From contig NZ_CP101162.1 in assembly GCF_024298865.1 (NCBI RefSeq), positions 186,001-250,000 of the forward strand: a stretch of DNA of 64,000 bases, written 5' to 3'. A model generated the notes under the pieces. It ran no database searches. It worked only from the letters and a program-made list of their open reading frames with translations, and had not been told where the DNA came from. The DNA is from Halorarius halobius. GTDB lineage: Archaea > Halobacteriota > Halobacteria > Halobacteriales > Haloarculaceae. The position numbers and the translations under genes are program-made. Position 1 is the first letter of the stretch; each line of letters opens with the position of its first letter. This document shows, piece by piece, positions 1 through 64,000 of this stretch.

Positions 1-1
1 C

Positions 2-1534
2 GAGGGGGCTGACGTAAAGGGCAACGAGCGCCCGCAGGTCGAACGGAGCGCAACGGACGATCCGTTCCAGGACGTCCTCGACCAGCCCGCAATCACGCCG
101 GATCGGCTTGCTGGGGATCTCGACGAGACACCCGGCCTTGACGATCCGAATCCCCACACTGCCGATACCCCCGGATCAGACTCCGACGGTTCATCGCCAT
201 CGGTAGGCAGCGATGGAGACCAGCCGTCGCCGACCTCGAATCCCCTCGACTCCAGAGCGCGGGCACTCGCTCGCTCCATCGAGTGCTCGGACACAGAACC
301 CGAGTCCTCGTACGGTGAACGTGCCTCCAGTGGCGACGAGATGGATGGCGGCTCTGATACCGCACAACAGTCGACCATCGGGGACTTCGACGCCAGCGGC
401 GCTCCTCGTAACGACTGCTCAGCTGGAGAAACGACTGACTCTCACGAGGACCGCGACTCCGACCATGAGCAATCCGAAGGCACGTCTCCAACCACGAGTA
501 CCTCCGCTGGGGTCGGATCGGAATCCGCAGCCGATCCCGAGCCGGCACACGCTGAGGTGCTCGATCGAGATCCCGTGGACGAGACGGACACCTACGAGGA
601 AGCACTCACCGCAGACCGGACTGCGGCTCACGACGAGGCAGATCGGGAGGGCATCGACACCGACGCGCTAGAGCGTGAGCTGGATGATCTCGCTCACCGG
701 CTTGACCGGAGTGGTTCAGACGACGATCAGGTGGCCGGCGGGACTTCTGGGGGACCGGGTCAGCTCGACGAACTGGAGTTCGTCCCTATCGCTGATGACC
801 CTGCACCACTGGGGATGTGGGCCAACATCGAAGAGGGCGCTGCCCGGATTGCTGGCACGCTCGAAAAACAGCTCCGTCTTGACCGTCAGCGTGGTATCCG
901 GCGAGGATTGACCGCCGGTGGATACGACACTACTGCGGGCCACCGGCTTCTGATCGGCGACCCACGCGTCTGCAAGGTCGACACGCCGGGCCGCGAGAAA
1001 CGCTACGCACTGGTGTTGGTCCTCGACCGCTCGGGCTCGATGCGAAACGGCGAGCCCCCGAAGATCGAGGTCGCGACGAAGGCGCTGGCGCGGTTCGCCG
1101 TCGCCGCAGAGGGGCTCGGGATCGAGGTGGCGATCGTCGATTTCGTCGACGGTCATGCTCGACTCGCGAAGCCCTTCTCTGTCGAGACTCGCCACGTCCA
1201 GGCGGCGCTACTCGACACGGACTGTGGTGGGGGAACGCCGCTGGCGGACGCTCTCGAACTTGCACGCCAACTCGTTGAGGATCACCGCGACGAGCCCCTC
1301 ATCGTCGCCGTGACCGACGGCGAGCCGAGTAGTGTCGACGACGTCATTGACCAGATTCGGGCGTCCCACGGACCCGTCTGTTCGCTTACTATCGCCACCG
1401 ATACCCAGCCGGGACGTCTCTCTACTGACGCCTCGGAACTCGCCGCATATTATGAGCGCGAGGCCACGGTGTACGACGGGGAGCGACTGGATGACCGGCT
1501 CGATCAGTTCGCCAGCCTCCTCATCGGCTTCTGA
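2..1534 (+). CDS. VWA domain protein, C-terminal part (N terminus outside window)
   Basis: The frame is open from base 2, so only the last 510 residues are present. About 280 residues are acidic, low-complexity linker rich in Asp, Glu, Ser, Thr and Pro. A von Willebrand A domain follows with an intact metal-ion-dependent adhesion site: DRSGS near residue 342, GGGTPL near 409 and TDGEP near 438. Acidic linker plus C-terminal VWA is the layout of ChlD/BchD-type chelatase subunits and of VWA partners of MoxR AAA+ ATPases; whether an AAA+ domain precedes it cannot be seen. Tetrapyrrole metal insertion or a MoxR-type chaperone role are both possible. The SWIM zinc-finger gene follows directly. Confidence 0.8.
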   Translation, partial: EGADVKGNERPQVERSATDDPFQDVLDQPAITPDRLAGDLDETPGLDDPNPHTADTPGSDSDGSSPSVGSDGDQPSPTSNPLDSRARALARSIECSDTEPESSYGERASSGDEMDGGSDTAQQSTIGDFDASGAPRNDCSAGETTDSHEDRDSDHEQSEGTSPTTSTSAGVGSESAADPEPAHAEVLDRDPVDETDTYEEALTADRTAAHDEADREGIDTDALERELDDLAHRLDRSGSDDDQVAGGTSGGPGQLDELEFVPIADDPAPLGMWANIEEGAARIAGTLEKQLRLDRQRGIRRGLTAGGYDTTAGHRLLIGDPRVCKVDTPGREKRYALVLVLDRSGSMRNGEPPKIEVATKALARFAVAAEGLGIEVAIVDFVDGHARLAKPFSVETRHVQAALLDTDCGGGTPLADALELARQLVEDHRDEPLIVAVTDGEPSSVDDVIDQIRASHGPVCSLTIATDTQPGRLSTDASELAAYYEREATVYDGERLDDRLDQFASLLIGF

Positions 1535-1609
1535 GAATATAGGCGGTGTTCGCCCTGCTTTATCCACCCGAATGGGGTGCGATCGATTCAGACCCGCCCC
1601 GAGATTCCC

Positions 1610-2620
1610 ATGCCTCGAAGACACATTCACGCCTCTTCGTCGACGCTACCGCCACTGAAGCTCCCTCCGGGAGCGATAGCAGATATAGATGCCGTGCACG
1701 ACTACGATGTCGAAACCGACCCGCCGGCCATCGAGCCGGTCGAACATCGCATTCGCCTCGATTTCATGGCCGGCGGGCTGATTCGGTACGATCAACTCCT
1801 GACGAACTCCACTTCCCGAGAGCGCGATGCAATCGACTCCGATCTCTGGCACCGGGCAGGCCGAGCGAAACCGCTTGGGGTCCAGTACGCAGAGGGAACT
1901 TGCCAGCACCGTCTCATTGAGGAAGCACCGTACTACGAGGTCTATGACGACGAAGACGCGCTTTCAGATGCCCCAGCATTCCTCGCCCATCGCCTTCGGC
2001 AGTGTCGCTCAGCGGATGCTCCGGAAGCCGCCGTCCGGTCGGAGCGCGACCGTCGAGAGACGTGGTACCGGACGCTGATTCCCAAGCTCAACCTCCGTTC
2101 GGTCCTAAAACGCTCCTCGTACGGCTCGTTAATCGACGACGGTCCCGCCGAGACGGCCGATGGTCAGACACTCCTCGAACACAACGGCTTCGTTGGAGCG
2201 GTCGTCCTCGGTTCTGATTCCGATCCCGAAGCATTCGCCCGAGAGCGGAGCCTTCCCCCGCAGTATGTCGTTCGTGAACGGAATCTTTCCTGCGGCCAGA
2301 GCGAAGCGGGAGCGCTTCCAAGTGAGTACGGACTCGACTTGCCCGCCCCGCTTCTCGTGGGCGAGTATGCGAGTGGGAGCCGGTATCCATTAGTTCCGTG
2401 GTCTGACGGGCTGGTCTGTACATGCCCGTTCAAGGCCGACGCACCGTGGCGAGTACTCTGCAAACACGAGCTGCTCGCAGCGATCGTCCTCGGTGCCCGA
2501 GAGTCGCTCTTTCTACCCGTGACAGACGGACTGGATGTCCCGTATCGTGCCCGCCGGTTCGTCAGTCCTGCCATGGCGAGCGTCCATACTCCTGGGCTCC
2601 CGAGCGATGAATGGCCCTAA
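1610..2620 (+). CDS. SWIM zinc-finger protein
   Basis: 336-residue acidic protein. Its C-terminal third carries a SWIM zinc finger: CTC, a spacer of about a dozen residues, then CKH (residues about 270-288). SWIM domains bind nucleic acid or protein. The rest (residues 20-250) has no family I recognise. A GTG 33 bases upstream in the same frame is an alternative start; the ATG at 1610 is preferred because the extra residues look like untranslated sequence. It lies 75 bases after the VWA gene on the same strand and is probably co-transcribed, resembling MoxR/VWA/SWIM gene groups in bacteria. Confidence 0.75.
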   Translation: MPRRHIHASSSTLPPLKLPPGAIADIDAVHDYDVETDPPAIEPVEHRIRLDFMAGGLIRYDQLLTNSTSRERDAIDSDLWHRAGRAKPLGVQYAEGTCQHRLIEEAPYYEVYDDEDALSDAPAFLAHRLRQCRSADAPEAAVRSERDRRETWYRTLIPKLNLRSVLKRSSYGSLIDDGPAETADGQTLLEHNGFVGAVVLGSDSDPEAFARERSLPPQYVVRERNLSCGQSEAGALPSEYGLDLPAPLLVGEYASGSRYPLVPWSDGLVCTCPFKADAPWRVLCKHELLAAIVLGARESLFLPVTDGLDVPYRARRFVSPAMASVHTPGLPSDEWP

Positions 2621-2707
2621 CCGGCGGTCGGGCCAACGCACAGTTGCGTTTCGCGCACCCTCTGAAATTTCTTAGTGGATGGCCGCTGAGGAGGAAGTAG
2701 ACGAGAT

Positions 2708-3481
2708 ATGTCCTCGCGTCGTCGGCACCGCACACATCACCCGCACCAGCATCTGAGTCGATTCCAGCGACGCAGGTGGCGGCGGCGAGACGTTCTCGCG
2801 GCAGTCTCCTCAGCCACACTGGTATCGCTGGCGGGCTGTGCAAGTATCCTCGGTCAGCCAGAACCGGAGAGCGGTGTCCCGGCTGTTAGCGCCGGTGACG
2901 GAGAGGGGAGCGGTCCCGGTGGCCCGAGTTCGGGACGTACGACCGACACGGCAGACCCGGCGGCGACCCCCGGTGATGGGGAGCAGGATGAGACCAGCCG
3001 AGAGCCGTCAGAACGCAGCGGCAAGGTTATCGATGGTCCCGTCGATAGCCCCCCGACCAACGAGCATCCCTGGGTCGACGATCCTGCTGACGGGCTGGGA
3101 TTGGCTGACGTGACTCTCACTCTTGGCACGGACCGGACTCGGGATTTCCTCGGGACAGAGCCCGACGAACTCTCGATTACCGTCGCCGGCGACCGATTCA
3201 CCGTCCACGGGCGAGGCCACCTCGAGTGGGACTGTGATGGATTCGCGCTCGCCCACGTCCTCGTCGACGACCGAACGGCCGAGGTGTACGTCGAAGCCAC
3301 TCCCAACGACGCGTGTCGAACCAGCGACAACGACGAAGGGCGAGGGCCGTGGGTCACCCCCTTCACCGTGACCGGGCGCTTCATAGGTGGACGGCCGGAC
3401 GCGCTGGAGGTTCACCTCGAGGGACAGTACATCAAGGGTGACGGTCCCCGGGGAGGAGCGTACGCGAGGACGAAACTGTGA
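2708..3481 (+). CDS. Tat-exported lipoprotein of unknown function
   Basis: 257 residues. The N terminus is unusually basic and His/Arg-rich, then shows a twin-arginine signal (RRRDVLAA), a hydrophobic stretch and a lipobox LAGC, so the protein should be exported folded and lipid-anchored. A Gly/Ser/Pro/Asp-rich linker follows (residues 50-120), typical of haloarchaeal surface lipoproteins. The C-terminal domain has three cysteines and repeated beta-strand patterns but no fold I can name. The start could be internal to the arginine-rich stretch. The final bases overlap a non-coding frame, not a gene. Confidence 0.75.
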   Translation: MSSRRRHRTHHPHQHLSRFQRRRWRRRDVLAAVSSATLVSLAGCASILGQPEPESGVPAVSAGDGEGSGPGGPSSGRTTDTADPAATPGDGEQDETSREPSERSGKVIDGPVDSPPTNEHPWVDDPADGLGLADVTLTLGTDRTRDFLGTEPDELSITVAGDRFTVHGRGHLEWDCDGFALAHVLVDDRTAEVYVEATPNDACRTSDNDEGRGPWVTPFTVTGRFIGGRPDALEVHLEGQYIKGDGPRGGAYARTKL

Positions 3482-3608
3482 GTGTGACCGAAAGGATGGT
3501 CGAGATGGGAGAGAGATTCAGCAACGACGCCGCAGTCGTGCGAAATTTATCATCTCGAATGGAGCGGGGAAGCTGGCGGTTCTGCAACGCCAGTTCCCTC
3601 ACCACCTC

Positions 3609-3983
3609 ATGCCAACCGACGATTCACGACCGTCCGATCACGAACCGACAGACGAGCATCCACGACTCGATCTCTCTATCCACCGCCAGGCAGTCTTCGG
3701 GACTGAGGGACTGGAGGTCGAGACGGGTGCGGTCGAGACTACGCTCACCGATCACGGCATCGAGGTCGGCCATCAGCGGTCGACCCGACTCAATATCCCC
3801 ACGAGCGAGAGCTTCGTCGACGACCGGCCGCAAACGAGCGACAGCAGTGTGGACGCTAGTGAGCAGGAGCCGTTGTTCGCCTCGCCGAACCCAGGCCAGC
3901 GGACACTCGACGGTCGCGACGCGTCGATGGTACCGCTGTTCGGTGATCGGTCCAACCGTCGATCGGATACTGCCCAGGAGTGA
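3609..3983 (+). CDS. Small acidic haloarchaeal protein, unknown
   Basis: 124 residues, strongly acidic, rich in Ser/Thr/Pro, no cysteine, predicted largely disordered. A longer open frame begins upstream at 3387, but that extension overlaps the lipoprotein gene and is basic, so I take the ATG at 3609. The composition (LDLSIHRQAVFGTEGLEVETG) resembles small proteins I associate with haloarchaeal secondary replicons. A 272-residue frame on the other strand overlaps it and is rejected on composition. No function can be assigned. Confidence 0.5.
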   Translation: MPTDDSRPSDHEPTDEHPRLDLSIHRQAVFGTEGLEVETGAVETTLTDHGIEVGHQRSTRLNIPTSESFVDDRPQTSDSSVDASEQEPLFASPNPGQRTLDGRDASMVPLFGDRSNRRSDTAQE

Positions 3984-4097
3984 GTGTCGATGGGATTCCA
4001 GTCCACGATGGCTCCAGTCGGCCGAGTTACCCCACCAACGGTATTTGAATCTCATTTGTGGGGTAACCGCCGGTCCGAACCGGGCCAGTAGCCCCCC

Positions 4098-4352
4098 ATG
4101 TCCGAACGTCCATCCCAGTCGGTTCTGGAGGCGCTCCCCCCTGCGACGCTCCTTGAGACGGACAACCGACGGCTCATCCGGGGCGGGGTTGCCTGTATGC
4201 ACGACGTCGAGACGGTCCGGGAGTACGTCGGCTACGAAAACCAGCATCAACGCCGGCGCTGGGTCCTCCGGATGCTCGCCGACCGCGCCGCAACGCTCCG
4301 TGAAACAGACGCTGAGGGCTCTACACCCCAGAGGCAGACTCATAATCCGTGA
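4098..4352 (+). CDS. Small haloarchaeal protein, unknown
   Basis: 84 residues, predicted all-helical, with one Cys-Met pair near residue 34. The central stretch VETVREYVGYENQHQRRRW looks like a conserved helical core. It sits between two other small genes of the same direction, 37 bases before the next start, so an operon is plausible. No domain recognised. Confidence 0.55.
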   Translation: MSERPSQSVLEALPPATLLETDNRRLIRGGVACMHDVETVREYVGYENQHQRRRWVLRMLADRAATLRETDAEGSTPQRQTHNP

Positions 4353-4389
4353 AGACGAATCTGAGTTATACAACGGAGGATAACGACCG

Positions 4390-4965
4390 ATGGCAACGCA
4401 TCCCCCCAGTAGCGGCGGCCGTGACTTCGTGACGATCTTCAAGACCGGCTCAGTCGATCGCGACGACTACCCCGAGCTCACCGAGCACCTGCTCGAAGGC
4501 CGAACGCAGCTCGCCTCGGAGACTGGCTACCTGATGAAATTCGGCGACGTTTCACACCGCGGCTTAACCCCGTTCGACGTGGCCTCGCTACACGATGTCC
4601 CGGCATACCCACTGCCGCACCCCGCATTGGAGTCACTCCCAGCGCACGTTCGAGCCGACCTAGAGCAGGATGGCGCCGTCCAGATGTTCGCCTCCTACGA
4701 CCGCGAGAGCCACCAGTTCGAGGATGTCGTGCTCGCCTGGGAAGAACAGGAGTTCCTCGAACGGATTGCCGAACTCATCGCCGGTGACCTCTCGCTCCAC
4801 GAAGCCGTCGACTGGACCGTTGTCGAGGAGGCCGGGCGCTACACCGTTGCTCAGTGGGCCGATATCCGGGGTGTGACCGAAGATGCCGTCCGATCGAACA
4901 TTAATTCCGCCCGTGAGAAGCTGCTTGCAGAGGAGGACCGTGAACCGACCGGAGAACCTGCGTGA
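4390..4965 (+). CDS. HTH-containing haloarchaeal protein
   Basis: 191 residues. The C-terminal 45 residues (about 140-185) form a helix-turn-helix of the sigma-region-4 kind: YTVAQWADIRGVTEDAV followed by an Asn-Ile-Asn recognition helix. The N-terminal part is a mixed alpha/beta domain I do not recognise. Probably DNA-binding, target unknown. It ends 45 bases before the convergent TATA-binding-protein gene. Confidence 0.65.
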   Translation: MATHPPSSGGRDFVTIFKTGSVDRDDYPELTEHLLEGRTQLASETGYLMKFGDVSHRGLTPFDVASLHDVPAYPLPHPALESLPAHVRADLEQDGAVQMFASYDRESHQFEDVVLAWEEQEFLERIAELIAGDLSLHEAVDWTVVEEAGRYTVAQWADIRGVTEDAVRSNINSAREKLLAEEDREPTGEPA

Positions 4966-5009
4966 GTATTCCCGGTTGAAACTCGCAGACAATCGTCTTA
5001 GGACCCCAA

Positions 5010-5570
5010 CTAAGCCAACAGTCCGAGTTCATCGAGTTGGTCCTCAATCACCTCCAGTGCCCGTTGTGCATCGTCAAGTTGCTTCCCGCCAGTGATGACG
5101 AGCTTGCCACTACCGAAGAGAAGTGCGACGACGTCCGGATCGTCAAGCCGATAGACGAGCCCCGGAAACTGTTCGGGTTCGTATTCGATGTTCTCAAGTC
5201 CTATACCGATAGCGATCGCATTCAAATTGAGTGTGTGGTCGAGGTCCCCACTCGATACAATGTTCTGAATTTCAATCTCTGGTGAGGCAGCGACATCGAC
5301 GCCCAATTCACGGAGCTCGTCGAAGACGTATTCCAGCGCGGTCGTCACGTCGTCGACGCTTTTTGCGCCCGTACAGACGACTTTCCCCGAGCGGAAGATG
5401 AGGGCTGCAGCCTTTGGGTCGTGCATCCGATACACGAGGCCAGGGAAGTTATCGGGATCGTAGTCCGTGGCTCCTAAGTCCTCAGACAGCGTTTCGAGAT
5501 CGAGTTCTTGACCGATATCGGACGATGCAACCACGTTCTCGACTTGAATTGACTCCGTTGTGACACTCAT
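5010..5570 (-). CDS. tbp: TATA-box binding protein paralogue
   Basis: 186 residues, the usual archaeal TBP length. Two direct repeats of the saddle fold are visible: each has FPGLVYR (residues about 43 and 133), a GSGK/RSGK motif and a strand ending in TGAK or TGGK. It nucleates transcription initiation with TFB at TATA boxes. The C-terminal tail is short and acidic. Haloarchaea often carry several TBPs, some on plasmids; whether this is the main or an accessory copy cannot be decided here. Confidence 0.95.
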   Translation of the reverse strand: MSVTTESIQVENVVASSDIGQELDLETLSEDLGATDYDPDNFPGLVYRMHDPKAAALIFRSGKVVCTGAKSVDDVTTALEYVFDELRELGVDVAASPEIEIQNIVSSGDLDHTLNLNAIAIGIGLENIEYEPEQFPGLVYRLDDPDVVALLFGSGKLVITGGKQLDDAQRALEVIEDQLDELGLLA

Positions 5571-5595
5571 AGGTGTACCTTCCAGTCACGATCCT

Positions 5596-5602
5596 CTTAA
5601 AA
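5596..5602 (-). promoter_or_regulatory. TATA box of the tbp gene
   Basis: TTTTAAG read on the minus strand, centred about 29 bases before the ATG at 5570. This is the spacing of a leaderless haloarchaeal promoter. Confidence 0.5.
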
Positions 5603-5645
5603 CAGGGAGTGAATTCGAGCGGTGGGATGGTACGTTCCGAGCGAC

Positions 5646-5813
5646 CTAGAGATCGCGAGGCTGGACAGTTTTCCGGTCGTTCGTCTCGGCTCGACGGGCT
5701 GCATCTTCGAGTACCTCTGTGACTTCGTCGTCAAGCGCCTCGTAGAAATCCGCCGAGACGTTGTGGTCGTTGAGCGCTTCTTTCACGGCCGATTTGACGA
5801 TCAGGTCTGCCAT
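5646..5813 (-). CDS. DUF1931 family histone-fold protein
   Basis: 55 residues starting at MADLIVKSAVKEAL and ending KTVQPRDL, which fits the haloarchaeal DUF1931 family, small proteins with a single histone-like fold. The frame extends 12 codons further upstream, but the family start is the ATG at 5813. It neighbours the TBP gene, so two chromatin/transcription proteins sit side by side, in the same direction but probably with separate promoters. DNA binding is inferred from the fold family. Confidence 0.75.
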   Translation of the reverse strand: MADLIVKSAVKEALNDHNVSADFYEALDDEVTEVLEDAARRAETNDRKTVQPRDL

Positions 5814-5940
5814 ACGCAGCGGCTGTTCTCCCGTCCTCTGTATAAACATACAGGTATCTGATTCGGCGTCTGTGGGGTGTTAATGCCCTCTGAGGGGCAA
5901 CAGACGTATGGCCCAGCGATACGTATCAGTACGCAGGACG

Positions 5941-6234
5941 ATGCCTGACCTGACCGGCTTCCAGCGCGACCTCCTGTACGTAATCGCTGGACTCGACGAG
6001 CCCCACGGCCTCGCCATCAAGGAGGAGCTCGAGGACTACTACGAGAAAGAGATCCATCACGGCCGACTCTACCCGAATCTCGACACGCTCGTCGAGAAAG
6101 GACTCGTCGAGAAGGGCGAGAAAGACCGGCGGACGAACGTCTACACGCTCACTCGTCGCGGCCGCCGTGAAATCGAGGCTCGTCGTGAGTGGGAACACCA
6201 GTACGTCGAGCCCGCCGAATCTGCACCCGCGTAG
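5941..6234 (+). CDS. PadR family transcriptional regulator
   Basis: 97-residue winged-helix protein. It starts MPDLTGFQRDLLYVI, has HHGRLYPNLDTLVEKGLVEK (recognition helix) and the wing YTLTRRG, the classic PadR N-terminal domain without a long C-terminal dimerisation domain. The 11 codons upstream of this ATG are open but less likely. It is close in sequence to the PadR protein at 54540-54824. Target and ligand unknown; it lies upstream of the convergent metal-chaperone gene. Confidence 0.85.
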   Translation: MPDLTGFQRDLLYVIAGLDEPHGLAIKEELEDYYEKEIHHGRLYPNLDTLVEKGLVEKGEKDRRTNVYTLTRRGRREIEARREWEHQYVEPAESAPA

Positions 6235-6310
6235 ATACTCTCCGGCAGGCGGTCCGGGTCATCGAACGAACCTCTTGCTCATTCTGTGGTGAACGTCGCT
6301 TCCGACTCTA

Positions 6311-6514
6311 TCAGGCTGGGAGATCGTAGCCGGCGTCGTGAATCGCCTGTCTGACGTCGGATTCAGTCCCTTCATCGGCGGTGATCGCTACCTCACCAGT
6401 TTCGTGATCAGCGTCGACGCGGTGGACTCCCTCAACCTGGCGGACCGCGTTCGAGACTGTCTCTTCACAGCCCGTGCAGGACATTCCCTCGACCGTGAGC
6501 TCGTATTGCTCCAT
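6311..6514 (-). CDS. HMA-domain metal chaperone (CopZ-like)
   Basis: 67 residues, a single heavy-metal-associated domain. The metal site is GMSCTGCEE (CxxC at residues 13-16), followed by the usual beta-alpha-beta-beta-alpha-beta pattern ending in AGYDLPA. It probably carries Cu(I) or a similar soft metal to the P1B ATPase encoded nearby. A GTG two codons upstream (6520) is an alternative start. The gene carries upstream the same palindromic site as the ATPase gene, so the two should be co-regulated although they are transcribed apart. Confidence 0.9.
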   Translation of the reverse strand: MEQYELTVEGMSCTGCEETVSNAVRQVEGVHRVDADHETGEVAITADEGTESDVRQAIHDAGYDLPA

Positions 6515-6562
6515 ACTCACGATGAGATTGGAGTGGCTGAGTGGTATGTCTTACGGGGAATA

Positions 6563-6576
6563 TTGTACCAGTACAA
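6563..6576. promoter_or_regulatory. Palindromic operator upstream of the metal-chaperone gene
   Basis: TTGTACCAGTACAA, a near-perfect inverted repeat (flanking A/T pairs extend it to 7-2-7). Its centre is about 55 bases upstream of the chaperone ATG at 6514. It matches the site at 7185-7198 in 11 of 14 positions and at the same distance from the start codon, just upstream of where the TATA box should lie. Confidence 0.65.
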
Positions 6577-6591
6577 TCTCAATAGTTCTGG

Positions 6592-7137
6592 TCAGTCGAG
6601 AAGTGCGTCGAGATCACCGTCCTCGCTCAGGTCAGTGACCGTTCGGTTGAGTAACTCCCGGATAATGAACTCCTCGTAGTGCTGGGTCTTGCAGTACTCA
6701 CAGGGTTTCATCTCGCGGGCAACCGCTTCGATCTCGTCGCCGTGCTCTGCAAGGAGGTCGGCGATGACAGCGTGGAGGTCGTCGCGGAGTTGGACGCTCG
6801 CCTCCTCAAGACGGTCTTCGGCATCGTCTGGAAGTTCATAGGAGAACACGCGGGTGTTCGATTTGTAGTACTTCCGCGTGCCGCCACCGGCTTCTTCGAG
6901 CCGAGCGATCTCGACCATCCCCGCATCTCTGAGCACGTTGACGTGGTGGCGGACGGTTGTCTCCGCTTTCTGGTCGCCCCGCCGGTCGAGTTCCGTGTGA
7001 ATCTCCTTGATCGTCAGTTCCTCATCGGCGAGCATGTCCAGAATTTTCGCCCGCACGTCCTGTTCCAGTGCTTTGGCCTTCTCTGGGTCGGTCGTAATGA
7101 CGTTCCGGACGGGAACGTCTTCCTTGAGGAGACTCAT
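6592..7137 (-). CDS. ArsR-type winged-helix regulator of the metal genes
   Basis: 181 residues. Residues 25-95 form an ArsR-like winged helix (LTIKEIHTELDRRG, ETTVRHHVNVLRDAGMVEIA). The C-terminal half is helical with a CEYCKTQH cluster near residue 147, a likely metal or redox sensor. It is divergent from the P1B ATPase gene, with a palindromic operator midway between them, so it is the obvious regulator of the unit. A CTTATG box lies about 29 bases before its ATG. The effector metal is not known; copper is the natural guess from the neighbours. Confidence 0.8.
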   Translation of the reverse strand: MSLLKEDVPVRNVITTDPEKAKALEQDVRAKILDMLADEELTIKEIHTELDRRGDQKAETTVRHHVNVLRDAGMVEIARLEEAGGGTRKYYKSNTRVFSYELPDDAEDRLEEASVQLRDDLHAVIADLLAEHGDEIEAVAREMKPCEYCKTQHYEEFIIRELLNRTVTDLSEDGDLDALLD

Positions 7138-7184
7138 TACGAAGGGGTAGTTGGTCTATCCCCATAAGACTAGCGAGAATTGGA

Positions 7185-7198
7185 TTAAACCGGTACAA
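7185..7198. promoter_or_regulatory. Shared operator between ArsR-type regulator and P1B ATPase genes
   Basis: TTAAACCGGTACAA, an imperfect palindrome related to the site at 6563-6576. Its centre is about 54 bases from both divergent ATGs (7137 and 7245), immediately upstream of TATA-like boxes CTTATG (7163-7168, minus strand) and GGTTAAGG (7211-7218, plus strand). The placement suggests a regulator acting next to the BRE/TATA elements of both promoters. Confidence 0.6.
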
Positions 7199-7244
7199 AC
7201 TTCGTCATAATGGTTAAGGATGTCCCGACCATAGATTCGTGCAC

Positions 7245-9830
7245 ATGGCAGCCACGCAGGTCCAGTACAACGTCGGCGGGATGAGCTGCTCGTTCTGCGC
7301 CGAGACGATCAACAAGGCGTTAGAACGCACTGATGGGGTCGAAGACGCCAACGTCAGCATCGCGCACGAAGAGGTGCTGATCCAGTACGACGACGATGTC
7401 GTCTCCGATGTCGACCTGCGGGACACGCTACGCGACCTCGGGTACACGATCCGGGACCCCGATAAGGAGAAACGCTTCGCACAACAGCAGGAAGAACTCG
7501 AGGACGGCAGGCGACGACTCCTCATCAGCGGAATCGCATCCATCCTCTCCCTGGTACTGATGGGGATTATGGTCGCGCGCAACGGCTGGAACATCTTCGC
7601 CGAGACCGACCAGCAGTGGATGTGGTACGGGTCACTCGCACTTGCGCTCGTCACGATGTTCGGGCCAGGCATCTACATCAAAAAGAAGGCCTACAACAGT
7701 CTACGACGGGGCATCTTCAACCAACACGTCCTCCTGGAGGCGGGTGCATTTGCTGGCCTCGCAGGTGGCTTCCTCGGCTGGTTCGTCTTTACCGGATCGG
7801 GCTTTCCCGTTGTGCACTTTTTCATCGTCGCGACGTTCATCACCACCTACCACATCCTCTCCGAATACACGAGCCTCATCGTCCGGACGCGCGCTTCGCG
7901 GGCGGTCAACGACCTCATGGATCTCCAGCCCGACACCGCCCGCCGCGTCACCGAGGACGGTGACGTCGAGGAGGTCGATGTCGACGACCTCGAGGTGGGT
8001 GACCACGTCCGTGTCAAGCCCGGCGAAAACCTGCCGATCGATGGCGAAGTCATCGACGGTGAGAGCGCGGTCGACGAATCCGTCGCGACCGGCGAGTCCA
8101 CGCCGATCGACAAGCAGCCCGGCGACGAGGTGATCGGCGGCAGCGTCAACGAGACTGGCACGCTGCTGATCGAGGTGACCGCGACCGGCGAGGACGCGTT
8201 CCTCAATCAGGTCGCCCAGCAGATCGAGGAGGCCCGTGCGATGAAGCCCGGGATCGTCCAGCTCGCCGACCGCGTCCTGAAATACTTCGTGCCGGGCGTG
8301 CTCTCGATTGCGGCTGCCGCGTTCGGCTTCTGGCTAGTGGTCCCGGCTGTGTTCCCGGGGACCGTTCTCGGGAGCGGCCCGCAAGTCGAAACCGCCGTGT
8401 TCGCTGCCATCTCTGCGCTCGTGCTCGGGTACCCGTGTGCGCTCGGGATGGCGACGCCGCTTGCACTCATCCGTGGTGGGGGTGAAGCTGCTCGACATGG
8501 GATCCTGATGCGTTCTGGGGACGCCTTCCAGGTGTACGGTGACGTCGACACGATCGTCCTCGACAAGACGGGGACGATCACCGAGGGCGAACCTGCCGTC
8601 GACACCGTCGTCGGAATCGATGCACACGCCGAGGTCGAGATCCTCCGGATGGCGGCGAGTGCGGAGGCGTTCTCGGAGCACCCGCTTGCCGACGCTATCC
8701 TCGACTATGCTGACAAGCAAAACGTCAGCTTCCCCGATCCAGAGACGTTCGACTCGGTCACGGGCAAGGGTGTTACGGCAACTGTTGATGGCAACGAGGT
8801 GCTCGTCGGGAAACCTGGCTGGCTCGACGAGGAGGGCGTCGATCTGGGTGCCGGCGAGGACGCGATCGAGGACCTCCAACGTCGCGGGCTGACGACGATC
8901 GGCGTCGTTGTCGATGGCGAACTCGTCGGGCTAGTCGGGATCGGCGATGAGGTCAAGGCCGATGCTGAGGACACCATTCAGCGGATCAAAGATGCAGGGA
9001 TAGCGCCGGTGATGATCACGGGCGACAACGAACGCACCGCCCAGGCGGTGGCTGACGAGGTCGGAATCGACCGGGTGATGGCTGAGGTACTTCCTGACGA
9101 CAAGCGGGATGAAATCCGCCGTCTCCAGGAAGAGGAAGGCGAGCGCGTGGCGATGGTCGGAGATGGGATCAACGATGCACCTGCACTGACGCAGGCCGAC
9201 ATCGGCATCGCCATCGGTGCGGGGACGGACATTGCCATCGAGAGTGCGGACATCGTCCTGATGGGCGACCGCCTCGGTGGAGTGATGGACGCCTACGAGA
9301 TCGCTCAGACGAGCTACAAGAAGACCCGTCAGAACCTGCTTGGAGCGTTCAGCTTCAACGGGATCGGTGTCGCGGCCGCGACGACGGGGCTGGTTCATCC
9401 CGTGTTTGCGATGCTCGCGATGGTCGCCTCGGTGTCGGCGGTATTGGCCAACAGTTTCGCCGGCCAACTGCTCTCCGGAGAGGGCATCAAGACCGACTTC
9501 TCGGTCGACGGCGTGGGCGGTGAGGAGCCGACGGAAGCCGAGACGGCCGAGGAGACAGCGATGGAGTCCGAGAACGAAGCTGCCGATGGCGAGAAGCCGG
9601 CCCGCGAGACGGTGGTGTTCGACGTCGACCTGCACTGTGGCGGCTGTGAAGACCGAGTCACGGACGCGCTGGACGAACGCGATGGCGTCCGAGAAGTCCG
9701 TGCCGACGCCGACGAGCAACACGTCGAGATCACGTTTAACCCCCACCAGATCAGCACCGAAACGCTCCGGCAAACGATCAGCGACCTCGGCTATGCTGTC
9801 GATAAAATCGAGCCAACACCGACGCCCTAG
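7245..9830 (+). CDS. P1B-type heavy-metal translocating ATPase with HMA domains at both ends
   Basis: 861 residues. Order: N-terminal HMA domain (GMSCSFC near residue 13), transmembrane bundle, actuator domain with TGES, membrane motif LGYPCALG near residue 394, phosphorylation site DKTGT near 438, SEHPLA nucleotide-binding motif near 477, GDGINDAP near 638, two last membrane helices, an acidic linker, and a second HMA domain (HCGGCE near 797). It exports a soft metal from the cytoplasm at the cost of ATP. Odd points: the ion-binding motif is YPC rather than CPC, and helices 7-8 read FN and MVASVS instead of the CopA signatures YN and MxxSS, so metal choice may differ from classical CopA. Start ATG preferred over a GTG two codons upstream. 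Confidence 0.92.
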   Translation: MAATQVQYNVGGMSCSFCAETINKALERTDGVEDANVSIAHEEVLIQYDDDVVSDVDLRDTLRDLGYTIRDPDKEKRFAQQQEELEDGRRRLLISGIASILSLVLMGIMVARNGWNIFAETDQQWMWYGSLALALVTMFGPGIYIKKKAYNSLRRGIFNQHVLLEAGAFAGLAGGFLGWFVFTGSGFPVVHFFIVATFITTYHILSEYTSLIVRTRASRAVNDLMDLQPDTARRVTEDGDVEEVDVDDLEVGDHVRVKPGENLPIDGEVIDGESAVDESVATGESTPIDKQPGDEVIGGSVNETGTLLIEVTATGEDAFLNQVAQQIEEARAMKPGIVQLADRVLKYFVPGVLSIAAAAFGFWLVVPAVFPGTVLGSGPQVETAVFAAISALVLGYPCALGMATPLALIRGGGEAARHGILMRSGDAFQVYGDVDTIVLDKTGTITEGEPAVDTVVGIDAHAEVEILRMAASAEAFSEHPLADAILDYADKQNVSFPDPETFDSVTGKGVTATVDGNEVLVGKPGWLDEEGVDLGAGEDAIEDLQRRGLTTIGVVVDGELVGLVGIGDEVKADAEDTIQRIKDAGIAPVMITGDNERTAQAVADEVGIDRVMAEVLPDDKRDEIRRLQEEEGERVAMVGDGINDAPALTQADIGIAIGAGTDIAIESADIVLMGDRLGGVMDAYEIAQTSYKKTRQNLLGAFSFNGIGVAAATTGLVHPVFAMLAMVASVSAVLANSFAGQLLSGEGIKTDFSVDGVGGEEPTEAETAEETAMESENEAADGEKPARETVVFDVDLHCGGCEDRVTDALDERDGVREVRADADEQHVEITFNPHQISTETLRQTISDLGYAVDKIEPTPTP

Positions 9831-9864
9831 TAGCTGCTAGCGCTGGATCGAAATGGTGGTCTTC

Positions 9865-10190
9865 CTAATGCCGATCGGGGGCCCCGTCGAGGAAATGATC
9901 CACCATCGCGATGAATGTAGACGCAAACCCCGTTCCCGAACTCCAGAAGGCCGTCTCCCGCTGGATGCCAGGCAATTCTTCGTCACCGACATACTATGTA
10001 GGACCGTCTCGTGATCGACCAGTAGCATCCGCCCCATGTGATCATGGTTGGCCATGTGTTCATGGGGTCCCCTCACCGTGATGGCGTCGTCCTCACTAAC
10101 CCTCGTTCCGAAATGTTCTCTTCTGTCATGCCGAACCAAAAACCGTTGATTCAGGGTTGCAAACCACTGCCTTCTTTGATAACCAGCCAC
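9865..10190 (-). pseudogene. Remnant of a TrmB-like transcriptional regulator C-terminal domain
   Basis: Two adjacent minus-strand frames read as one protein: HMANHDHMGRMLLVDHETV in one frame, then VGDEELPGIQRETAFWSSG continuing to HFLDGAPDRH and a stop in another. The break is near 9990-10003, where a single-base change would join them. The sequence type (LLVD-E-V-S, ETAFWSSGTGFA) is that of the C-terminal domain of haloarchaeal TrmB/HTH regulators. No HTH domain remains upstream. It lies between the convergent P1B ATPase and aconitase genes. Confidence 0.6.
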
Positions 10191-10203
10191 TCTGGATAGA
10201 GCC

Positions 10204-12138
10204 TCACGCCTTATAATCCTCGATTAATCCGCCCTGCAGGACGATCTCGACCTGGCGCGGGTTCAAACTATGCTCGGCCTGGAACGTCGTGTCCTGCGTG
10301 GCGTTTCGCACGGTGACCTCGTGACCGTTCTGTATCTCCTCACGAATCGCGGGAAGTTCGAGGGTATCGCCTTGGTCGATGGCTTCGTAGTCGGCTCGGT
10401 CGACAAATTCGAGCGGCACGATACCGAAGTTCACGAGATTTTGCCAGTGAATGCGAGCATAGCTGACAGCCAGCGCAGCCCGCATCCCTAGATAGTAGGG
10501 CGCTAGGGCTGCATGCTCGCGTGAACTCCCCTGCCCGTAGTTCGACCCGCCGACGACTAGCCACGGCGCTCCCTGCTTCTGGGCTCGCTTGTAGAATCCC
10601 TGCTCAACCTGGTCGAATACCCACTCGCTGATCTTCGGGATGTTCGACCGGTACGGAAGCACCTCCGAGCCGGCGGGCATGATCTCGTCGGTCGACACGT
10701 CGTCGCCGACCTTCATCAGCACGGGACCGGCGATAGCGTCCGGGACGCGTTCGAAATCTGGCAAGGATTTTACGTTGGGGCCCTTTTCCAGCTCGCCACC
10801 GGGGGTCTCGGGGGGAGCGCTCAGCGCCGTCTCATCCACGATGATTTCCTCGGGCTCGGTCCAGCCTGGGTACTCGATATCGTGCGTTTCCTCGAGGGTT
10901 CGTGGATCCGTGATCTCACCTGTGAGCGCGCTTGCAGCCGCGGTCTCAGGGCTGCACAGGAACACGCTGTCTTCGCGGGTGCCGGTACGTCCGGGGAAGT
11001 TCCGCGGGACCGTTCGCAGGCTGTTTTGGCCAGAGGCCGGCGCCTGGCCCATCCCGATGCACCCGTTGCACCCGGCCTGGTGGATGCGGGCACCGCTCGC
11101 GATCAGCTTGCGGAGATAGCCCATCTCCGTCAAGTTCTCAAGCATCTGTCGAGAGGTTGGGTTCACATCGAAACTGATCTCGGATGGAATCCGTTGTCCA
11201 TCGACGATCATCGCCGGAACCGCGAAGTCGCGAAGCCCCGGGTTCGCGCTGGATCCTATGTAGGCCTGGTAGATGTCCTCGCCCTGTACGTCCGCGACCG
11301 GAACGACGTTACCGGGACTGGAGGGTTTGGCGATCAGCGGTTCTATCTCATCGAGGTGAATCGTCTCCGTCACGTGGTACTCGGCGTCATCCTCGGGCTG
11401 CAACGTCTGAAACGCTTCCCTGCGTTGTTGCCGTGAGAGGAACCGCTTGACGGCGTCGTCGGCGGGGAACACGGTGCTGGTGGCACCCAATTCGGTACCC
11501 ATGTTCGCGATCACGTGGCGGTCCATCGCAGTCAGGGTTTCCAAGCCAGGTCCGTAGTACTCGATGACGCGCCCGACGCCACCGTCGACATCGTGACGTC
11601 GCAGCATCTCGAGGATCACGTCCTTGGCGCTGCACCAGTCTGGGAGTTCGCCGTGCAACTCGACGCCCCACACCTCGGGCATATTCACGTGGTAGGGTTC
11701 GCCGGCCATCGCCATCGCCACGTCGAGGCCGCCAGATCCGATCGCCAGCATGCCCATCGCACCAGCGGCTGGCGTGTGTGAATCCGATCCGAGTAATGTC
11801 TTGCCCGGCACGCCAAACCGCTCCTGGTGGACGGGGTGCGAAACGCCGTTGCCGGCGGGCGAGAACCAGATGCCCCACTTCTCGCAGGCGCTTCTCAAAA
11901 ACAGGTGATCGTCGGGATTCTTGTTGTCCTCCTGAATCAGGTTGTGGTCCACGTACTGCGCGGAGAGTTCACTTTCGAGGTGTTCGACCTCCATAGCTTC
12001 GAGTTCGAGCATGACCATCGTGCCGGTGGCGTCTTGGGTCAGCGTCTGATCGATCTCCAGCGCGATCTCTTCGCCCGGTTCCATCTGCCCTTCAACTAGG
12101 TGATCTTCGATGAGTTTCTCCGTTACAGTCCCAGGCAT
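10204..12138 (-). CDS. acnA: Aconitate hydratase
   Basis: 644 residues, the length of the single-chain haloarchaeal aconitase. It interconverts citrate and isocitrate in the citric acid cycle through a [4Fe-4S] cluster. Visible: GSDSHTPAAGAMG near residue 120, GCNGCIGMGQAP near 354 (two cluster cysteines), and the swivel domain from about 470 with GGSNYGQGSSREHAALAP near 530. The position where mitochondrial-type aconitases have the first cluster cysteine (SCTNS) reads YIGSSANPG here (near residue 293), so one cluster ligand is replaced or supplied elsewhere. Isolated from other cycle genes. Confidence 0.92.
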   Translation of the reverse strand: MPGTVTEKLIEDHLVEGQMEPGEEIALEIDQTLTQDATGTMVMLELEAMEVEHLESELSAQYVDHNLIQEDNKNPDDHLFLRSACEKWGIWFSPAGNGVSHPVHQERFGVPGKTLLGSDSHTPAAGAMGMLAIGSGGLDVAMAMAGEPYHVNMPEVWGVELHGELPDWCSAKDVILEMLRRHDVDGGVGRVIEYYGPGLETLTAMDRHVIANMGTELGATSTVFPADDAVKRFLSRQQRREAFQTLQPEDDAEYHVTETIHLDEIEPLIAKPSSPGNVVPVADVQGEDIYQAYIGSSANPGLRDFAVPAMIVDGQRIPSEISFDVNPTSRQMLENLTEMGYLRKLIASGARIHQAGCNGCIGMGQAPASGQNSLRTVPRNFPGRTGTREDSVFLCSPETAAASALTGEITDPRTLEETHDIEYPGWTEPEEIIVDETALSAPPETPGGELEKGPNVKSLPDFERVPDAIAGPVLMKVGDDVSTDEIMPAGSEVLPYRSNIPKISEWVFDQVEQGFYKRAQKQGAPWLVVGGSNYGQGSSREHAALAPYYLGMRAALAVSYARIHWQNLVNFGIVPLEFVDRADYEAIDQGDTLELPAIREEIQNGHEVTVRNATQDTTFQAEHSLNPRQVEIVLQGGLIEDYKA

Positions 12139-12219
12139 AGTCGGAAATACGACGAGACTCCCCTTTGTTCTTGGGCTGCTATGCGAGGACGAGAATGCTC
12201 TTACGAATTAGCGCACGGT

Positions 12220-12549
12220 CTAGTTCAGCACCTCCACAGGAGTGTCGGCATCGAGAGCCTGATCCATCAGCCCGTTCCACGACGCCGCGCTGGCGTGATT
12301 GACGAGGACATCGATGGGGTCGAACGCATCTCTGACGGTTTTGAATCTCTCCCGGATTTCCTCAACGCTGGTGAGATCGGTTGGAACAGCGAGTCCCTCT
12401 CCCGGGTCTGGTAGGTCGACCGCGAGTTCCTCGATGGACTCCGTCGAACGTGCGAACAGGGCGACGCGACACCCCTCAGACGCGAATTTTCTGGCAAGTG
12501 ACTCACCGAGTCCGGGCCCCACGCCGGCGATTACTGCGATACGTGCCAC
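12220..12549 (-). pseudogene. Truncated short-chain dehydrogenase/reductase
   Basis: 109 residues with an intact SDR start: VIAGVGPGLGESLARKF (the glycine-rich NAD(P) motif) and DVLVNHAS (the NNAG-equivalent). It stops at 12220 before the catalytic Ser-Tyr-Lys triad, where family members run to about 230-260 residues. No continuation is seen in the other frames before the aconitase gene. The stub cannot be a working dehydrogenase. Confidence 0.65.
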
Positions 12550-12708
12550 AGTAACACATCCATGTGAGTTCTAAAACGGTGATGGTGCACATCAACAGCC
12601 AGAGGGCACCTGTGAATGAGCGGTGATATCGAATAGGGCTCTGTCGCATGAGCCGTCGCTGGTTGGATACGGCGAGGGCCTTTTCGTCCTTGGCATCCTA
12701 CGAATCGT

Positions 12709-13125
12709 ATGCCTGTTGAGACTGATGCTGAAGTCCGAGAGATACTCGGAAAAAAGACGGTCGCTGTCGTCGGGTGTTCATCGACCCCGGGAAAGGACGC
12801 TCATGAAATCCCGAAATATCTCCAGGCACAGGGGTACGAGATCATCCCGGTCAATCCCAACGCAGATACTGTCTTGGGACGATCTGCCTACGATTCACTC
12901 TCCGATGTCGAGGAAGAGATCGATATCGTGGACGTCTTTCGACCCAGTGCCGAAGTCGCAGGAATCGTGGACGAGGCGCTTGCGCGCGACGACGTTGAGG
13001 TCATTTGGCTCCAACTCGGTATTCACGACGACGAGGCTGTCGCTCGGGCGGAAGCAGCCGGGCTGCGCGTCGTCCAGAATCGGTGTATGAAACCCGAACA
13101 TCAGCGTCTGATCGCGTCTGCCTGA
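12709..13125 (+). CDS. CoA-binding (Rossmann) domain protein, YccU type
   Basis: 138 residues. The N-terminal motif KTVAVVGCSSTPGKDAHEI and the later VDVFRPSAEV and ARAEAAGLRVVQNRCM segments are those of the small CoA_binding family, related to the first domain of succinyl-CoA synthetase alpha subunits. Its biochemical role is unknown in the family. It stands alone with its own upstream region of about 160 bases. Confidence 0.85.
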   Translation: MPVETDAEVREILGKKTVAVVGCSSTPGKDAHEIPKYLQAQGYEIIPVNPNADTVLGRSAYDSLSDVEEEIDIVDVFRPSAEVAGIVDEALARDDVEVIWLQLGIHDDEAVARAEAAGLRVVQNRCMKPEHQRLIASA

Positions 13126-13236
13126 TCGAGTGTCCGCCACGAATTGATGGAGCCGCGACGCGGACAGTCTTCGCGATCTGCTGTGGCTGTCTTGATGCCG
13201 ACTTAATCTGGTGATCCTGGCGAGGATACGGAGGCT

Positions 13237-13704
13237 TCACTCGAAACGAGCGGTCTCTGTTCCACATTCCAGACATCGCGTGATTTTCACTGTACCGTTC
13301 TCGCTCCGTTCGATTGTATTGGGCGTGCGTTCCCTGCATGATTCACATGCACGACGAATCTCTGACTTCCCCGCTTCTTGCGGTGCTCCAATAGCGAGTG
13401 CGATAACTCGTTCATTACCCTTGTTGATCCCTTGCTGATACTCTCCAGGTGCAAACCGTATCACCTCGTCTGGTCCAACAGACACGAACCCCTCTTCGGT
13501 TTCGAAGGTGACTTGGCCCTCTTGGATGACAAACACTTCTTCCTGCTTTTCATGCATGTGATACCCGTATGCGAAGCTATCGCCCGGTGCGAGTTCGTAG
13601 TAGTTCAGTGCCACGTTCATGGCGTTTACCGCATCGGTCAACGGCCGCTGGACAGTGGCTGAATCGACGCGTTCGTCGATTTCGTCAATCCGTATCTTAT
13701 CCAT
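13237..13704 (-). CDS. Cupin domain protein with C-terminal zinc ribbon
   Basis: 155 residues starting MDKIRIDEIDERV. The cupin barrel shows YGYHMHEKQEEVFVI (metal-binding His/Glu) and the second motif around APGEYQQGINKG. The C-terminal 50 residues hold two Cys pairs (CESC and CLEC) that should bind zinc. The longer frame to 13731 adds a hydrophobic leader that does not fit the paralogue at 30846-31340. Substrate unknown; such proteins may bind small ligands or act in gene regulation. Confidence 0.82.
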   Translation of the reverse strand: MDKIRIDEIDERVDSATVQRPLTDAVNAMNVALNYYELAPGDSFAYGYHMHEKQEEVFVIQEGQVTFETEEGFVSVGPDEVIRFAPGEYQQGINKGNERVIALAIGAPQEAGKSEIRRACESCRERTPNTIERSENGTVKITRCLECGTETARFE

Positions 13705-14229
13705 GACCGAAGCGATGGCCAAGACGCACAAAATACTATCTGGCCGTCCAGAACGATCGGGTCAGTACACTAGGGTCAAGGTTGGAGCGGTGGTGGCCAA
13801 TATATGGATTCAGGAGCTGTCGACCAGTCCATTCGTGATATCGACGAATTGGGTCGTGTTGATACCCGTAAGGGCAAACGTGGCTGTAACCGCACAATCA
13901 GAGAAGATAAGATTCCACGGGGAACTGGTAGCAGAAACCTGACCGGAATTCCGACTGTGATCCCTCCTGATAGGGGTCACCGGGCTGTAACCGACTGAGT
14001 TGAAGGTTGTCCTAGGATGATATTGGAGATCGTCGTATCTCCGGTAGTCGAGCCAGCCCGGCCCATCCATGCTACATTCGCTCCCACCGATGCAAGGAAT
14101 ACCGTTGCGGGTAGCCATCCGTTCTCGAGGGAGTAGCGCGTTGTGGCTGCAGGGTGGTTTTCTAACGACGCACTTCCCGTTACTATTCTGGCCACAGAAT
14201 ACCCGGAACTCCTCGTCGAAGCCAGAACT
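13705..14229. other. 525-base stretch without a supported gene
   Basis: Several long frames overlap but none has convincing composition. Two minus-strand pieces look like protein that has lost its frame (near 13985-14130 and 13810-13965, the second containing FALTGINTTQFVDITNGL), so it may hold a decayed gene of unknown type. Confidence 0.3.
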
Positions 14230-14727
14230 ATGAGCGTAAACAACGACCACGACCAGGGTATCGGAGACGAAACAGCAACTCCGTTCGAGGCAACGTGGGC
14301 GTGGAAAGGTGGTGGGATCGCCGGCTTCCTCGCCACGGTGGTAATGGGTACAGTCATTAGCGTTATGCACCTACCGACGTTGCAGCTCGCCATTGCCGGT
14401 CTCTACGGACAATCTGGGAATCTTATTGCCGGCTGGGTCGCCCATTTGGTGCACGGAACACTATTCGGGATGATTTTCGCCCTCCTGCTGTCAGCCCCCG
14501 GGCTGTACCGAGTTACTGAGTGGTACTGGAAAACGATCGTTGCCGGCATCGTCTTCGGGATGATGCTCGCGGTGGTCGGTGCGGGGATCATCATGCCCAT
14601 CTGGTTGGGGGTTACCGGGTTCTCCACGCCCCCTCCAATCCCGAACGTTACCACGCCGCTACTTCTCTGGCATCTGATCTACGGGCTCGTACTCGGTGGT
14701 CTATTCCCGGTATTGGAAGATAATTAG
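14230..14727 (+). CDS. Multi-pass membrane protein (DUF6789-like)
   Basis: 165 residues with a soluble N terminus of about 25 residues and four hydrophobic segments (near 30-50, 65-95, 105-130, 140-160). The motifs HLVHGTLFGMIFALL and HLIYGLVLGGLFP repeat the pattern His-Leu-x-Tyr/His-Gly found in haloarchaeal membrane proteins of this type. It resembles the protein at 38638-39063. Transport or sensing roles are guesses only. An in-frame start 29 codons upstream is possible but adds no membrane segment. Confidence 0.7.
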   Translation: MSVNNDHDQGIGDETATPFEATWAWKGGGIAGFLATVVMGTVISVMHLPTLQLAIAGLYGQSGNLIAGWVAHLVHGTLFGMIFALLLSAPGLYRVTEWYWKTIVAGIVFGMMLAVVGAGIIMPIWLGVTGFSTPPPIPNVTTPLLLWHLIYGLVLGGLFPVLEDN

Positions 14728-14830
14728 AAGGAACTGTTTTCATACGTCTACCTCGGATCGAACACCCAATACGACCCCATAGCCGAAGCTGGACACGTCT
14801 TTTCAGATAGATCGACTTCGGTGAGCAACT

Positions 14831-14845
14831 AGTAACCCGGTTACT
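14831..14845. promoter_or_regulatory. Perfect 7-1-7 palindrome, possible operator
   Basis: AGTAACCCGGTTACT lies about 105 bases before the small zinc-finger gene at 14950 and about 105 bases after the membrane-protein gene. A regulator site is possible; no second copy was noticed. Confidence 0.3.
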
Positions 14846-14919
14846 ATTACGTTAGTACAGGTGTAATCCTGCAGTGGACTGTTAGCACGGAACAATAGAT
14901 TACTGCCGCGAGCCCCTGA

Positions 14920-14926
14920 TTTATTT
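14920..14926 (+). promoter_or_regulatory. TATA box of the DUF7559-like gene
   Basis: TTTATTT centred about 27 bases before the ATG at 14950, the layout of a leaderless promoter. Confidence 0.5.
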
Positions 14927-14949
14927 GAGCGCTCACGTAACAGGGGACT

Positions 14950-15108
14950 ATGCCTGCGACACTTGAAATTGCGTGCGAAAACGGTGATTGTGAACTGGAT
15001 ATGGCCGAACTCCACTACACGTATGATATGCCTGACGATGTCACAGTCGACGATTTCCAGTGTCCCTACTGTAGGCAGTCAGACTCCTTACGGGAAATCG
15101 AACCCTGA
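14950..15108 (+). CDS. Small zinc-binding protein (DUF7559-like)
   Basis: 52 residues, starting MPATLEIACENGDCELDMAE and ending with a CPYC pair. Two Cys pairs (near residues 9/14 and 41/44) should form a zinc ribbon. The acidic HYTYDMPDDV centre matches small haloarchaeal proteins I know as DUF7559. A TATA box sits at the right distance. Function unknown. Confidence 0.7.
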   Translation: MPATLEIACENGDCELDMAELHYTYDMPDDVTVDDFQCPYCRQSDSLREIEP

Positions 15109-15293
15109 ACCGAGGGAGGGATTATAGCAAGGTTCCCAACGTTTGTATGTGGCGGTGAGGCGCAAGTACTCTAGTGACTGTCTCGTAAGTTTCCAGTTCG
15201 TGACTCCGTCACCTATCAGTTGTCTTAATCCTATGCCCCTTGCGTGTAAATGTCTATCAGTCCTCGGACGCGCGTTTGAGGACTCGAAAAACT

Positions 15294-16142
15294 ATGAACC
15301 GACGGAACACCCTCAAAGCGCTCGGATCGATCGGTGTAGCGGCCACAGCCAGCTTGGGCACCGCAAGTGCTTCGAAAGGCGGTGATGGAAACGATGAAAG
15401 CCCGAAAAACCCGGGGCGAGTCAACGCATATAACGGTCGGAAAACCCTCGCCACGCCTGATCTTGGCGGGTTCGACCACGTACTCGTCTACCTGGCGGAA
15501 CCGAAGATCGAAGGTGAGTGGGACGGCGTTGAGAAAGCCGAACACTTCCAACGTGAGATCATGGATCGGACGACTGACGAGATTATGGCAAATCGGCGGA
15601 CGGCTGAAACGTTCTACGAAGAGCGATTTGGCATCGAGTTAGAATCGTTCGACGGCGAAGACGAACTGTTCGAACCGAAGACGACAGACGACGGGAAGGC
15701 AGTGTTGAACCCAGCCTATCAAGATCCAGATGTCGGGTATCATGCGTACGTGGTTTCGGGTAGAGGAATGCCGAACCCATACGACGAGGACGCTACGAAC
15801 CGCGACGAGATGCGAACCGGGAAAGTCCGGGATGGCGGCTGGCACGTCACGATCAGAGAGCCGATGACGCTGCATGGCACCTACGGCGGGGAGGAAGGGG
15901 TTGAGATCGATGCGCCATCGCTTCTCGCTTTCGGCAATTATAATATCAAAATGGGCGATCAGGAGGCGCCGATCGTGTTGGATTTCAAATCTGCTGATCC
16001 GATCCTAGTTTATCTCGATGGTCCTAAGGCTTTCAATTGCGACTTGTCCCACGACGACTGGGGTGCAGGTGCTGCCCGCGGCGTCATCGGGCTTCCCGGT
16101 GGCGCTATTCGGAACGTGCTCACATTCCCTGCGAACAGGTGA
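15294..16142 (+). CDS. Tat-exported secreted protein, unknown
   Basis: 282 residues. It starts MNRRNTLKALGSIGVAA with a twin-arginine signal and an Ala-x-Ala cleavage region (near residue 27), no lipobox cysteine, so it should be released or cell-wall bound. The mature part is hydrophilic with several aromatic-rich strands and a single cysteine near the C terminus, followed by a Gly/Ala-rich tail. No fold recognised. The frame extends 18 codons upstream, but the signal peptide fixes the start at 15294. Confidence 0.75.
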   Translation: MNRRNTLKALGSIGVAATASLGTASASKGGDGNDESPKNPGRVNAYNGRKTLATPDLGGFDHVLVYLAEPKIEGEWDGVEKAEHFQREIMDRTTDEIMANRRTAETFYEERFGIELESFDGEDELFEPKTTDDGKAVLNPAYQDPDVGYHAYVVSGRGMPNPYDEDATNRDEMRTGKVRDGGWHVTIREPMTLHGTYGGEEGVEIDAPSLLAFGNYNIKMGDQEAPIVLDFKSADPILVYLDGPKAFNCDLSHDDWGAGAARGVIGLPGGAIRNVLTFPANR

Positions 16143-16219
16143 ACGACGGCGGTACCACCGCTCTCCGTTTTTCAGTTCTACAACCGGAGATGCCATCCAC
16201 AGAACGAACCACCATCAGC

Positions 16220-16735
16220 TCAGAGGCCAGCGAGTTCGTCCTCGATCTCATCGTAATCAGGGAACTCCGGCCACTCCTGTGCAACCCAGGCGTACTCGAT
16301 CGTCCGGTTTTCGTTCAGGAGAAACACGGCGGGCCGTGGCTCACTGATGCCGGTCATCCCGTCGAGGTCGTTGACGATCCCATACTCCTCGGCGGCGCCG
16401 TTCTGTGGGTCGCTGAACAGCCGATAGTCCATCTCTCGCTCTTCGATGAACGTTTTGTGCTCGTACGGTGTCGAAATCGAGAGTCCGACGATTGTGACGT
16501 CGTACTCGTCGTCCCACGCACGGTCACGCAGCTCGTTCCAGATGTACGTCGCCGGGAAGTCCCCGTCCATCGTGTAGAATATGAGGAGGACCGGCCCGTC
16601 GGCGGTGAGCTCCGATAGGGCAACGTCCTCCCAGTACTCGTCGTTCACCAAGGGGCGGACGAAATCGGGTGCCTGCTCATCTTCCGTGGGGTGGTCCGAC
16701 TCGTCGAGTTCGACGACATCGAAGCCGAGGTCCAT
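16220..16735 (-). CDS. Redoxin-fold protein without cysteine
   Basis: 171 residues of peroxiredoxin/AhpC-TSA pattern: QAPDFVRPLVND near the start, strand VLLIFYTMDGDFP, then VVGLSIST-type and PAVFLLNENRTIEYAW strands. The peroxidatic position, where family members have a Cys after Phe-Pro-x-x-x, reads FPATYIW. The whole protein contains no cysteine, so it cannot work as a thiol peroxidase. Last of three thioredoxin-fold genes; its ATG lies 3 bases after the preceding stop. Confidence 0.8.
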   Translation of the reverse strand: MDLGFDVVELDESDHPTEDEQAPDFVRPLVNDEYWEDVALSELTADGPVLLIFYTMDGDFPATYIWNELRDRAWDDEYDVTIVGLSISTPYEHKTFIEEREMDYRLFSDPQNGAAEEYGIVNDLDGMTGISEPRPAVFLLNENRTIEYAWVAQEWPEFPDYDEIEDELAGL

Positions 16736-16738
16736 CCG

Positions 16739-17014
16739 CTATGCCTCCGCTCCGTAGGTGTTGTCGAGGTATTCGACGATGTTGGCGCTCTCGGACATCG
16801 TCACACCGGTGTTCTCGTCGACGATCGCCGGCACGGTGCGCTTGCCGCTGATGCGCTTGACGACGTCACGCTCGGAGTGCATCGCCTCGACAAAGCGCGA
16901 CCGATAGTTGAGGTCGTACTCGTCGAGCTTGCGAACGACACGCTCGCAGAACGGACATGCTTGAAGTCGGTACAAGGTTATCGCCGGGTCGTCGGTGGAT
17001 GGTGATTCGCTCAT
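16739..17014 (-). CDS. Glutaredoxin-like / GST N-terminal domain protein
   Basis: 91 residues. CPFCERVVRKLDEY gives the active-site CPFC near residue 20, VPAIVDENTG carries the cis-proline, and SANIVEYLDNTYG closes the domain. This is the glutathione-S-transferase N-terminal/glutaredoxin fold without the helical C-terminal domain. Haloarchaea use gamma-glutamylcysteine rather than glutathione, so that is its likely thiol partner (inference). Its start overlaps the stop of the upstream peroxiredoxin-like gene by 4 bases. Confidence 0.88.
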   Translation of the reverse strand: MSESPSTDDPAITLYRLQACPFCERVVRKLDEYDLNYRSRFVEAMHSERDVVKRISGKRTVPAIVDENTGVTMSESANIVEYLDNTYGAEA

Positions 17015-17583
17015 GAGTTCAGCCGTTGATTGTATCGAGTTGGGTTGGATTGGGTCGATTCACAGGTAAGTACTGCGCTGTCAGCAGTCTCCGAGAGCTG
17101 ACGGACCTCCTCGAGGTGTTTATCGATCGACGGCCAGTCCGATGGCGACGTTCCCTCGTGGATGTCGGTTACGATCGGATCGTCGCCCCGGACGTCGATG
17201 ACGAGTGCTTCGGGCATCCGTCCGATCATGTCGTGGAGATTCCCATGGACACCGAACTGGGACAGATGGTCGAGGGCGTCGCCCAGTTCTTTCGCCGGGT
17301 CCGCGAGGAGGGGGAGCGGGAGGTTATAGGACTCCTGCCAGGTGCGGGCTCGATCCAGCGGCTCTGGGAGGACGGAGACGACGAGTGCGTTCTCGGCTTC
17401 GAACTCGTCGTACCGTGCGGTGATGTCCTGAACTTGCTGGCGACACTGTCGGCAATGGTAATCACGCTGGAGCAACAGGACAACTGCCTCGATATTAGGG
17501 TCAGAGGGGGCGTCCTCGAGGCGGAACGAAGACGTCCCAGCACCGGCGTTCTCCAGTTCGAACCTCGAAACGTTCACTGACAT
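17011..17583 (-). CDS. Peroxiredoxin-like protein with CxxC
   Basis: 190 residues starting MSVNVSRFELENAG. The thioredoxin-fold core has DYHCRQCRQQVQDI (CxxC near residue 43) after a hydrophobic strand VVLLLQ, then VVSVLPEP and LPLLADPAKELGDAL as in AhpC/TSA-like family members. It could reduce peroxides or disulfides. A longer frame to 17892 is rejected because its extra residues are basic and untypical. First of the three-gene thiol operon (overlap of 4 bases with the glutaredoxin-like gene). Confidence 0.8.
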   Translation of the reverse strand: MSVNVSRFELENAGAGTSSFRLEDAPSDPNIEAVVLLLQRDYHCRQCRQQVQDITARYDEFEAENALVVSVLPEPLDRARTWQESYNLPLPLLADPAKELGDALDHLSQFGVHGNLHDMIGRMPEALVIDVRGDDPIVTDIHEGTSPSDWPSIDKHLEEVRQLSETADSAVLTCESTQSNPTRYNQRLNS

Positions 17584-17653
17584 TATCTCTGATTTGTGGG
17601 AGCCGTGGGTACACAGCGGAGTGCGAGACGCAAACCCAACTGCAGTAGATGGG

Positions 17654-18289
17654 TCACGTTTCCTCGACGAGTCGTTCCAAGTGTTCGGGCGGAACTGCTC
17701 CTCGAGCACCGTACCCGTCGTAGACGAACGTCGGAACGCCTGTGACTCCGTCTTGCTGGGCTTCGGTGAACTGATCCCGGAGACGGTCGCGGAGGTCCTC
17801 GTTCGCGATTGCCGTTCGAATCTCGTCGCCGTCCAATCCAGTGTTTTCTGCAATCTCGACCAAAACGTCGACATCGCTAATGTCCCGCCCATCGATCCAC
17901 AGCGCTTCGAAGATCGCTTCGTCGAAGGCGAGCCACTGCTCGGGATACTCGGTATTTACGTAGAACGAGGCGACCTGTGCCTCGAACGAATCCACGTTTT
18001 CCGGAAGGTCGTCGAGGTCAAGCATCTCGTCTGCGTCGTACTCGTCTTTCAGCCGGGTGACGTTCTGGCGCACCTGGTCGAAATACGCCTCGTCTTTGCC
18101 ATCGTCGACCGAGTGATCGATCTCGCCATCGGGGCCTCGTTTTTGACTCCGAAGATCGAACGGCTGCCAGTCAATTTTGAGATCACGTTCCCGAGTCTCT
18201 TGATACTCTTCGAGGGAGCGTCGCCCGAGATAACAAAATGGACACACGTAATCGGAGTACACTGTGATGTGGTCGTCGTTCCGAGCCAT
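17654..18289 (-). CDS. DsbA family oxidoreductase, FrnE type
   Basis: 211 residues. YSDYVCPFCYLGRRSLEEY gives the CPFC active site at the N terminus; the helical insertion follows (residues 60-150), and GVTGVPTFVYDGYGARGAVP holds the cis-proline. This is the FrnE subgroup, cytoplasmic 2-hydroxychromene-isomerase-like disulfide oxidoreductases, some linked to oxidative-stress resistance. No signal peptide. It follows the TPP enzyme gene by 50 bases on the same strand. Confidence 0.9.
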   Translation of the reverse strand: MARNDDHITVYSDYVCPFCYLGRRSLEEYQETRERDLKIDWQPFDLRSQKRGPDGEIDHSVDDGKDEAYFDQVRQNVTRLKDEYDADEMLDLDDLPENVDSFEAQVASFYVNTEYPEQWLAFDEAIFEALWIDGRDISDVDVLVEIAENTGLDGDEIRTAIANEDLRDRLRDQFTEAQQDGVTGVPTFVYDGYGARGAVPPEHLERLVEET

Positions 18290-18339
18290 CGCTCAACAGT
18301 ATGTGGGCTAGCCGGAAAAGAACCGCAGTGAGTTCGAGG

Positions 18340-19926
18340 TTACTCTACTGGGATCTCGACGAGCGACATCTCATCTGTCAGGAGTGCATCCCGCAACGTC
18401 TCCTCGAGTTCGTCCCATTCTTCGGGGCGATACCCCTCGATACCGAAGCTCTCGGCGAGCGTCATGAAGTCGGGATTCGTGAGTCCCGTTCCGAACGATT
18501 CCCCGCGATGCGCGTGCTGCTTCTCTGAGATCAGCCCGTAATCGTCGTCGACGAAAAGGAGGATCGTATAGCCACACCCCACCCGCGTTGCGGTCTCGAT
18601 CTCGGCACCGTTCATCAGGAATCCGCCGTCACCGGTCGCTGCGACGACCTCTGCGTCGGTCGCGAGATCGGCCGCGATCCCTCCCGGAACCGAAATTCCC
18701 ATCGACGCCAGCCCGTTCGAAATAACGCACGTGTTGGGTTCGTAGGTGAGGAAGTTCTGTGCGATCTGCATCTTGTGGCTTCCGACGTCGGATATCAGGA
18801 CGTCTTCATCATTCATCACTTCCCGTAACACCGGCAGTACCGTCCGGACGGTGAACGGATCATCTCCGGATGGGTCGGCGGCGACATCTTCGAGGATGTG
18901 GTCCCTGAGATCGCTGTACCACGTCTCGTCGAACTGCGTCTCGCTTTCGTTCATCCGCTCGGTGAGTTTCTCGAGTGCTGTCGAGAGATCACAGACGAGT
19001 TCGAGGTTCGGGTTGTACGCCTCGTACACCTCTGCTGGCTCGCTGTCGATGTGCACGATAACGGTGTCCGCGCCCTTGTTCCAGCCGGCCGGGTCGTGTT
19101 CGGCGATGTCGTATCCGACGGTGAGGATGAGGTCGGCCATCTCTATCGCGTCGGAGGCCTCCTGGTGATCGCCGGAGTCGAGGGTCAGCAACGACTGTGG
19201 TGATCGATCCGAGATCGCCCCTTTCCCGCTATACGTCGACGCGACGGGGATGCCGGTCGTCTCGACGAACTCGCGGAGCCGAGTCGTGGCGTCTGTCCGT
19301 ACCGCTCCGTTCCCCGCGATGATCAGCGGCCGGTCGGCTTCTTCGAGGAACGCCTGGACTCGTTGGAGCAGGTCCGAGTCCGGAGATGCGAGTCGGACAC
19401 GCTCACGAGCGTCCATTGGGGTGGTGTCGGTCTCCGACCCGGCGACGTCTTCGGGAAATTCGAGATGCGTCGCGCCGGGTTTCTCGTATTCGGCGACCTT
19501 GAACGCCTTCCGGATGGATTCGCTGATGATGTCAGGATCGTTGAGCTGCGTGTTCCACTTCGTGATCGGTCCGAACATGCCGACGATGTCGAGCGCCTGG
19601 TGGCTCTCCTGGTGCAGGCGCTCCAGTCCACCCTGTCCTGTGATCGCGACGAGAGGTGCTTTGTCCAGGTTCGCATCCGCGACGCCCGTCACGAGGTTCG
19701 TCGCACCGGGACCGAGCGTCCCGAGACAGACGCCTGCGTCCCCCGTGAGCCGGCCGTGGACGTTCGCCATGAACGCGGCTCCCTGCTCGTGTCGGACCGG
19801 GATGAACTCGATATCCGAGTCCCGAAGCGAAAAGAGCAGATCTTCGGTCTCTTCGCCAGGAACACCGAACACGTGCTCGACGCCTTCGCCCTCGAGACAG
19901 TGCACGAGCAGATCAGAGGCTTTCAT
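18340..19926 (-). CDS. Thiamine-diphosphate enzyme, acetolactate-synthase large-subunit type
   Basis: 528 residues. The PYR domain has the catalytic Glu in VRHEQGAAFMA (near residue 45) and TLGPGATNLVTGVA; the middle domain follows (190-330); the PP domain has GDGGFLMNGAEIETA near 432 with DDDYG closing the ThDP/Mg site. It condenses or decarboxylates 2-oxo acids. No regulatory small subunit gene is nearby, so a catabolic (AlsS-like) or other 2-oxo-acid role is as likely as branched-chain amino-acid synthesis. Its start overlaps the aldehyde dehydrogenase stop by 4 bases, suggesting the aldehyde made here is oxidised by that partner (inference). Confidence 0.85.
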   Translation of the reverse strand: MKASDLLVHCLEGEGVEHVFGVPGEETEDLLFSLRDSDIEFIPVRHEQGAAFMANVHGRLTGDAGVCLGTLGPGATNLVTGVADANLDKAPLVAITGQGGLERLHQESHQALDIVGMFGPITKWNTQLNDPDIISESIRKAFKVAEYEKPGATHLEFPEDVAGSETDTTPMDARERVRLASPDSDLLQRVQAFLEEADRPLIIAGNGAVRTDATTRLREFVETTGIPVASTYSGKGAISDRSPQSLLTLDSGDHQEASDAIEMADLILTVGYDIAEHDPAGWNKGADTVIVHIDSEPAEVYEAYNPNLELVCDLSTALEKLTERMNESETQFDETWYSDLRDHILEDVAADPSGDDPFTVRTVLPVLREVMNDEDVLISDVGSHKMQIAQNFLTYEPNTCVISNGLASMGISVPGGIAADLATDAEVVAATGDGGFLMNGAEIETATRVGCGYTILLFVDDDYGLISEKQHAHRGESFGTGLTNPDFMTLAESFGIEGYRPEEWDELEETLRDALLTDEMSLVEIPVE

Positions 19927-21323
19927 TCGGTCGGTACCTCGTCGTCGTCACTCGTCTCCGCTTGCTGGCTCCATACCGTCTTGCGGTTGACGAACTCCTT
20001 GATCCCGGCTTCGGAGAGCTCACGGCCGTAGCCGGATTCGTTTACACCGCCGAACGGCACTCTCGGATCTGATTTCACGAGTTCGTTGATGTACGTACAG
20101 CCAGCGTCGATACGGCTGGCGACCCGCTCGCCGCAATCGAGGTCGTCCGTCCAGATGCTGGCTCCCAGACCGAACTCCGTGTCGTTCGCTTTCTCGACGG
20201 CGGCCTCCTCGTCGGGGACTCGGTAGACGGCAGCAACGGGACCGAACACCTCCTCGGCGTCGACGGGACAGCCCGGTGGAACGTCCGCGAGCACCGTTGG
20301 GGGATAGTACGGCTCATCGTCGTCGAGTGGTTCGCCACCCGTGAGTACCGTCGCGCCGGCGTCGACGCTCGCAGTCACCTGTTCGTGAATCCCCTCCATG
20401 AGGTCCTGTCGTGCCTGCGGTCCGACGTCCGTATCGTGGTCCATCGGGTCGCCGACAGTGAACGACTCGATCTCGGTGACGAACCGTTCAATGAACTCCT
20501 CGTAAACGGCATCGTGGACGACGAACCGTTTGGCCGCGATACAGGACTGGCCCCCGTTCAGGTTACGCGCCCATGCGCCGGTCGTCGCGGCAGCCTCGAC
20601 ATCCGCGTCATCGAGGACGACGTAGGGGTCACTTCCCCCGAGTTCGAGAACGGTCTTCTTGAGGTTCTCGCCGGCCGTGCCAGCGACCGCCCGTCCCGCC
20701 GGGCCGCTCCCGGTCAGCGTCGCTGCCTTCACACGGTCATCTGAGAGGACATCGTCGACACGGTCGGATGGGATCAGCAGTGACTGGAACGCACCCTCGG
20801 GATAGCCAGCGTCGCGGAACACCTCTTCGATAGCGAGCGCACATCCTGGCACGTTCGAGGCGTGTTTGAGAAGCCCGACATTGCCCGCCGTCAGGTAGGG
20901 GGCAGCGAATCGGAATACCTGCCAGAACGGGAAATTCCACGGCATCACCGCCAGGACGGGCCCGAGCGGTTCGTGAACTGTCTTCACGCTCGATCCCGGA
21001 GGGCTCGGATGCTGTTCGTCCTGCAAGTAACGTCCTGCGTGTTCGGCGTAGTGGTCACAGACCCACGCACACTTCTCGACTTCCGCCTCGGCCTGTGCGA
21101 TCGGTTTGCCCATCTCTCGGGTCATCAGTTCCGCGTATTCCTCGGTTCGCTCCCGGAGCAGCGTTGCCACCGCTGCGAGTTTCGTTTCGCGTTCCGTCAC
21201 GGGTCGCTCTCGCCACGATTCGAATGCCGTTTCAGCGTTCGACAGCCGATCGTCGACATCGGATTCGGTGTGTTCGTCGTACGTTTCGACCGTTTCTCCG
21301 GTCGCTGGATTGCTGCTTTTCAT
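19923..21323 (-). CDS. Aldehyde dehydrogenase, succinate-semialdehyde dehydrogenase type
   Basis: 466 residues. NAD(P) site and catalytic motifs are intact: MPWNFPFWQVFRFAAP near 130, LTGSGPAGRAVA near 210, ELGGSDPYVVL (catalytic Glu) near 232 and GGQSCIAAKR (catalytic Cys) near 266, EVFGPVAAVY near 365, FGGVNESGYGREL near 430. The ELGGSDP variant is typical of the YneI/SSADH-like group. It leads a minus-strand run with the TPP enzyme (4-base overlap) and FrnE. Substrate is uncertain. Confidence 0.9.
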   Translation of the reverse strand: MKSSNPATGETVETYDEHTESDVDDRLSNAETAFESWRERPVTERETKLAAVATLLRERTEEYAELMTREMGKPIAQAEAEVEKCAWVCDHYAEHAGRYLQDEQHPSPPGSSVKTVHEPLGPVLAVMPWNFPFWQVFRFAAPYLTAGNVGLLKHASNVPGCALAIEEVFRDAGYPEGAFQSLLIPSDRVDDVLSDDRVKAATLTGSGPAGRAVAGTAGENLKKTVLELGGSDPYVVLDDADVEAAATTGAWARNLNGGQSCIAAKRFVVHDAVYEEFIERFVTEIESFTVGDPMDHDTDVGPQARQDLMEGIHEQVTASVDAGATVLTGGEPLDDDEPYYPPTVLADVPPGCPVDAEEVFGPVAAVYRVPDEEAAVEKANDTEFGLGASIWTDDLDCGERVASRIDAGCTYINELVKSDPRVPFGGVNESGYGRELSEAGIKEFVNRKTVWSQQAETSDDDEVPTE

Positions 21324-21489
21324 TTGTAGAGTATTGAATCGGTCTTGGTGCTCGTACGTTCACGTCCTACTCCGGTGCGGATCGGAACGGTTACCTTCGG
21401 TTTCGGACTGAAAGTAGTCGGGCCGAACGGATAATCCCACCGCGAACCGCGATTCAGTGTGGCTGGGTGCGTGACCATCGGTCGAGTTC

Positions 21490-21595
21490 GAAAGCGGCCT
21501 CCGGAGTAGACCGTCGAGTATTTCGGGTGTGGTCGGATGGTAGCCTCGAACGGGATGTCCCGAACATCGAGTTCCATCTCGACGGCGAGTTGCAT
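21490..21595 (-). pseudogene. C-terminal fragment resembling an FAD disulfide reductase
   Basis: A short frame starting MQLAVEMELDVRDIPFEATI and continuing to RPHPKYSTVY looks like the dimerisation-domain end of dihydrolipoamide dehydrogenase/mercuric-reductase proteins (helix then HPHPT). After about 35 residues the likeness ends. It sits two codons after, and in frame with, the stop of the deacylase gene. Related intact proteins are at 25304 and 63187. Confidence 0.4.
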
Positions 21596-21601
21596 GGTCT
21601 T

Positions 21602-22624
21602 TCACTCGTGGGTGTTCCCGGTTCGCTCTTCGATGATGTGTTCTTGCATTTCGCCGACCTTGATGAAATGACAGAGTGGATTTCCGGGATACACCACTGG
21701 ATTTTCGAGTACGCCGGCGAGAAGTCCGGTAAACGGTGCCTCCACAGTCGTCTCCGCCGATTTGAATGGATTCGTGATCCGACAAATTGTCTCACCTTCG
21801 TGAACGAGGTCGCCTCGGTCGTAGAGCATCTCGACGATACCGCCGGCATCCGCCCGAAGCCATGTCTTTTCACTCCACCCATCGATGATGGTTCGCCACC
21901 CCGGCCAGCGAACTGTCTCCTGCTGATAGATACCGTACTCGGCAAAGACACTCCGTACGCCCTCAAGTGCGTGGTCGATCAACTCCCGCTCGAAGCGATG
22001 TGCCTCACCCATTTCGAGGGTAATCGTTGGAATCCCATCGTCCGTCGCCTCCCGACGAAGCATCCCCTCCGAGCCTTCGCCAGCCATGATGAGATTCGTC
22101 CCGAACGCGCGAGCGAGTCGCGCTGCTCCCTCGTCATCCATGTCGGCGCGGACGTGGAACATATTCGTCCGCCCGCGGGTCGACGTGTGGAAATCGAGAC
22201 CGAAATCACAGGGTTCGATGAAATTGTGATAGATCTGGTAGGCGATCCGGTTCGAGCTCGTACTATCCTGTTTCCCTGGAAAGGCACGATTGAGGTCCCG
22301 TTCGTAGATCGGGAGATAGCGCTCCTGCGCGGTGAATCCCTGGACGTTCAACACTGGCAAACAGACGAGCGTTCCACAGACCTCTGAGTGATTCCACTCC
22401 TGTGCGACTTCCCGGACGACTTCGATGCCGTTGAGTTCATCGCCATGAATCGCAGCCGAAAGAAACGCGGTTGGTCCGGGTCGTGGCCCGTTGATAATCG
22501 TAACTGGGATACGAACTGGATCGCCGAGATAGGTTTCGCTCACTGAATACCGGAGTTCCTCAGTTTCGCCCGGCTCCACTCGGCCGCCATCAAAGGTGAA
22601 CGCCTCTGCCTGTTGCGCGGTCAT
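21602..22624 (-). CDS. Succinylglutamate desuccinylase/aspartoacylase family deacylase
   Basis: 340 residues. The M14-like zinc site is visible: AIHGDELNGIEVV (His and Glu ligands, near residue 60) and LDFHTSTRGRTN (third ligand, near 143); DLNRAFPGK lies between. It hydrolyses N-acyl amino acids or a C-terminal amide of a small peptide. The last 60 residues form a lipoyl-like beta domain (EMLYDRGDLVHEGETI). It is divergent from, and in haloarchaea commonly paired with, a RimK-type ligase, so ligase and deacylase probably act on the same modification. A TTTAAG box lies about 30 bases upstream. Confidence 0.87.
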   Translation of the reverse strand: MTAQQAEAFTFDGGRVEPGETEELRYSVSETYLGDPVRIPVTIINGPRPGPTAFLSAAIHGDELNGIEVVREVAQEWNHSEVCGTLVCLPVLNVQGFTAQERYLPIYERDLNRAFPGKQDSTSSNRIAYQIYHNFIEPCDFGLDFHTSTRGRTNMFHVRADMDDEGAARLARAFGTNLIMAGEGSEGMLRREATDDGIPTITLEMGEAHRFERELIDHALEGVRSVFAEYGIYQQETVRWPGWRTIIDGWSEKTWLRADAGGIVEMLYDRGDLVHEGETICRITNPFKSAETTVEAPFTGLLAGVLENPVVYPGNPLCHFIKVGEMQEHIIEERTGNTHE

Positions 22625-22739
22625 CAGTCCCTACGTGGTGGGTCCTATCGGCTTAAATCGAAAGAGCGGTTGTAACTGTGTTACACGCACGCAGAACCCG
22701 TAATGACGGCTATCCCCAATCAGTACCAGAGCAACGCTA

Positions 22740-24125
22740 ATGACTGCCTCTTCCAATTCGCCCGGGCCAGAGGGTGCGACGGACTCGGCGCGGTCTTCAA
22801 GCATCGAGAGTGCACAGACCGCCGCGGGGACACAGCGGGTTGGCGTGTTGAGCCCCCACAACAGCAAGGAGACCAAAGCGATCCTGAATGCGGTTCGGGT
22901 GCTGGGGCACGAACCCGTCTGGATCCGCGACGAGAACATCACCTCGTGGATCGAGGACGGCACCGTCCAGCTCTCGCCACGCGTCGATGTCCTCGTGAAC
23001 CGAATGCTCCTCACGAAGAGCGACCACCAACTCGAAGATCTCCAGCTGGCCGCACTCTACGAGGAGACGACACCCGTCGTGAACCCGCCCCAAGCCGTCG
23101 CGAACACGCTCCACAAGTATCGCGCCGGTGCGAAGCTCGCCGCAGCCGACCTTCCGGTTCCGGACGCCTATTTTGGTCGGTCATCGCGAACGTTCGAAGA
23201 GTGGCCGGAATACCTCCCAAACGACGCCGCGCACAAGCATACTATCGGGACCAACGGGCAGGACATGTCGATCGTCTCGCCGAACGAGCCCGTCAGCCCG
23301 ATGATCAACGACGAACACTCCTTCGTCCAGGAATTTCTGGAGGATCCCGCTGACCGCCCGTCCGACGTTCGTGTGTACGTCGTCGGTGGAGAAATCGTCG
23401 GTGCGATGCGACGCCACGCTCCCGAGGGCGACTGGCGGACGAACGTCGCGGTTGGTGGCGAAGTCGAAGGGGTGACTGACGACCTCGATCAGAGACCGCG
23501 CCGTCTCGCCAAAGAAGCAACGAGCATCCTTGGATTGGATCTGGCTGGCGTCGACCTGATGCCCATCGAAGGCGAGTGGTACATCCTCGAAGTCAATGCC
23601 ACTGCAGGATTCAAAGGTCTGTTTTCCGCGACAGGTGTCTCGGCGGCCCCACATATCGCTCGCCTTGCTATCGAGCGTGCGGGGGGCAGCGTCGAGACTT
23701 CACAGGTCGTCGAGCTGGAAGCGACGCTTGACGATTCCGTGCCCGATTGTAAACCGCCACTCGTCCAGGAGGAGGGCGACGACGGGGTCCTCGGGTACAC
23801 GACTCGGATACGGATCAACGGCCGGGATGGCGCAGAACAAGCAGTCGCAAAGTCGGACACGGGAGCCAAACGAACGAGTATCGATACTGACCTTGCTGGT
23901 CGGATCGGTGTCGGTCCACTCGTCGGCACAACCCAAGTGCGGTCTGGGACGGGGAGCGAGACTGAGACACGACCGCTCGTCGACGTCAACCTCTGTCTGA
24001 ACGGCCGTTGGCGGACAGTCACGGCCAGCATTACCGATCGGTCGGAGATGACCTATCCAGTTCTGCTCGGCCGGGACGTTCTCGAAGCATATACGCTGGA
24101 TATTAGCCAAACTGTCGAAGAATGA
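22740..24125 (+). CDS. RimK-type ATP-grasp ligase fused to a retropepsin-like (RimB-type) domain
   Basis: 461 residues. After a disordered N terminus, residues 32-310 form a RimK/LysX ATP-grasp ligase: RVGVLSPHNSKET, lysine-rich nucleotide site, FVQEFLE, and the metal site VDLMPIEGEWYILEVNATAG. Residues about 335-461 are a retropepsin-like domain of the putative ATP-dependent zinc protease (RimB) family: DTGAKRTSID (active-site Asp) and LLGRDVLEAYTLDI. RimK ligases add Glu or other amino acids to a carboxylate; RimB-type domains cleave such tails, so one chain may make and trim the modification. Divergent deacylase gene upstream. Confidence 0.87.
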   Translation: MTASSNSPGPEGATDSARSSSIESAQTAAGTQRVGVLSPHNSKETKAILNAVRVLGHEPVWIRDENITSWIEDGTVQLSPRVDVLVNRMLLTKSDHQLEDLQLAALYEETTPVVNPPQAVANTLHKYRAGAKLAAADLPVPDAYFGRSSRTFEEWPEYLPNDAAHKHTIGTNGQDMSIVSPNEPVSPMINDEHSFVQEFLEDPADRPSDVRVYVVGGEIVGAMRRHAPEGDWRTNVAVGGEVEGVTDDLDQRPRRLAKEATSILGLDLAGVDLMPIEGEWYILEVNATAGFKGLFSATGVSAAPHIARLAIERAGGSVETSQVVELEATLDDSVPDCKPPLVQEEGDDGVLGYTTRIRINGRDGAEQAVAKSDTGAKRTSIDTDLAGRIGVGPLVGTTQVRSGTGSETETRPLVDVNLCLNGRWRTVTASITDRSEMTYPVLLGRDVLEAYTLDISQTVEE

Positions 24126-24263
24126 GTACTATGAGTACGATGCACTCCACACCCCGCTATCGAAGTATTGAACCGCCACCGGCAGTGCGTAGTAAACAGC
24201 GAATCCGAGGATGTCAGAGATCACGAAATCGGTGGTCTCTGGCTGGGATATCCGACGATTAGA

Positions 24264-24536
24264 ATGTCTGTAACGAGACGAACTGTCCTGGAACAGCTCG
24301 CTGCAGTAAGCGACGCTGAGCGACAGGAGACGACTACCATCGAAGCGCTTGCAGCTACGCTTGACGCCGATGAACACACAGTCGAATCGCATCTGCACGG
24401 CCTGGAAGCCTGTGAGCTGGCTCGAGTAGGTCCAAATGGGGATGTGCGGGTGACAATTACCGGTGAAGAACTCTTGGAGCTCGACACTGATGAGATGGTG
24501 ATCGTCGACTCCGCAACGCCGAGCGCAGGGGTATGA
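24264..24536 (+). CDS. Small winged-helix protein
   Basis: 90 residues from MSVTRRTVLEQLAAVSDAE. A helix-turn-helix is visible (TIEALAATLDADEHTVESHL HGLEACEL region, residues 20-50) followed by a two-strand wing (VRVTITGEELLEL). The frame is open 32 codons further upstream, but that part is non-typical. Probably a DNA-binding protein; target unknown. It ends 59 bases before another regulator gene. Confidence 0.7.
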   Translation: MSVTRRTVLEQLAAVSDAERQETTTIEALAATLDADEHTVESHLHGLEACELARVGPNGDVRVTITGEELLELDTDEMVIVDSATPSAGV

Positions 24537-24595
24537 GAGGACCGGTATTTATCGGCAGCCCGCGTAATTGTTCAACATATGGAGAGAGATAGCTA

Positions 24596-25195
24596 ATGGC
24601 GAGAAACGAACCAAACCAGCCAGAAGAAAAAGAACCCGAAGAGGTGGCGTACAATCCGGAGTCAAGTCGATACGATCTCTACGAATGCCCCGACTGCGAC
24701 AACGTCGTCCTCGCACTCGGTCGTGACGAACCGCCGATGTCCTGTCACGACAGGCCAATGGAGCGCGTGACAGACGTAGAGATGAGTGTCAAACCGCCGG
24801 ATGTCAAACAGGTACTCCTCCAGGCATTCGGCCTTCCGAAAGCCGGCCTCGATATTTGTCTGTGTGTCATTGGTGAGGGGCCGCTGTCCGCAAACGAGGT
24901 CGCCGAGTCGTTGGGCTACGACCGGAGTACCGTCACCCGCTATCTCAATACACTCGTGGAACTGGGTCTGCTCCGGCGATCAGAGCTGAACCGTGAGGGA
25001 GGCGGCGTGGTCAACGTGTATCACTCGGTTGACCTCGAGCGGATGCGGCGTGAGACGCTCATCGGATTCTACGTTTGGGCCGGTGAAGCAGCCGCACTCA
25101 TTGAGGACGCCAACGTGATGAAGCAGGACTATCACGATGAGAATCCCGACCAAGAGCTACCGGACGTGTTCTGGGACTCGTTTGGTGATGAATAA
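24596..25195 (+). CDS. Zinc-ribbon/winged-helix transcriptional regulator
   Basis: 199 residues. The N-terminal 60 residues have CPDC and a further Cys-His (SCHDRPM), like a desulforedoxin-type metal knuckle. The middle is a TrmB/MarR-like winged helix (SANEVAESLGYDRSTVTRYL then LVELGLLRR). The C terminus is helical and acidic. The Cys/His site suggests metal or redox sensing. It lies 108 bases before the FAD disulfide-reductase gene on the same strand and may control it. Confidence 0.8.
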   Translation: MARNEPNQPEEKEPEEVAYNPESSRYDLYECPDCDNVVLALGRDEPPMSCHDRPMERVTDVEMSVKPPDVKQVLLQAFGLPKAGLDICLCVIGEGPLSANEVAESLGYDRSTVTRYLNTLVELGLLRRSELNREGGGVVNVYHSVDLERMRRETLIGFYVWAGEAAALIEDANVMKQDYHDENPDQELPDVFWDSFGDE

Positions 25196-25303
25196 AACGA
25201 GTCGAGAATGTGGTTCGATTCCCCGCTCCGCTCTTCACCGCCCGTGTAATTTGCTTGAATTACCGCACGAAGTTCTTAGTCCCTGATTCGGTCTATACTA
25301 CGT

Positions 25304-26665
25304 ATGGCTGACTTCGATGTACTCGTTATCGGTGGCGGGACAGGCAACAACGTCGCTGCGGCCGCAGCGGACGCTGGGCTAGAGACAGCCCTCGTCGAAC
25401 CAGGCCCGCTCGGTGGCACCTGTCTCAATCGAGGCTGCAATCCCTCGAAGATGCTTATCCAGGCCGCCAACGCAATCAATCACGTTCGGAACGCCGAACA
25501 GTTCCACGTAGACGCAAGCATAGAGGGGATCGATCACGCTGCCGTTGTCGACGAGATGGACGACCTGCTGGGCGGTATCGCCGAAGACATGGAAGCGCGG
25601 TATCGGGAGAAAGAGCACCTCACGCTGTTCAAGGAGCGAACGAAATTCGTCGACGAACGGACGGTCGAACTTGATGGCGAACCCGTCACCTCCGAGAAGG
25701 TCGTGGTCGCCACGGGGAGTCGTCCGATCGTGCCACCGATCGAGGGACTCGACGAGATCGACTACCTCACGAGCCAGGACGCTCTCTACCTCCGGGAACC
25801 ACCGGAGAGTCTCGTCATCATGGGCGGCGGCTACATCGCCGTCGAACTCGGCTACGTGTTCGAGTCGCTGGGAACGGACGTGACCATCGTGGAGATGATG
25901 GATACGCTACTGCCGCGGGAGGACACGGCTGTCGCCGAGACGTTCACCGATATCGCAGCCGACCGCCACGATGTCTACACCGGCCACCGGGTGACAGCGG
26001 TTGAAGAGATCGAAGGCGGCCACGCCGTCCACGCGGAAACCGAGGCCGGCGACGAACTGACTGTCGAAGGAGACGAGGTACTGGTCGCGCTCGGACGCCG
26101 CCCCAACAGCGATACACTCGATCTCGACGCCGCAGGCATCGACGTCGACGACAACGGGTTCATCGAGACGAACGAATACCTAGAGACCTCCGCAGTGAAC
26201 GTCTGGGCGCAGGGCGACATCGCAGGGAATGCGCTGTTCAAACACTCGGGAGACTACGAGACCCGCCACACGATTGCGAACGTCATCGACGGCGAGCAGC
26301 AAGCACTCGACCTCTCGGCAATGCCGCACACGATCTTCACCGAACCGCAGATCGCCGGCGTCGGCGCGACGGAAGACGCACTCGACGAGAAAGGGACGGA
26401 GTACGTGGTCGGGCAGGCGGAGTACAGCGACTCGGCGATGGGGCGAGCCAAGAAACTCGACCACGGCTTCGTGAAGGTTCTTGCAGCCCCTGATGGCGAG
26501 ATTCTGGGTGCACACGCCATCGGATACGAGGCATCGACGTTGCTTCACGAGGCTATCCTCGCGATGCGGACAGGCGTGACCGTCGACGAAGTCGCGAACG
26601 CGATCCATGCCCACCCGACCCTGAGTAAGATCGTCGAGTCGGCGTTCCGGGACGTGACCGCGTAA
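25304..26665 (+). CDS. FAD-dependent pyridine nucleotide-disulfide oxidoreductase (dihydrolipoyl dehydrogenase-like)
   Basis: 453 residues. FAD motif DVLVIGGGTGNNVA at the start; redox disulfide GGTCLNRGCNPSKM near 42-47; NAD motif VIMGGGYIAVELG near 170; second FAD motif VWAQGDIAGNALF near 302; dimer-interface HAHPTLSK near 440 with the catalytic His. The class I disulfide reductase layout is complete. No lipoyl-complex genes are near, so a small-thiol disulfide such as bis-gamma-glutamylcystine or a mycothione-reductase-like substrate is as likely as lipoamide (inference). Paralogue at 63187. Confidence 0.88.
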   Translation: MADFDVLVIGGGTGNNVAAAAADAGLETALVEPGPLGGTCLNRGCNPSKMLIQAANAINHVRNAEQFHVDASIEGIDHAAVVDEMDDLLGGIAEDMEARYREKEHLTLFKERTKFVDERTVELDGEPVTSEKVVVATGSRPIVPPIEGLDEIDYLTSQDALYLREPPESLVIMGGGYIAVELGYVFESLGTDVTIVEMMDTLLPREDTAVAETFTDIAADRHDVYTGHRVTAVEEIEGGHAVHAETEAGDELTVEGDEVLVALGRRPNSDTLDLDAAGIDVDDNGFIETNEYLETSAVNVWAQGDIAGNALFKHSGDYETRHTIANVIDGEQQALDLSAMPHTIFTEPQIAGVGATEDALDEKGTEYVVGQAEYSDSAMGRAKKLDHGFVKVLAAPDGEILGAHAIGYEASTLLHEAILAMRTGVTVDEVANAIHAHPTLSKIVESAFRDVTA

Positions 26666-26747
26666 ACGAATTCGGCGTTCCAAAGGGACGGTCGCTAGCT
26701 ATCGAGCCTACAGACGAACGACGAGAGCATCCTATCCTCTCTGAACT

Positions 26748-27760
26748 ATGAGTCAGGAAACGACACAAGAGCGATTCGGGACGTTTGTCGACCTTGGGAC
26801 AAACCCTGTTCTCACAGGAATTCTCGTACTCGACGGGCTACCTCACGGCGATATTGAACGGGTGTCTGTTCGCGCCGTCATTGCTCACGTTCTGGTTTGT
26901 CAACGGCGTCCTCGATTTTTCGACCGCGGTCGCAATCGGCGCGGTCGGAACGCCGGCCGGCCTCCAGGTGCGCCTGCTGGCCTACCTGCTTCTGGTGCCG
27001 ACATTCCTGCTCGCGCGGGTGATTACCCACCTGCTCCACCCGACCCATCGAACACAGGTGCTCGCGGGCTCGTGTCCGAGTTCGCCGCTGATGAGCCTCG
27101 ATTGGGTTAGCATGGGAATTCTCGCCACGGGACTACCGCTGGCGATTCAGAACTTCGGGCCCTGGTTCGGGATGAACGTGATCTTCCTCGTCGGCGTGTT
27201 CGTCCTCCCTCGGGTTCTCCCCGCCCACCTAGCCGGAGCGTTCAAACTGTTCGCGATCGTCCTGGGTGGGACAGTATTTCTCTACGCCAGTTACGGCGGT
27301 GTAGTGTCTATGGTTCCCCACCCATCGAGGGTACTCGGTCCCGTCGCAACGGTCACGCTCAGTGACGACACGACGCTATGGCTCTCCCGTCTGGTCAATA
27401 GCATCATGTTCGGTCCGATTCTCGTCGGCGCGTTCGGAGTCATCATGAACCACGTCCTGACGCGCCCGGAACTCACGGACATTCCGTTCGTTCGGCATAC
27501 TCTGCCGCGGCGCGATCCCGACTTGGTCGTCGTGACAAGTGCAGCGTTCGGGACTGCATTCTATCTCGTTGTCGTCGCGGTAGCGACCGGCGAGCTCGTC
27601 TTTGTCCCATAGGAACCACGGATAGCTTCCAGCTGATCCCACTCGACGTCGACCTTGTCGGCTGGCAGCGGGCCTTCGCGCCGCTGGCACTCTTCTCCGC
27701 CGTTGGCGCGCTCTCGAGGCTCCACCTCAGAGGGTTGCCCGGCGCGTCGAAACTCGCGGG
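26748..27760 (+). pseudogene. Frameshifted multi-pass membrane protein
   Basis: The gene starts at 26748 and reads 29 codons to GILVLD; the protein then continues in the next frame as GYLTAILNGCLFAPSLL for some 257 residues to a stop at 27612. Removing one G from GGG at 26835-26837 joins the two. After 27612 a further 40-50 codons (DSFQLIPLDVDLVGWQRAF, SAVGALSRLHLRG) continue in a third frame. The protein has about six hydrophobic segments and no family I recognise. Either a decayed gene or two sequencing errors. Confidence 0.65.
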
Positions 27761-27801
27761 TGGCCGAACGGAGGCTGTATCCTCAGAGAGCCGCTACTGG
27801 A

Positions 27802-28626
27802 TCACTCGAAGTCGACGTCGTTCCGGGATTTATGGAGCGATTCACAGATCGCTCCCTGGCCCTCGATGTTCGCGGCAGCGAGCCGTGCGTCACGGACAAT
27901 CGATTCGAACGACTTCGGGTCCGAAGACAGCGTCTCGCCCTCGCGGTCAGCGAACAGAGGATCGTTGTCGTCGGTGACGAGACCTGTCGCTCGAGCCTTT
28001 TCGAGATATTCGGCTAGCGGGTCGCGCGCGACGGTTACCGTCAGTGCACCGTTCTGGATGGTCACAGCCGCCTGGTCCGAACTGAAATCGAGATCGACGT
28101 CGGCCCGCGTCAGCGGCGCGATCTGATCGGGGTCGAGTCCGGCTTGCTGGAGCGTCGTGAGCGCGCTGTGTTGGCGGGCGAATCGGGCCTTCTCGTCGAG
28201 TTTCCGGCGGACGGCCTCGATACCGTCTTCGGCGTCTTCGAACACCGATTCGAAGGAGCGACGCTGGTTGACGCCGGTCGTGATCTCGTCGCCGTGCATA
28301 TGGTCCAAGAGACGGACGGTGACGGACGTGGCACCGGAGAGTTCCGCAACTTCGTCTCGGATACCCGTCGCCATCATCCACGCGAAGGCAGGCGAACACC
28401 AGGCCGTCGGAAGCACGAATGCGACGGTTACTGCACCGTGGTCGATCTCGATCGATTCGACGTACTGGAGTTCGACGATAGAGCGGTCCAGTTCAGGGTC
28501 GTGGACGTGGTCGAGACGCTCGCGGATGGCGTCGAGATCGACCGACTTGTCGGTGGTCACCGAGCAGCTGGCGATCTCCGAGTGGTTCGTCAAGCCCGAT
28601 GGATCCGGCGGATCTGTAGTCGCCAT
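27802..28626 (-). CDS. DUF59/MIP18-domain protein of the propane-monooxygenase accessory type
   Basis: 274 residues. The DUF59 core has HVHDPELDRSIVELQYVESI and LPTAWCSPAFAWMM with its single conserved Cys, followed by VTVRLLDHMHGDEITTG and a helical C-terminal half (RRKLDEKARFARQH). This long form is the iron-sulfur-assembly-like protein that sits with an amidohydrolase behind propane monooxygenase genes in actinobacteria. It probably helps mature a metalloenzyme. It starts 3 bases after the amidohydrolase stop, so the two are one operon. Confidence 0.83.
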   Translation of the reverse strand: MATTDPPDPSGLTNHSEIASCSVTTDKSVDLDAIRERLDHVHDPELDRSIVELQYVESIEIDHGAVTVAFVLPTAWCSPAFAWMMATGIRDEVAELSGATSVTVRLLDHMHGDEITTGVNQRRSFESVFEDAEDGIEAVRRKLDEKARFARQHSALTTLQQAGLDPDQIAPLTRADVDLDFSSDQAAVTIQNGALTVTVARDPLAEYLEKARATGLVTDDNDPLFADREGETLSSDPKSFESIVRDARLAAANIEGQGAICESLHKSRNDVDFE

Positions 28627-28629
28627 GGT

Positions 28630-29682
28630 TCAGTCTGCCGACGCCTCCTCGTAGCTGTCGCCGAGCCCGAACTCCTGGCTGATCGCGTCGTCGCGGAACT
28701 GTTCTTTCTTTTCTTCAATATCGATATCGTAGAGCCGTGCCGCGTTTTCTCCCATGATCTTTCGCTTGACCTCTGGGGAGAGTTCGACGCCGTACTCGGC
28801 TCGTTCCTCCTGGGTCAACTCCGCGTTCATCACTGCCGGAACGAGCCAGTCGGGCTCCCAGATGCCGTAGTCGCTGCCAAAGAGGAGGTTGTCTTCACCG
28901 ACCCAGAACAGGAGTTCGCCCATCATCTCGGCGAACTTTCGCGGGCGGTTCTGGGCGAACGGTGCCGCGACGGCGAGTCCGCCGTAGACGTTGGTCTCCT
29001 GGGTGGCGATGTGACAGAAGTCATCCACGCGGGGGAAGCCGACGTGTTCCACGATGAAGTTGAGATCCGGGAACGAGGTAGCGGCGTCGTCGACGTCGCG
29101 TACGTCGAACGCGTCGCGGTTCAACGGCCTGATCGTCGGCCCCTTGTGGGCGTGGATGTTTTCGATGCCGAGTTCGGCACACTTCTCGAGAAATCGGAAC
29201 GCTTCATCGCTGTCGAGCCGCCAACCCTTCGATTCGCCACGCCATTCCGCCGTATAGAGTTTCACGCCCTGAATGTCGTAGTCGTCTTTGAGACGCTCGA
29301 GATGCTCGATGCCCTCGTCGCCGTCGCGGGGGTCGAAACTCCCGTTGAGAACGAACCGTTCGGGATACTGCTCGGCGAGTTCGGCGTTCTGATCGGTCGT
29401 GTTGAACCCCTTGTCGTAGAAGTCAGTCAGGTACGTCGGCTGGAAGATGCCCATGTCGACGTAGCCGTCTCGGAAGAGGTCCAGGACCATTCGTTCGGAC
29501 CCGTACTGCCGGTACGTGTCCATGTCCCACTGCTCTTCCTCGGGCGTGAACGCCGTGTGGTAGTCGTAGAAGCACTGGATGAACTGTTCGCCGCCTTCGT
29601 GGATGATGTTCTCCTCTGTCGCGTCCCAGAGGTGGATGTGTCCATCGATGACGAACACGTCTTCGCCGTTGTGCGTGTACAT
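28630..29682 (-). CDS. Amidohydrolase-superfamily metal protein (monooxygenase-cluster type)
   Basis: 350 residues starting MYTHNGEDVFVIDGHIHLWD. The TIM-barrel metal motif is HIHLW; later come GVKLYTAEWRGES, NIHAHKGPTIRPL, FIVEHVGFPRVDDFC and FGSDYGIWEPDW with the catalytic Asp. CFYDYHTAFTPEE and IFQPTYLTDFY match the amidohydrolase that accompanies binuclear-iron propane monooxygenases in Mycobacterium and relatives. Its exact reaction there is unproven. It leads an operon with the DUF59 gene and is divergent from the alcohol dehydrogenase. A large antisense frame over this gene is a shadow. Confidence 0.85.
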   Translation of the reverse strand: MYTHNGEDVFVIDGHIHLWDATEENIIHEGGEQFIQCFYDYHTAFTPEEEQWDMDTYRQYGSERMVLDLFRDGYVDMGIFQPTYLTDFYDKGFNTTDQNAELAEQYPERFVLNGSFDPRDGDEGIEHLERLKDDYDIQGVKLYTAEWRGESKGWRLDSDEAFRFLEKCAELGIENIHAHKGPTIRPLNRDAFDVRDVDDAATSFPDLNFIVEHVGFPRVDDFCHIATQETNVYGGLAVAAPFAQNRPRKFAEMMGELLFWVGEDNLLFGSDYGIWEPDWLVPAVMNAELTQEERAEYGVELSPEVKRKIMGENAARLYDIDIEEKKEQFRDDAISQEFGLGDSYEEASAD

Positions 29683-29777
29683 TGCTCTTGGATAGTGGTA
29701 ACACACGACAATAGTGGTTTTACCGATAACTATAGGCGTACTTCTTAGGCAGAGTGGCGCTATTGGTAGAGTGTAAC

Positions 29778-30818
29778 ATGCACGCAGCACGACTCCACGA
29801 GTACACGGACGACATGAGCGAGGGACTGACGATCGAGGAGATCGACCGACCGACGATCGAGCGGTCGGACGGCGTCCTTGTCGAGGTGATCGGTGCCGGC
29901 TGGTGCCAGACGGACAACCACATTATCGAAGGAATGTGGGACGAGTACGTCGACCAGGACCTGCCGATGACGCTCGGCCACGAGAACGCCGGTCGGGTCG
30001 TCGAGACAGGTGACGAGGTTGACATCGTCTCAGAGGGCGACCAGGTCATCTGCCATCCGGTCCAGACGTGTGGAACCTGTCGACCCTGTCGACTCGGCGA
30101 GACGATGTATTGCGAGAACCAGTCGTTCAACGGATTGACGATCGACGGCGGGTTCGCCGATTACCTGCTGACCAGCGAGCGGTCGGTGATCCCGCTGCCC
30201 GCTGGTGTCGATCCGGCAGAGATCGCACCCCACGCCGATGCCGGGATCACTGCCTATCACGCCGCAAAGAAGGCAGTCGACGAGCTGAACCCGGGCGACC
30301 ACGCCACCGTCATCGGTGTCGGCGGCCTCGGTCATATCGGCGTCCAGTGTCTCGACGCGATGAGTGCCGCAGAGATCACCGCCGTCGACCTGAAAGACGA
30401 GGCACTCGAACTGGCCGAGGACCTCGGCGTCGACCATACTGTCAATCCCGAGACCGACGACGTCCGCGAGTTCATCGACAGCGTCACCGACGGCACAGGC
30501 GCAACGCAGGTGCTCGACTTCGTCGGTGCGGACGTGACGACCGAGTACGCTCCCGACATCACCGCCGCCGGCGGCGACCACCACATCATCGGCTACGGCG
30601 GGCACATCCACGAACCCGCTCAGGCACTTGTCAACGGCGAATTTTCCTACGTAGGTAACATCGTCGGGCAGTTCTCGGAGCTTCAGGAACTCGTCGCTCT
30701 GGTCGAGCAGGACGAGGTCGACCTACACACGTCCTACTACGACCTCGACGACGTCAACGCGGTCGCTGAAAAACTCGAACATGGTGAGATCGAGGGGCGA
30801 GCGGTGATCCGCCCATAG
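29778..30818 (+). CDS. Zinc-dependent alcohol dehydrogenase
   Basis: 346 residues. Catalytic zinc site WCQTDNH (near residue 44) and GHENAGRV; structural zinc cysteines CGTCRPCRLGETMYC near 100-115; NAD motif VIGVGGLGHIGVQ near 180. Medium-chain dehydrogenase. Divergent from the amidohydrolase-DUF59 operon with about 95 bases between, so they probably share control. Oxidation of a short-chain or secondary alcohol would suit that context; substrate not shown. Confidence 0.9.
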   Translation: MHAARLHEYTDDMSEGLTIEEIDRPTIERSDGVLVEVIGAGWCQTDNHIIEGMWDEYVDQDLPMTLGHENAGRVVETGDEVDIVSEGDQVICHPVQTCGTCRPCRLGETMYCENQSFNGLTIDGGFADYLLTSERSVIPLPAGVDPAEIAPHADAGITAYHAAKKAVDELNPGDHATVIGVGGLGHIGVQCLDAMSAAEITAVDLKDEALELAEDLGVDHTVNPETDDVREFIDSVTDGTGATQVLDFVGADVTTEYAPDITAAGGDHHIIGYGGHIHEPAQALVNGEFSYVGNIVGQFSELQELVALVEQDEVDLHTSYYDLDDVNAVAEKLEHGEIEGRAVIRP

Positions 30819-30845
30819 GTAGCGAAGGGTGAGGATCGAACAATA

Positions 30846-31340
30846 CTACGGAACCTCGCCCTCCATCGATCCCCGGAACCACCGTCCTGTCTCCGCGTTG
30901 CATCGCTTGCAGTAGGCGACAACTGTACTCTCGTCGTCGGTTCGTTCCAGTCGCCCCTCCGTGTCGGTCTCGCACTCCGGACAGTATCGAAGTTTGTGCT
31001 GCTCCCCGTACTCCAGCGGTGCGCCGAGCGCGAGTGCGCGGACGCGTTCGTCACCCCGATTCCAGCCACGCTGGAACTCCTCACGGTCGAACCGGATAAT
31101 CTCGCCTTCGTCGACCGTCACCGGACCGGCCTCGGTCTCGAACGTCGCCGTCCCCGACTGAACGTAGAACAGTTCCTCCTGTACCTCGTGGTTGTGGTAG
31201 GCGAACGCAAAGCTATCGCCGGGTTCGAGCTCGTAGTAGTTGATCGCGAGGTCGGCGACACCGAGCGGCTCTGTGAGATGGCGCATCACCGCCGCCGGCT
31301 GGACGCTGTTGTCGACCTCGTCGATGCGAACCTTTTCCAT
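30846..31340 (-). CDS. Cupin domain protein with C-terminal zinc ribbon
   Basis: 164 residues. FAYHNHEVQEELFYV gives the cupin metal-binding His/Glu set, and IIRFDREEFQRGWNRGDERV the second motif. CPEC near 122 and CKRC near 148 form a zinc ribbon. Paralogue of 13237-13704 with the same architecture. It ends 28 bases from the convergent alcohol dehydrogenase. Ligand unknown. Confidence 0.83.
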   Translation of the reverse strand: MEKVRIDEVDNSVQPAAVMRHLTEPLGVADLAINYYELEPGDSFAFAYHNHEVQEELFYVQSGTATFETEAGPVTVDEGEIIRFDREEFQRGWNRGDERVRALALGAPLEYGEQHKLRYCPECETDTEGRLERTDDESTVVAYCKRCNAETGRWFRGSMEGEVP

Positions 31341-31434
31341 GCGTGTCCTGTTCGGGCCGAGGTTATAAAAGACGACAAGCGAGTGGTGTGTCAGACGGAG
31401 ACTCGTCTACAGGCGGAGCAGGCCGAGTTCCTCT

Positions 31435-31455
31435 GGGCTTGACCCCGAGGCGGTT
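31435..31455 (+). repeat. 21-base repeat, copy 1 (possible transposon-end relic)
   Basis: The 21 bases beginning GGGCTTGACCCCGAGG are identical to 42787-42807. GGGG-CTTGA-CCCC-like pairing gives a small hairpin of the kind found at right ends of IS200/IS605-type elements. No transposase gene is nearby. Confidence 0.45.
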
Positions 31456-32291
31456 CACAGCAGGAACTCGGTCAGATGGTCGGTGAACTCCGCCGTCCGA
31501 TCCTCCGGAACCCAATGGTTCGCTTCGAGACCGATCAGCTCACAGGAATCGATGTCCGATTCGAGCTGTTCTGCCCACGTGATCGGCTGGAACTCGTCTT
31601 CGGTGCCCCACAGCAGGAGCGTGTCGGCGGTCACGTCACTCGGATCGATCTCCGTCGTGTGGCTGGTGTTTGTCGCACTCGCGTTGCGTACGACGGAGGT
31701 GACGCCTTCCTCGGAGGCCCACGGCGCCTTCATTCCGTCGAGGAACGTCTCGTCGTGATCGTCCCCAAAAAGCGTGTCTCGGAACAACCCGTCGAGCATC
31801 CCCTGGAGTTCCTCGACGCTCGTCTCTCGGGCCGTCTCGGGCAGGCCGAGGTCGGTGATCGTCTGGATCGGCCAGGAGTCGTAGGCGACAGAGTTCGACA
31901 GGACCAGCCGGTCGATCACCTCTGGCGTCCGGGCCGCGTAGCGTAAACCCACACCGCCACCGAGATCGTGCCCGACGAAGTCGATGGTATCGAAGTCGAG
32001 CTCGTCAACGAGACTCCGGATCGCAATCTCCTGGGCGCGGATCGACCGGTCGAACCCGTCGTACATCGCGGAGCTGCCGTAGCCGATCATGTCCGGCGCG
32101 ATCGCACGCCGTTCCGCAGCAACCGCGTCGAACTGGTCGCGAAAGAGGTACGAGTTTGTCGGGATGCCGTGGAGGAAGACGACGGGGTCACCACTGCCCT
32201 CGTCGCGAAATGCCATCTCGATGTCGTGGTCGTCCACTGTGACTGTCGTGCTTTCCTGTGCCGCCGTCCATTCGTCGTAGGTTGTCGTCAT
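31455..32291 (-). CDS. Alpha/beta hydrolase, haloalkane dehalogenase/epoxide hydrolase-like
   Basis: 278 residues from MTTTYDEWTAAQ. Oxyanion motif FLHGIPTNSYLFRD (near 45), nucleophile elbow VGHDLGGGVGLRYA with Asp as nucleophile (GHDLGG near 113), acid LLWGTEDEFQPI near 222 and final His in EANHWVPEDR near 258. Asp as nucleophile points to the dehalogenase/epoxide-hydrolase branch rather than esterases. It belongs to the catabolic block at 27.8-35 kb. Substrate unknown. Confidence 0.83.
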   Translation of the reverse strand: MTTTYDEWTAAQESTTVTVDDHDIEMAFRDEGSGDPVVFLHGIPTNSYLFRDQFDAVAAERRAIAPDMIGYGSSAMYDGFDRSIRAQEIAIRSLVDELDFDTIDFVGHDLGGGVGLRYAARTPEVIDRLVLSNSVAYDSWPIQTITDLGLPETARETSVEELQGMLDGLFRDTLFGDDHDETFLDGMKAPWASEEGVTSVVRNASATNTSHTTEIDPSDVTADTLLLWGTEDEFQPITWAEQLESDIDSCELIGLEANHWVPEDRTAEFTDHLTEFLL

Positions 32292-32436
32292 CGTCTCTCT
32301 TGCCCTCGCAGATGTTTTGGTAGAAAGGCGCAAAGCGCTAGTCCCTATGTTGATAGGATAGGTTTTTAGTCAAACCAGACAGCAGCCGGTTTCGAAGCAA
32401 CAATAACTCCCCTGTCGGACGGTCAGTCGCTGACAG

Positions 32437-33141
32437 TCACTGCTCGACGCCACTTTCGAACAGCCGCCCGATGACCTTCTCCTCGGCAGTCCGGATGTGC
32501 TGGCTAAACGTCGACTGCGCGATGCCGAGCGCGTCGGCACACTCCTCGGCACTGGACCGTCGTGGCCAGCTGAAGTAGCCGCTCAGGTAGGCGGTTCGGA
32601 GCACCTCCTGTTGCTTGTCGGTGAGCTGGTCGGCCATCGTCGCGTGAACCCCGGACTCGGTCCGGATCGGAACCGGTTCGTCGGAGTTTCGGCAGGCAGT
32701 GAGCGTCGACTCCGGATACTGGTCTCCGAACTGTTCGGCGACCCGCCTGACGTCGACGTGGGCCGGCACGTCTGCGATGATCTCACCGATCCCTTCGTCA
32801 GCCAGGACCGATCGTGCGATTGCTCCCGTATCAGCGAGGGTAGTCGTCACACAGGGGCCCGAAACCACGAACTCAAATAGGCCTCCGTCAACCCCCCGGC
32901 TAATTAGCCGCGCCTCGTCAATAACTGTCGCCTCCTCGACCATGGAGAGAACGCGATCGGGTGCCGTCCTTTCCACGGTAAAATACTCCAGCAGTCGGTC
33001 GTCCGAGCGGTTCACCATGTGTTCGAGGGTGACTCGACAGTCGGCGAGGGCGGATGCATCGACGAAGAAACAGTCGCGATCCCGGAGCTCGAATTCGAGT
33101 TCGACTGCTGAACCGGTCGGATCGGCGCTCGTTATTCCCAT
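32437..33141 (-). CDS. HTH_10 (Bat-type) transcriptional regulator
   Basis: 234 residues from MGITSADPTG. The N-terminal 150 residues are the beta-rich sensor half usual in haloarchaeal Bat-like regulators. The C-terminal HTH_10 domain reads LTDKQQEVLRTAYLSGYFSWPRRS, then ALGIAQSTFSQHIRTAE. It should regulate nearby catabolic genes (hydrolase, alcohol dehydrogenase, or the hydroxybutyrate operon), an inference from position. Confidence 0.87.
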   Translation of the reverse strand: MGITSADPTGSAVELEFELRDRDCFFVDASALADCRVTLEHMVNRSDDRLLEYFTVERTAPDRVLSMVEEATVIDEARLISRGVDGGLFEFVVSGPCVTTTLADTGAIARSVLADEGIGEIIADVPAHVDVRRVAEQFGDQYPESTLTACRNSDEPVPIRTESGVHATMADQLTDKQQEVLRTAYLSGYFSWPRRSSAEECADALGIAQSTFSQHIRTAEEKVIGRLFESGVEQ

Positions 33142-33269
33142 GATAGATATTAACAAGCGCGCAAATAAGAGGTAGGGGGGATTACGAGCGCCGCGTCAAA
33201 CCGTCAGTCGTTACGGCGAGCCCGTACACCGAGCCGAGAGAAGTTGCAGCGACGTGGCGCCTCCCTCGG

Positions 33270-34280
33270 TCACGAAGTCGTTTCGATTGGTAGTGATCCG
33301 GCGCGACTGGCCAGAAACTCTTCGGCGCGTTGTTCACCCAGATCCATCAGTTCCTGAATGAACCCCGGGCTGCGGTCAACTTTCGTTGAGCAGTGATACT
33401 GCCGACCCATCGGAATCCGGTGGATATCGGTCTTCGAAAATTCACTCTCTGGAAGGTGTCCCTCATCGATCCACGTATTGACCCGTTCAATGACTCCTAA
33501 CTCTTGGTTCAACGAGATGTTGCCCGATAGCTCGTTGCGCCGGTCGGCGATCTCCTCGAGTGACGTGGGTTCGCCCTCGCGCTCTTGGGGATTGATCTGA
33601 ATGACCCACAGGTCCTCGGGCTTGCGACCAGCATCGACAGTCATCAAATCGTCGATCGGGGGGTTCTGGGAGAAGAGCCCGTCCCAGTGGTAGTGGCCGT
33701 TAATCTCGACGGCTTCGAACATCGCCGGAACGGCGGCGGACGCGAGGATCGCTTTGGGTGTCACTGCTTCGTTCGTGAACGTCTCGAAGATGCCGGCGTT
33801 GATATTGACCGTTCCGACGACGAGTTCGGGTGTATCCCGGCCACAGAGGTCCGGGATTGTATTGAAGTCAATGTGCCGTTCGAGCGTCTCCCGAATTTCG
33901 TCCTTCCCCACTTCCGAGCCAGGAATATCGTACGGACTGACCTGGAGCATCGGGATCCCAGTGCTCCCGAGCCGCGACAGGCCGACGACGAAATTATTCA
34001 TGAACTGATCGGAGAGACTGGACGCCGACAGGTCTTCCCAGATCGCATCGAGGAGTTCGATCGCTTTGTCCTCGTCGGCTGTGACCAGCCCGTACCACGC
34101 CGCGAGCGCGTTGAACGCGCCACCGGAGGTCCCGCTGACCCCGACCAGTTCGTACTCGTCATCCCATTCGCGTAGGAGGCCTTTCAAAACGCCAGCCGTG
34201 AAAGCTGTGTGGCTTCCGCCACCCTGACAGGCAATCGCTACTCTCGTGGGGTCGTCGCCATCGGTCATCGTGTCACTCAT
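33270..34280 (-). CDS. Patatin-like polyhydroxyalkanoate depolymerase
   Basis: 336 residues from MSDTMTDGDDPT. Patatin signature: IACQGGGSHTAF (oxyanion loop), GVSGTSGGAFNAL (Ser nucleophile, near 45) and the Asp of the dyad in WDGLFSQNPPID near 205. In Haloferax mediterranei a patatin-like protein (PhaZh1) degrades native polyhydroxyalkanoate granules and is encoded beside a 3-hydroxybutyrate dehydrogenase; the same pair occurs here, so this is its likely role. The start overlaps the dehydrogenase stop by 8 bases (an alternative ATG lies at 34268). Confidence 0.82.
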   Translation of the reverse strand: MSDTMTDGDDPTRVAIACQGGGSHTAFTAGVLKGLLREWDDEYELVGVSGTSGGAFNALAAWYGLVTADEDKAIELLDAIWEDLSASSLSDQFMNNFVVGLSRLGSTGIPMLQVSPYDIPGSEVGKDEIRETLERHIDFNTIPDLCGRDTPELVVGTVNINAGIFETFTNEAVTPKAILASAAVPAMFEAVEINGHYHWDGLFSQNPPIDDLMTVDAGRKPEDLWVIQINPQEREGEPTSLEEIADRRNELSGNISLNQELGVIERVNTWIDEGHLPESEFSKTDIHRIPMGRQYHCSTKVDRSPGFIQELMDLGEQRAEEFLASRAGSLPIETTS

Positions 34281-35136
34281 AGGTCGTTGTGTAGCCACCG
34301 TCCCAGAGCAAGTCGCCACCGTTGAGGTGTTTGCCGTGCCCCGAGAAGCCGAATACGAAGAGGTTCGCGACTTCGGCAGGCATCATCATCTCCTTCGTCC
34401 GGGCCTGTCCCAACATCACGTCCTCGACGACCTCTTGCTCGGAAATACCGCGTTCCTCGGCGGTGTCCTCAATCTGGTTCACCATCAGCGGCGTGAGTAC
34501 GTACCCGACGCTGACCGAGAACCCCCGAAGCGTTCCCCCGCCTTCGGCGGCGATTGAGCGCGTGAGTCCGTGGAGACCGTGCTTGGCGGTGATGTACGCG
34601 GGCTTGTCCTGTGTGGCATAATGGCCGTGGACCGAGGACATGTTGCCGATTGCCCCGACCCCATCATCGGTGTCTCGGATACGGGGCGTCGCGAGCTTGG
34701 CGGTCAGGAACGGAGCCCGAAGCATGATATCCAGAAGCAAATCGTATTTCTCCATCGGGAATTCCGAGATGGAGGCGATATGTTGCATCCCGGCGACGTT
34801 CGCGACGTATCGCAACTCCCCGTAATCGGCTGCGGTATCGATCATCGCCTCGACATCAGCGTCGTCGGTGAGATCGGTCGGAACGGGGTGTATCGTGCCA
34901 GACGCATCCAGGTCGTCAGCAAGGTTGACCGTCTGCTCGAGACCGTCCTCGTCGATGTCCGCCCCGACGACCGAGAGTCCATTTGCCGCCAGTGCGACCG
35001 CAGTCGCCTGCCCGATTCCGGATGCAGCACCCGTGACGACGGCCACGGTGTCGGGGTCGAAGTGTGGATCGTCGATCACGAGCAGGTCGTCCGTCGTCAT
35101 ATCGGGTTGGGTTATGGCGAACTCATCGGTGGGCAT
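34273..35136 (-). CDS. bdhA: 3-hydroxybutyrate dehydrogenase-type SDR
   Basis: 287 residues from MPTDEFAITQPD; the ATG at 35100 is an alternative start. NAD motif VVTGAASGIGQATA, NVAGMQHIASISEFP, catalytic Ser in GNMSSVHGHYAT and YITAKHG (Tyr-x-x-x-Lys), then the GYVLTPLMVNQ segment and a MMMPAEVANLFVFG helix that are typical of D-3-hydroxybutyrate dehydrogenases. It oxidises 3-hydroxybutyrate to acetoacetate after polymer hydrolysis. Translationally coupled to the downstream depolymerase gene. Confidence 0.88.
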   Translation of the reverse strand: MPTDEFAITQPDMTTDDLLVIDDPHFDPDTVAVVTGAASGIGQATAVALAANGLSVVGADIDEDGLEQTVNLADDLDASGTIHPVPTDLTDDADVEAMIDTAADYGELRYVANVAGMQHIASISEFPMEKYDLLLDIMLRAPFLTAKLATPRIRDTDDGVGAIGNMSSVHGHYATQDKPAYITAKHGLHGLTRSIAAEGGGTLRGFSVSVGYVLTPLMVNQIEDTAEERGISEQEVVEDVMLGQARTKEMMMPAEVANLFVFGFSGHGKHLNGGDLLWDGGYTTTYE

Positions 35137-35360
35137 GCGTGAGAGAGCATAGCAGTACGGCAGATATAGCAGTACTTCGTGTGTGCAATACAGCCCAACA
35201 GGGGTTTCCATCAAGTCGGTGGGCACACTCGTGACTGGCCAACCGAGGACAGTACTTGAACGACGCTTGATGAGTTGGATCGGTTCCAGGCCGGCGTTTT
35301 CGTACCCTCACTATATGGTGGACCACGGAGATAGGAGAGCAAGAGGGGTCGCGTATCGTT

Positions 35361-36869
35361 ATGAATGAACCCGGCTACCGGCAATCGGTTCTGGAGGCAG
35401 TGGTCGAGACGGTGCCCGACGGCATCCTCGTCGTCGACAAGAATCGGCAGTTCTTCACGTACAACCAACAGTTCGTCGACATGTGGGGGATTCCCGACGA
35501 CGTAGTCGCGTCAGGCGACGACCAGCGGGCGATCGAATCAGTCCTCGCCGAACTCGAACGGCCCAACGAATTCCTCCAGACGGTCGAATACTTTTACGAC
35601 AATCCCGACGAAACGGGCCACGAACTGATCCACCTCTCGGACGGGCGAACCTTCGAGCGGTACACGGCACCTGCGAAGGACGACGACGGGACATACTACG
35701 GACGCATCTGGGTGTTCTCGGACGTCACTAGTCGTAAGCAGTACGAAAAGCGGCTCAGAGCCCTCAACGAGGCGGCTCGTCGGCTCGTGACCGCAGAGAC
35801 GATGGTCGAGGTCGCTGACGTCACGGTTGACGTGGCTGCTGACGTACTCGATCAGCCGCTGACCGCGCTCTGGCGCTACGAATCGGATGAGGAACAACTC
35901 GTCCCGCTCGCGGCGACGGACACGGCGGACGATTTAGACGAATCGCAGGACACGGCCGATGAAATCGGGACGATTCCCCCCGACACCACCGAAATGCAGG
36001 TGTTCCACAAGGGGGAGCCCACGCTCATCGAAAACTATCAGCAGATGGACGCACCAGCCCACCCGGAGACACCACTCGGGACGCTGCTGCTGGTCCCCAT
36101 GGACGGCCACGGGCAGTTGCACGTCGGTTCTTGTGTTGTCGAGGAGTTCGATCCGGCGACGCGCGAACTCATCGAGATTCTCGCTAGGAACGCGACAGCG
36201 GCCTTCGAACGCGTACAGCGCGAACAGGAGCTGCGCGACCGCGAACGAGAACTCGAACGACAGAACGAGCGCCTCAACGAGTTTGCGAACATCGTATCAC
36301 ACGACCTGCGGAATCCGCTGACCGTGGCGTCGGGCCGTCTGTCGCTCGCAAGAGAGGAGTGTGACTCCGAACATTTCGACGCCATCGAAGACGCACTGGA
36401 GCGAATGAACGTTCTCATCGAGGACACACTATCGCTCGCACGACAGGGTAAAACGATCGACGAGAAAACCTCTGTTTCGCTCGAGGATGCCGTCGAGGAA
36501 GCGTGGGAGAGGACGGATACGGCGACCGCCACGTTGGAGGTGGCCGACGATCTGGCCACGGTACACGGGGACGCTGACCGCATCCAAGAGTTGCTGGAAA
36601 ATCTCTTTCGTAACGCCGTCGAGCACGGTGGCGAAAACGTGACGATTCGGGTTGGAAGGAGTAACGATGGGTTCTACGTGGCAGACGACGGCCCCGGCGT
36701 TCCCGAAGGAGACCGCCGGAGAGTGTTCGATCACGGCTTTACGACGAGCGACAGGGGGACCGGGTTCGGCTTGGCAATCGTCGAACGGATCGCCGAAGCC
36801 CACGGCTGGAATGTGACCGTAACCGACAGCGAGAGTGGCGGCGCACGGTTCGAGTTCACCGTAGGGTAG
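35361..36869 (+). CDS. PAS-GAF sensor histidine kinase
   Basis: 502 residues, no membrane segment. PAS domain (residues 8-128, VPDGILVVDKN), GAF domain (about 135-290), coiled coil (EQELRDRERELERQNERL), HisKA with SHDLRNPLTVA (phospho-accepting His near 315), then the ATPase domain with LLENLFRNAVEHGG (N box), VADDGPGVP (G1) and GTGFGLAIV (G2). A soluble cytoplasmic sensor, signal unknown. No response regulator nearby, as is common in haloarchaea. Confidence 0.92.
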   Translation: MNEPGYRQSVLEAVVETVPDGILVVDKNRQFFTYNQQFVDMWGIPDDVVASGDDQRAIESVLAELERPNEFLQTVEYFYDNPDETGHELIHLSDGRTFERYTAPAKDDDGTYYGRIWVFSDVTSRKQYEKRLRALNEAARRLVTAETMVEVADVTVDVAADVLDQPLTALWRYESDEEQLVPLAATDTADDLDESQDTADEIGTIPPDTTEMQVFHKGEPTLIENYQQMDAPAHPETPLGTLLLVPMDGHGQLHVGSCVVEEFDPATRELIEILARNATAAFERVQREQELRDRERELERQNERLNEFANIVSHDLRNPLTVASGRLSLAREECDSEHFDAIEDALERMNVLIEDTLSLARQGKTIDEKTSVSLEDAVEEAWERTDTATATLEVADDLATVHGDADRIQELLENLFRNAVEHGGENVTIRVGRSNDGFYVADDGPGVPEGDRRRVFDHGFTTSDRGTGFGLAIVERIAEAHGWNVTVTDSESGGARFEFTVG

Positions 36870-36913
36870 GAGGACTGCTCCGGTGGTAGAGAGCCATTGG
36901 AAGCGCCGACAGA

Positions 36914-37900
36914 CTACGTGAGGAGTTCGCTCGCGAGCACGATCACGCCGACGATAGCGAAGACGACTCCGAGCGCCGGTTCCATGATTTCGCTAGGGAC
37001 GTATTTCCCGACTCGGGTGCCGATCGTCCCGCCGATCAAAACGCCGGGGATCGACCAAGCGACGATATACCACACAGGGGTCGCAGCGAGTGCGTGAACG
37101 ACCGCACCCGCAATGGCAGCGATACCGAGTACAAATACGCTCGTTGCGACTGCGACACGGGGCGGGAGCCGACAGCGGACGATCAGTTGCGTGGTTGTGA
37201 CCTCAGGGAGACCAGCGCTGATAAGCCCGGTGATGAAGCCACCGACGGTCGCCAGGCCGACGCCGGGCGGCCGCCAGCAGGTGTCGTAGGTGAACGTCTC
37301 GCCATCCGTCGTCTCGATGGTTGTCTTGCCGCCCCCGGTGTTCTTCCGTTCGAGGTAGGCGCCCTCGCGCTCACCGGGCTCGTGCTCCTCGGGCGGGTCA
37401 TAATAAACGAGGAATCCGCCGAGCCCGAGCAGCCCGATACCGAAGGCGAACTTCAGCAGCGTCGTCGGAACGAGGTGGGTGGTTAACGCCCCGATCACAA
37501 CAGCCGGTACGGCCCCGAGCAGGAGCCACTTCGCTGTCTGGTAGTCGACGACTCGTTGACGGACGTAGTTCAGCAACCCGTTCCCCATCCCGAACACCTC
37601 CGTCAGGAGGCCGGCTCCGATTGCCTGTGCGGGCGAGAGACCGACGATCAACATAAAGAACGGACTGAAAAACAGTGCTCCCGAGACGCCGGACGCGAGC
37701 GCGACCATCGCAAAGAGAATCGAAGCTGGGAACACCCACCAGTGTGCCAGGAACTTATCAACTGGAAAGCCGGTCGGGATGGGGAGCGATTGTGCCGTGA
37801 TGGCGACGAAACTCCCCGTCGAACCGTCCAGAAACGACACGCCGAGCAAACCGACGACAGTGACGAATCCACTGAATATGACTGGTCGGTTTCTGATCAT
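36914..37900 (-). CDS. TauE/SafE family membrane transporter
   Basis: 328 residues, about eight hydrophobic segments in two halves, separated by a charged loop near 175-215. The motif SGVSGALFFSPFFMLIVG near 68 and SAGLPEVTTTQLIV in the second half are TauE/SafE repeats. The family exports sulfite, organosulfonates or related anions. Convergent with the kinase gene. A second family member is at 51918. Confidence 0.88.
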   Translation of the reverse strand: MIRNRPVIFSGFVTVVGLLGVSFLDGSTGSFVAITAQSLPIPTGFPVDKFLAHWWVFPASILFAMVALASGVSGALFFSPFFMLIVGLSPAQAIGAGLLTEVFGMGNGLLNYVRQRVVDYQTAKWLLLGAVPAVVIGALTTHLVPTTLLKFAFGIGLLGLGGFLVYYDPPEEHEPGEREGAYLERKNTGGGKTTIETTDGETFTYDTCWRPPGVGLATVGGFITGLISAGLPEVTTTQLIVRCRLPPRVAVATSVFVLGIAAIAGAVVHALAATPVWYIVAWSIPGVLIGGTIGTRVGKYVPSEIMEPALGVVFAIVGVIVLASELLT

Positions 37901-38015
37901 AGCTGGGAGATGGCATGGAGGGTGCTATTGGTAATACTCATCGTGGATTTCCAGCGATCAGGACCAACACTCACCGCGCCCTCGTGTTCGGAGCGATTCT
38001 CACAAACCATTGATA

Positions 38016-38573
38016 CTACCCGAAGAGTTCTGAGACTGCCTGTTCTTCAGGAATCCACCCGACGAATTCGCCTCCTTCGAACGGGAGATCGACGGCTGCG
38101 ATATAATTACACAGCCCGACGTAGAAATCAACTAGGAGTCCGAGTGCGACGATTTCTGCAGGGGAGTATTCTCGAGTGAGTGCATCGTGAATCTGGTCGG
38201 TAACGGTGCCGGATTCGACAGCCCGAGCGTACTGGAGCAGGACGTACTCGGCATCGTCGAACATCGAGAAGTCGTCACCGCCAATTGCCCGCATTTCCTG
38301 GAGCGTGACGCCCTTGTCGCGAGCGATATCGACGTGTTGGTGCCACTCGTATCGAGCGTCACGCGCCCGAGCGACGGTGAGGATGACCAATTCCTTTCGC
38401 CGGTCGCCTAGCTGGTCGTAGAGAGTATCAAGATACTCTAACGTGGCCTGGAGAACCTCGGGGTTGTGCGCCCAGACGCGGAAGATGTGACGGTCACCGA
38501 GGTAATCGTCAGTGAACAGGTGATGATACTCTTCGGGGATGTCGTCCAGTTCGAGTAGGGGAAGTCGTGACAT
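38016..38573 (-). CDS. Carboxymuconolactone decarboxylase-like protein without CxxC
   Basis: 185 residues from MSRLPLLELDDIP. Helical CMD/AhpD fold: HNPEVLQATLEYLDTLY, then RKELVILTVARARDARYEWHQHV (the EW-x-x-H motif) and YSPAEIVALGLLVDFYVGL. The AhpD-type CxxC is absent, placing it with the redox-inactive carboxymuconolactone-decarboxylase branch. An upstream extension of 32 codons is low-complexity and rejected. Role unclear. Confidence 0.83.
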   Translation of the reverse strand: MSRLPLLELDDIPEEYHHLFTDDYLGDRHIFRVWAHNPEVLQATLEYLDTLYDQLGDRRKELVILTVARARDARYEWHQHVDIARDKGVTLQEMRAIGGDDFSMFDDAEYVLLQYARAVESGTVTDQIHDALTREYSPAEIVALGLLVDFYVGLCNYIAAVDLPFEGGEFVGWIPEEQAVSELFG

Positions 38574-38637
38574 GAGTTTTGGTGTCTCTGGTGGAGCCGC
38601 ACTTGTACTCGGTCCTGATGCACCCGATCGGAACCTT

Positions 38638-39063
38638 CTACGCGAGAATGCCGGCCCCGAGGAAGGCACCTAAGACGATACCGTAGACGACGTGAACCGT
38701 CCCGAACATCATCATCATATCGCGATCGGGTTCCATGCCGATGATCATCCGCATCCAGAACATCATCCCCCCGATCATGAGGATGAGGCCGTAGACGAGA
38801 CCGAGGCCAGTAGCGACGCCGATGGAACCGAGACTCAGGCCAACCAGCGGGACACCTACAGCGAAGACTGCTCCGGCGACGATACCGTATATCAGGTGTA
38901 ATACCATCCCAGGCATCGCGTAGTCGTCAGGCTCTCCGCCCGCAAATTTTGCAACGAGTGCTGCCGTCGGCGGCGGCCCGCCGTCACCCATTACCATCAT
39001 CAAGATGGTCATAACGATCGTTGCGACGAGGCCACCCGCCAAACCGGCGATAACTGATGCCAT
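38638..39063 (-). CDS. Multi-pass membrane protein (DUF6789-like)
   Basis: 141 residues from MASVIAGLAGGLV. Four hydrophobic segments; HLIYGIVAGAVFA and HVVYGIVLGAFLG give the repeated His-x-x-Tyr-Gly pattern also seen in 14230-14727. Methionine is very frequent in the third segment (MIGGMMFWMRMIIGMEPDRDMMMM), which might bind soft metals. Its function is unknown. Confidence 0.78.
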   Translation of the reverse strand: MASVIAGLAGGLVATIVMTILMMVMGDGGPPPTAALVAKFAGGEPDDYAMPGMVLHLIYGIVAGAVFAVGVPLVGLSLGSIGVATGLGLVYGLILMIGGMMFWMRMIIGMEPDRDMMMMFGTVHVVYGIVLGAFLGAGILA

Positions 39064-39241
39064 GTTCAGTTCTATCAGATGCAGGACGGGTATTAAACCG
39101 CGACGCGGTCGTTGAATGGAGTCACACACCCGCAGAAAGGACTGACGTGAATACACTCACCTATTAAACCCAGTCTGAAATGTTCGGGCTCTACTCTCTC
39201 GTAGGCACAGCTATTTCCAGAATGCTCCGCTTTTTGGACGT

Positions 39242-40267
39242 ATGAGTGAGTCACTAGATAGCTACGAGTACGAAGTGGTCGTAGTCGGCGGCGGTCCCGC
39301 CGGGATGACAGCAGCATTGTACAGCACACGACTCGGTCACGACACTGCCGTCGTCAACCGGGGCGGCGGACGGGCAGCGATGATGCAGGAGGTCCACAAT
39401 CTCCTGGGTGTGAAAGAGGAGACGAGTGGAGCGGAGTTTCTCGGCATCGGGCAAGAACAGCTCGAGGCGTACGGGTGTGATATCCACCGCGACATGGTTA
39501 CGACCTGTTCGCGGCCCGACTCGGACGGAATCCGACTTTCCGGTAACAACGCGGAGTACGAGGCAGACCGTGTCGTTCTCGCGACCGGGTTTAACGACGT
39601 TCGGCCGGCGCCGCCGCTCCCGCGGACCGGCCGCGGGCTCCACTACTGTCTGCACTGTGACGCCCACATGTTCGTCGACGAGTCGGTGTACGTGATGGGC
39701 CACGCCGAGAGCGCCGCCCACGTTGCGGCCATCATGCTGAATTTCACCGACGAGGTCGACCTGCTCACGCGCGGGAACGACCCCGAATGGAGCGAACAGA
39801 CCGCCGAAATGCTCGAGAACCACCCGATCGATGTCGTCCATGACGACGTCTCGGGCGTCCGGAACGGTGAGGACGGCTGGCTGAAGGCTCTGGAGTTCGA
39901 GGACGGGAGCGTGCGGGAGTACAAGGGTGGATTCGCCATGTACGGCGCAGAGTACAACAACGGCCTCGCGCGAGAACTCGGCTGTGATATCAACGACGAC
40001 GGAACGATCGAGGTCGACAACCACGGACGGACATCCGTTGACGACGTCTACGCCGTGGGAGACTGTACTCCAGGTCACAATCAGATCCCCGTCGCGCTCG
40101 GCCAAGGTGCGAAGGCCGGCATCGACGTTCACTTCCAGCTCCGGGACTTCCCACGTGACCCCGATCTCCTCGACGAGCAGGGGCCAGTGCGTTCCGAGGA
40201 GGTCCCTGGAATTCCCGACGAACTGCTCGAACAAGCCGTTGACTTCCACACTTACGGGGAAAAATAG
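39242..40267 (+). CDS. Thioredoxin-reductase-like FAD oxidoreductase
   Basis: 341 residues. FAD motif VVVVGGGPAGMTAALYS, GRAAMMQEVHN region, LATGFNDVRPAP, redox pair CLHCDAHM near residue 138 where thioredoxin reductases have CATC, NAD site VYVMGHAESAAHVA and VYAVGDCTPGHNQIPVALGQG near 260. TrxR length and order. It probably reduces thioredoxin-type or other disulfides. The peroxiredoxin gene follows convergently. Confidence 0.88.
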   Translation: MSESLDSYEYEVVVVGGGPAGMTAALYSTRLGHDTAVVNRGGGRAAMMQEVHNLLGVKEETSGAEFLGIGQEQLEAYGCDIHRDMVTTCSRPDSDGIRLSGNNAEYEADRVVLATGFNDVRPAPPLPRTGRGLHYCLHCDAHMFVDESVYVMGHAESAAHVAAIMLNFTDEVDLLTRGNDPEWSEQTAEMLENHPIDVVHDDVSGVRNGEDGWLKALEFEDGSVREYKGGFAMYGAEYNNGLARELGCDINDDGTIEVDNHGRTSVDDVYAVGDCTPGHNQIPVALGQGAKAGIDVHFQLRDFPRDPDLLDEQGPVRSEEVPGIPDELLEQAVDFHTYGEK

Positions 40268-40290
40268 CCGTTTCAGCCTACGCGAAGTGG

Positions 40291-40806
40291 TCAGACTGCT
40301 TCGTCGGATTCATCGATGGTACACTGATCGTCGCGGCAGTTCGTCGCCTTCCGGAGCGCGTCGAGATCAGGCTGTTCATCCGGGCTGCGAGCAGACCATG
40401 CGAATTGGACGACTCGGCCAGGGCCGACGACGAAGGTCGCTCTACCCGGAACATCGCGATGTCCATCGAATTCCTCAGCCAGTACGCCGTACGCCCGGCT
40501 GACCTGTCCGTCCGTATCTGACAGCAGTGGGAACTGGATGTTGTGCTTGTCTGCGTACTCACGATGGGCGTAAGCCCCGTCCGCCCCCACGCCAAGGACG
40601 ACCACGTCGTCCAGCAACGTGAGCCAGTCGGCGTCGCGCAGTGAACACCACTGGTCAGTACAGGCCGGATGGAAGTCGAATGGATAGAAGACGAGCACCA
40701 CCGCCCAGCCCCGGTCCGTATATTCCGAGAGCCCGTGCGTTTCGATCCTTCCGGCGGCCGCGCCGGGAAGCGTGAAGTCCGGTGCCTCCTGTCCTACTCG
40801 TATCAT
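40291..40806 (-). CDS. Peroxiredoxin (AhpC/TSA family)
   Basis: 171 residues from MIRVGQEAPDFTLPG. The active site is FYPFDFHPACTDQWCSLRD: peroxidatic Cys in P-A-C-T (near residue 54) with a second Cys four residues on, the BCP/PrxQ arrangement. Later FPLLSDTDGQVSRAYGV and RATFVVGP are family strands. It reduces peroxides using thioredoxin-type partners. Paralogue of 48086-48592. Convergent with the TrxR-like gene. Confidence 0.9.
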   Translation of the reverse strand: MIRVGQEAPDFTLPGAAAGRIETHGLSEYTDRGWAVVLVFYPFDFHPACTDQWCSLRDADWLTLLDDVVVLGVGADGAYAHREYADKHNIQFPLLSDTDGQVSRAYGVLAEEFDGHRDVPGRATFVVGPGRVVQFAWSARSPDEQPDLDALRKATNCRDDQCTIDESDEAV

Positions 40807-40882
40807 GTGGGATAGTACCACACCGGGTGACTTTAGAGACAGGGAGCCGTGCAACCTGGCTACACGGGAGCAAAACGGCGTG

Positions 40883-41608
40883 CTATCGTTTCAGTTCGAT
40901 CCAGTCATCACGTCCAAATGGACGGTCATACTCGATGTCCAGCCGTTCGAACACCGTCTGAGGGATACTGATATCAGCGAGGTAGAGCGCCCCTGTGACC
41001 GTTTCGAGACCGGTCTTTGGAAGTGCGAGTGTAACGGTTCGATCCGGCGTGACTGCTATCCCGAGGGTTTCACCTGTCGTCGCGTCGATACCAGATGGAA
41101 CATCAAGTGATACGACCGATTCGGATACCCCATTTATGCGCTTGATCAACCCGCTCGCTGGCGGTCGGATCTCGCCGTCAAGTCCGTAGCCAATGAGTGC
41201 ATCTACGATCACTCGCTGACCTTCTGATTGAGAGAGCCGCTCCGTATCGGTGGTGATTGGGATATCCATTTCGTCGAGGATGCGGTACTGTGTGGCTGCG
41301 GCTCCGGACAGTTCGTCGGGCGGCCTGTCGACGATGAGTCGGACAGGAGCCCCACGGTTCGCGAGATGTCTCGCACAGGCCATCCCCCCGCCACCATTTC
41401 CCCCGTTGCCGGCCACGACCAGGACGGGGGTTTCCTCTTTTTGGATATCACGAACGTGCCACGCGAGAATCCGACCAGCGTTCTCCATCATTTGGAGGAG
41501 CTGTAACCCCACGTCCTCGACAGCGACCTGGTCGACTTCCTGCATCTCAGCTGCTGTCACCGCAGTGATGACACCGCCGGCCGGTGTTCGAAACAGGTTC
41601 TTCGTCAT
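40883..41608 (-). CDS. nnrE: NAD(P)H-hydrate epimerase domain protein (YjeF_N)
   Basis: 241 residues from MTKNLFRTPAGGVITAV. YjeF N-terminal domain: TAAEMQEVDQVAVEDVGL, MMENAGR, VAGNGGNGGGGMACARHL, VDALIGYGLDGEI and SLDVPSGIDATTGETLGI (catalytic Asp). It epimerises damaged R-NAD(P)HX so a dehydratase can repair it. The C-terminal NnrD kinase domain found in many prokaryotic fusions is absent. A decayed copy lies at 53993-54365. Confidence 0.88.
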   Translation of the reverse strand: MTKNLFRTPAGGVITAVTAAEMQEVDQVAVEDVGLQLLQMMENAGRILAWHVRDIQKEETPVLVVAGNGGNGGGGMACARHLANRGAPVRLIVDRPPDELSGAAATQYRILDEMDIPITTDTERLSQSEGQRVIVDALIGYGLDGEIRPPASGLIKRINGVSESVVSLDVPSGIDATTGETLGIAVTPDRTVTLALPKTGLETVTGALYLADISIPQTVFERLDIEYDRPFGRDDWIELKR

Positions 41609-41722
41609 ATCAGCAGTATCACCGCGGAAGGACAAATACTCCCCAGCGGATTGAATGGGATCTTCCTGACCAGTGATCTCTGAGCCAAGTGATTATGCGC
41701 GTTCCAGCCGTGCGCCCAGTAT

Positions 41723-42718
41723 ATGGATATTCAGGATGTGCTCCCTCGGGATGCGATTCCGAGTGTCGACGACCCGTCGTTCGGTACTGCGTACTTTGGT
41801 GATGACGACGATGAGGTGATCGTCGTCGAGAGCGACCCACCGCGGGCGTATCCGGTGCGTATCCTCAGTTATCACGAGATCGTTAACGATGTGCTCGAAG
41901 AACCTCACGAGTCCAGGAAATTTGCCCCGTCAGCCACGGACGCGAACGACGAACAGCTACCGATCGCAGTGACCTGGTGTCCGATCTGTGCGAGTGCCGC
42001 CGTCTACGTCCGTGTAGTCGATGGGCAGGTCTTGACGTTTGGCACCTCTGGGAAACTTGCTGATGACGCCCTGGTGATGTACGACCGTGAAACCGAATCC
42101 GAGTGGAAACAACCGCTCGGGAAAGCTATCAGTGGCCCACTCGACGGCCACGAACTGGAGGTCGTGCCCGCACTTATGATGTCGTGGCGGCAGTTTCGAT
42201 CCGTGTATCCGAACGGTGTTGTGTTACAGCCCGTCCACGGCGGCGAAAACGACCAACACGGACGGTCCTCACGTGCGGCATACGATATGGCTCGGTACAA
42301 CGAGTACGATGCTGCAGACGCGTTCGGGCTGCGAGCGATGCGCGGTGAGGGGATTGAACGTACCTGGGAACGGGATGATATCGACGCGAAGACGACAGTG
42401 CTCGGGATCGTCCTCAACGGCGAAGCCGTTGGCTATCCCATCCCACAGGTTCGTGCCGACGGGGGCATCGTCTCCGATTCAGTAGGAGGGCACGATGTTC
42501 TCGTTGTCAGCGACGGGAGTGAGATCTACGCGTTCGAGCATCCAGGCGAGCCGCTCGAACTCCGAGACGAAACGTTACGTGGAGACGGCGCCTCGTGGGA
42601 CCTGACGACTGGAGAGGGTAGCGATAGTCGGAAGTTGACTCGTGTCCCCGCCCGTCGCCTCTACGCCTTTGCCTGGCAGGACGATCATGGCCGCGAGAGT
42701 TTCTACGGATTGGGCTGA
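41723..42718 (+). CDS. DUF3179 domain protein (copy 1)
   Basis: 331 residues. The DUF3179 core is clear: AIPSVDDPSFG, AYPVRILSYHEIVNDV, WCPICASAAVYVRVVDG, FGTSGKLADDALVMYDR, ESEWKQPLGKAI, and the C-terminal RLYAFAWQDDHG. The conserved Cys pair CPIC and His in YHEIVND suggest a metal or cofactor site; the family has no known function. No signal peptide, so cytoplasmic. Closest relative in the window is 57202-58185; a lipoprotein member is at 55445-56569. Confidence 0.87.
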   Translation: MDIQDVLPRDAIPSVDDPSFGTAYFGDDDDEVIVVESDPPRAYPVRILSYHEIVNDVLEEPHESRKFAPSATDANDEQLPIAVTWCPICASAAVYVRVVDGQVLTFGTSGKLADDALVMYDRETESEWKQPLGKAISGPLDGHELEVVPALMMSWRQFRSVYPNGVVLQPVHGGENDQHGRSSRAAYDMARYNEYDAADAFGLRAMRGEGIERTWERDDIDAKTTVLGIVLNGEAVGYPIPQVRADGGIVSDSVGGHDVLVVSDGSEIYAFEHPGEPLELRDETLRGDGASWDLTTGEGSDSRKLTRVPARRLYAFAWQDDHGRESFYGLG

Positions 42719-42786
42719 CAACCCGTTCGATGGACTCGAACCGGTGCAGGAAACCGTTTCACAGCCGGTACGAGGCGGATGCCACG

Positions 42787-42807
42787 GGGCTTGACCCCGA
42801 GGCGGTT
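42787..42807 (+). repeat. 21-base repeat, copy 2 (possible transposon-end relic)
   Basis: Identical over 21 bases to 31435-31455 (starts GGGCTTGACCCCGAGG). It lies between the DUF3179 gene and the small zinc-ribbon gene. No transposase remnant is recognisable beside it. Confidence 0.45.
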
Positions 42808-42892
42808 GACACAGAACTAGATACTGTGTGGTTGCGTTGCATTCCCGCTGAATACTTATTTTCCAGGTAGTCCGATTACTGAATGGGGCGAG

Positions 42893-43087
42893 ATGTCACA
42901 CGCTCCATCCCCTCTTTCAATGACACCCGACGACGGACGCCTCGGTACCTGCCCAAACTGTGGGCACGACATCCGAACGGTAGACGAGCTTATTTCTTAC
43001 CGTCGTGCAGATGACTCGATCGGCGTGTTTGCGGAATGTCCGTCATGTGAACGTGTCGTTGACCCACGAGAGCATAGCTCAAATTGA
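42893..43087 (+). CDS. Small zinc-ribbon protein
   Basis: 64 residues. CPNCGHDI near residue 20 and CPSCERVVDPREH near 50 form a zinc ribbon. An internal ATG at 42920 (MTPDDGRLG) is an alternative start giving the more compact family length. Many such unassigned haloarchaeal zinc-ribbon proteins exist; function unknown. Confidence 0.7.
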   Translation: MSHAPSPLSMTPDDGRLGTCPNCGHDIRTVDELISYRRADDSIGVFAECPSCERVVDPREHSSN

Positions 43088-43449
43088 CATCCTCTACGGA
43101 CTGGACCGTGAAATCCTGAGCTTTAGGATATGTGAGGTTACAGTCCACAATCCTGATCTGGAGTGGAATCCGCAGGTGAAGTCGTGGTAGTAAACTCTGG
43201 GCTGGAACCGGGGGCCTTGCTCATCTACAGATAGAGATTATCGTAGAAGTTCATCGATTCCCGGTCTAGTTGTCGAGACACGTCGCCGACTTCCGATAAT
43301 CGAAATATACGGTTGGCTACGATAATTCCTAAGAGTAGCCTCTTCGGAGACCGGGAAATATTGGCCCTAGTCATATGACGCCATAGTTACTATACGTAAT
43401 TCAGTATCTATGGGTTATTATTATGGTGCCCGGGATGCAATAGTCAACT
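43088..43449. other. 362-base intergenic stretch with two inverted repeats
   Basis: No gene seen. It contains ATCCTGAGCTTTAGGAT (43114-43130), a 5-base-stem hairpin of the form seen at IS200/IS605-type ends, and ATAGTTACTAT (43383-43393), a small palindrome about 57 bases before the HxlR gene that could be its operator. The 3' part is AT-rich with promoter character. Confidence 0.4.
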
Positions 43450-43842
43450 ATGTCTGGCAGCACCGAGCAAACTGACGCGGGCGACAAACTCGAGGTGTGG
43501 TGCGCTGGTGAAGAGTGGTGTCCGGTTACGACCACCGCAACACTCATCGGAAAGAAGTGGCACCCCGTTATCGTCCATCGACTCCTCGAACATGGGCCGA
43601 GCGGCTTCAACGAACTCAAGGAGAACGTGGACGGGATCTCGAGTAAAGTGCTCTCTGACAGTCTGGAGGATCTCGGCGAGAAACAGCTCGTCAACCGTGA
43701 AATCATCAGCGAGAAGCCTGTCCGCGTCCAGTACTCGCTCACCGAGCACGGTGAGTCACTCGAACCAGTTATCTACGCCATGCGAGACTGGGGCCTGGAA
43801 CATATCACGGAACCAGACGACAAGAGTTCGTCAATCGTCTGA
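43450..43842 (+). CDS. HxlR family transcriptional regulator
   Basis: 130 residues. Winged helix with WCPVTTTATLIGKKWHPVIV, HRLLEHGPSGFNELKE, ISSKVLSDSLEDLGEKQLV and the wing VRVQYSLTEHGESL, as expected for HxlR/DUF24. Cys residues near 18 and 24 could sense redox-active electrophiles, a known mode in this family. Gene separate from its neighbours. Confidence 0.9.
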   Translation: MSGSTEQTDAGDKLEVWCAGEEWCPVTTTATLIGKKWHPVIVHRLLEHGPSGFNELKENVDGISSKVLSDSLEDLGEKQLVNREIISEKPVRVQYSLTEHGESLEPVIYAMRDWGLEHITEPDDKSSSIV

Positions 43843-43893
43843 GCCTCTCTGGATGTCCGGGCACCCATAACTGAAGACGCATCCAACGGACCG

Positions 43894-45666
43894 TCACTCC
43901 CGATTTTCGATGGGGCGGTTATTCGGATGGTCGTATCGCCGTGGCACCATACTCGTCTCGACGTACCGAGTTCCGGATGCATAATCGACACCGGGTTGGA
44001 TATACGGATACGGACCGTCGGCAGGAGTATTCTGCGCCCCCTTACCGACTGTTTCAATGAGACCCATCACGTCGTACTCGACGGGTGAGTTGTCTTCGAG
44101 GTACGCTTCGACGACATCGACGGGAATCGTCTCATTTTCGACTCGCACGTCACGGAATGGGAATCCACAGCCACCAAGGTCACGTTCGGGATCTCCTGGT
44201 CGGCGGAACGTCGCGACGCGATACGTCTCGTCGGGGGCAACCGGCTCGCCGTCGACACGCATTTCGACGAGTCGACGCCCCCGTTTGGCGGTTGGGTCGA
44301 GCACACACTCGACGTTCGAGGAGTAGCTCCTAACGCGACCGTCCTCCTGTCCGTAGACGTGGGGTGTGAAGTTGTCGATGAGGTAGTCTTCCATGTGTGA
44401 CCGGAGCTGTTGCCCCCACGCGTCGCCGACGGCGACTGGTGCCGTCATCGGGAAGAAGGTGTAGAGGTCGCCGAGCGTAATCTCACCACTGGGTATCGCC
44501 TGTCCGTATCGGAATCCGTGGGCGACCGCGAGATCAGCGTCGAAGTGGGCACGGAGTGCGTCGTTGAAGAGCGTGTTCCACGCACTCTCGAGGAACGACT
44601 GTCGAAAGAGCGGCCGGGCTGTCTCTCCGACGACTGTGTCGAGTGGCCGGTCAAGTGTCGCGTCGCCGCGCTCGTACCCGGGGTCGTCGTCGAAGAAAGG
44701 TGCACGGAGTCGTTCTATCGTTTCACGCGTGTCCGAGTCGGGGTCGGGAGTGTACTCGTGATCGTCGACGAAACAGTAGAGAAGGTGACGGAACGCGATC
44801 CCCTCGGTATCGAACCGGAGATCGACGCGTCCCAGTGCCTCCCCCATGCCTGACTCGACGACAACGGTGTCTGTTTCCTCGATCACGATCGGGGCGTGCG
44901 TGTACTCGTGGGTGTGGGCACTGAGCATGAGGTCGATACTCTCGAAATCCTTGGCCGCCTGTACCATCCACGGAAGACCGATTTCGGTGAGCGCGACGAC
45001 GAAATCAGCCCCCTGGTCGCGGAGATTTCGCGCCGCCTCGTCGAGGAGCGTCGGGTCCTTATCGAACCGGTACTTTCCAGCGTGGAATGCGGGAGCCATC
45101 CGGTCGACGTAGACGTTCGTCATCCCGACGATGCCGATAGTGACACCGCCACGCTCGAAACAGATGGTTCCGTCGTAGAGTAGCTCCCCGTCGCTATCCC
45201 GAAGATTACATGCGAGCGTCGGCGCATCGACTGCGTCCATCAATTCGCGGGCACTGCCATCTTTAACCGCTTCGTGGCCGAAATCCCAGTTCCCCGGGAC
45301 GTAGACATCCGGCTGAACGTGCTCGTTGAGCGGCTCAAGTAGTATCTTGCCGTTCGTGTACGTCGTCTCGGCAGTCCCGTGAAAGGTATCTCCGCTCACG
45401 AGCGTCAGCAGGTCTCCATCACTATCCTGCTGAAGTTGCGATAGTTTCGCTACATGGGTCGCGAGTCCACGAACAGGACGAACTGTTCGGTCCCCTTCGA
45501 ACTCGATATCGGGTCGTGACTGTGGATTGTCGTAGTATACCTGGTGTGATGGCGTCAACTGGCCGTGGAGGTCAGTTAGATGTGCGAGTGTCAGGTCTGC
45601 CGCCCCGTTTGGCGCTGGACCGCCGTCGAGACGCCGCCAGTCGCCGACGTACGAGTCGTCCACCAT
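43894..45666 (-). CDS. 5'-nucleotidase/SoxB-type metallophosphoesterase
   Basis: 590 residues from MVDDSYVGDWRRL (a GTG twelve codons upstream is less likely). Metallophosphoesterase core: LAHLTDLHGQL, VSGDTFHGTAET, YVPGNWDFGHEAV and LMLSAHTHEYTH hold the Asp/His/Asn metal ligands. The C-terminal 5'-nucleotidase domain follows (EITLGDLYTFFPM, DETYRVATFRRPGDP). GNWDFG, rather than GNHEFD, is the variant found in SoxB thiosulfohydrolases. No signal peptide is visible. Thiosulfate or nucleotide hydrolysis both possible. Confidence 0.83.
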   Translation of the reverse strand: MVDDSYVGDWRRLDGGPAPNGAADLTLAHLTDLHGQLTPSHQVYYDNPQSRPDIEFEGDRTVRPVRGLATHVAKLSQLQQDSDGDLLTLVSGDTFHGTAETTYTNGKILLEPLNEHVQPDVYVPGNWDFGHEAVKDGSARELMDAVDAPTLACNLRDSDGELLYDGTICFERGGVTIGIVGMTNVYVDRMAPAFHAGKYRFDKDPTLLDEAARNLRDQGADFVVALTEIGLPWMVQAAKDFESIDLMLSAHTHEYTHAPIVIEETDTVVVESGMGEALGRVDLRFDTEGIAFRHLLYCFVDDHEYTPDPDSDTRETIERLRAPFFDDDPGYERGDATLDRPLDTVVGETARPLFRQSFLESAWNTLFNDALRAHFDADLAVAHGFRYGQAIPSGEITLGDLYTFFPMTAPVAVGDAWGQQLRSHMEDYLIDNFTPHVYGQEDGRVRSYSSNVECVLDPTAKRGRRLVEMRVDGEPVAPDETYRVATFRRPGDPERDLGGCGFPFRDVRVENETIPVDVVEAYLEDNSPVEYDVMGLIETVGKGAQNTPADGPYPYIQPGVDYASGTRYVETSMVPRRYDHPNNRPIENRE

Positions 45667-45931
45667 ACACCGACAGTTGTGATTCTCTACCAAGGAACTC
45701 ACGGTGCGATGTCGTCAGAGCCGTAGCTATACTGAGGACCCTAATTCGGACGTATACGAACAGGGAAACTCTCATCCTGCTCTCGGTTATCGGACTTCGA
45801 ACGAGAGCAAATGTCTCCAGTCACCTCTGGTTTCTCCGTAACCGGTAGTTCACCGAGTATCCACAGCAATACCTCATGAGGAAGAGGTTCGCTGAAGTTG
45901 ATTACGAGTCCTAACTAGATTTCTTGTAGTT

Positions 45932-48073
45932 ATGTCACTCGACGACATCGATCGACGAACGTTGCTTCGCCTGAGCGGTGTCGCAGCAATCGGTGCCCTT
46001 GCAGGGTGTAATACCCAACAAGGAAACGAGAACACTCCGACACAAACAACGACCGCAACGTCCACCCCGACGACGACATCAACGTCTAGCGGGGGCGACG
46101 CGCCACCGGGAGCAGACCAGCTCGGTGGCCCGAACGATCTTCAGACTTCCGCGACGGTGGAAGCGACTGTCCTATCGTCTGACCAAGGTGCTGGTCAGTA
46201 CGTGAACACTCCGGCTGTCGTCTGGATCGAGCAGGGTGCGACTGTCACGTGGGATATTGCGGAGGGAAGCCACTCAGTCACAGCGTATCACCCGGACTAC
46301 GATCACACGCTTCGCATTCCAGAAAACGCAGCGCCGTTCGATTCGGGGATCCTCTCGTCAGGACAGACCTTCGAACACACGTTCGAAACGCAGGGTGTGT
46401 ACAATTACTACTGCCGACCACACGAGGGGCTCGGAATGGTCGGTCTCGTCATCGTCGGCGGACCACAGGGCGGACCCGGAACCACTGCCACGGATAACGT
46501 CGGACAGAGCACAGCTGCCCAGAAGCTCGCACGGTTGCTCGATGTCGCAGGTATCTCCGCCAGTGATGGCGAAGGAACCAACGCGTACGCCTGGCAGGAC
46601 GCTACCTGGGACTCTTACTGGTACTCGTTATACAATATGAGCACCAATATCGCCATGAGCGGCAACGGCGTCCTGTTCCCCCACAACGAGGAACAACAGC
46701 AGGCCTTCAACCAGCGGGTCCCCGCGATGCTCGAGCACGCGGACGTGGACAAACCTCCGATCAAGAATCCGAACCTGAACATGGCCGCGTTCACGAAGGG
46801 CGACCCGCACTTTACCCAACAGCCCGTCTTCGATGCAGGCGATGGGCGGCCTGACGCGTCGACCCTGAAGTGGGACATGTCGAAATCCTCGAAGGTCGTC
46901 AGTCCGTCCTCAGTCGCGTGGACGCACCTCAAAGGGGTCACCTGGGCGAAGAACTTCCAGTCGCACTTCGAGACGCTCCCGCCAGAGATCGCTGCAAAGT
47001 TCCGCGCGCAGATGCTCACCACGCTCGCCCAGATCGGAACGAATGCGACGCTCATCGGTGGCGGTCCGGACGGAAACGGCGCACTCACGAAGGGCGACTC
47101 GTTGGAACTCGTCTCCGGGTTCCGACCGGCCGACGGGACGGTCGTCGACGAGACAGCCCGTCCCAACCACCATTCGGCGATGCTGTGGTTCCTCTCCGAT
47201 CTCACGAGCCTCGCCCAGAACGGCTGGTTCGGTTACGCCAATCCGGAACCGCTCATCCCCAAGGGGAAAATTCAGCAACTGACCGACGGGCTAGCCAAGA
47301 CGACGATGAACCTGTTCAGCCCCGCGAACGTCGTCGAGATGGGATCCACGAGGGACCTTGGACAGATGCTCGGCACTATCGGCTGGTACGGCACTCATTC
47401 AGGGAGCGACGACCTGCAGTCGTCGGCTGCAAGCTACGCTGATAACCTCGCAGCCGAAGTGGAGGCACACCTCTCCGACAACGGGCAGGTCGCTGACGGT
47501 GCCGAGAACCAGGCCGCGACGCAGGGGGCAATCGGACAGGGTCTCCTGTGGGCGTCTCAGATCGACGGCGTCGACCACCAGAGCCTCGCAGCTGACGTTC
47601 TCGGCTACCTTCTGGACGATCTCTGGGACGACCAAGCCGGAACCTTCGCGTCCGGAACAGATGACGCGACCTACCGCATCACCTCGCGAGACGCGGGTGA
47701 CGTCACCGGAGGCATCAACGCGGCCGACGCCGTCCTCGGTGAGGACATTCAGGACGTGTACGCCCAGTACTTCAATCAGACGTTCAACAGGGGACGTCTC
47801 CAGCGAGCCGAACGACCGAACAGCCGCGACGAAGCTGCCGAGTTCACGCTCCCGCTCCCGCCCGCTGCTGGCGGAGAGTACGGTCAGGCAGCCGTGTACA
47901 ACGACGTCGTCGAGTACGACACCAGTGCTGACGAGTGGACGGTCGCCGACGACATGTTCACGACGTCCTGGGCGCTCTACACGGCGAATCAGGATATCTG
48001 GATTGGAAGTTGGGCCGGAGACTTCTTCGGCGGTCGCGGAGTCCCTGGCCAGAGCGACCAACCGCCACAATAG
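45932..48073 (+). CDS. Halocyanin-domain Tat lipoprotein with large unknown C-terminal domain
   Basis: 713 residues. Signal: DRRTLLRLSGVAAIGALAGC (twin arginine plus lipobox), then a Thr/Ser linker. Residues about 65-180 are a blue-copper halocyanin domain: ligand His in EGSHSVTAYH, then YYCRPHEGLGMVGLVIVG with the Cys, His and Met ligands. Residues about 190-713 form a large domain with GNGVLFPHNEE, conserved Trp and Asn-rich stretches that I do not recognise. A surface electron carrier fused to a second domain, perhaps an oxidase or binding protein. The peroxiredoxin gene follows 12 bases on. Confidence 0.83.
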   Translation: MSLDDIDRRTLLRLSGVAAIGALAGCNTQQGNENTPTQTTTATSTPTTTSTSSGGDAPPGADQLGGPNDLQTSATVEATVLSSDQGAGQYVNTPAVVWIEQGATVTWDIAEGSHSVTAYHPDYDHTLRIPENAAPFDSGILSSGQTFEHTFETQGVYNYYCRPHEGLGMVGLVIVGGPQGGPGTTATDNVGQSTAAQKLARLLDVAGISASDGEGTNAYAWQDATWDSYWYSLYNMSTNIAMSGNGVLFPHNEEQQQAFNQRVPAMLEHADVDKPPIKNPNLNMAAFTKGDPHFTQQPVFDAGDGRPDASTLKWDMSKSSKVVSPSSVAWTHLKGVTWAKNFQSHFETLPPEIAAKFRAQMLTTLAQIGTNATLIGGGPDGNGALTKGDSLELVSGFRPADGTVVDETARPNHHSAMLWFLSDLTSLAQNGWFGYANPEPLIPKGKIQQLTDGLAKTTMNLFSPANVVEMGSTRDLGQMLGTIGWYGTHSGSDDLQSSAASYADNLAAEVEAHLSDNGQVADGAENQAATQGAIGQGLLWASQIDGVDHQSLAADVLGYLLDDLWDDQAGTFASGTDDATYRITSRDAGDVTGGINAADAVLGEDIQDVYAQYFNQTFNRGRLQRAERPNSRDEAAEFTLPLPPAAGGEYGQAAVYNDVVEYDTSADEWTVADDMFTTSWALYTANQDIWIGSWAGDFFGGRGVPGQSDQPPQ

Positions 48074-48085
48074 GAGATACCATAG

Positions 48086-48592
48086 ATGCTACACGAAGGT
48101 ACGACAGCGCCCGACTTCACGTTGCCCGGAACGAGCCCGACCCAGGACGAGACGCAGGTCTCGGAGTTCACCCTCGAGAGCGCCCTCCAACGGGGACCAG
48201 TTATCGTCAATTTCTATCTATTCGATTTCCATCCCGAGTGTACCGAGAATATGTGCGAGCTCCACGATCTCGCCTGGTTCGACCTCGATGAATCTATCTC
48301 GGTGTTCGGTATCTCCACGGATCGCTCGTTCAGTCATCGAGCGTTCGCCGAGGATGAGCAACTCGCGTTCGCTCTCCTCTCGGATAGTGACGGGAGCATC
48401 GCCGACGCATACGACGTGTTCTACGAGGAATTCAACGGCCACAAACAGATCGCAAAGCGGTCGGTCTTCCTCATCGACACGGACAGAACGATTCGGTATG
48501 CCTGGTGCACGGAGGATCCGACCGTCCAACCGGACTGGTCCGCGGTCAAGGAAGCCCTCGATCAGCTGAAAACCGTCGAAGGGACGGCCTGA
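48086..48592 (+). CDS. Peroxiredoxin (AhpC/TSA family)
   Basis: 168 residues. FDFHPECTENMCELHDLAW gives the peroxidatic Cys with a second Cys four residues later, as in the paralogue at 40291. FALLSDSDGSIADAYDV and SVFLIDTDRTIRYAW are the other family strands. It is encoded 12 bases after the halocyanin fusion, so the two are one operon. No signal peptide, so peroxidase in the cytoplasm. Confidence 0.9.
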   Translation: MLHEGTTAPDFTLPGTSPTQDETQVSEFTLESALQRGPVIVNFYLFDFHPECTENMCELHDLAWFDLDESISVFGISTDRSFSHRAFAEDEQLAFALLSDSDGSIADAYDVFYEEFNGHKQIAKRSVFLIDTDRTIRYAWCTEDPTVQPDWSAVKEALDQLKTVEGTA

Positions 48593-48706
48593 CGTGACAT
48601 CACCTCACCGTCTAGTAACGTGGTTTCGATGAGGTTGGCTCAGATTTAGGTACGTCCGGTTCCAATGAGTTACCAGAAGTAATCCAATAACGGTGAGAAA
48701 CTAACT

Positions 48707-49030
48707 ATGTCCGTTGAAACCAGCTCCGCACCCGCGTCCGAATTCGAGTTCACGCTGAAAGAGCAGTGGGCAATCCACCAGGCATTCCTCGATTACATCG
48801 AGGTGGCCACGAGAGGCGACACCGACCTGCCACAGCCGACCATCGAGATCACGATCCTGGAGAAAATCGAGGATGGTGACTTCTCGTTCACCGCGTTCGA
48901 ATTGGACCGACTCCGGTACGAGTGCGACCACCACGCGACGTCCGAGTACGCTCCGGAGAGAGACCGAGAGCCGGCACGCTCCGTCGTCGAAAAGATCGAT
49001 AGCCGATGTCAGGCGAGTGTCGGTCGCTGA
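48707..49030 (+). CDS. Small haloarchaeal protein, unknown
   Basis: 107 residues, acidic. FTLKEQWAIHQAFLDYIEV and FTAFELDRLRYECDHHATSE match a type of small haloarchaeal helical protein with a conserved Cys-x-His-His near the C terminus. No function known. It ends 6 bases from the convergent DUF547 gene. Confidence 0.65.
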   Translation: MSVETSSAPASEFEFTLKEQWAIHQAFLDYIEVATRGDTDLPQPTIEITILEKIEDGDFSFTAFELDRLRYECDHHATSEYAPERDREPARSVVEKIDSRCQASVGR

Positions 49031-49036
49031 CCGGCC

Positions 49037-49750
49037 CTAGTCGATCTGCTCGCGATACATCCCTTTGTGAAGCGTCCAGTCGTACTGTTCGTATCGGACG
49101 CGGGGACGGGCTTCGGCCTCAATGACATCGTACCGTTCGAGAAACTCGTAGATGCCGGATCGGCCGCCGAAGTCCCCGCGGTAGTAGAGGAACAGGCGGG
49201 TTACCCAAAGTTCGTCGTCCTCGCTATGATACGTCGACGACTGTTGGAGGAACGACCGGGTACTCGTCTCCAGTTCGCTGTCGATGTCGCTCGCCGTGTA
49301 CGCGACGATTGGCGGACAGCTCTCCGCGCCACAGTTCAGTGCAAAATGAATTCGAGGATCGACCTCGGGGAGGCGGTGACTACGCTCGAAGTCGCTCGGA
49401 AACGGACGGGGGATGTATCCGAGCCCGTATTTCCACTTCGACGACCGGAGAATCCCATGTTCGATATCATCGAGGCTGAGCACCGCCCCGGCGATATCGA
49501 TACGGTCCTCGCCGAAGAACCGTCGCTTGCTCTCGTAGAGAGATGGATCACGCTCGAGGTCGTACTGGACGAACGCGTTGTAGAGATTGAGCCAGAACGC
49601 CGTGGCAGCGTCCTCGTTCTCACCAAGCGCAGTGAGTCGAGATTCGGTCATCTCGGCGATCGTCGATCGGTAGGCGTCTGTCGCGTCACCGTGTTTGACG
49701 GCAGCGAGAAACTCGTGAGAGAGTTTTGCGAGGTCGTGGGGGTCACTCAT
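49037..49750 (-). CDS. DUF547 domain protein
   Basis: 237 residues. The DUF547 pattern AFWLNLYNAFVQYDL, SLDDIEHGILRSSKW, HFALNCGAESCPPIVAYT and WTLHKGMYREQID is complete. The conserved CGAESCPP and the downstream Tyr resemble a papain-like or glutamyl-cyclotransferase-like active site; function is unassigned. It overlaps no neighbour; the FAD oxidoreductase lies upstream on the same strand with 13 bases between, so an operon is likely. Confidence 0.85.
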   Translation of the reverse strand: MSDPHDLAKLSHEFLAAVKHGDATDAYRSTIAEMTESRLTALGENEDAATAFWLNLYNAFVQYDLERDPSLYESKRRFFGEDRIDIAGAVLSLDDIEHGILRSSKWKYGLGYIPRPFPSDFERSHRLPEVDPRIHFALNCGAESCPPIVAYTASDIDSELETSTRSFLQQSSTYHSEDDELWVTRLFLYYRGDFGGRSGIYEFLERYDVIEAEARPRVRYEQYDWTLHKGMYREQID

Positions 49751-49763
49751 CGCTCGAACCCAC

Positions 49764-51191
49764 TCACGTGTCGGCGAGCGTGCCGTTCAACACCTTCGCC
49801 GCGACGAGCACGGGATCCCAGACCGGACTGAACGGTGGTGCGTAGGCGAGGTCGAGCCGCTCCAATTCGGAGACGGTCATATCCTGATCGAGCGCCGTTG
49901 CGAGTGTGTCGATACGGATGGCAGCCCGATCCTCGCCGACGATACTGCCACCGAGAAGCCGGCCAGTGTCCCAATCGGCAGTCAACGTGACCGTCGTCTC
50001 CGCGGCTCCCGGGTAATAGCCCGAGCGAGACGACGCGGTGATCGTCTCCGACACAGGATCGAATCCAGCCGCTCTCGCTCGGTCGTGATCGAGGAGGCCA
50101 GTTCGGCCACACTCCATGTCGAACGCTTTCACGACTGCCGTTCCGGCGATATCGCCTACCAGAGTCGGGGTTCCAGCGATCGTCTGTCCGATCGCGCGGC
50201 CTGCGCGGTTGGCGGTCAGCCCGAGTGGCACCCAGTCGGAAGCCCCGGTCACGGTATGGCACATCTCTGCACAGTCACCGGCGGCGTAGACATCCTCGAC
50301 GTTCGTTCGGCCGTAGTCGTCGGTCGCAATGGCTCCAGACTCACCGAGTTCGATCGCCGTCTCACCGACGAGCTCCGTGTTCGGCTGGATGCCGATGCCG
50401 ACCAGTACGAGATCGGCGTCGACCTGCTTGTCGTCGGTCGCGACTCCTGCGACGTGTCCGTCACCGACGAGTTCGTCGACTTCGGTGGCGAGATGGAGCG
50501 TAACGTCGTGCTCGCGGAGCGTTTCCGCGACTTGGTCCCCAGCAGCGTCACCGAACGGCGATAATAACCGGTCGGGGCGCTGGAAGAGATGGACGTCGAG
50601 GTCGTGAGCGCAGAATGCCTCTGCCATCTCCACGCCGACGTAGCCACCGCCGACGATAGCGGCAGACTCCGGCGGATCCATGGCGGCATACGTTTCGACG
50701 CGCTCCCTGTCGACGTATTCACCGTCGATGTGTGCTGCCTCGGTGTCCGCCGGAGGCGTGAGATACGCGCGGAGTGCTCCGGCGGCGTCCATGCTGTGCA
50801 TCGTGAACACACCGTCGAGGTACACTCCGTCAAGCGGCGCAGACACGGCGTGCGCTCCCGTGGCAATGAGGAGGTCGCCGTACGGCTGTTCGAATCGACC
50901 AGCTTCGCTCTCAACGGTAACTGTTCTGGCGGCCGGGTCGACTGCCACGACCTCGTGGCGGCGGCGTAGATCGATCTCTCGTTCGGCAATCTCGTCGGGC
51001 GAGAGCGAGAGCAAGTCAGTGAGAGAATCGACCTCGCCTTTCACGTAGTACGGCATCCCACAGTGAGCATAGGAGACCCAACTGCCCTTCTCGAAGACGA
51101 TTACTTCCCGATCCGGATTCTCGCGCTTCAGTTTGCTCGCCGCACTCAGGCCGGCGGCGTCGCCACCAACGATGACGAATGGCTCGGTCAT
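49764..51191 (-). CDS. CoA-disulfide reductase-like FAD oxidoreductase
   Basis: 475 residues from MTEPFVIVGGDAAGL. FAD motif VGGDAAGLSAASKL, the single redox Cys in WVSYAHCGMPYY near residue 42 (as in CoA-disulfide reductase and NADH oxidase), ATGAHAV, NAD motif IVGGGYVGVEMAE, VYAAGDCAEMCHTVTG and a C-terminal rhodanese-free dimer domain. It reduces a CoA or persulfide disulfide with NAD(P)H. First gene of a pair with DUF547. The longer frame start at 51323 is rejected. Confidence 0.88.
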   Translation of the reverse strand: MTEPFVIVGGDAAGLSAASKLKRENPDREVIVFEKGSWVSYAHCGMPYYVKGEVDSLTDLLSLSPDEIAEREIDLRRRHEVVAVDPAARTVTVESEAGRFEQPYGDLLIATGAHAVSAPLDGVYLDGVFTMHSMDAAGALRAYLTPPADTEAAHIDGEYVDRERVETYAAMDPPESAAIVGGGYVGVEMAEAFCAHDLDVHLFQRPDRLLSPFGDAAGDQVAETLREHDVTLHLATEVDELVGDGHVAGVATDDKQVDADLVLVGIGIQPNTELVGETAIELGESGAIATDDYGRTNVEDVYAAGDCAEMCHTVTGASDWVPLGLTANRAGRAIGQTIAGTPTLVGDIAGTAVVKAFDMECGRTGLLDHDRARAAGFDPVSETITASSRSGYYPGAAETTVTLTADWDTGRLLGGSIVGEDRAAIRIDTLATALDQDMTVSELERLDLAYAPPFSPVWDPVLVAAKVLNGTLADT

Positions 51192-51917
51192 ATGGACGTC
51201 GTGACGTCGAACACAGGTAACTATACGAGTGAGGTCGAAGTAACCACGTTTACCCTGATGACTATTGTCGAGCCGTGTTGAGTGGTGTGGGGACGAATTG
51301 GATTTCCTTGTATCCGAAGACATCGTCGTACCCGCACTCCGAAATCAGGATTGGGACGAACGATCCGCCACGAATGCTTCGTCGCCAGTCATCTCGTCCG
51401 TCGTTCCCTCGTCAACCTACGCGAAGTTCTCGACGCACAGGTCGTAGGAAATGCTAAGGGGATTTTCAGTGACCTCATCGAGCTGGTAGAAGGTCGATAC
51501 GTCGTGGATCGACGCATCGATGAAATCTATCGAATCGGAAGCGTAGGCGCCTGTTTGTAGTGATTCACAGAAGTTTGCAGAGTTTCTAAGGTCACAGATG
51601 CAGATGTGTTGAAATCGAGGTGACTGATGTAGAGTGTGAGGTCAGCAGCTCTGATTACGGCAGAGCAGCGTGTTACCGATGGGTGAGACATGAGTGGCCA
51701 ATATTTTGCCGCTATCTATGCTACTCTCTCTCTGCCGTTTCATACGAATAACTGGCCCTAGATGACCTGTATCCGTTCTTTTCTGAGTTGTTAGTGTTCG
51801 GGGTTTGGCCGTATATTACCGGCGGAGACAGGAAAAAGGGTACTGGAGTATAATCTGGAATGGTAGACCAAGTGTTCCACTCAGCAGTTGAGTGTTCTAC
51901 AAACGCTTTGATTCAAT
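51192..51917. other. 726-base intergenic stretch, no supported gene
   Basis: Frames here are short. One minus-strand frame (51417-51560) reads like a protein tail (TFYQLDEVTENPLSISYDL) but has no start or recognisable domain, so a decayed gene is possible. The 3' part is AT-richer and carries the TauE promoter. Confidence 0.35.
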
Positions 51918-52841
51918 ATGAGTTCACCCCAATCCCAACTCGACGCGGCACAATTCCTTGAGAATTTGCGGGACTTACGATACCGTGAAGTGATGATGGT
52001 CGCGGCGACCCTCGCGGTAGTCACCGGGTCGATCGTGTTCTTCCCCGGCGTGGACAACATCACGAAAGGCGTGCAGTCGAACGTCTCCGTCGGTCTCCTC
52101 GGGTTGTTCGTCGTCGTCGCGATCGTTGCCGGTGCGGTCAAGGGAATGATCGGGTTCGGATATGCTCTTATCACGACGCCCATCTTCGCGTCGGTAATCG
52201 ATCCGACGCTCGCGGTGGTCGTCCTCGCAATTCCACCGTGGATGATCAACATGTTCCAGATCGGCGAAACCGACACAGGATTTGGGTTCATTCGCGAGGA
52301 ATGGGTGTTACTGGGCCTCGCCATCATCGGGTCGATCCTTGGCGTATTCTTCCTCGCACAGTTCCAGACAGGTCCTATCGTTCCGTTCCTCATCGGACTC
52401 ATCATCTTCGGATACGTCGGCTTTCAGGTCGTGCAGAACTTCGTGACTATCGAGGAGGCGCATCATCCGATCGGCCTCAGCATCGCTGGATTTTTCGAAG
52501 GATTCCTGCTGGCCGCCGCCAATCTCGGTCCGCTGCTGCCGGCCTATTTCCACACCTTCGAGCGGGACATCGAGCGGTATATCGGTGGACTCTCGATGGT
52601 ACTGGGGACGATTTTCACGGTTCGGATTCTCCAGATGGTGTTTTTCACAGATCTCATGACGACCTATCGCCTCTGGCTCGGGTCGATCATCGCAGTCGTT
52701 ACGATTGTCGGGCTTCTGCTCGGGACGTACCTGCGACGACTGGAGATCGATGAGGAGAGATTCAACTGGTTCGTCATCGGACTTCTCTTTCTCATCTCGC
52801 TCAATATCTTTCGGAACACGATCCCAGCGCTCTTCCTCTAA
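51918..52841 (+). CDS. TauE/SafE family membrane transporter
   Basis: 307 residues with about eight hydrophobic segments. KGMIGFGYALITTPIFAS and FEGFLLAAANLGPLLPAYF are the two TauE/SafE repeat signatures. Likely anion (sulfite/organosulfur) exporter. It is followed within 10 bases by the convergent DsrE gene. The second family member after 36914-37900; both stand among sulfur/redox genes. Confidence 0.88.
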   Translation: MSSPQSQLDAAQFLENLRDLRYREVMMVAATLAVVTGSIVFFPGVDNITKGVQSNVSVGLLGLFVVVAIVAGAVKGMIGFGYALITTPIFASVIDPTLAVVVLAIPPWMINMFQIGETDTGFGFIREEWVLLGLAIIGSILGVFFLAQFQTGPIVPFLIGLIIFGYVGFQVVQNFVTIEEAHHPIGLSIAGFFEGFLLAAANLGPLLPAYFHTFERDIERYIGGLSMVLGTIFTVRILQMVFFTDLMTTYRLWLGSIIAVVTIVGLLLGTYLRRLEIDEERFNWFVIGLLFLISLNIFRNTIPALFL

Positions 52842-52850
52842 TCGGTCTCT

Positions 52851-53189
52851 TCAGGGTTTCAGATACGCATATCCGTCAGCTTGTAACCGGGACAGTTCGC
52901 CCACACCCGACGACACGAGTTCAACGCCATCGATGAGATCTGCTTCAGTAACACTCGTTCCCTTGATCGTGTTCCTGCACTGTTTGAACTGAACGCCCCG
53001 TTGCTGTAACTCGGCAACCCGTTCGCGCTGCGGTGAGTCTTCGAGTAAGAGAGTGAGTCCGCCACTATTCGCGACGAGTGCGACCGCATCTAGATCGATA
53101 GTCTCGTCGTCAAGGAGATTTGCAATATTCCCGACTACACGGTCATGCAGCTCCGGATCGTCGTTTGAATGGTGGAAAACCACGTTCAT
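52851..53189 (-). CDS. DsrE family protein
   Basis: 112 residues: MNVVFHHSNDDPELHDRVVGNIAN, LVANSGGLTLLLEDSPQ and QRGVQFKQCRNTIKGTSV, the fold and conserved cysteine of DsrE/DsrF/TusD-like proteins. The Cys can carry persulfide. Sulfur relay or sequestration is likely, in keeping with the TauE neighbour. Confidence 0.87.
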   Translation of the reverse strand: MNVVFHHSNDDPELHDRVVGNIANLLDDETIDLDAVALVANSGGLTLLLEDSPQRERVAELQQRGVQFKQCRNTIKGTSVTEADLIDGVELVSSGVGELSRLQADGYAYLKP

Positions 53190-53339
53190 GAACTACGGTT
53201 TGAACACGTCACAGCAAAAGAATTCATTCGACGGCAAGCTCGGACGGCAGACACGGTCTGACAGGCAGATAACCGTCCAGTAACGGAATAACGAGTGGGT
53301 TCGCGAAGGTCTAACACTCGGTATCACGAAGAACGTGTG

Positions 53340-53681
53340 ATGGCGGATAGTTCCACCCAGCCGACCGATGAGTCGGCCTCATCAGCGGACCATATCGAGG
53401 GAGAAGACACATTCGACCGGTTGGTCGACAACGAAGCCCGCGTTCTCGTCGACTTCTACGCAGATTGGTGTGGTCCCTGTCAGCTGATGGCCCCGATCGT
53501 CGACGAACTCGCTGCCGAGACCGAGGTGCCGGTCGCAAAAGTGGACGTCGAAGAACTACCACAGGTCGCTGCGCGGTACGGCGTCAGCTCGATTCCGGCA
53601 TTCCTTGTATTCGAAGAGGGGGCGGTCGAAGAGCACCTCATTGGGATGCAAAATAAGGAGACACTCGCACAGACGATCTAG
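53340..53681 (+). CDS. trxA: Thioredoxin
   Basis: 113 residues from MADSSTQPTDE. The core VLVDFYADWCGPCQLMAPIVDELA has the CGPC active site (near residue 46) and SSIPAFLVFEEG carries the cis-proline. A short Ser/Asp-rich N-terminal extension precedes the domain. The 15 codons upstream of this ATG are rejected. It ends with TAG overlapping the GTG of the next frame. Confidence 0.93.
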   Translation: MADSSTQPTDESASSADHIEGEDTFDRLVDNEARVLVDFYADWCGPCQLMAPIVDELAAETEVPVAKVDVEELPQVAARYGVSSIPAFLVFEEGAVEEHLIGMQNKETLAQTI

Positions 53682-53986
53682 TGACGCACGACTTCAGGAC
53701 AGGTGGAATCACCGGCGTACCTATCGCTGAAGAAGTCGCGAAACGAGAGGATGTGGAGATTGACGAACTAGAGCCACCACTTGGATTTAGTCTCCCATGT
53801 CGTGTTCTTCGCTCGCGTGGGTCTGAAGGTCCTCTTCTGTATCGAAGGTCGCTCCGCACTTGCCACATTCGAACTCTTCGTCGTGATCGTGGTCGTGATC
53901 GTGTGCCATACAGTACCATAGATGAGGGCCAACGTCTTGAAGATAATCTGTGTAGTTCGTTACCGGGTTACGTCTTGCTCACCTAG
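53681..53986 (+). pseudogene. Truncated HalOD1-like protein
   Basis: Starts at a GTG overlapping the thioredoxin stop. The first 35 residues (ITGVPIAEEVAKREDVEIDE, then LEPPL) look like the HalOD1 domain of haloarchaeal proteins, but the family continues into another helix that is absent. From about 53780 the frame reads through the antisense of a real zinc-finger gene. A remnant, not a working protein. Confidence 0.45.
53787..53909 (-). CDS. 40-residue C2H2 zinc-finger protein
   Basis: Short frame MAHDHDHDHDEEFECGKCGA, then TFDTEEDLQTHASEEHDMGD. CGKC plus H-x4-H is a single C2H2 zinc finger (FxCxxCxxxFxxxxxLxxHxxxxH). An acidic His-Asp repeat precedes it and may bind extra metal. Minus strand, overlapping the 3' half of the HalOD1 remnant. 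Such mini-zinc-finger proteins occur in haloarchaea and can be regulators. Confidence 0.7.
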   Translation of the reverse strand: MAHDHDHDHDEEFECGKCGATFDTEEDLQTHASEEHDMGD

Positions 53987-53992
53987 AGCTCG

Positions 53993-54365
53993 ATCCACTC
54001 CTGCGTCCCGAAGGGAATCTCATACTCGATATCCCGACGGTCGTAGACTGCGCGTGAGATTCAGATATCAAGGCGATACAGCGACCCTGTGACAGCCGTG
54101 AGCGCCATTTCAAAAGTGCGGGGATGACGCCCGTTCTGGCTCCGTCGCGATGCCAAGCGTCTCACCGGTCGGCACATCGACTCTCGAGAGCACATCCGGT
54201 AACACGATCGACACCTTTTGTCGATTCATCTCCTCAATCAGCTGTCGGGCCGGGTCTCGCACGTCGCCGCTGAGTCAATAGCCGATGAGTGCGTCGACGA
54301 GTACGTCTGGGTCATCCACTATTGCAAGTCCGCCCGTTCCAATACCAGTCGAAATCGCTCTTTGT
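53993..54365 (-). pseudogene. Decayed NAD(P)H-hydrate epimerase (nnrE) copy
   Basis: Minus-strand pieces align with the intact protein at 40883-41608: VDALIGY then a TGA at 54275-54277 and LSGDVRDPARQLIEEM; VDVPTGETLGIATEP; VTGSLYRLDI then a TGA at 54061-54063; and RRDIEYEIPFGTQEWIEL ending at the natural stop. Two in-frame stops and at least one frame change make it non-functional. The N-terminal third is missing. Confidence 0.82.
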
Positions 54366-54539
54366 TGAGAATACGGAACTATTACGCGGGAGGGTCAGTC
54401 AGTTGTAATGGACGTGTATGCCCATGTGAGTGAGCTGGGAGTACAATTTGCAACCGGGACAGTGGAAGACTAGCTACTGGAGAGTTACCACTACGTTAGC
54501 GGAAATTGAAGACAGTTGCTACCGATTGTTGGATAGGAG

Positions 54540-54824
54540 ATGTACGATCTCACAGCGTTTCAACGCGATCTCCTCTACGTTATTGGTGGGTTCGATGAAC
54601 TCTATGGGCTTGCAATCAAAGATGAACTGGAGGGATACTACGAGGGTGAAATTCACCACGGTCGTCTCTATCCCAACCTGGATTCGCTCGTCGAGAAAGG
54701 CCTCGTCAATAAAGGACAAATAGACGATAGAACGAATGCATACACGCTAACGCGTCGGGGGAAGCAAGAGCTGAAAGCCCGCCGTGACTGGGAACAGCAG
54801 TATATCGATCTACCCGATGGGTGA
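54540..54824 (+). CDS. PadR family transcriptional regulator
   Basis: 94 residues: MYDLTAFQRDLLYVIGG, HHGRLYPNLDSLVEKGLVNK and YTLTRRGKQELKAR give the PadR winged helix. About as long as, and very like, 5941-6234. The next gene starts 10 bases after its stop, so the two form an operon and the regulator likely controls it. Confidence 0.87.
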   Translation: MYDLTAFQRDLLYVIGGFDELYGLAIKDELEGYYEGEIHHGRLYPNLDSLVEKGLVNKGQIDDRTNAYTLTRRGKQELKARRDWEQQYIDLPDG

Positions 54825-54833
54825 CGACCCGAG

Positions 54834-55142
54834 ATGCGCGAATTTACGAAGCACCTCGATCAGCCAGTAAATCTACAGAGGCTGCTCACAGAACAGGGGA
54901 TAGAGTTTCTCAATGTAAACGAGACCCGCCTCATCGTCCTCTATCAAGGCGAGGTGATTCAGCTAACGGTTGCCAACGGTGAGATGAGCAACGCTCAGAT
55001 ACTCCGGGGGCGGATTTGGGAGACTCCTCAAAGTTCGACAGACGATTGGGAGGAGTTTATTAATCGATTCACCGACCGGCTCGGTGAATATCTGGAGCAG
55101 CGATCTGGTGATGAGGCTAACGAACCCCGGGATTCAAAATAG
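54834..55142 (+). CDS. Small protein in PadR operon, unknown
   Basis: 102 residues. Predicted alpha/beta with ETRLIVLYQGEVIQLTVANGE strand pairs and a helical C terminus. No signal peptide or cysteine. Unrecognised. Coupling to the PadR gene suggests an autoregulated unit. Confidence 0.6.
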   Translation: MREFTKHLDQPVNLQRLLTEQGIEFLNVNETRLIVLYQGEVIQLTVANGEMSNAQILRGRIWETPQSSTDDWEEFINRFTDRLGEYLEQRSGDEANEPRDSK

Positions 55143-55444
55143 GTCAGGAGCGAGTCCTCTCCCCCCTACTCAGTAACAAACTGCCATCAGCTCGTCGCTC
55201 ATCAAATGACGAGAGCTGGACGCGGTTCGTGAAAGAGGGGCACAAGGGAAGGGGGAGAGGGGGAATCGGCATCGGGGGTCCAGAGCGCGTGACACTGGCT
55301 GCCGATTCCATGTCTACGTCAGTATTCGAGATGTATAATCTCACGGCAACCAGCCAGTAATGGACTGAGCATCCCGTTACTGTGGATATGGAGTTACGTC
55401 GTGGTTAGGGCGGAGTTTTGGCCGTCCGGAACAAATGATAACAC
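55143..55444. other. 302-base intergenic stretch
   Basis: No gene recognised. The middle is a purine-rich, G-heavy run (about 55230-55280); frames over it are low-complexity. The 3' end should hold the DUF3179 lipoprotein promoter. Confidence 0.4.
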
Positions 55445-56569
55445 ATGCAGCGACTCGTGACCCGGAGAGCCGTTCTTGCTGGCGTCGGAGTCGCTTCCCT
55501 CTCCGGATGCATCGGTAGTAGGCAACCTGGAACCCCTGGGGACACGTCGGCGAGTGGAGCGCCGGAAGAGGGCGGGCAATCACGTACTGGAGAGAACATG
55601 CCGCCAACGAAAGCAGAACAACTACTGCTTCCGATGGAGCCATCATCGCTCCGAGAACACGCAGTGTCCGGTGGGCCACCGAAAGACGGGATCCCCTCGA
55701 TCGACGAGCCAAAATTCGTCTCCGCCGAGGACGTTTCAGGACAGATCAAACCAGATGATCCGGTCTTCGGTCTCGCGACAGAGGGGACGGTGAAGGCCTA
55801 CCCACAATCGATCCTCGTCTTGCACGAGATCTGTAACGATATCGTAGATAACACCCCTGTGAGCGTCACGTACTGTCCATTGACAGGAACCGCGATGGGA
55901 TTCGAGCGCGGCGAGACGATGTTCGGCGTCTCCGGACGCCTCGTGAACAACAACCTCATCATGTACGACAGAGCGACGGAGACGTGGTGGCCACAGGTAC
56001 TCGCGACCTCGATCCCCGGGTCGTGGAACGAAGACCCACCAATCCGGTCGCTACAGGAGTTTCGCGTCATTTGGACGACGTGGGAGCGCTGGGTAAGCAA
56101 ACACCCGGATACGCAGGTGCTCTCTCGCGACACGGGATACGCTCAAAACTACGATCGAGACCCGTACGGGTCCTACAATCCGCGCGGCGGATACTATTCA
56201 CAGGAAGCAGCCCCGATGTTTCCGGCACTTTCCGACGACGATCGCCTCCAACCCAAGACGGTCGTCATCGGCGCTCGAACGAATAAAGGCGCTGCTGCCT
56301 TCGAGAAGCGGACGCTCAGAGAGACGAAGCTCATCGAGGGCAAACTGGGCGAGACGCCCGTGGTTGCAATCTACGAACCTGAGCTCGACACGGGCTACGT
56401 CTACCAGAATCCCGAACGCCAACAGGTCCAGTACCAGGACGGACACGTTGTAGACGGCGCTGGGGACACTCATTCACCAGAGGCGCTCCCCTTGGAACGG
56501 ATACACGCCTTCGACGCGATGTGGTTCGCCTGGAGCGGCTTCTATCCCGACACGACCCTATATGCCTGA
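55445..56569 (+). CDS. DUF3179 Tat lipoprotein (copy 2)
   Basis: 374 residues. Signal TRRAVLAGVGVASLSGC: twin arginine and lipobox Cys, so anchored outside the membrane. The DUF3179 core follows: GIPSIDEPKFVSA, AYPQSILVLHEICNDIV, VTYCPLTGTAMGFERG, FGVSGRLVNNNLIMYDR, TETWWPQVLATSI, and FDAMWFAWSGFYPDT at the C terminus. The only exported member of the three in the window. Overlaps the next membrane-protein gene by 8 bases. Function unknown. Confidence 0.87.
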   Translation: MQRLVTRRAVLAGVGVASLSGCIGSRQPGTPGDTSASGAPEEGGQSRTGENMPPTKAEQLLLPMEPSSLREHAVSGGPPKDGIPSIDEPKFVSAEDVSGQIKPDDPVFGLATEGTVKAYPQSILVLHEICNDIVDNTPVSVTYCPLTGTAMGFERGETMFGVSGRLVNNNLIMYDRATETWWPQVLATSIPGSWNEDPPIRSLQEFRVIWTTWERWVSKHPDTQVLSRDTGYAQNYDRDPYGSYNPRGGYYSQEAAPMFPALSDDDRLQPKTVVIGARTNKGAAAFEKRTLRETKLIEGKLGETPVVAIYEPELDTGYVYQNPERQQVQYQDGHVVDGAGDTHSPEALPLERIHAFDAMWFAWSGFYPDTTLYA

Positions 56570-57167
56570 ACCCAGTCATCCCACCATGATTAGTAGCGAC
56601 GTAGGGATATTCGGTCGGACAGGTGCGGCCCTCAGAGTTGCGGGAGGGCGATTGGATTCGCGCAGTGTTTTATTTGCGGCTGGAGTGAGCTATCTCGTCC
56701 TGTATCTTCTCACAGTGGGCGACCTCTCGTTCTCCAGCGGCGGAACTGGTCCGCTCACGATTCGAACCGTCGACGACCTCTCGCGTGCGTTCGCCAGCCT
56801 CGGGTTCTTTCGGTTCGGCGCAATCGCTGTCGTCTCACTCGGTCCACTCACGTACCTGTTTTCGCCGCTCAATCTGCTTGTCGCTCTCGTGCTTTCGAGC
56901 CTCGTCGGCGCGAACGTCGCGCTCACGTATCTCGGTCTGGTTCAACCGCGCGCCTGTGGGTTGGAATCCTCGACTGGTATTCTGGCCGGCATCCCCGCAC
57001 TGCTGTCCGGCGCTGCGTGCTGCGGACCGACAATTCTTCTCGTGATCGGCGTACAGGCCAGCGCCACGATTATCACGGGATTCCAGCTACTGATACCCAT
57101 CGCAGTCGTCCTCCTCGTCGGCAGCCTCCTGTTAGTCGGTCGCCAAGTCAATCCAGCCCTCCTATAG
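56562..57167 (+). CDS. Membrane protein with CCGP motif, coupled to DUF3179
   Basis: 201 residues (or 193 from the ATG at 56586). Four to five hydrophobic segments. The motif SGAACCGPTILLVIGV lies in a membrane segment near residue 148; a paired Cys before Gly-Pro in a membrane helix recalls mercury/thiol membrane proteins such as MerT, but this is only likeness. The 8-base overlap with the DUF3179 lipoprotein gene implies joint function. Confidence 0.65.
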   Translation: MPEPSHPTMISSDVGIFGRTGAALRVAGGRLDSRSVLFAAGVSYLVLYLLTVGDLSFSSGGTGPLTIRTVDDLSRAFASLGFFRFGAIAVVSLGPLTYLFSPLNLLVALVLSSLVGANVALTYLGLVQPRACGLESSTGILAGIPALLSGAACCGPTILLVIGVQASATIITGFQLLIPIAVVLLVGSLLLVGRQVNPALL

Positions 57168-57201
57168 GCCGAAATCGGTTACCACAGTGGCAGGGACGTC
57201 G

Positions 57202-58185
57202 TCAACCAGGCTGATAGAAGGAATCGGCTCCGTGGTCGTCCTGCCACGCAAACGCGAACAAGCGCCGGGCTGATAGCCGCTCAAGTTGCCGCCCGTCCGC
57301 AGCGCGACCGGTTGCAGGATTCCAAGTCGTTCCGTCGGCGACGACCTGGTTCTCGGTGAATTCAAACGATATCCCAGGGTCCTCGAACCCGTGGATACCG
57401 TCATCTTCAGTCGCGAATACAACGATATCTCGGTCTCCGACCGTAGTCTGTACGACACCACCGGCTGCTCTCACGCGAGTCAGCGGGAACCCGAGTACGA
57501 CGTCATCGACTTCGATACCGAGAACGACAGTCTTCGGGGAGAGGTCGTCATCACGGTTCCACTCGCGGCTGGTACCCGTTCCCCGGTGTGCGGCGAGCCC
57601 GAACCCCTCCCGAGAGAAGTACGCATCGTACGGTGAGGTGTCGTATTCGATCGATGCAGGCGAGTCGTCGGCGCTCGCGGCTTCGCTCTCTCCACCCGGT
57701 GGCTGGAGCACGATGCCGTCGGGGTACGACTTCCGAAACTCTTGCCAAGGAAGCAGCGTTCCTGGACGAACAGCGAGCGAATCGCCCTCGAAGGTACCAT
57801 TGATACATTCGCCACTGGACTGCTTCCACTCGCTGCCGGTCTCGCGGTCGTACATCACGAGGTCGTCGTCGGCAAGCTTTCCGGAAACACCGAACTCCAA
57901 CGTGTGCCCCTCGTGACGGCGGTCATAGACGACGGCGCTCCCACAGAGCGGGCACCACGTCACAGCGATTGGATCGCCACCACCGGTCTCCCCGTCGGCG
58001 TCGAGTACGTCGTTGACGATTTCGTGATAATGGAGGTACCGTACCGGGTACGCACGGGGTCGCCTGGGACCTTCGACCACGACGACTACATCGTCGGCAT
58101 CGCCGTCGTACGTGGCACCGAAGGACGGATCGTCAACGCTCGGAATCGCATCCTGCGGAATCACTTGACAGACGTTCACACCCAC
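57202..58185 (-). CDS. DUF3179 domain protein (copy 3)
   Basis: 327 residues. Same core as 41723-42718: AIPSVDDPSFG, AYPVRYLHYHEIVNDVL, WCPLCGSAVVYDRRHEG, FGVSGKLADDDLVMYDR, SEWKQSSGECINGTF and RLFAFAWQDDHG. Cytoplasmic. The GTG at 58185 and the GTG two codons later (58179) are both possible; alignment with copy 1 favours 58179. It converges with the membrane-protein gene and is 84 bases from the divergent ArsC-like gene. Confidence 0.87.
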   Translation of the reverse strand: MGVNVCQVIPQDAIPSVDDPSFGATYDGDADDVVVVVEGPRRPRAYPVRYLHYHEIVNDVLDADGETGGGDPIAVTWCPLCGSAVVYDRRHEGHTLEFGVSGKLADDDLVMYDRETGSEWKQSSGECINGTFEGDSLAVRPGTLLPWQEFRKSYPDGIVLQPPGGESEAASADDSPASIEYDTSPYDAYFSREGFGLAAHRGTGTSREWNRDDDLSPKTVVLGIEVDDVVLGFPLTRVRAAGGVVQTTVGDRDIVVFATEDDGIHGFEDPGISFEFTENQVVADGTTWNPATGRAADGRQLERLSARRLFAFAWQDDHGADSFYQPG

Positions 58186-58269
58186 GGGTAGACATCAGTC
58201 GGTAATAGCACCAACGCCACAAGTCCGAGCGGGGAAACGACTTTGCCTCATACGCAGAAGAACTCGAGT

Positions 58270-58680
58270 ATGAACGTGGCGTTCGTCTGTATCCAGAACG
58301 CGGGACGGAGCCAGATCGCGACCGCGTTCGCGAAGCGCGAGCAGTCGCGACGTGGGCTCGAAGACGAAATCGAGATCGTCACGGGCGGGACGCGCCCGGC
58401 AATCTCACTCCACGACGTGGTCATCGAAGTCATGGACGAGCGCGGCATCGACCTGCGCGACCGGATACCGCGGAAGATCAGTAAGGAAGAGCTCGCCGAC
58501 TGCGAGTACGTCGTGGCGATGGGTTGTACCGCGGAGGGTGTCTGCCCAGCCGCCTGGAGCGAGACGAGTATCGACTGGGGGCTGGACGATCCCGAGACAA
58601 TGGAACTCGATGCAGTCAGAGATCTCCGTGACAACATCGAAACACGGGTCGAAACGCTGTTCGACGAGATGGCCCAGTGA
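58270..58680 (+). CDS. Arsenate reductase/low-molecular-weight phosphatase family protein
   Basis: 136 residues from MNVAFVCIQNAGRS. CIQNAGRS is the C-x5-R-S phosphate loop (catalytic Cys near residue 7). Asp of the DP-type acid lies in WGLDDPETM near 108. Usual ArsC/LMW-PTP length. Arsenate reduction with thioredoxin is common for this family; LMW phosphatase activity is the alternative. The upstream ORF extension (MPHTQKNSS) is rejected. Its stop lies 87 bases before the radical SAM start. Confidence 0.85.
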   Translation: MNVAFVCIQNAGRSQIATAFAKREQSRRGLEDEIEIVTGGTRPAISLHDVVIEVMDERGIDLRDRIPRKISKEELADCEYVVAMGCTAEGVCPAAWSETSIDWGLDDPETMELDAVRDLRDNIETRVETLFDEMAQ

Positions 58681-58767
58681 GAGGACAGCCGGTCTCCGAA
58701 GACGCATACACAGAGTTTCCTCCAGGTAACTCCCACATTTACCCGGTTCGTGTTCATTGTCGAACGC

Positions 58768-60219
58768 ATGTCCGAAGAGCGTACGCACCTTTCGTCTACG
58801 ACGAGTCTCTGTCCGACATGTCTCGAACGCGTCCCCGGCACCTACGAGGCCCGAGACGACGCCGTCTTTCTCAGGCGATCGTGTCCCGACCACGGAACGA
58901 CGAGTCGAAAAGTGTGGGAATCTCTCGATCACTGGCGCTGGGCACGACAGTTCGGCCCCGAAACTGACGTCGCCGACGATGGTGGCTCCGATACCGGAGA
59001 TCCGACCAGCGACACTGGCTGCTGTAGTGGGGGGACATGTTCGAGCGGGGGTGGCCTACGGGTCGACGGCGATCACGCCTGCCTCGCCGTCGTCGAAATC
59101 ACGCAGGACTGCAACCTCTCGTGTTCGTATTGCTTTGCAAGCTCCGGCCCGGGCGGGAAGCAACTACCGTTCGACGAGGTCGTCGACTTGCTCGACACTG
59201 TGCGGGCCGAAGGGGGGACTCGTCCGATCCAGTTCTCCGGCGGCGAACCAACGGTCCACGACGACCTTCCCGAACTCGTCGAGCGAGCGCGAGAGATGGG
59301 GTTCGAACACGTCGAAGTGAACACGAACGGCATCGAGCTCGCGACCCAGCAAGGATACGCCGAACGGCTCGCCGACGCCGGCGTGACCGCGATCTACCTC
59401 CAGTTCGATGGTGTCACACGCGACACCTACGAAACGATCCGGGCAGTCGATCTCCTCGAGATCAAACACGAGGCTATCGAGGCATGCCGGGACACGGGCC
59501 TCCCCGTTATCCTCGTGCCGACGGTGGTGCCGGGAACGAACGACGACGAGATGGGCGACGTCGTCCGGTTCGCCCTCGACAACCTCGACGTGGTCCAGTC
59601 GATCAACTTCCAGCCCGTCGCGCACTTCGGTCGCTACGCCGAGAACGAGGGCCGGTTCTCGCTCGACGAGGCTGCCCGGCGAGTCGCCGACCAGCTCGAC
59701 GGGCTCGAACCCCAGGACTTCCTGCCCGTACCCTGCTGTTCGTCGTACTGTCAGATGAGTACGGCCCTCGTGCCGAACGGGGAGGAGGGAGTGGTCCCGC
59801 TCACGGGGTTGCTCGACCTCGATAACTGGGATACGCTCTCTGGACTCATCGACGAGGCCGACTGGATGGAACTGCTCGCTGGCACCGCGGCCGGTCGAGA
59901 CACTGTCGAGGTCGCGAGCACCTGCTGTGGATTCGAGGTTCCCAGCGCGGGGCCCGTTCTCCCCGTCACGCTCACTGGATTCATGGACGCCGACGCAGCA
60001 GATGTGGACCGCCTCGACAACTGTTGTATCTCTGTACCGACGCCTGATGGCGATCTCGTTCCGTTCTGCGCGTACAACATGACGACCGAGGACGGGCGGT
60101 ACGCGCTCCGGAACCGCCACGGCTGGGGTGGTCGGGACAAGGTTGAGTCAGACGGATCACGTGCAACGGCCCCTGTCTCTGAAGGCGAGCCAGCCACCAC
60201 CGGTTCCGAGGACGACTAA
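58768..60219 (+). CDS. Cysteine-rich radical SAM protein (TrsS/Tes-like layout)
   Basis: 483 residues from MSEERTHLSST. N terminus: CPTC (near 15) and a downstream CPDHG, a zinc-ribbon-like module. A CCSGGTCSSGG cluster follows. The radical SAM core has CNLSCSYCFA (CxxxCxxC near 114), FSGGEPTVHDDLPEL near 153 and EVNTNGIELA near 190. The C-terminal region adds PCCSSYC, STCCGF and NCCISVP...FCAYN, enough cysteines for one or more auxiliary iron-sulfur clusters. The arrangement resembles radical SAM proteins of the TrsS and tetraether-synthase (Tes) groups. It makes or modifies a small molecule or lipid; a methyltransferase gene starts 4 bases after. Confidence 0.85.
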   Translation: MSEERTHLSSTTSLCPTCLERVPGTYEARDDAVFLRRSCPDHGTTSRKVWESLDHWRWARQFGPETDVADDGGSDTGDPTSDTGCCSGGTCSSGGGLRVDGDHACLAVVEITQDCNLSCSYCFASSGPGGKQLPFDEVVDLLDTVRAEGGTRPIQFSGGEPTVHDDLPELVERAREMGFEHVEVNTNGIELATQQGYAERLADAGVTAIYLQFDGVTRDTYETIRAVDLLEIKHEAIEACRDTGLPVILVPTVVPGTNDDEMGDVVRFALDNLDVVQSINFQPVAHFGRYAENEGRFSLDEAARRVADQLDGLEPQDFLPVPCCSSYCQMSTALVPNGEEGVVPLTGLLDLDNWDTLSGLIDEADWMELLAGTAAGRDTVEVASTCCGFEVPSAGPVLPVTLTGFMDADAADVDRLDNCCISVPTPDGDLVPFCAYNMTTEDGRYALRNRHGWGGRDKVESDGSRATAPVSEGEPATTGSEDD

Positions 60220-60223
60220 CACT

Positions 60224-60931
60224 ATGCAACAGCCACTCGACGCTATCCTCCGTGATCCGTGGCAGATCCTCGGGATGGTACTGGATGGGCCGCTTCATCC
60301 CGGGGGGAGGGAGGCCACGGAGACGCTGTTGGACCGAGCCGGAGTAGACGAGCAGACACGACTTCTGGATATCGGCTGCGGTGCTGGCGATTCGCTCCAC
60401 GTCGCCCGCGAACGGGGCGCTCGCGCCATCGGACTCGATCGCGAGCCACCGGGTACAGATGCCGTCTGCGGCGACATATCCGCGCTTCCGTTCCGCGACG
60501 ACAGCTTCGACGTGGTGCTCGGGGAATGTGTCTTGTGTCTCTCGCCTGCTCTCGATCAAACCCTGGGTGACGTCAACCGTATTCTCCACGCGGGCGGGCA
60601 ACTCGCCCTGTCGGATGTGACGGTCACAGGCGACACACCGGACCTGCCGCCACCGATCGACGAACTTCTCTGTCTCGATGGCCCTCGCGACCGAGACGAC
60701 ATCTGCCAGGAGATAGCGAGTGCGGGCTTCGAGATCGACGACGTGCAAACGCACCGGGAGGATCTCTTGGAAATGCGTGATCGGTTGCGGGAAGCGCTCG
60801 ATCTTGATCGACTCGTTGACGTGCTCGGTGACCGGGGAACACAGCTCCGAGACGGAGCCAGCCAACTCGAAACTGCCATCGAGGCAGGGCAGGTCGGCTA
60901 CGTCTCGATCGTCGCGACCAGCCAATCGTGA
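60224..60931 (+). CDS. Class I SAM methyltransferase paired with the radical SAM enzyme
   Basis: 235 residues from MQQPLDAILRDPWQIL. SAM motif LLDIGCGAGDSLHVAR near 48, GLDREPPGTD, and LPFRDDSFDVVLGECVLCLS motif II/III. ECVLCLS and a later Cys carry two cysteines near the presumed active site, as in arsenite methyltransferases and the TrsM type. The 4-base gap from the radical SAM gene shows one operon. Methyl acceptor unknown. Confidence 0.83.
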   Translation: MQQPLDAILRDPWQILGMVLDGPLHPGGREATETLLDRAGVDEQTRLLDIGCGAGDSLHVARERGARAIGLDREPPGTDAVCGDISALPFRDDSFDVVLGECVLCLSPALDQTLGDVNRILHAGGQLALSDVTVTGDTPDLPPPIDELLCLDGPRDRDDICQEIASAGFEIDDVQTHREDLLEMRDRLREALDLDRLVDVLGDRGTQLRDGASQLETAIEAGQVGYVSIVATSQS

Positions 60932-60955
60932 TCGACCGCACGGATAGCTGGCTGA

Positions 60956-61618
60956 TCACCTGTGGCTCTTTCGAGCGCAGGCGACGAGTATCGACCCAGC
61001 GTTGAACGTAGTGACGTCCACAGTTCCGAACTCCCGCCGTAGGGCGGCCACCAAGTCGACCTGGGGTACCCAGTTCGTGGCCGATTCGGCGATTGGGGTG
61101 ATGATCGGGTTGAGAAGTGTCCACGGAATCCGCTGGAAGAGTTGCGCATCCAGAACAACGACACGACCGCCGGGCCGGAGTGCGGTCTCGATCGACCTGA
61201 TTGCCCGTTCCGGGTCGGTAACAGCACTGAGTGACATCGCGGCGTAGGCTGCATCGTGCGTGCCATCCGAAACCGGAGGGCGCCGTGCATCACCCCGCAA
61301 CACGTGGACGTTTTGCCATCCCTTCCGTCGAATCCGATCTCGAGCCGCGTGCGTCATACCGCGACTTGCGTCGATACCGACGATCGTCCCGTCCGGACCG
61401 ACGGATTGCCGTAGCGATTCGAAGCTGTTCCCCGTGCCACAGCCGATTTCGAGAACCGATTCGCCCGGCGTGAGATCGAGCGTCTCGATAGCCAGGTGGC
61501 GGAACTCTTTCTCACGGCCGAGAAATGCCATCTGATACAGAAGATCGAGTGCTCTCGGATGTCGACTCCACCAGTCGTAGATTCGACCCCCGTATTTTGT
61601 GTCGGTGCCAGTACCCAT
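60956..61618 (-). CDS. Class I SAM methyltransferase, UbiE/MenG-like
   Basis: 220 residues from MGTGTDTKYGGRI. YDWWSRHPRALDLLYQM, SVLEIGCGTGNSFESL, VGIDASRGMTHAAR, DAAYAAMSLSAVTDP and ALRPGGRVVVLD are the family motifs. Small-molecule (quinone-like) methylation is the usual role. It converges on the radical SAM-linked methyltransferase gene with 24 bases between. The longer frame start at 61696 is rejected. Confidence 0.83.
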   Translation of the reverse strand: MGTGTDTKYGGRIYDWWSRHPRALDLLYQMAFLGREKEFRHLAIETLDLTPGESVLEIGCGTGNSFESLRQSVGPDGTIVGIDASRGMTHAARDRIRRKGWQNVHVLRGDARRPPVSDGTHDAAYAAMSLSAVTDPERAIRSIETALRPGGRVVVLDAQLFQRIPWTLLNPIITPIAESATNWVPQVDLVAALRREFGTVDVTTFNAGSILVACARKSHR

Positions 61619-61717
61619 CTGTTGTGTACACACACGAGGAAGGGGCGCTACTTGATTCTCGTCTCTGCAACTTCGGGGAACAACTGGAAGGAGCAAGACC
61701 GCAAACCAAGAGAGAAG

Positions 61718-62404
61718 TTACACGTCGAGTTCGTCAGCGAGATCGTAGAAGGTCTCGACGGTCAGATCTGGTTCACCGCCGAAGGTCTCCCAGGGCGCGC
61801 CCTTTCGATCGACTCGAACACCCTGCATGCCAGCGTGTTGTGCGCCCATGACGTCGAACCAGCCAGCCGTTACGTGGGCGATTTCGTCGATCGGTGTCCC
61901 GGTGCGGCCAGCAGCGTGGCGGTAGAGAGCGGCGGCGGGTTTGAACATTCGGATCTCGTCGGCGCTGACGGTGTCTTCGATCAGATCGCCGATATCCGCA
62001 TGCTCAACCATCGACTCGAGCATCTCTGGGTTTCCGTTCGAGACGACGTAGCAGCCGTAGCCCCCATCCCGCAACCGTTCGATGCCGTCGCGGACGTCGT
62101 CGAAGACATCGAGTTCGTGGTAGACCGCGAGGATATCGTCGCGCTCCTCCATAGTGAGGTCGACACCGTGCGCGTCAAGCGCGTACTGGAGGGCGTCACG
62201 GTTCATCTCGTAGAACGGCTGGTAGGCGTCGATTTGGTTCGCGACGAACGTGTACTCCAGCGACCGCGCCCGCCAGAGGCGGGACACTGGTTCTGGATCG
62301 GCAACACGATCAGCGAGTGCCTTCTCGGCTGCATCTACGTCAACGAGCGTGCTGTACGAGTCGAACGTAATTGTCGAAACACGGTCGGTGTCGAAAGCCA
62401 TCAT
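61718..62404 (-). CDS. HAD-superfamily hydrolase, haloacid dehalogenase type II
   Basis: 228 residues. HAD motif I TFDSYSTLVD (Asp nucleophile near 14, with Ser where many have Gly), motif II VVSNGNPEMLES near 120, motif III Lys in RMFKPAAALYRHA, and motif IV Asp around TAGWFDVMGAQHAGM. The type II 2-haloacid dehalogenase layout (YSTL, SNG) is clear, but many such proteins are phosphatases. Starts Met-Met, so the start is 62404 or 62401. Divergent from the membrane-protein gene. Confidence 0.87.
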   Translation of the reverse strand: MMAFDTDRVSTITFDSYSTLVDVDAAEKALADRVADPEPVSRLWRARSLEYTFVANQIDAYQPFYEMNRDALQYALDAHGVDLTMEERDDILAVYHELDVFDDVRDGIERLRDGGYGCYVVSNGNPEMLESMVEHADIGDLIEDTVSADEIRMFKPAAALYRHAAGRTGTPIDEIAHVTAGWFDVMGAQHAGMQGVRVDRKGAPWETFGGEPDLTVETFYDLADELDV

Positions 62405-62519
62405 CTACTGTACCGACGTCACGAGTGATAGTATTCCGCGTTCCAGACCGCTTGGTGACTTCGAGACACGGACCCGAGCGTCACGACCCTCTTTATAGCT
62501 CGCGTCTATTCACGTCAAT

Positions 62520-62942
62520 ATGGTTTCCAACACGCGTCTGTACGGTGCAGCAATCGCGTTCGTATCTGGATTATACTCACTCTGGAGCGCGTCCACGGCG
62601 TCACGAATGATGACCAGCAGCTGGCTCATGGGCGCGCTCGGCGTCGTCGTGCTCGTCCACGGCGCACTCCTTCTCACGGACTATGCGAACCGACTCGGGA
62701 CTACCAGTGGTCAATTGATGATTGTGTATGCAGTAGTGATGCTCCTCAATCAGGCTCTTCTCGGAACTGGAATGATGGATGACGGCAGTAGCATGGGAAT
62801 GAACAACGGGATGGGGGGAAGCGGCATGACTGCCGGAATGGGATGGGACGCTGGGATGGTCGCCCTCGCCGTGTTGATGCTCGCCAGTGGCCTCATTATG
62901 ACGCGAAATGGATCAATGAATACAGCCTCTAGTGGGATGTGA
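62520..62942 (+). CDS. Small membrane protein, Met/Gly-rich
   Basis: 140 residues with four hydrophobic segments (near 8-25, 35-55, 65-80, 110-130). A central loop is rich in Gly, Met and Asn (SSMGMNNGMGGSGMTAGMG), which may sit at the surface or bind soft metals. No family recognised. Confidence 0.65.
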   Translation: MVSNTRLYGAAIAFVSGLYSLWSASTASRMMTSSWLMGALGVVVLVHGALLLTDYANRLGTTSGQLMIVYAVVMLLNQALLGTGMMDDGSSMGMNNGMGGSGMTAGMGWDAGMVALAVLMLASGLIMTRNGSMNTASSGM

Positions 62943-63186
62943 GACCAACCCAGCTGAATATCCTGATGGACACTCGATTCCATACCGCAACTGTTGTGTT
63001 CTTCCCTTGGTTGCCGAGTTCTCCCGGGAGAGATCTATCCGAATACCGAGACGTCATCGTTCGATTTCGAGGATCAGATTGAACTAGTCACGCCGTCAGA
63101 AACCCAAAAGTCAGTCATCGAAGCACGTGTCGCCAGTTACTCAGTCGTAAGTGGGATTTCATTAGTCAGGGGCGGTTACTACTCGT

Positions 63187-64000
63187 ATGGAGGAATTCGA
63201 CTTTCTGGTAATCGGTTCGGGCTCCGGGCTCGATGTCGCGAACGTAGCGGCGAATCAAGGACAATCCGTCGCTGTCGTCGAAAAGGGGCCGCTCGGTGGG
63301 ACGTGTCTCAATCGGGGCTGTATTCCCTCGAAGATGCTGCTCTATCATGCTGATGTCCTCGAAACAATCGAACGGGCCGGCGAGTTTCACATCGATGCGG
63401 ACGTGTCCGATGTCGCATTCGCCGACATCGTCAACGAGGTAAACGAAGAAGTGGACGCGGACGCGGAGTCGATCCGCAGCGGCCTGCGCTCGTCCTCCCA
63501 GCATGAGTTGTTCGAGGGCACGGGCCGGTTCGTGGACGATCGAACCGTCGAACTTGTCGACGGCGACGACGAAGGAACGCGGCTTCGAGCTGAGACCGTG
63601 CTCATCGCTGCAGGCACTCGACCGTCGATTCCGGACATCGATGGAATCGAGGACGTGAACTACCGCACGAGTACAGAGGCTCTTCAGTTGGAAACCCCTC
63701 CGGACCACCTCATTATCGTTGGCGGCGGCTACATCGCTGCCGAACTCGGACACTTTTTCGGCACGTTCGGGAGCGACGTGACGATTATCGGGCGTCGGCC
63801 GAATCTCCTCCCGGATGCCGACGGTGAGGTTGCCGAGGCCTTCACCGACCGATACGCTGACCGGTTCACCGTCCAGACGGGGTACACGGCGACATCGGTC
63901 TCCGAGGGGGGTGGCGAGATAACCGTCGAGGCCAGACCGTACGAATACGGAGACGACGGCGGCGTGGTGGATGACGGGGATGTCGTGACTGCAACTGGAG
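63187..64000 (+). CDS. FAD-dependent disulfide reductase, N-terminal part (runs off window)
   Basis: 271 residues are visible from MEEFDFLVIGSGSGLDVAN; the rest lies beyond base 64000. FAD motif at the start, redox disulfide GGTCLNRGCIPSKM near 41-46, ATGTRPSIP-like AAGTRPSIPDI near 140, and NAD motif IVGGGYIAAELG near 178. Class I disulfide reductase like 25304-26665 (dihydrolipoyl dehydrogenase/mycothione reductase group). The ATG at 63187 fits the conserved start. Confidence 0.87.
   Translation, partial: MEEFDFLVIGSGSGLDVANVAANQGQSVAVVEKGPLGGTCLNRGCIPSKMLLYHADVLETIERAGEFHIDADVSDVAFADIVNEVNEEVDADAESIRSGLRSSSQHELFEGTGRFVDDRTVELVDGDDEGTRLRAETVLIAAGTRPSIPDIDGIEDVNYRTSTEALQLETPPDHLIIVGGGYIAAELGHFFGTFGSDVTIIGRRPNLLPDADGEVAEAFTDRYADRFTVQTGYTATSVSEGGGEITVEARPYEYGDDGGVVDDGDVVTATG

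Follow-up and report, generated by a model that had tools for sequence, protein, structure and literature searches.

What do a cysteine-rich radical SAM enzyme and a methyltransferase, encoded side by side in the haloarchaeon Halorarius halobius, make together? The question comes from a stretch of 64,000 nucleotides (contig NZ_CP101162.1, positions 186,001 to 250,000), hereafter the window, for which a sequence-only reading had likened the two enzymes to TrsS/TrsM pairs and to Tes and had seen in their surroundings an arsenic and thiol setting. We hold with high confidence that the pair represents, in haloarchaea, a branch of the two-enzyme biosynthetic modules of the TrsS/TrsM type; its product is probably a sulfur-containing compound rather than an arsenic-containing one.

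The Gene Pair and Its Recurrence

The radical SAM enzyme (483 aa; 58768..60219, + strand) belongs to a clade of haloarchaeal proteins that has TrsS and Tes as relatives, and 4 nt separate its stop codon from the ATG of a class I SAM methyltransferase of 235 aa (60224..60931, +), which is closest to the TrsM/DVU_1556 family. An ArsC/LMW-phosphatase-like protein with a CxxNxxRS loop (PF01451, E 4.6e-26; 58270..58680, +) is encoded 87 nt upstream of the radical SAM gene. The coordinates and features of these three genes were re-checked in the window and all confirmed; the layout first described, a cysteine-rich radical SAM gene with a methyltransferase gene 4 nt on and an ArsC-type gene upstream, agrees with both coordinates and domain matches. 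The DUF3179 genes reported beside the pair are likewise there, both upstream: one lies at 57202..58185 (-; PF11376), the other at 55445..56569 (+), where it encodes what looks like a lipoprotein (lipobox LSGC, identified by eye) and is overlapped by the gene of a 201-aa membrane protein (56562..57167, +).

The sample used to follow the pair comprised 394 genomes of the order, 22 of them with a strong match to the radical SAM protein. Class A, the type of the window (~60-81% identity), was found in 16/394 genomes, and the more distant class B (33-40%) in 6/394. In each of the 26 loci whose sequence reaches far enough, the radical SAM gene is followed by a methyltransferase gene of the same family; where the gap was measured (17 loci), it ranges from -4 to +4 nt. 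Because this adjacency recurs in every locus that extends far enough, it is not due to chance, and the notion of a conserved pair holds well beyond the window. No methyltransferase was seen beside the radical SAM gene in the class B loci searched. Carriers of class A include Halobellus clavatus, Halorientalis pallida, Haloquadratum walsbyi J07HQW2, Halorubrum sp. CBA1125, Halovenus carboxidivorans and Haloarcula sinaiiensis, and spread by transfer is likely since several copies sit on megaplasmids. On a plasmid of Haloarcula halophila (loci L101, L102), two redoxin-DUF547/radical SAM-methyltransferase blocks share the same flanking genes. Bacterial relatives have the methyltransferase gene either downstream of the radical SAM gene, as in Chloroflexi (L127) and Mycolicibacterium (L209), or upstream of it, as in Deltaproteobacteria (L125) and Acetobacterium (L126).

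A Radical SAM Clade Outside Tes and TrsS

The best NCBIfam family of the radical SAM protein is TrsS (NF045646), at 352 bits and below the cut-off of 490. The Tes model (NF045702) gives 303 bits in a protein scan, below its cut-off of 450, and 268 bits in a genome search, where it covers positions 2-322 only. Neither ArsL nor ArsS is among the best 25 of the 58 NCBIfam matches, and Pfam returns only Radical_SAM (PF04055, E 2e-30), the N-terminal ribbon (PF23545, E 9e-17) and weak general domains. In the phylogeny, class A forms one clade with a long stem (support 100/100); the Tes clade excludes it (100/98), and so does the TrsS clade (98/97 to 100/98). The data do not reject a single clade of class A and TrsS (p-AU 0.50), and a position of class A as sister to Tes receives 62/24. 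The radical SAM protein falls within this separate clade, outside both Tes and TrsS, and clusters with no assigned enzyme. Strict TrsS membership was discarded on the sub-threshold score, the tree speaking clearly neither for nor against it. The likeness to TrsS/TrsM pairs and to Tes that had been noticed at the outset is borne out, TrsS and TrsM/DVU_1556 being the best families of the two proteins and the fold being that of Tes.

Cofactor sites were assigned by transfer from the paper on the Tes structure (PMC9433317). All of class A (n = 26) keeps two sites also present in Tes: the rubredoxin-like C-x2-C-x20-C-x2-H site (C15, C18, C39 and H42) and the radical SAM cluster motif CxxxCxxC (C115/C119/C122). 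The C-terminal region holds C323/C324/C328, C386/C387, C419/C420 and C434; further cysteines are C105 and C240. As C328, C419 and C434 are common to all complete class A members, TrsS and true Tes, we infer that these three residues are the likely ligands of a C-terminal [4Fe-4S] cluster. The AlphaFold model (mean pLDDT 72, pTM 0.78) matches Tes (PDB 7tol, 7tom) over its whole length in Foldseek (E ~1e-37, TM 0.69-0.72).

Against this common framework, several features separate class A from Tes (GDGT-MAS). The N-terminal auxiliary [4Fe-4S] motif, which in Tes consists of CxxxCxxC plus a His (PMC9433317), is missing: CPxxCGxC, seen in the script-parsable Tes and TrsS sequences, occurs in 0/26 class A sequences. 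The equivalent of Met439 is Thr403 in 25/26 of them and that of Tyr459 is Val423 in 25/25, while a segment of ~64 residues in Tes counts 40 in class A (~24 residues shorter). Met439 and Tyr459 are reported as completely conserved in 1000 homologues, yet neither is essential, and the M439A variant stays active (PMC9433317); their replacement thus argues against Tes membership, not against activity. Tes membership was rejected because of the sequence signature, the length of the segment, the score and the tree, and class A also differs from Tes in always being paired with a methyltransferase. With TrsS, the radical SAM protein has in common the rubredoxin-like ribbon, C240, and C105, CC386-387, C420 and V423, the last four of which are also found in archaeal TrsS sequences; it differs from TrsS in lacking CPxxCGxC and the Met that TrsS and Tes share.

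As a separate observation, 3/5 sequences of the Tes-related class B have Ser where conserved cysteines of the C-terminal cluster would stand (equivalents of C328 and C434) and Arg instead of the Met439 equivalent, which suggests a loss of the C-terminal cluster in these three proteins; judged by their weaker Tes scores, they are probably those of L067, L106 and L107 (genomes G076, G505 and G487).

Tes Matches Without Tetraethers

Zeng et al. (2022) found homologues of Tes in 20 Halobacteria for which no GDGT had been reported, and did not settle what these proteins do; among the carriers they named are Halobellus clavatus and Halorientalis regularis, whose published lipid analyses show no GDGT (PMC8941075). 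The sole Tes-model match in Halobellus clavatus, as well as in Halorientalis pallida, a relative of Halorientalis regularis, is the class A gene, and in both cases the match is partial and far below the cut-off. Halobellus clavatus carries a class A protein and no Tes, so that at least one class A carrier is reported to lack GDGT. A Tes-like tetraether role for the radical SAM protein appears contradicted by several of the sequence features described above. Two other Halobacteria genomes (L104, L105; G613, G370) encode a true full-length Tes, at 678 bits against the cut-off of 450.

The enzyme could still act on lipids in another way, for instance on archaeol chains through C-C coupling, cyclization or, with the methyltransferase, methylation, without building full tetraethers. 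The full-length structural similarity to Tes speaks for such a role, as do relatives on Persicobacter and Mycobacterium plasmids, whose radical SAM genes overlap or lie near genes of the LGT (diacylglyceryl transferase) family (L210:6247-8377; L247, L248), hinting at lipid substrates for these relatives. Considering that class A stands outside the Tes clade without the N-terminal cluster motif, the Met439 and Tyr459 equivalents or the ~24-residue segment, that Halobellus clavatus is reported without GDGT (PMC8941075) and that the haloarchaeal loci show no recurring lipid genes, we regard this explanation as unlikely.

The Methyltransferase and the Arsenic Question

The methyltransferase scores best with the DVU_1556/TrsM family (NF045667), at 130 bits for a cut-off of 155; the bacterial enzyme of L126 reaches 250 bits with the same model. 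Two of its cysteines, C102 and C150, do not vary across 15 relatives, bacterial TrsM-type enzymes among them, and in alignment they match, or lie next to, the SNCV and ECLAG cysteines of the solved ArsM 5evj. The conserved ArsM cysteines are C72, C174 and C224 of CmArsM (PMC5552862), of which the N-terminal one has no equivalent in the methyltransferase, leaving two of the three arsenic-site positions occupied. Like ArsM, the protein is a class I methyltransferase; unlike ArsM, it is shorter, is encoded with a radical SAM enzyme and obtains only 65 bits with the ArsM model (NF008823; cut-off 263). The cysteine pair might serve as a soft-atom site, which could equally bind arsenic or selenium.

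These cysteines, together with the ArsC-like gene 87 nt upstream in the window, also present upstream in L091, are what an organoarsenical pathway would have in its favor. In such a pathway the radical SAM enzyme would form a C-As bond, the methyltransferase would methylate arsenic, and ArsC would feed the route; an ArsM in which only two conserved cysteines are needed is named in the title of a reference cited in PMC8649762. In a census of 28 fetched loci, some of which come from close species and are not all independent, ArsC accompanies the pair at 2/28, namely the window and its closest relative L091, and because of this restriction the ArsC-like protein is probably accessory to the pair. 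Another ArsC-like gene (48%) is present at a different place in the host genome. Neither Acr3 nor a canonical ArsM was found in that genome, and a canonical ArsM is present in about 4/19 carriers. With the N-terminal ArsM cysteine missing as well, the arsenic reading is weakened, and organoarsenical biosynthesis seems distinctly improbable.

Genes Around the Pair

Thiol and redox functions recur around the pair. A DUF547 gene lies at most 2.1 kb from it in 16/28 loci (the copy of the window not counted), and a redoxin gene within ~3 kb in 15/28. DUF547 is so widespread (164/394 genomes) that its presence says little; its adjacency to the pair is the signal. In the partner DUF547 proteins C140 and C145 are invariant; in the copy of the window and its relatives, these two cysteines and the equally invariant H135 suggest a thiol active site. 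An AlphaFold model of DUF547, of good confidence (pLDDT 85), found no fold match in the PDB; our literature searches found no paper linking DUF547 to arsenosugars, and those on DUF547 mostly concerned plants. The window has its own DUF547 gene (49037..49750, -) and AhpC/TSA redoxin gene (48086..48592, +), 10 and 11 kb from the pair, respectively. That DUF547 protein is of a more distant type, with 44-48% identity to the partner copies elsewhere, and given also the distance of 10 kb its status as an orthologue of the partner is doubtful. The redoxin differs from those found near the pair elsewhere and is not their close orthologue. In Desulfobacterota (L128:1557-3615, L130:8926-10965, L133:829-2930), the gene immediately downstream of a short radical SAM gene of the Tes/TrsS type encodes a DUF547 or DUF547-like protein, the partner domain being the same as in Halobacteria.

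Other genes of the window have counterparts near the pair as well. A DUF3179 gene is found within ~7 kb in 6/28 loci; it adjoins the methyltransferase gene in Haloarcula sinaiiensis and Halalkalicoccus FCH27, and the couple of DUF3179 and membrane protein is also near the pair in L103, L129 and L215. Genes for dihydrolipoyl-dehydrogenase-like disulfide reductases are near it in 5/28 loci; the corresponding flavoprotein of the window, dihydrolipoyl dehydrogenase- or mycothione-reductase-like (63187..63999, +, cut by the window end), shares 77-81% identity with the copies near the pair in L100, L129, L214 and L215. A UbiE-like methyltransferase gene, convergent to the pair in the window (60956..61696, -; true start probably near 61618), is near it in 5/28 loci and directly downstream in four related ones, with 47-53% identity. 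In Haloarcula sinaiiensis, genes for TauE, DsrE, dihydrolipoyl dehydrogenase, redoxin and DUF547 stand on one side, and those for the radical SAM enzyme, the methyltransferase and DUF3179 on the other; the window similarly has genes for a TauE/SafE-type exporter (51918..52841, +) and a DsrE-family protein (52851..53189, -). Beside the Mycolicibacterium pair are genes for CcdA and a disulfide oxidoreductase. Of the arsenic and thiol setting proposed from the window, the thiol-redox half stands, through redoxin, DUF547, disulfide reductase and DUF3179, and the arsenic half lacks support, ArsC being rare.

The bacterial TrsS/TrsM loci present a different set of partners. As read from translations, L125 and L126 hold molybdenum-hydroxylase-like, C-GCAxxG-C-C and CoA-ligase-like genes, with an XdhC-like gene in L126, and TrsS has been listed as a predicted selenoprotein (PMC13188914). 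Since class A also has TrsS-type cysteines, the pair might, on the model of the bacterial trs operon, build or mature the cofactor of a redox enzyme or take part in selenium-related chemistry. Yet none of these partners recurs near the haloarchaeal pair, where DUF547, redoxin and DUF3179 are found instead; the radical SAM gene of the window has no in-frame stop; and literature searches found no paper on an experimental function of TrsS or TrsM. A cofactor or selenium role is, in our opinion, quite unlikely. The archaeal TrsS genes of L109-L113, which come from a single family of the same phylum, are adjoined by MtaA/CmuA-like and DVU_1553-like CoA ligase genes, and no TrsM neighbor was seen there.

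A Proposed Route to Methylthio Compounds

In Tes, a C-S bond between the substrate and the C-terminal cluster forms before C-C coupling, and a sulfur-containing lipid, freed by acid treatment, accumulates at limiting SAM (PMC9433317). By analogy, the 5'-deoxyadenosyl radical generated by the class A enzyme would take a hydrogen from a small molecule or a lipid, at an unactivated C-H of this substrate, and the resulting carbon radical would couple with one of the sulfides in the C-terminal cluster. Several Tes features being absent, the C-S bond would be released as a thiol and not resolved into a C-C bond. The partner methyltransferase would then methylate a soft atom, most likely sulfur, and the DUF547, redoxin, disulfide reductase and DUF3179 proteins might supply or protect the thiol or sulfane sulfur.

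We put forward C-H thiolation by the radical SAM enzyme, followed by S-methylation, as a tentative and still doubtful assignment, because the C-terminal cluster is kept, other Tes features are lost and a methyltransferase with a cysteine pair is always encoded alongside. In its most extended form, an undescribed haloarchaeal pathway in which a repurposed Tes-type radical SAM enzyme thiolates an unactivated C-H, possibly on an isoprenoid lipid chain, and S-methylation yields methylthio lipids or metabolites, the proposal is rather unlikely.

Conclusions and Perspectives

The finding in Halobellus clavatus explains why some Halobacteria seem to have Tes yet make no fused lipids, and tetraether production should not be read from Tes matches in genomes of the class A type. 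The full-length Tes of genomes G370 and G613 makes tetraether production worth testing in some Halobacteria. The pair offers a testable, partly cultured and salt-loving setting for TrsS/TrsM-type chemistry and, if the thiolation pathway proved true, would lead to a new class of methylthio lipids or metabolites.
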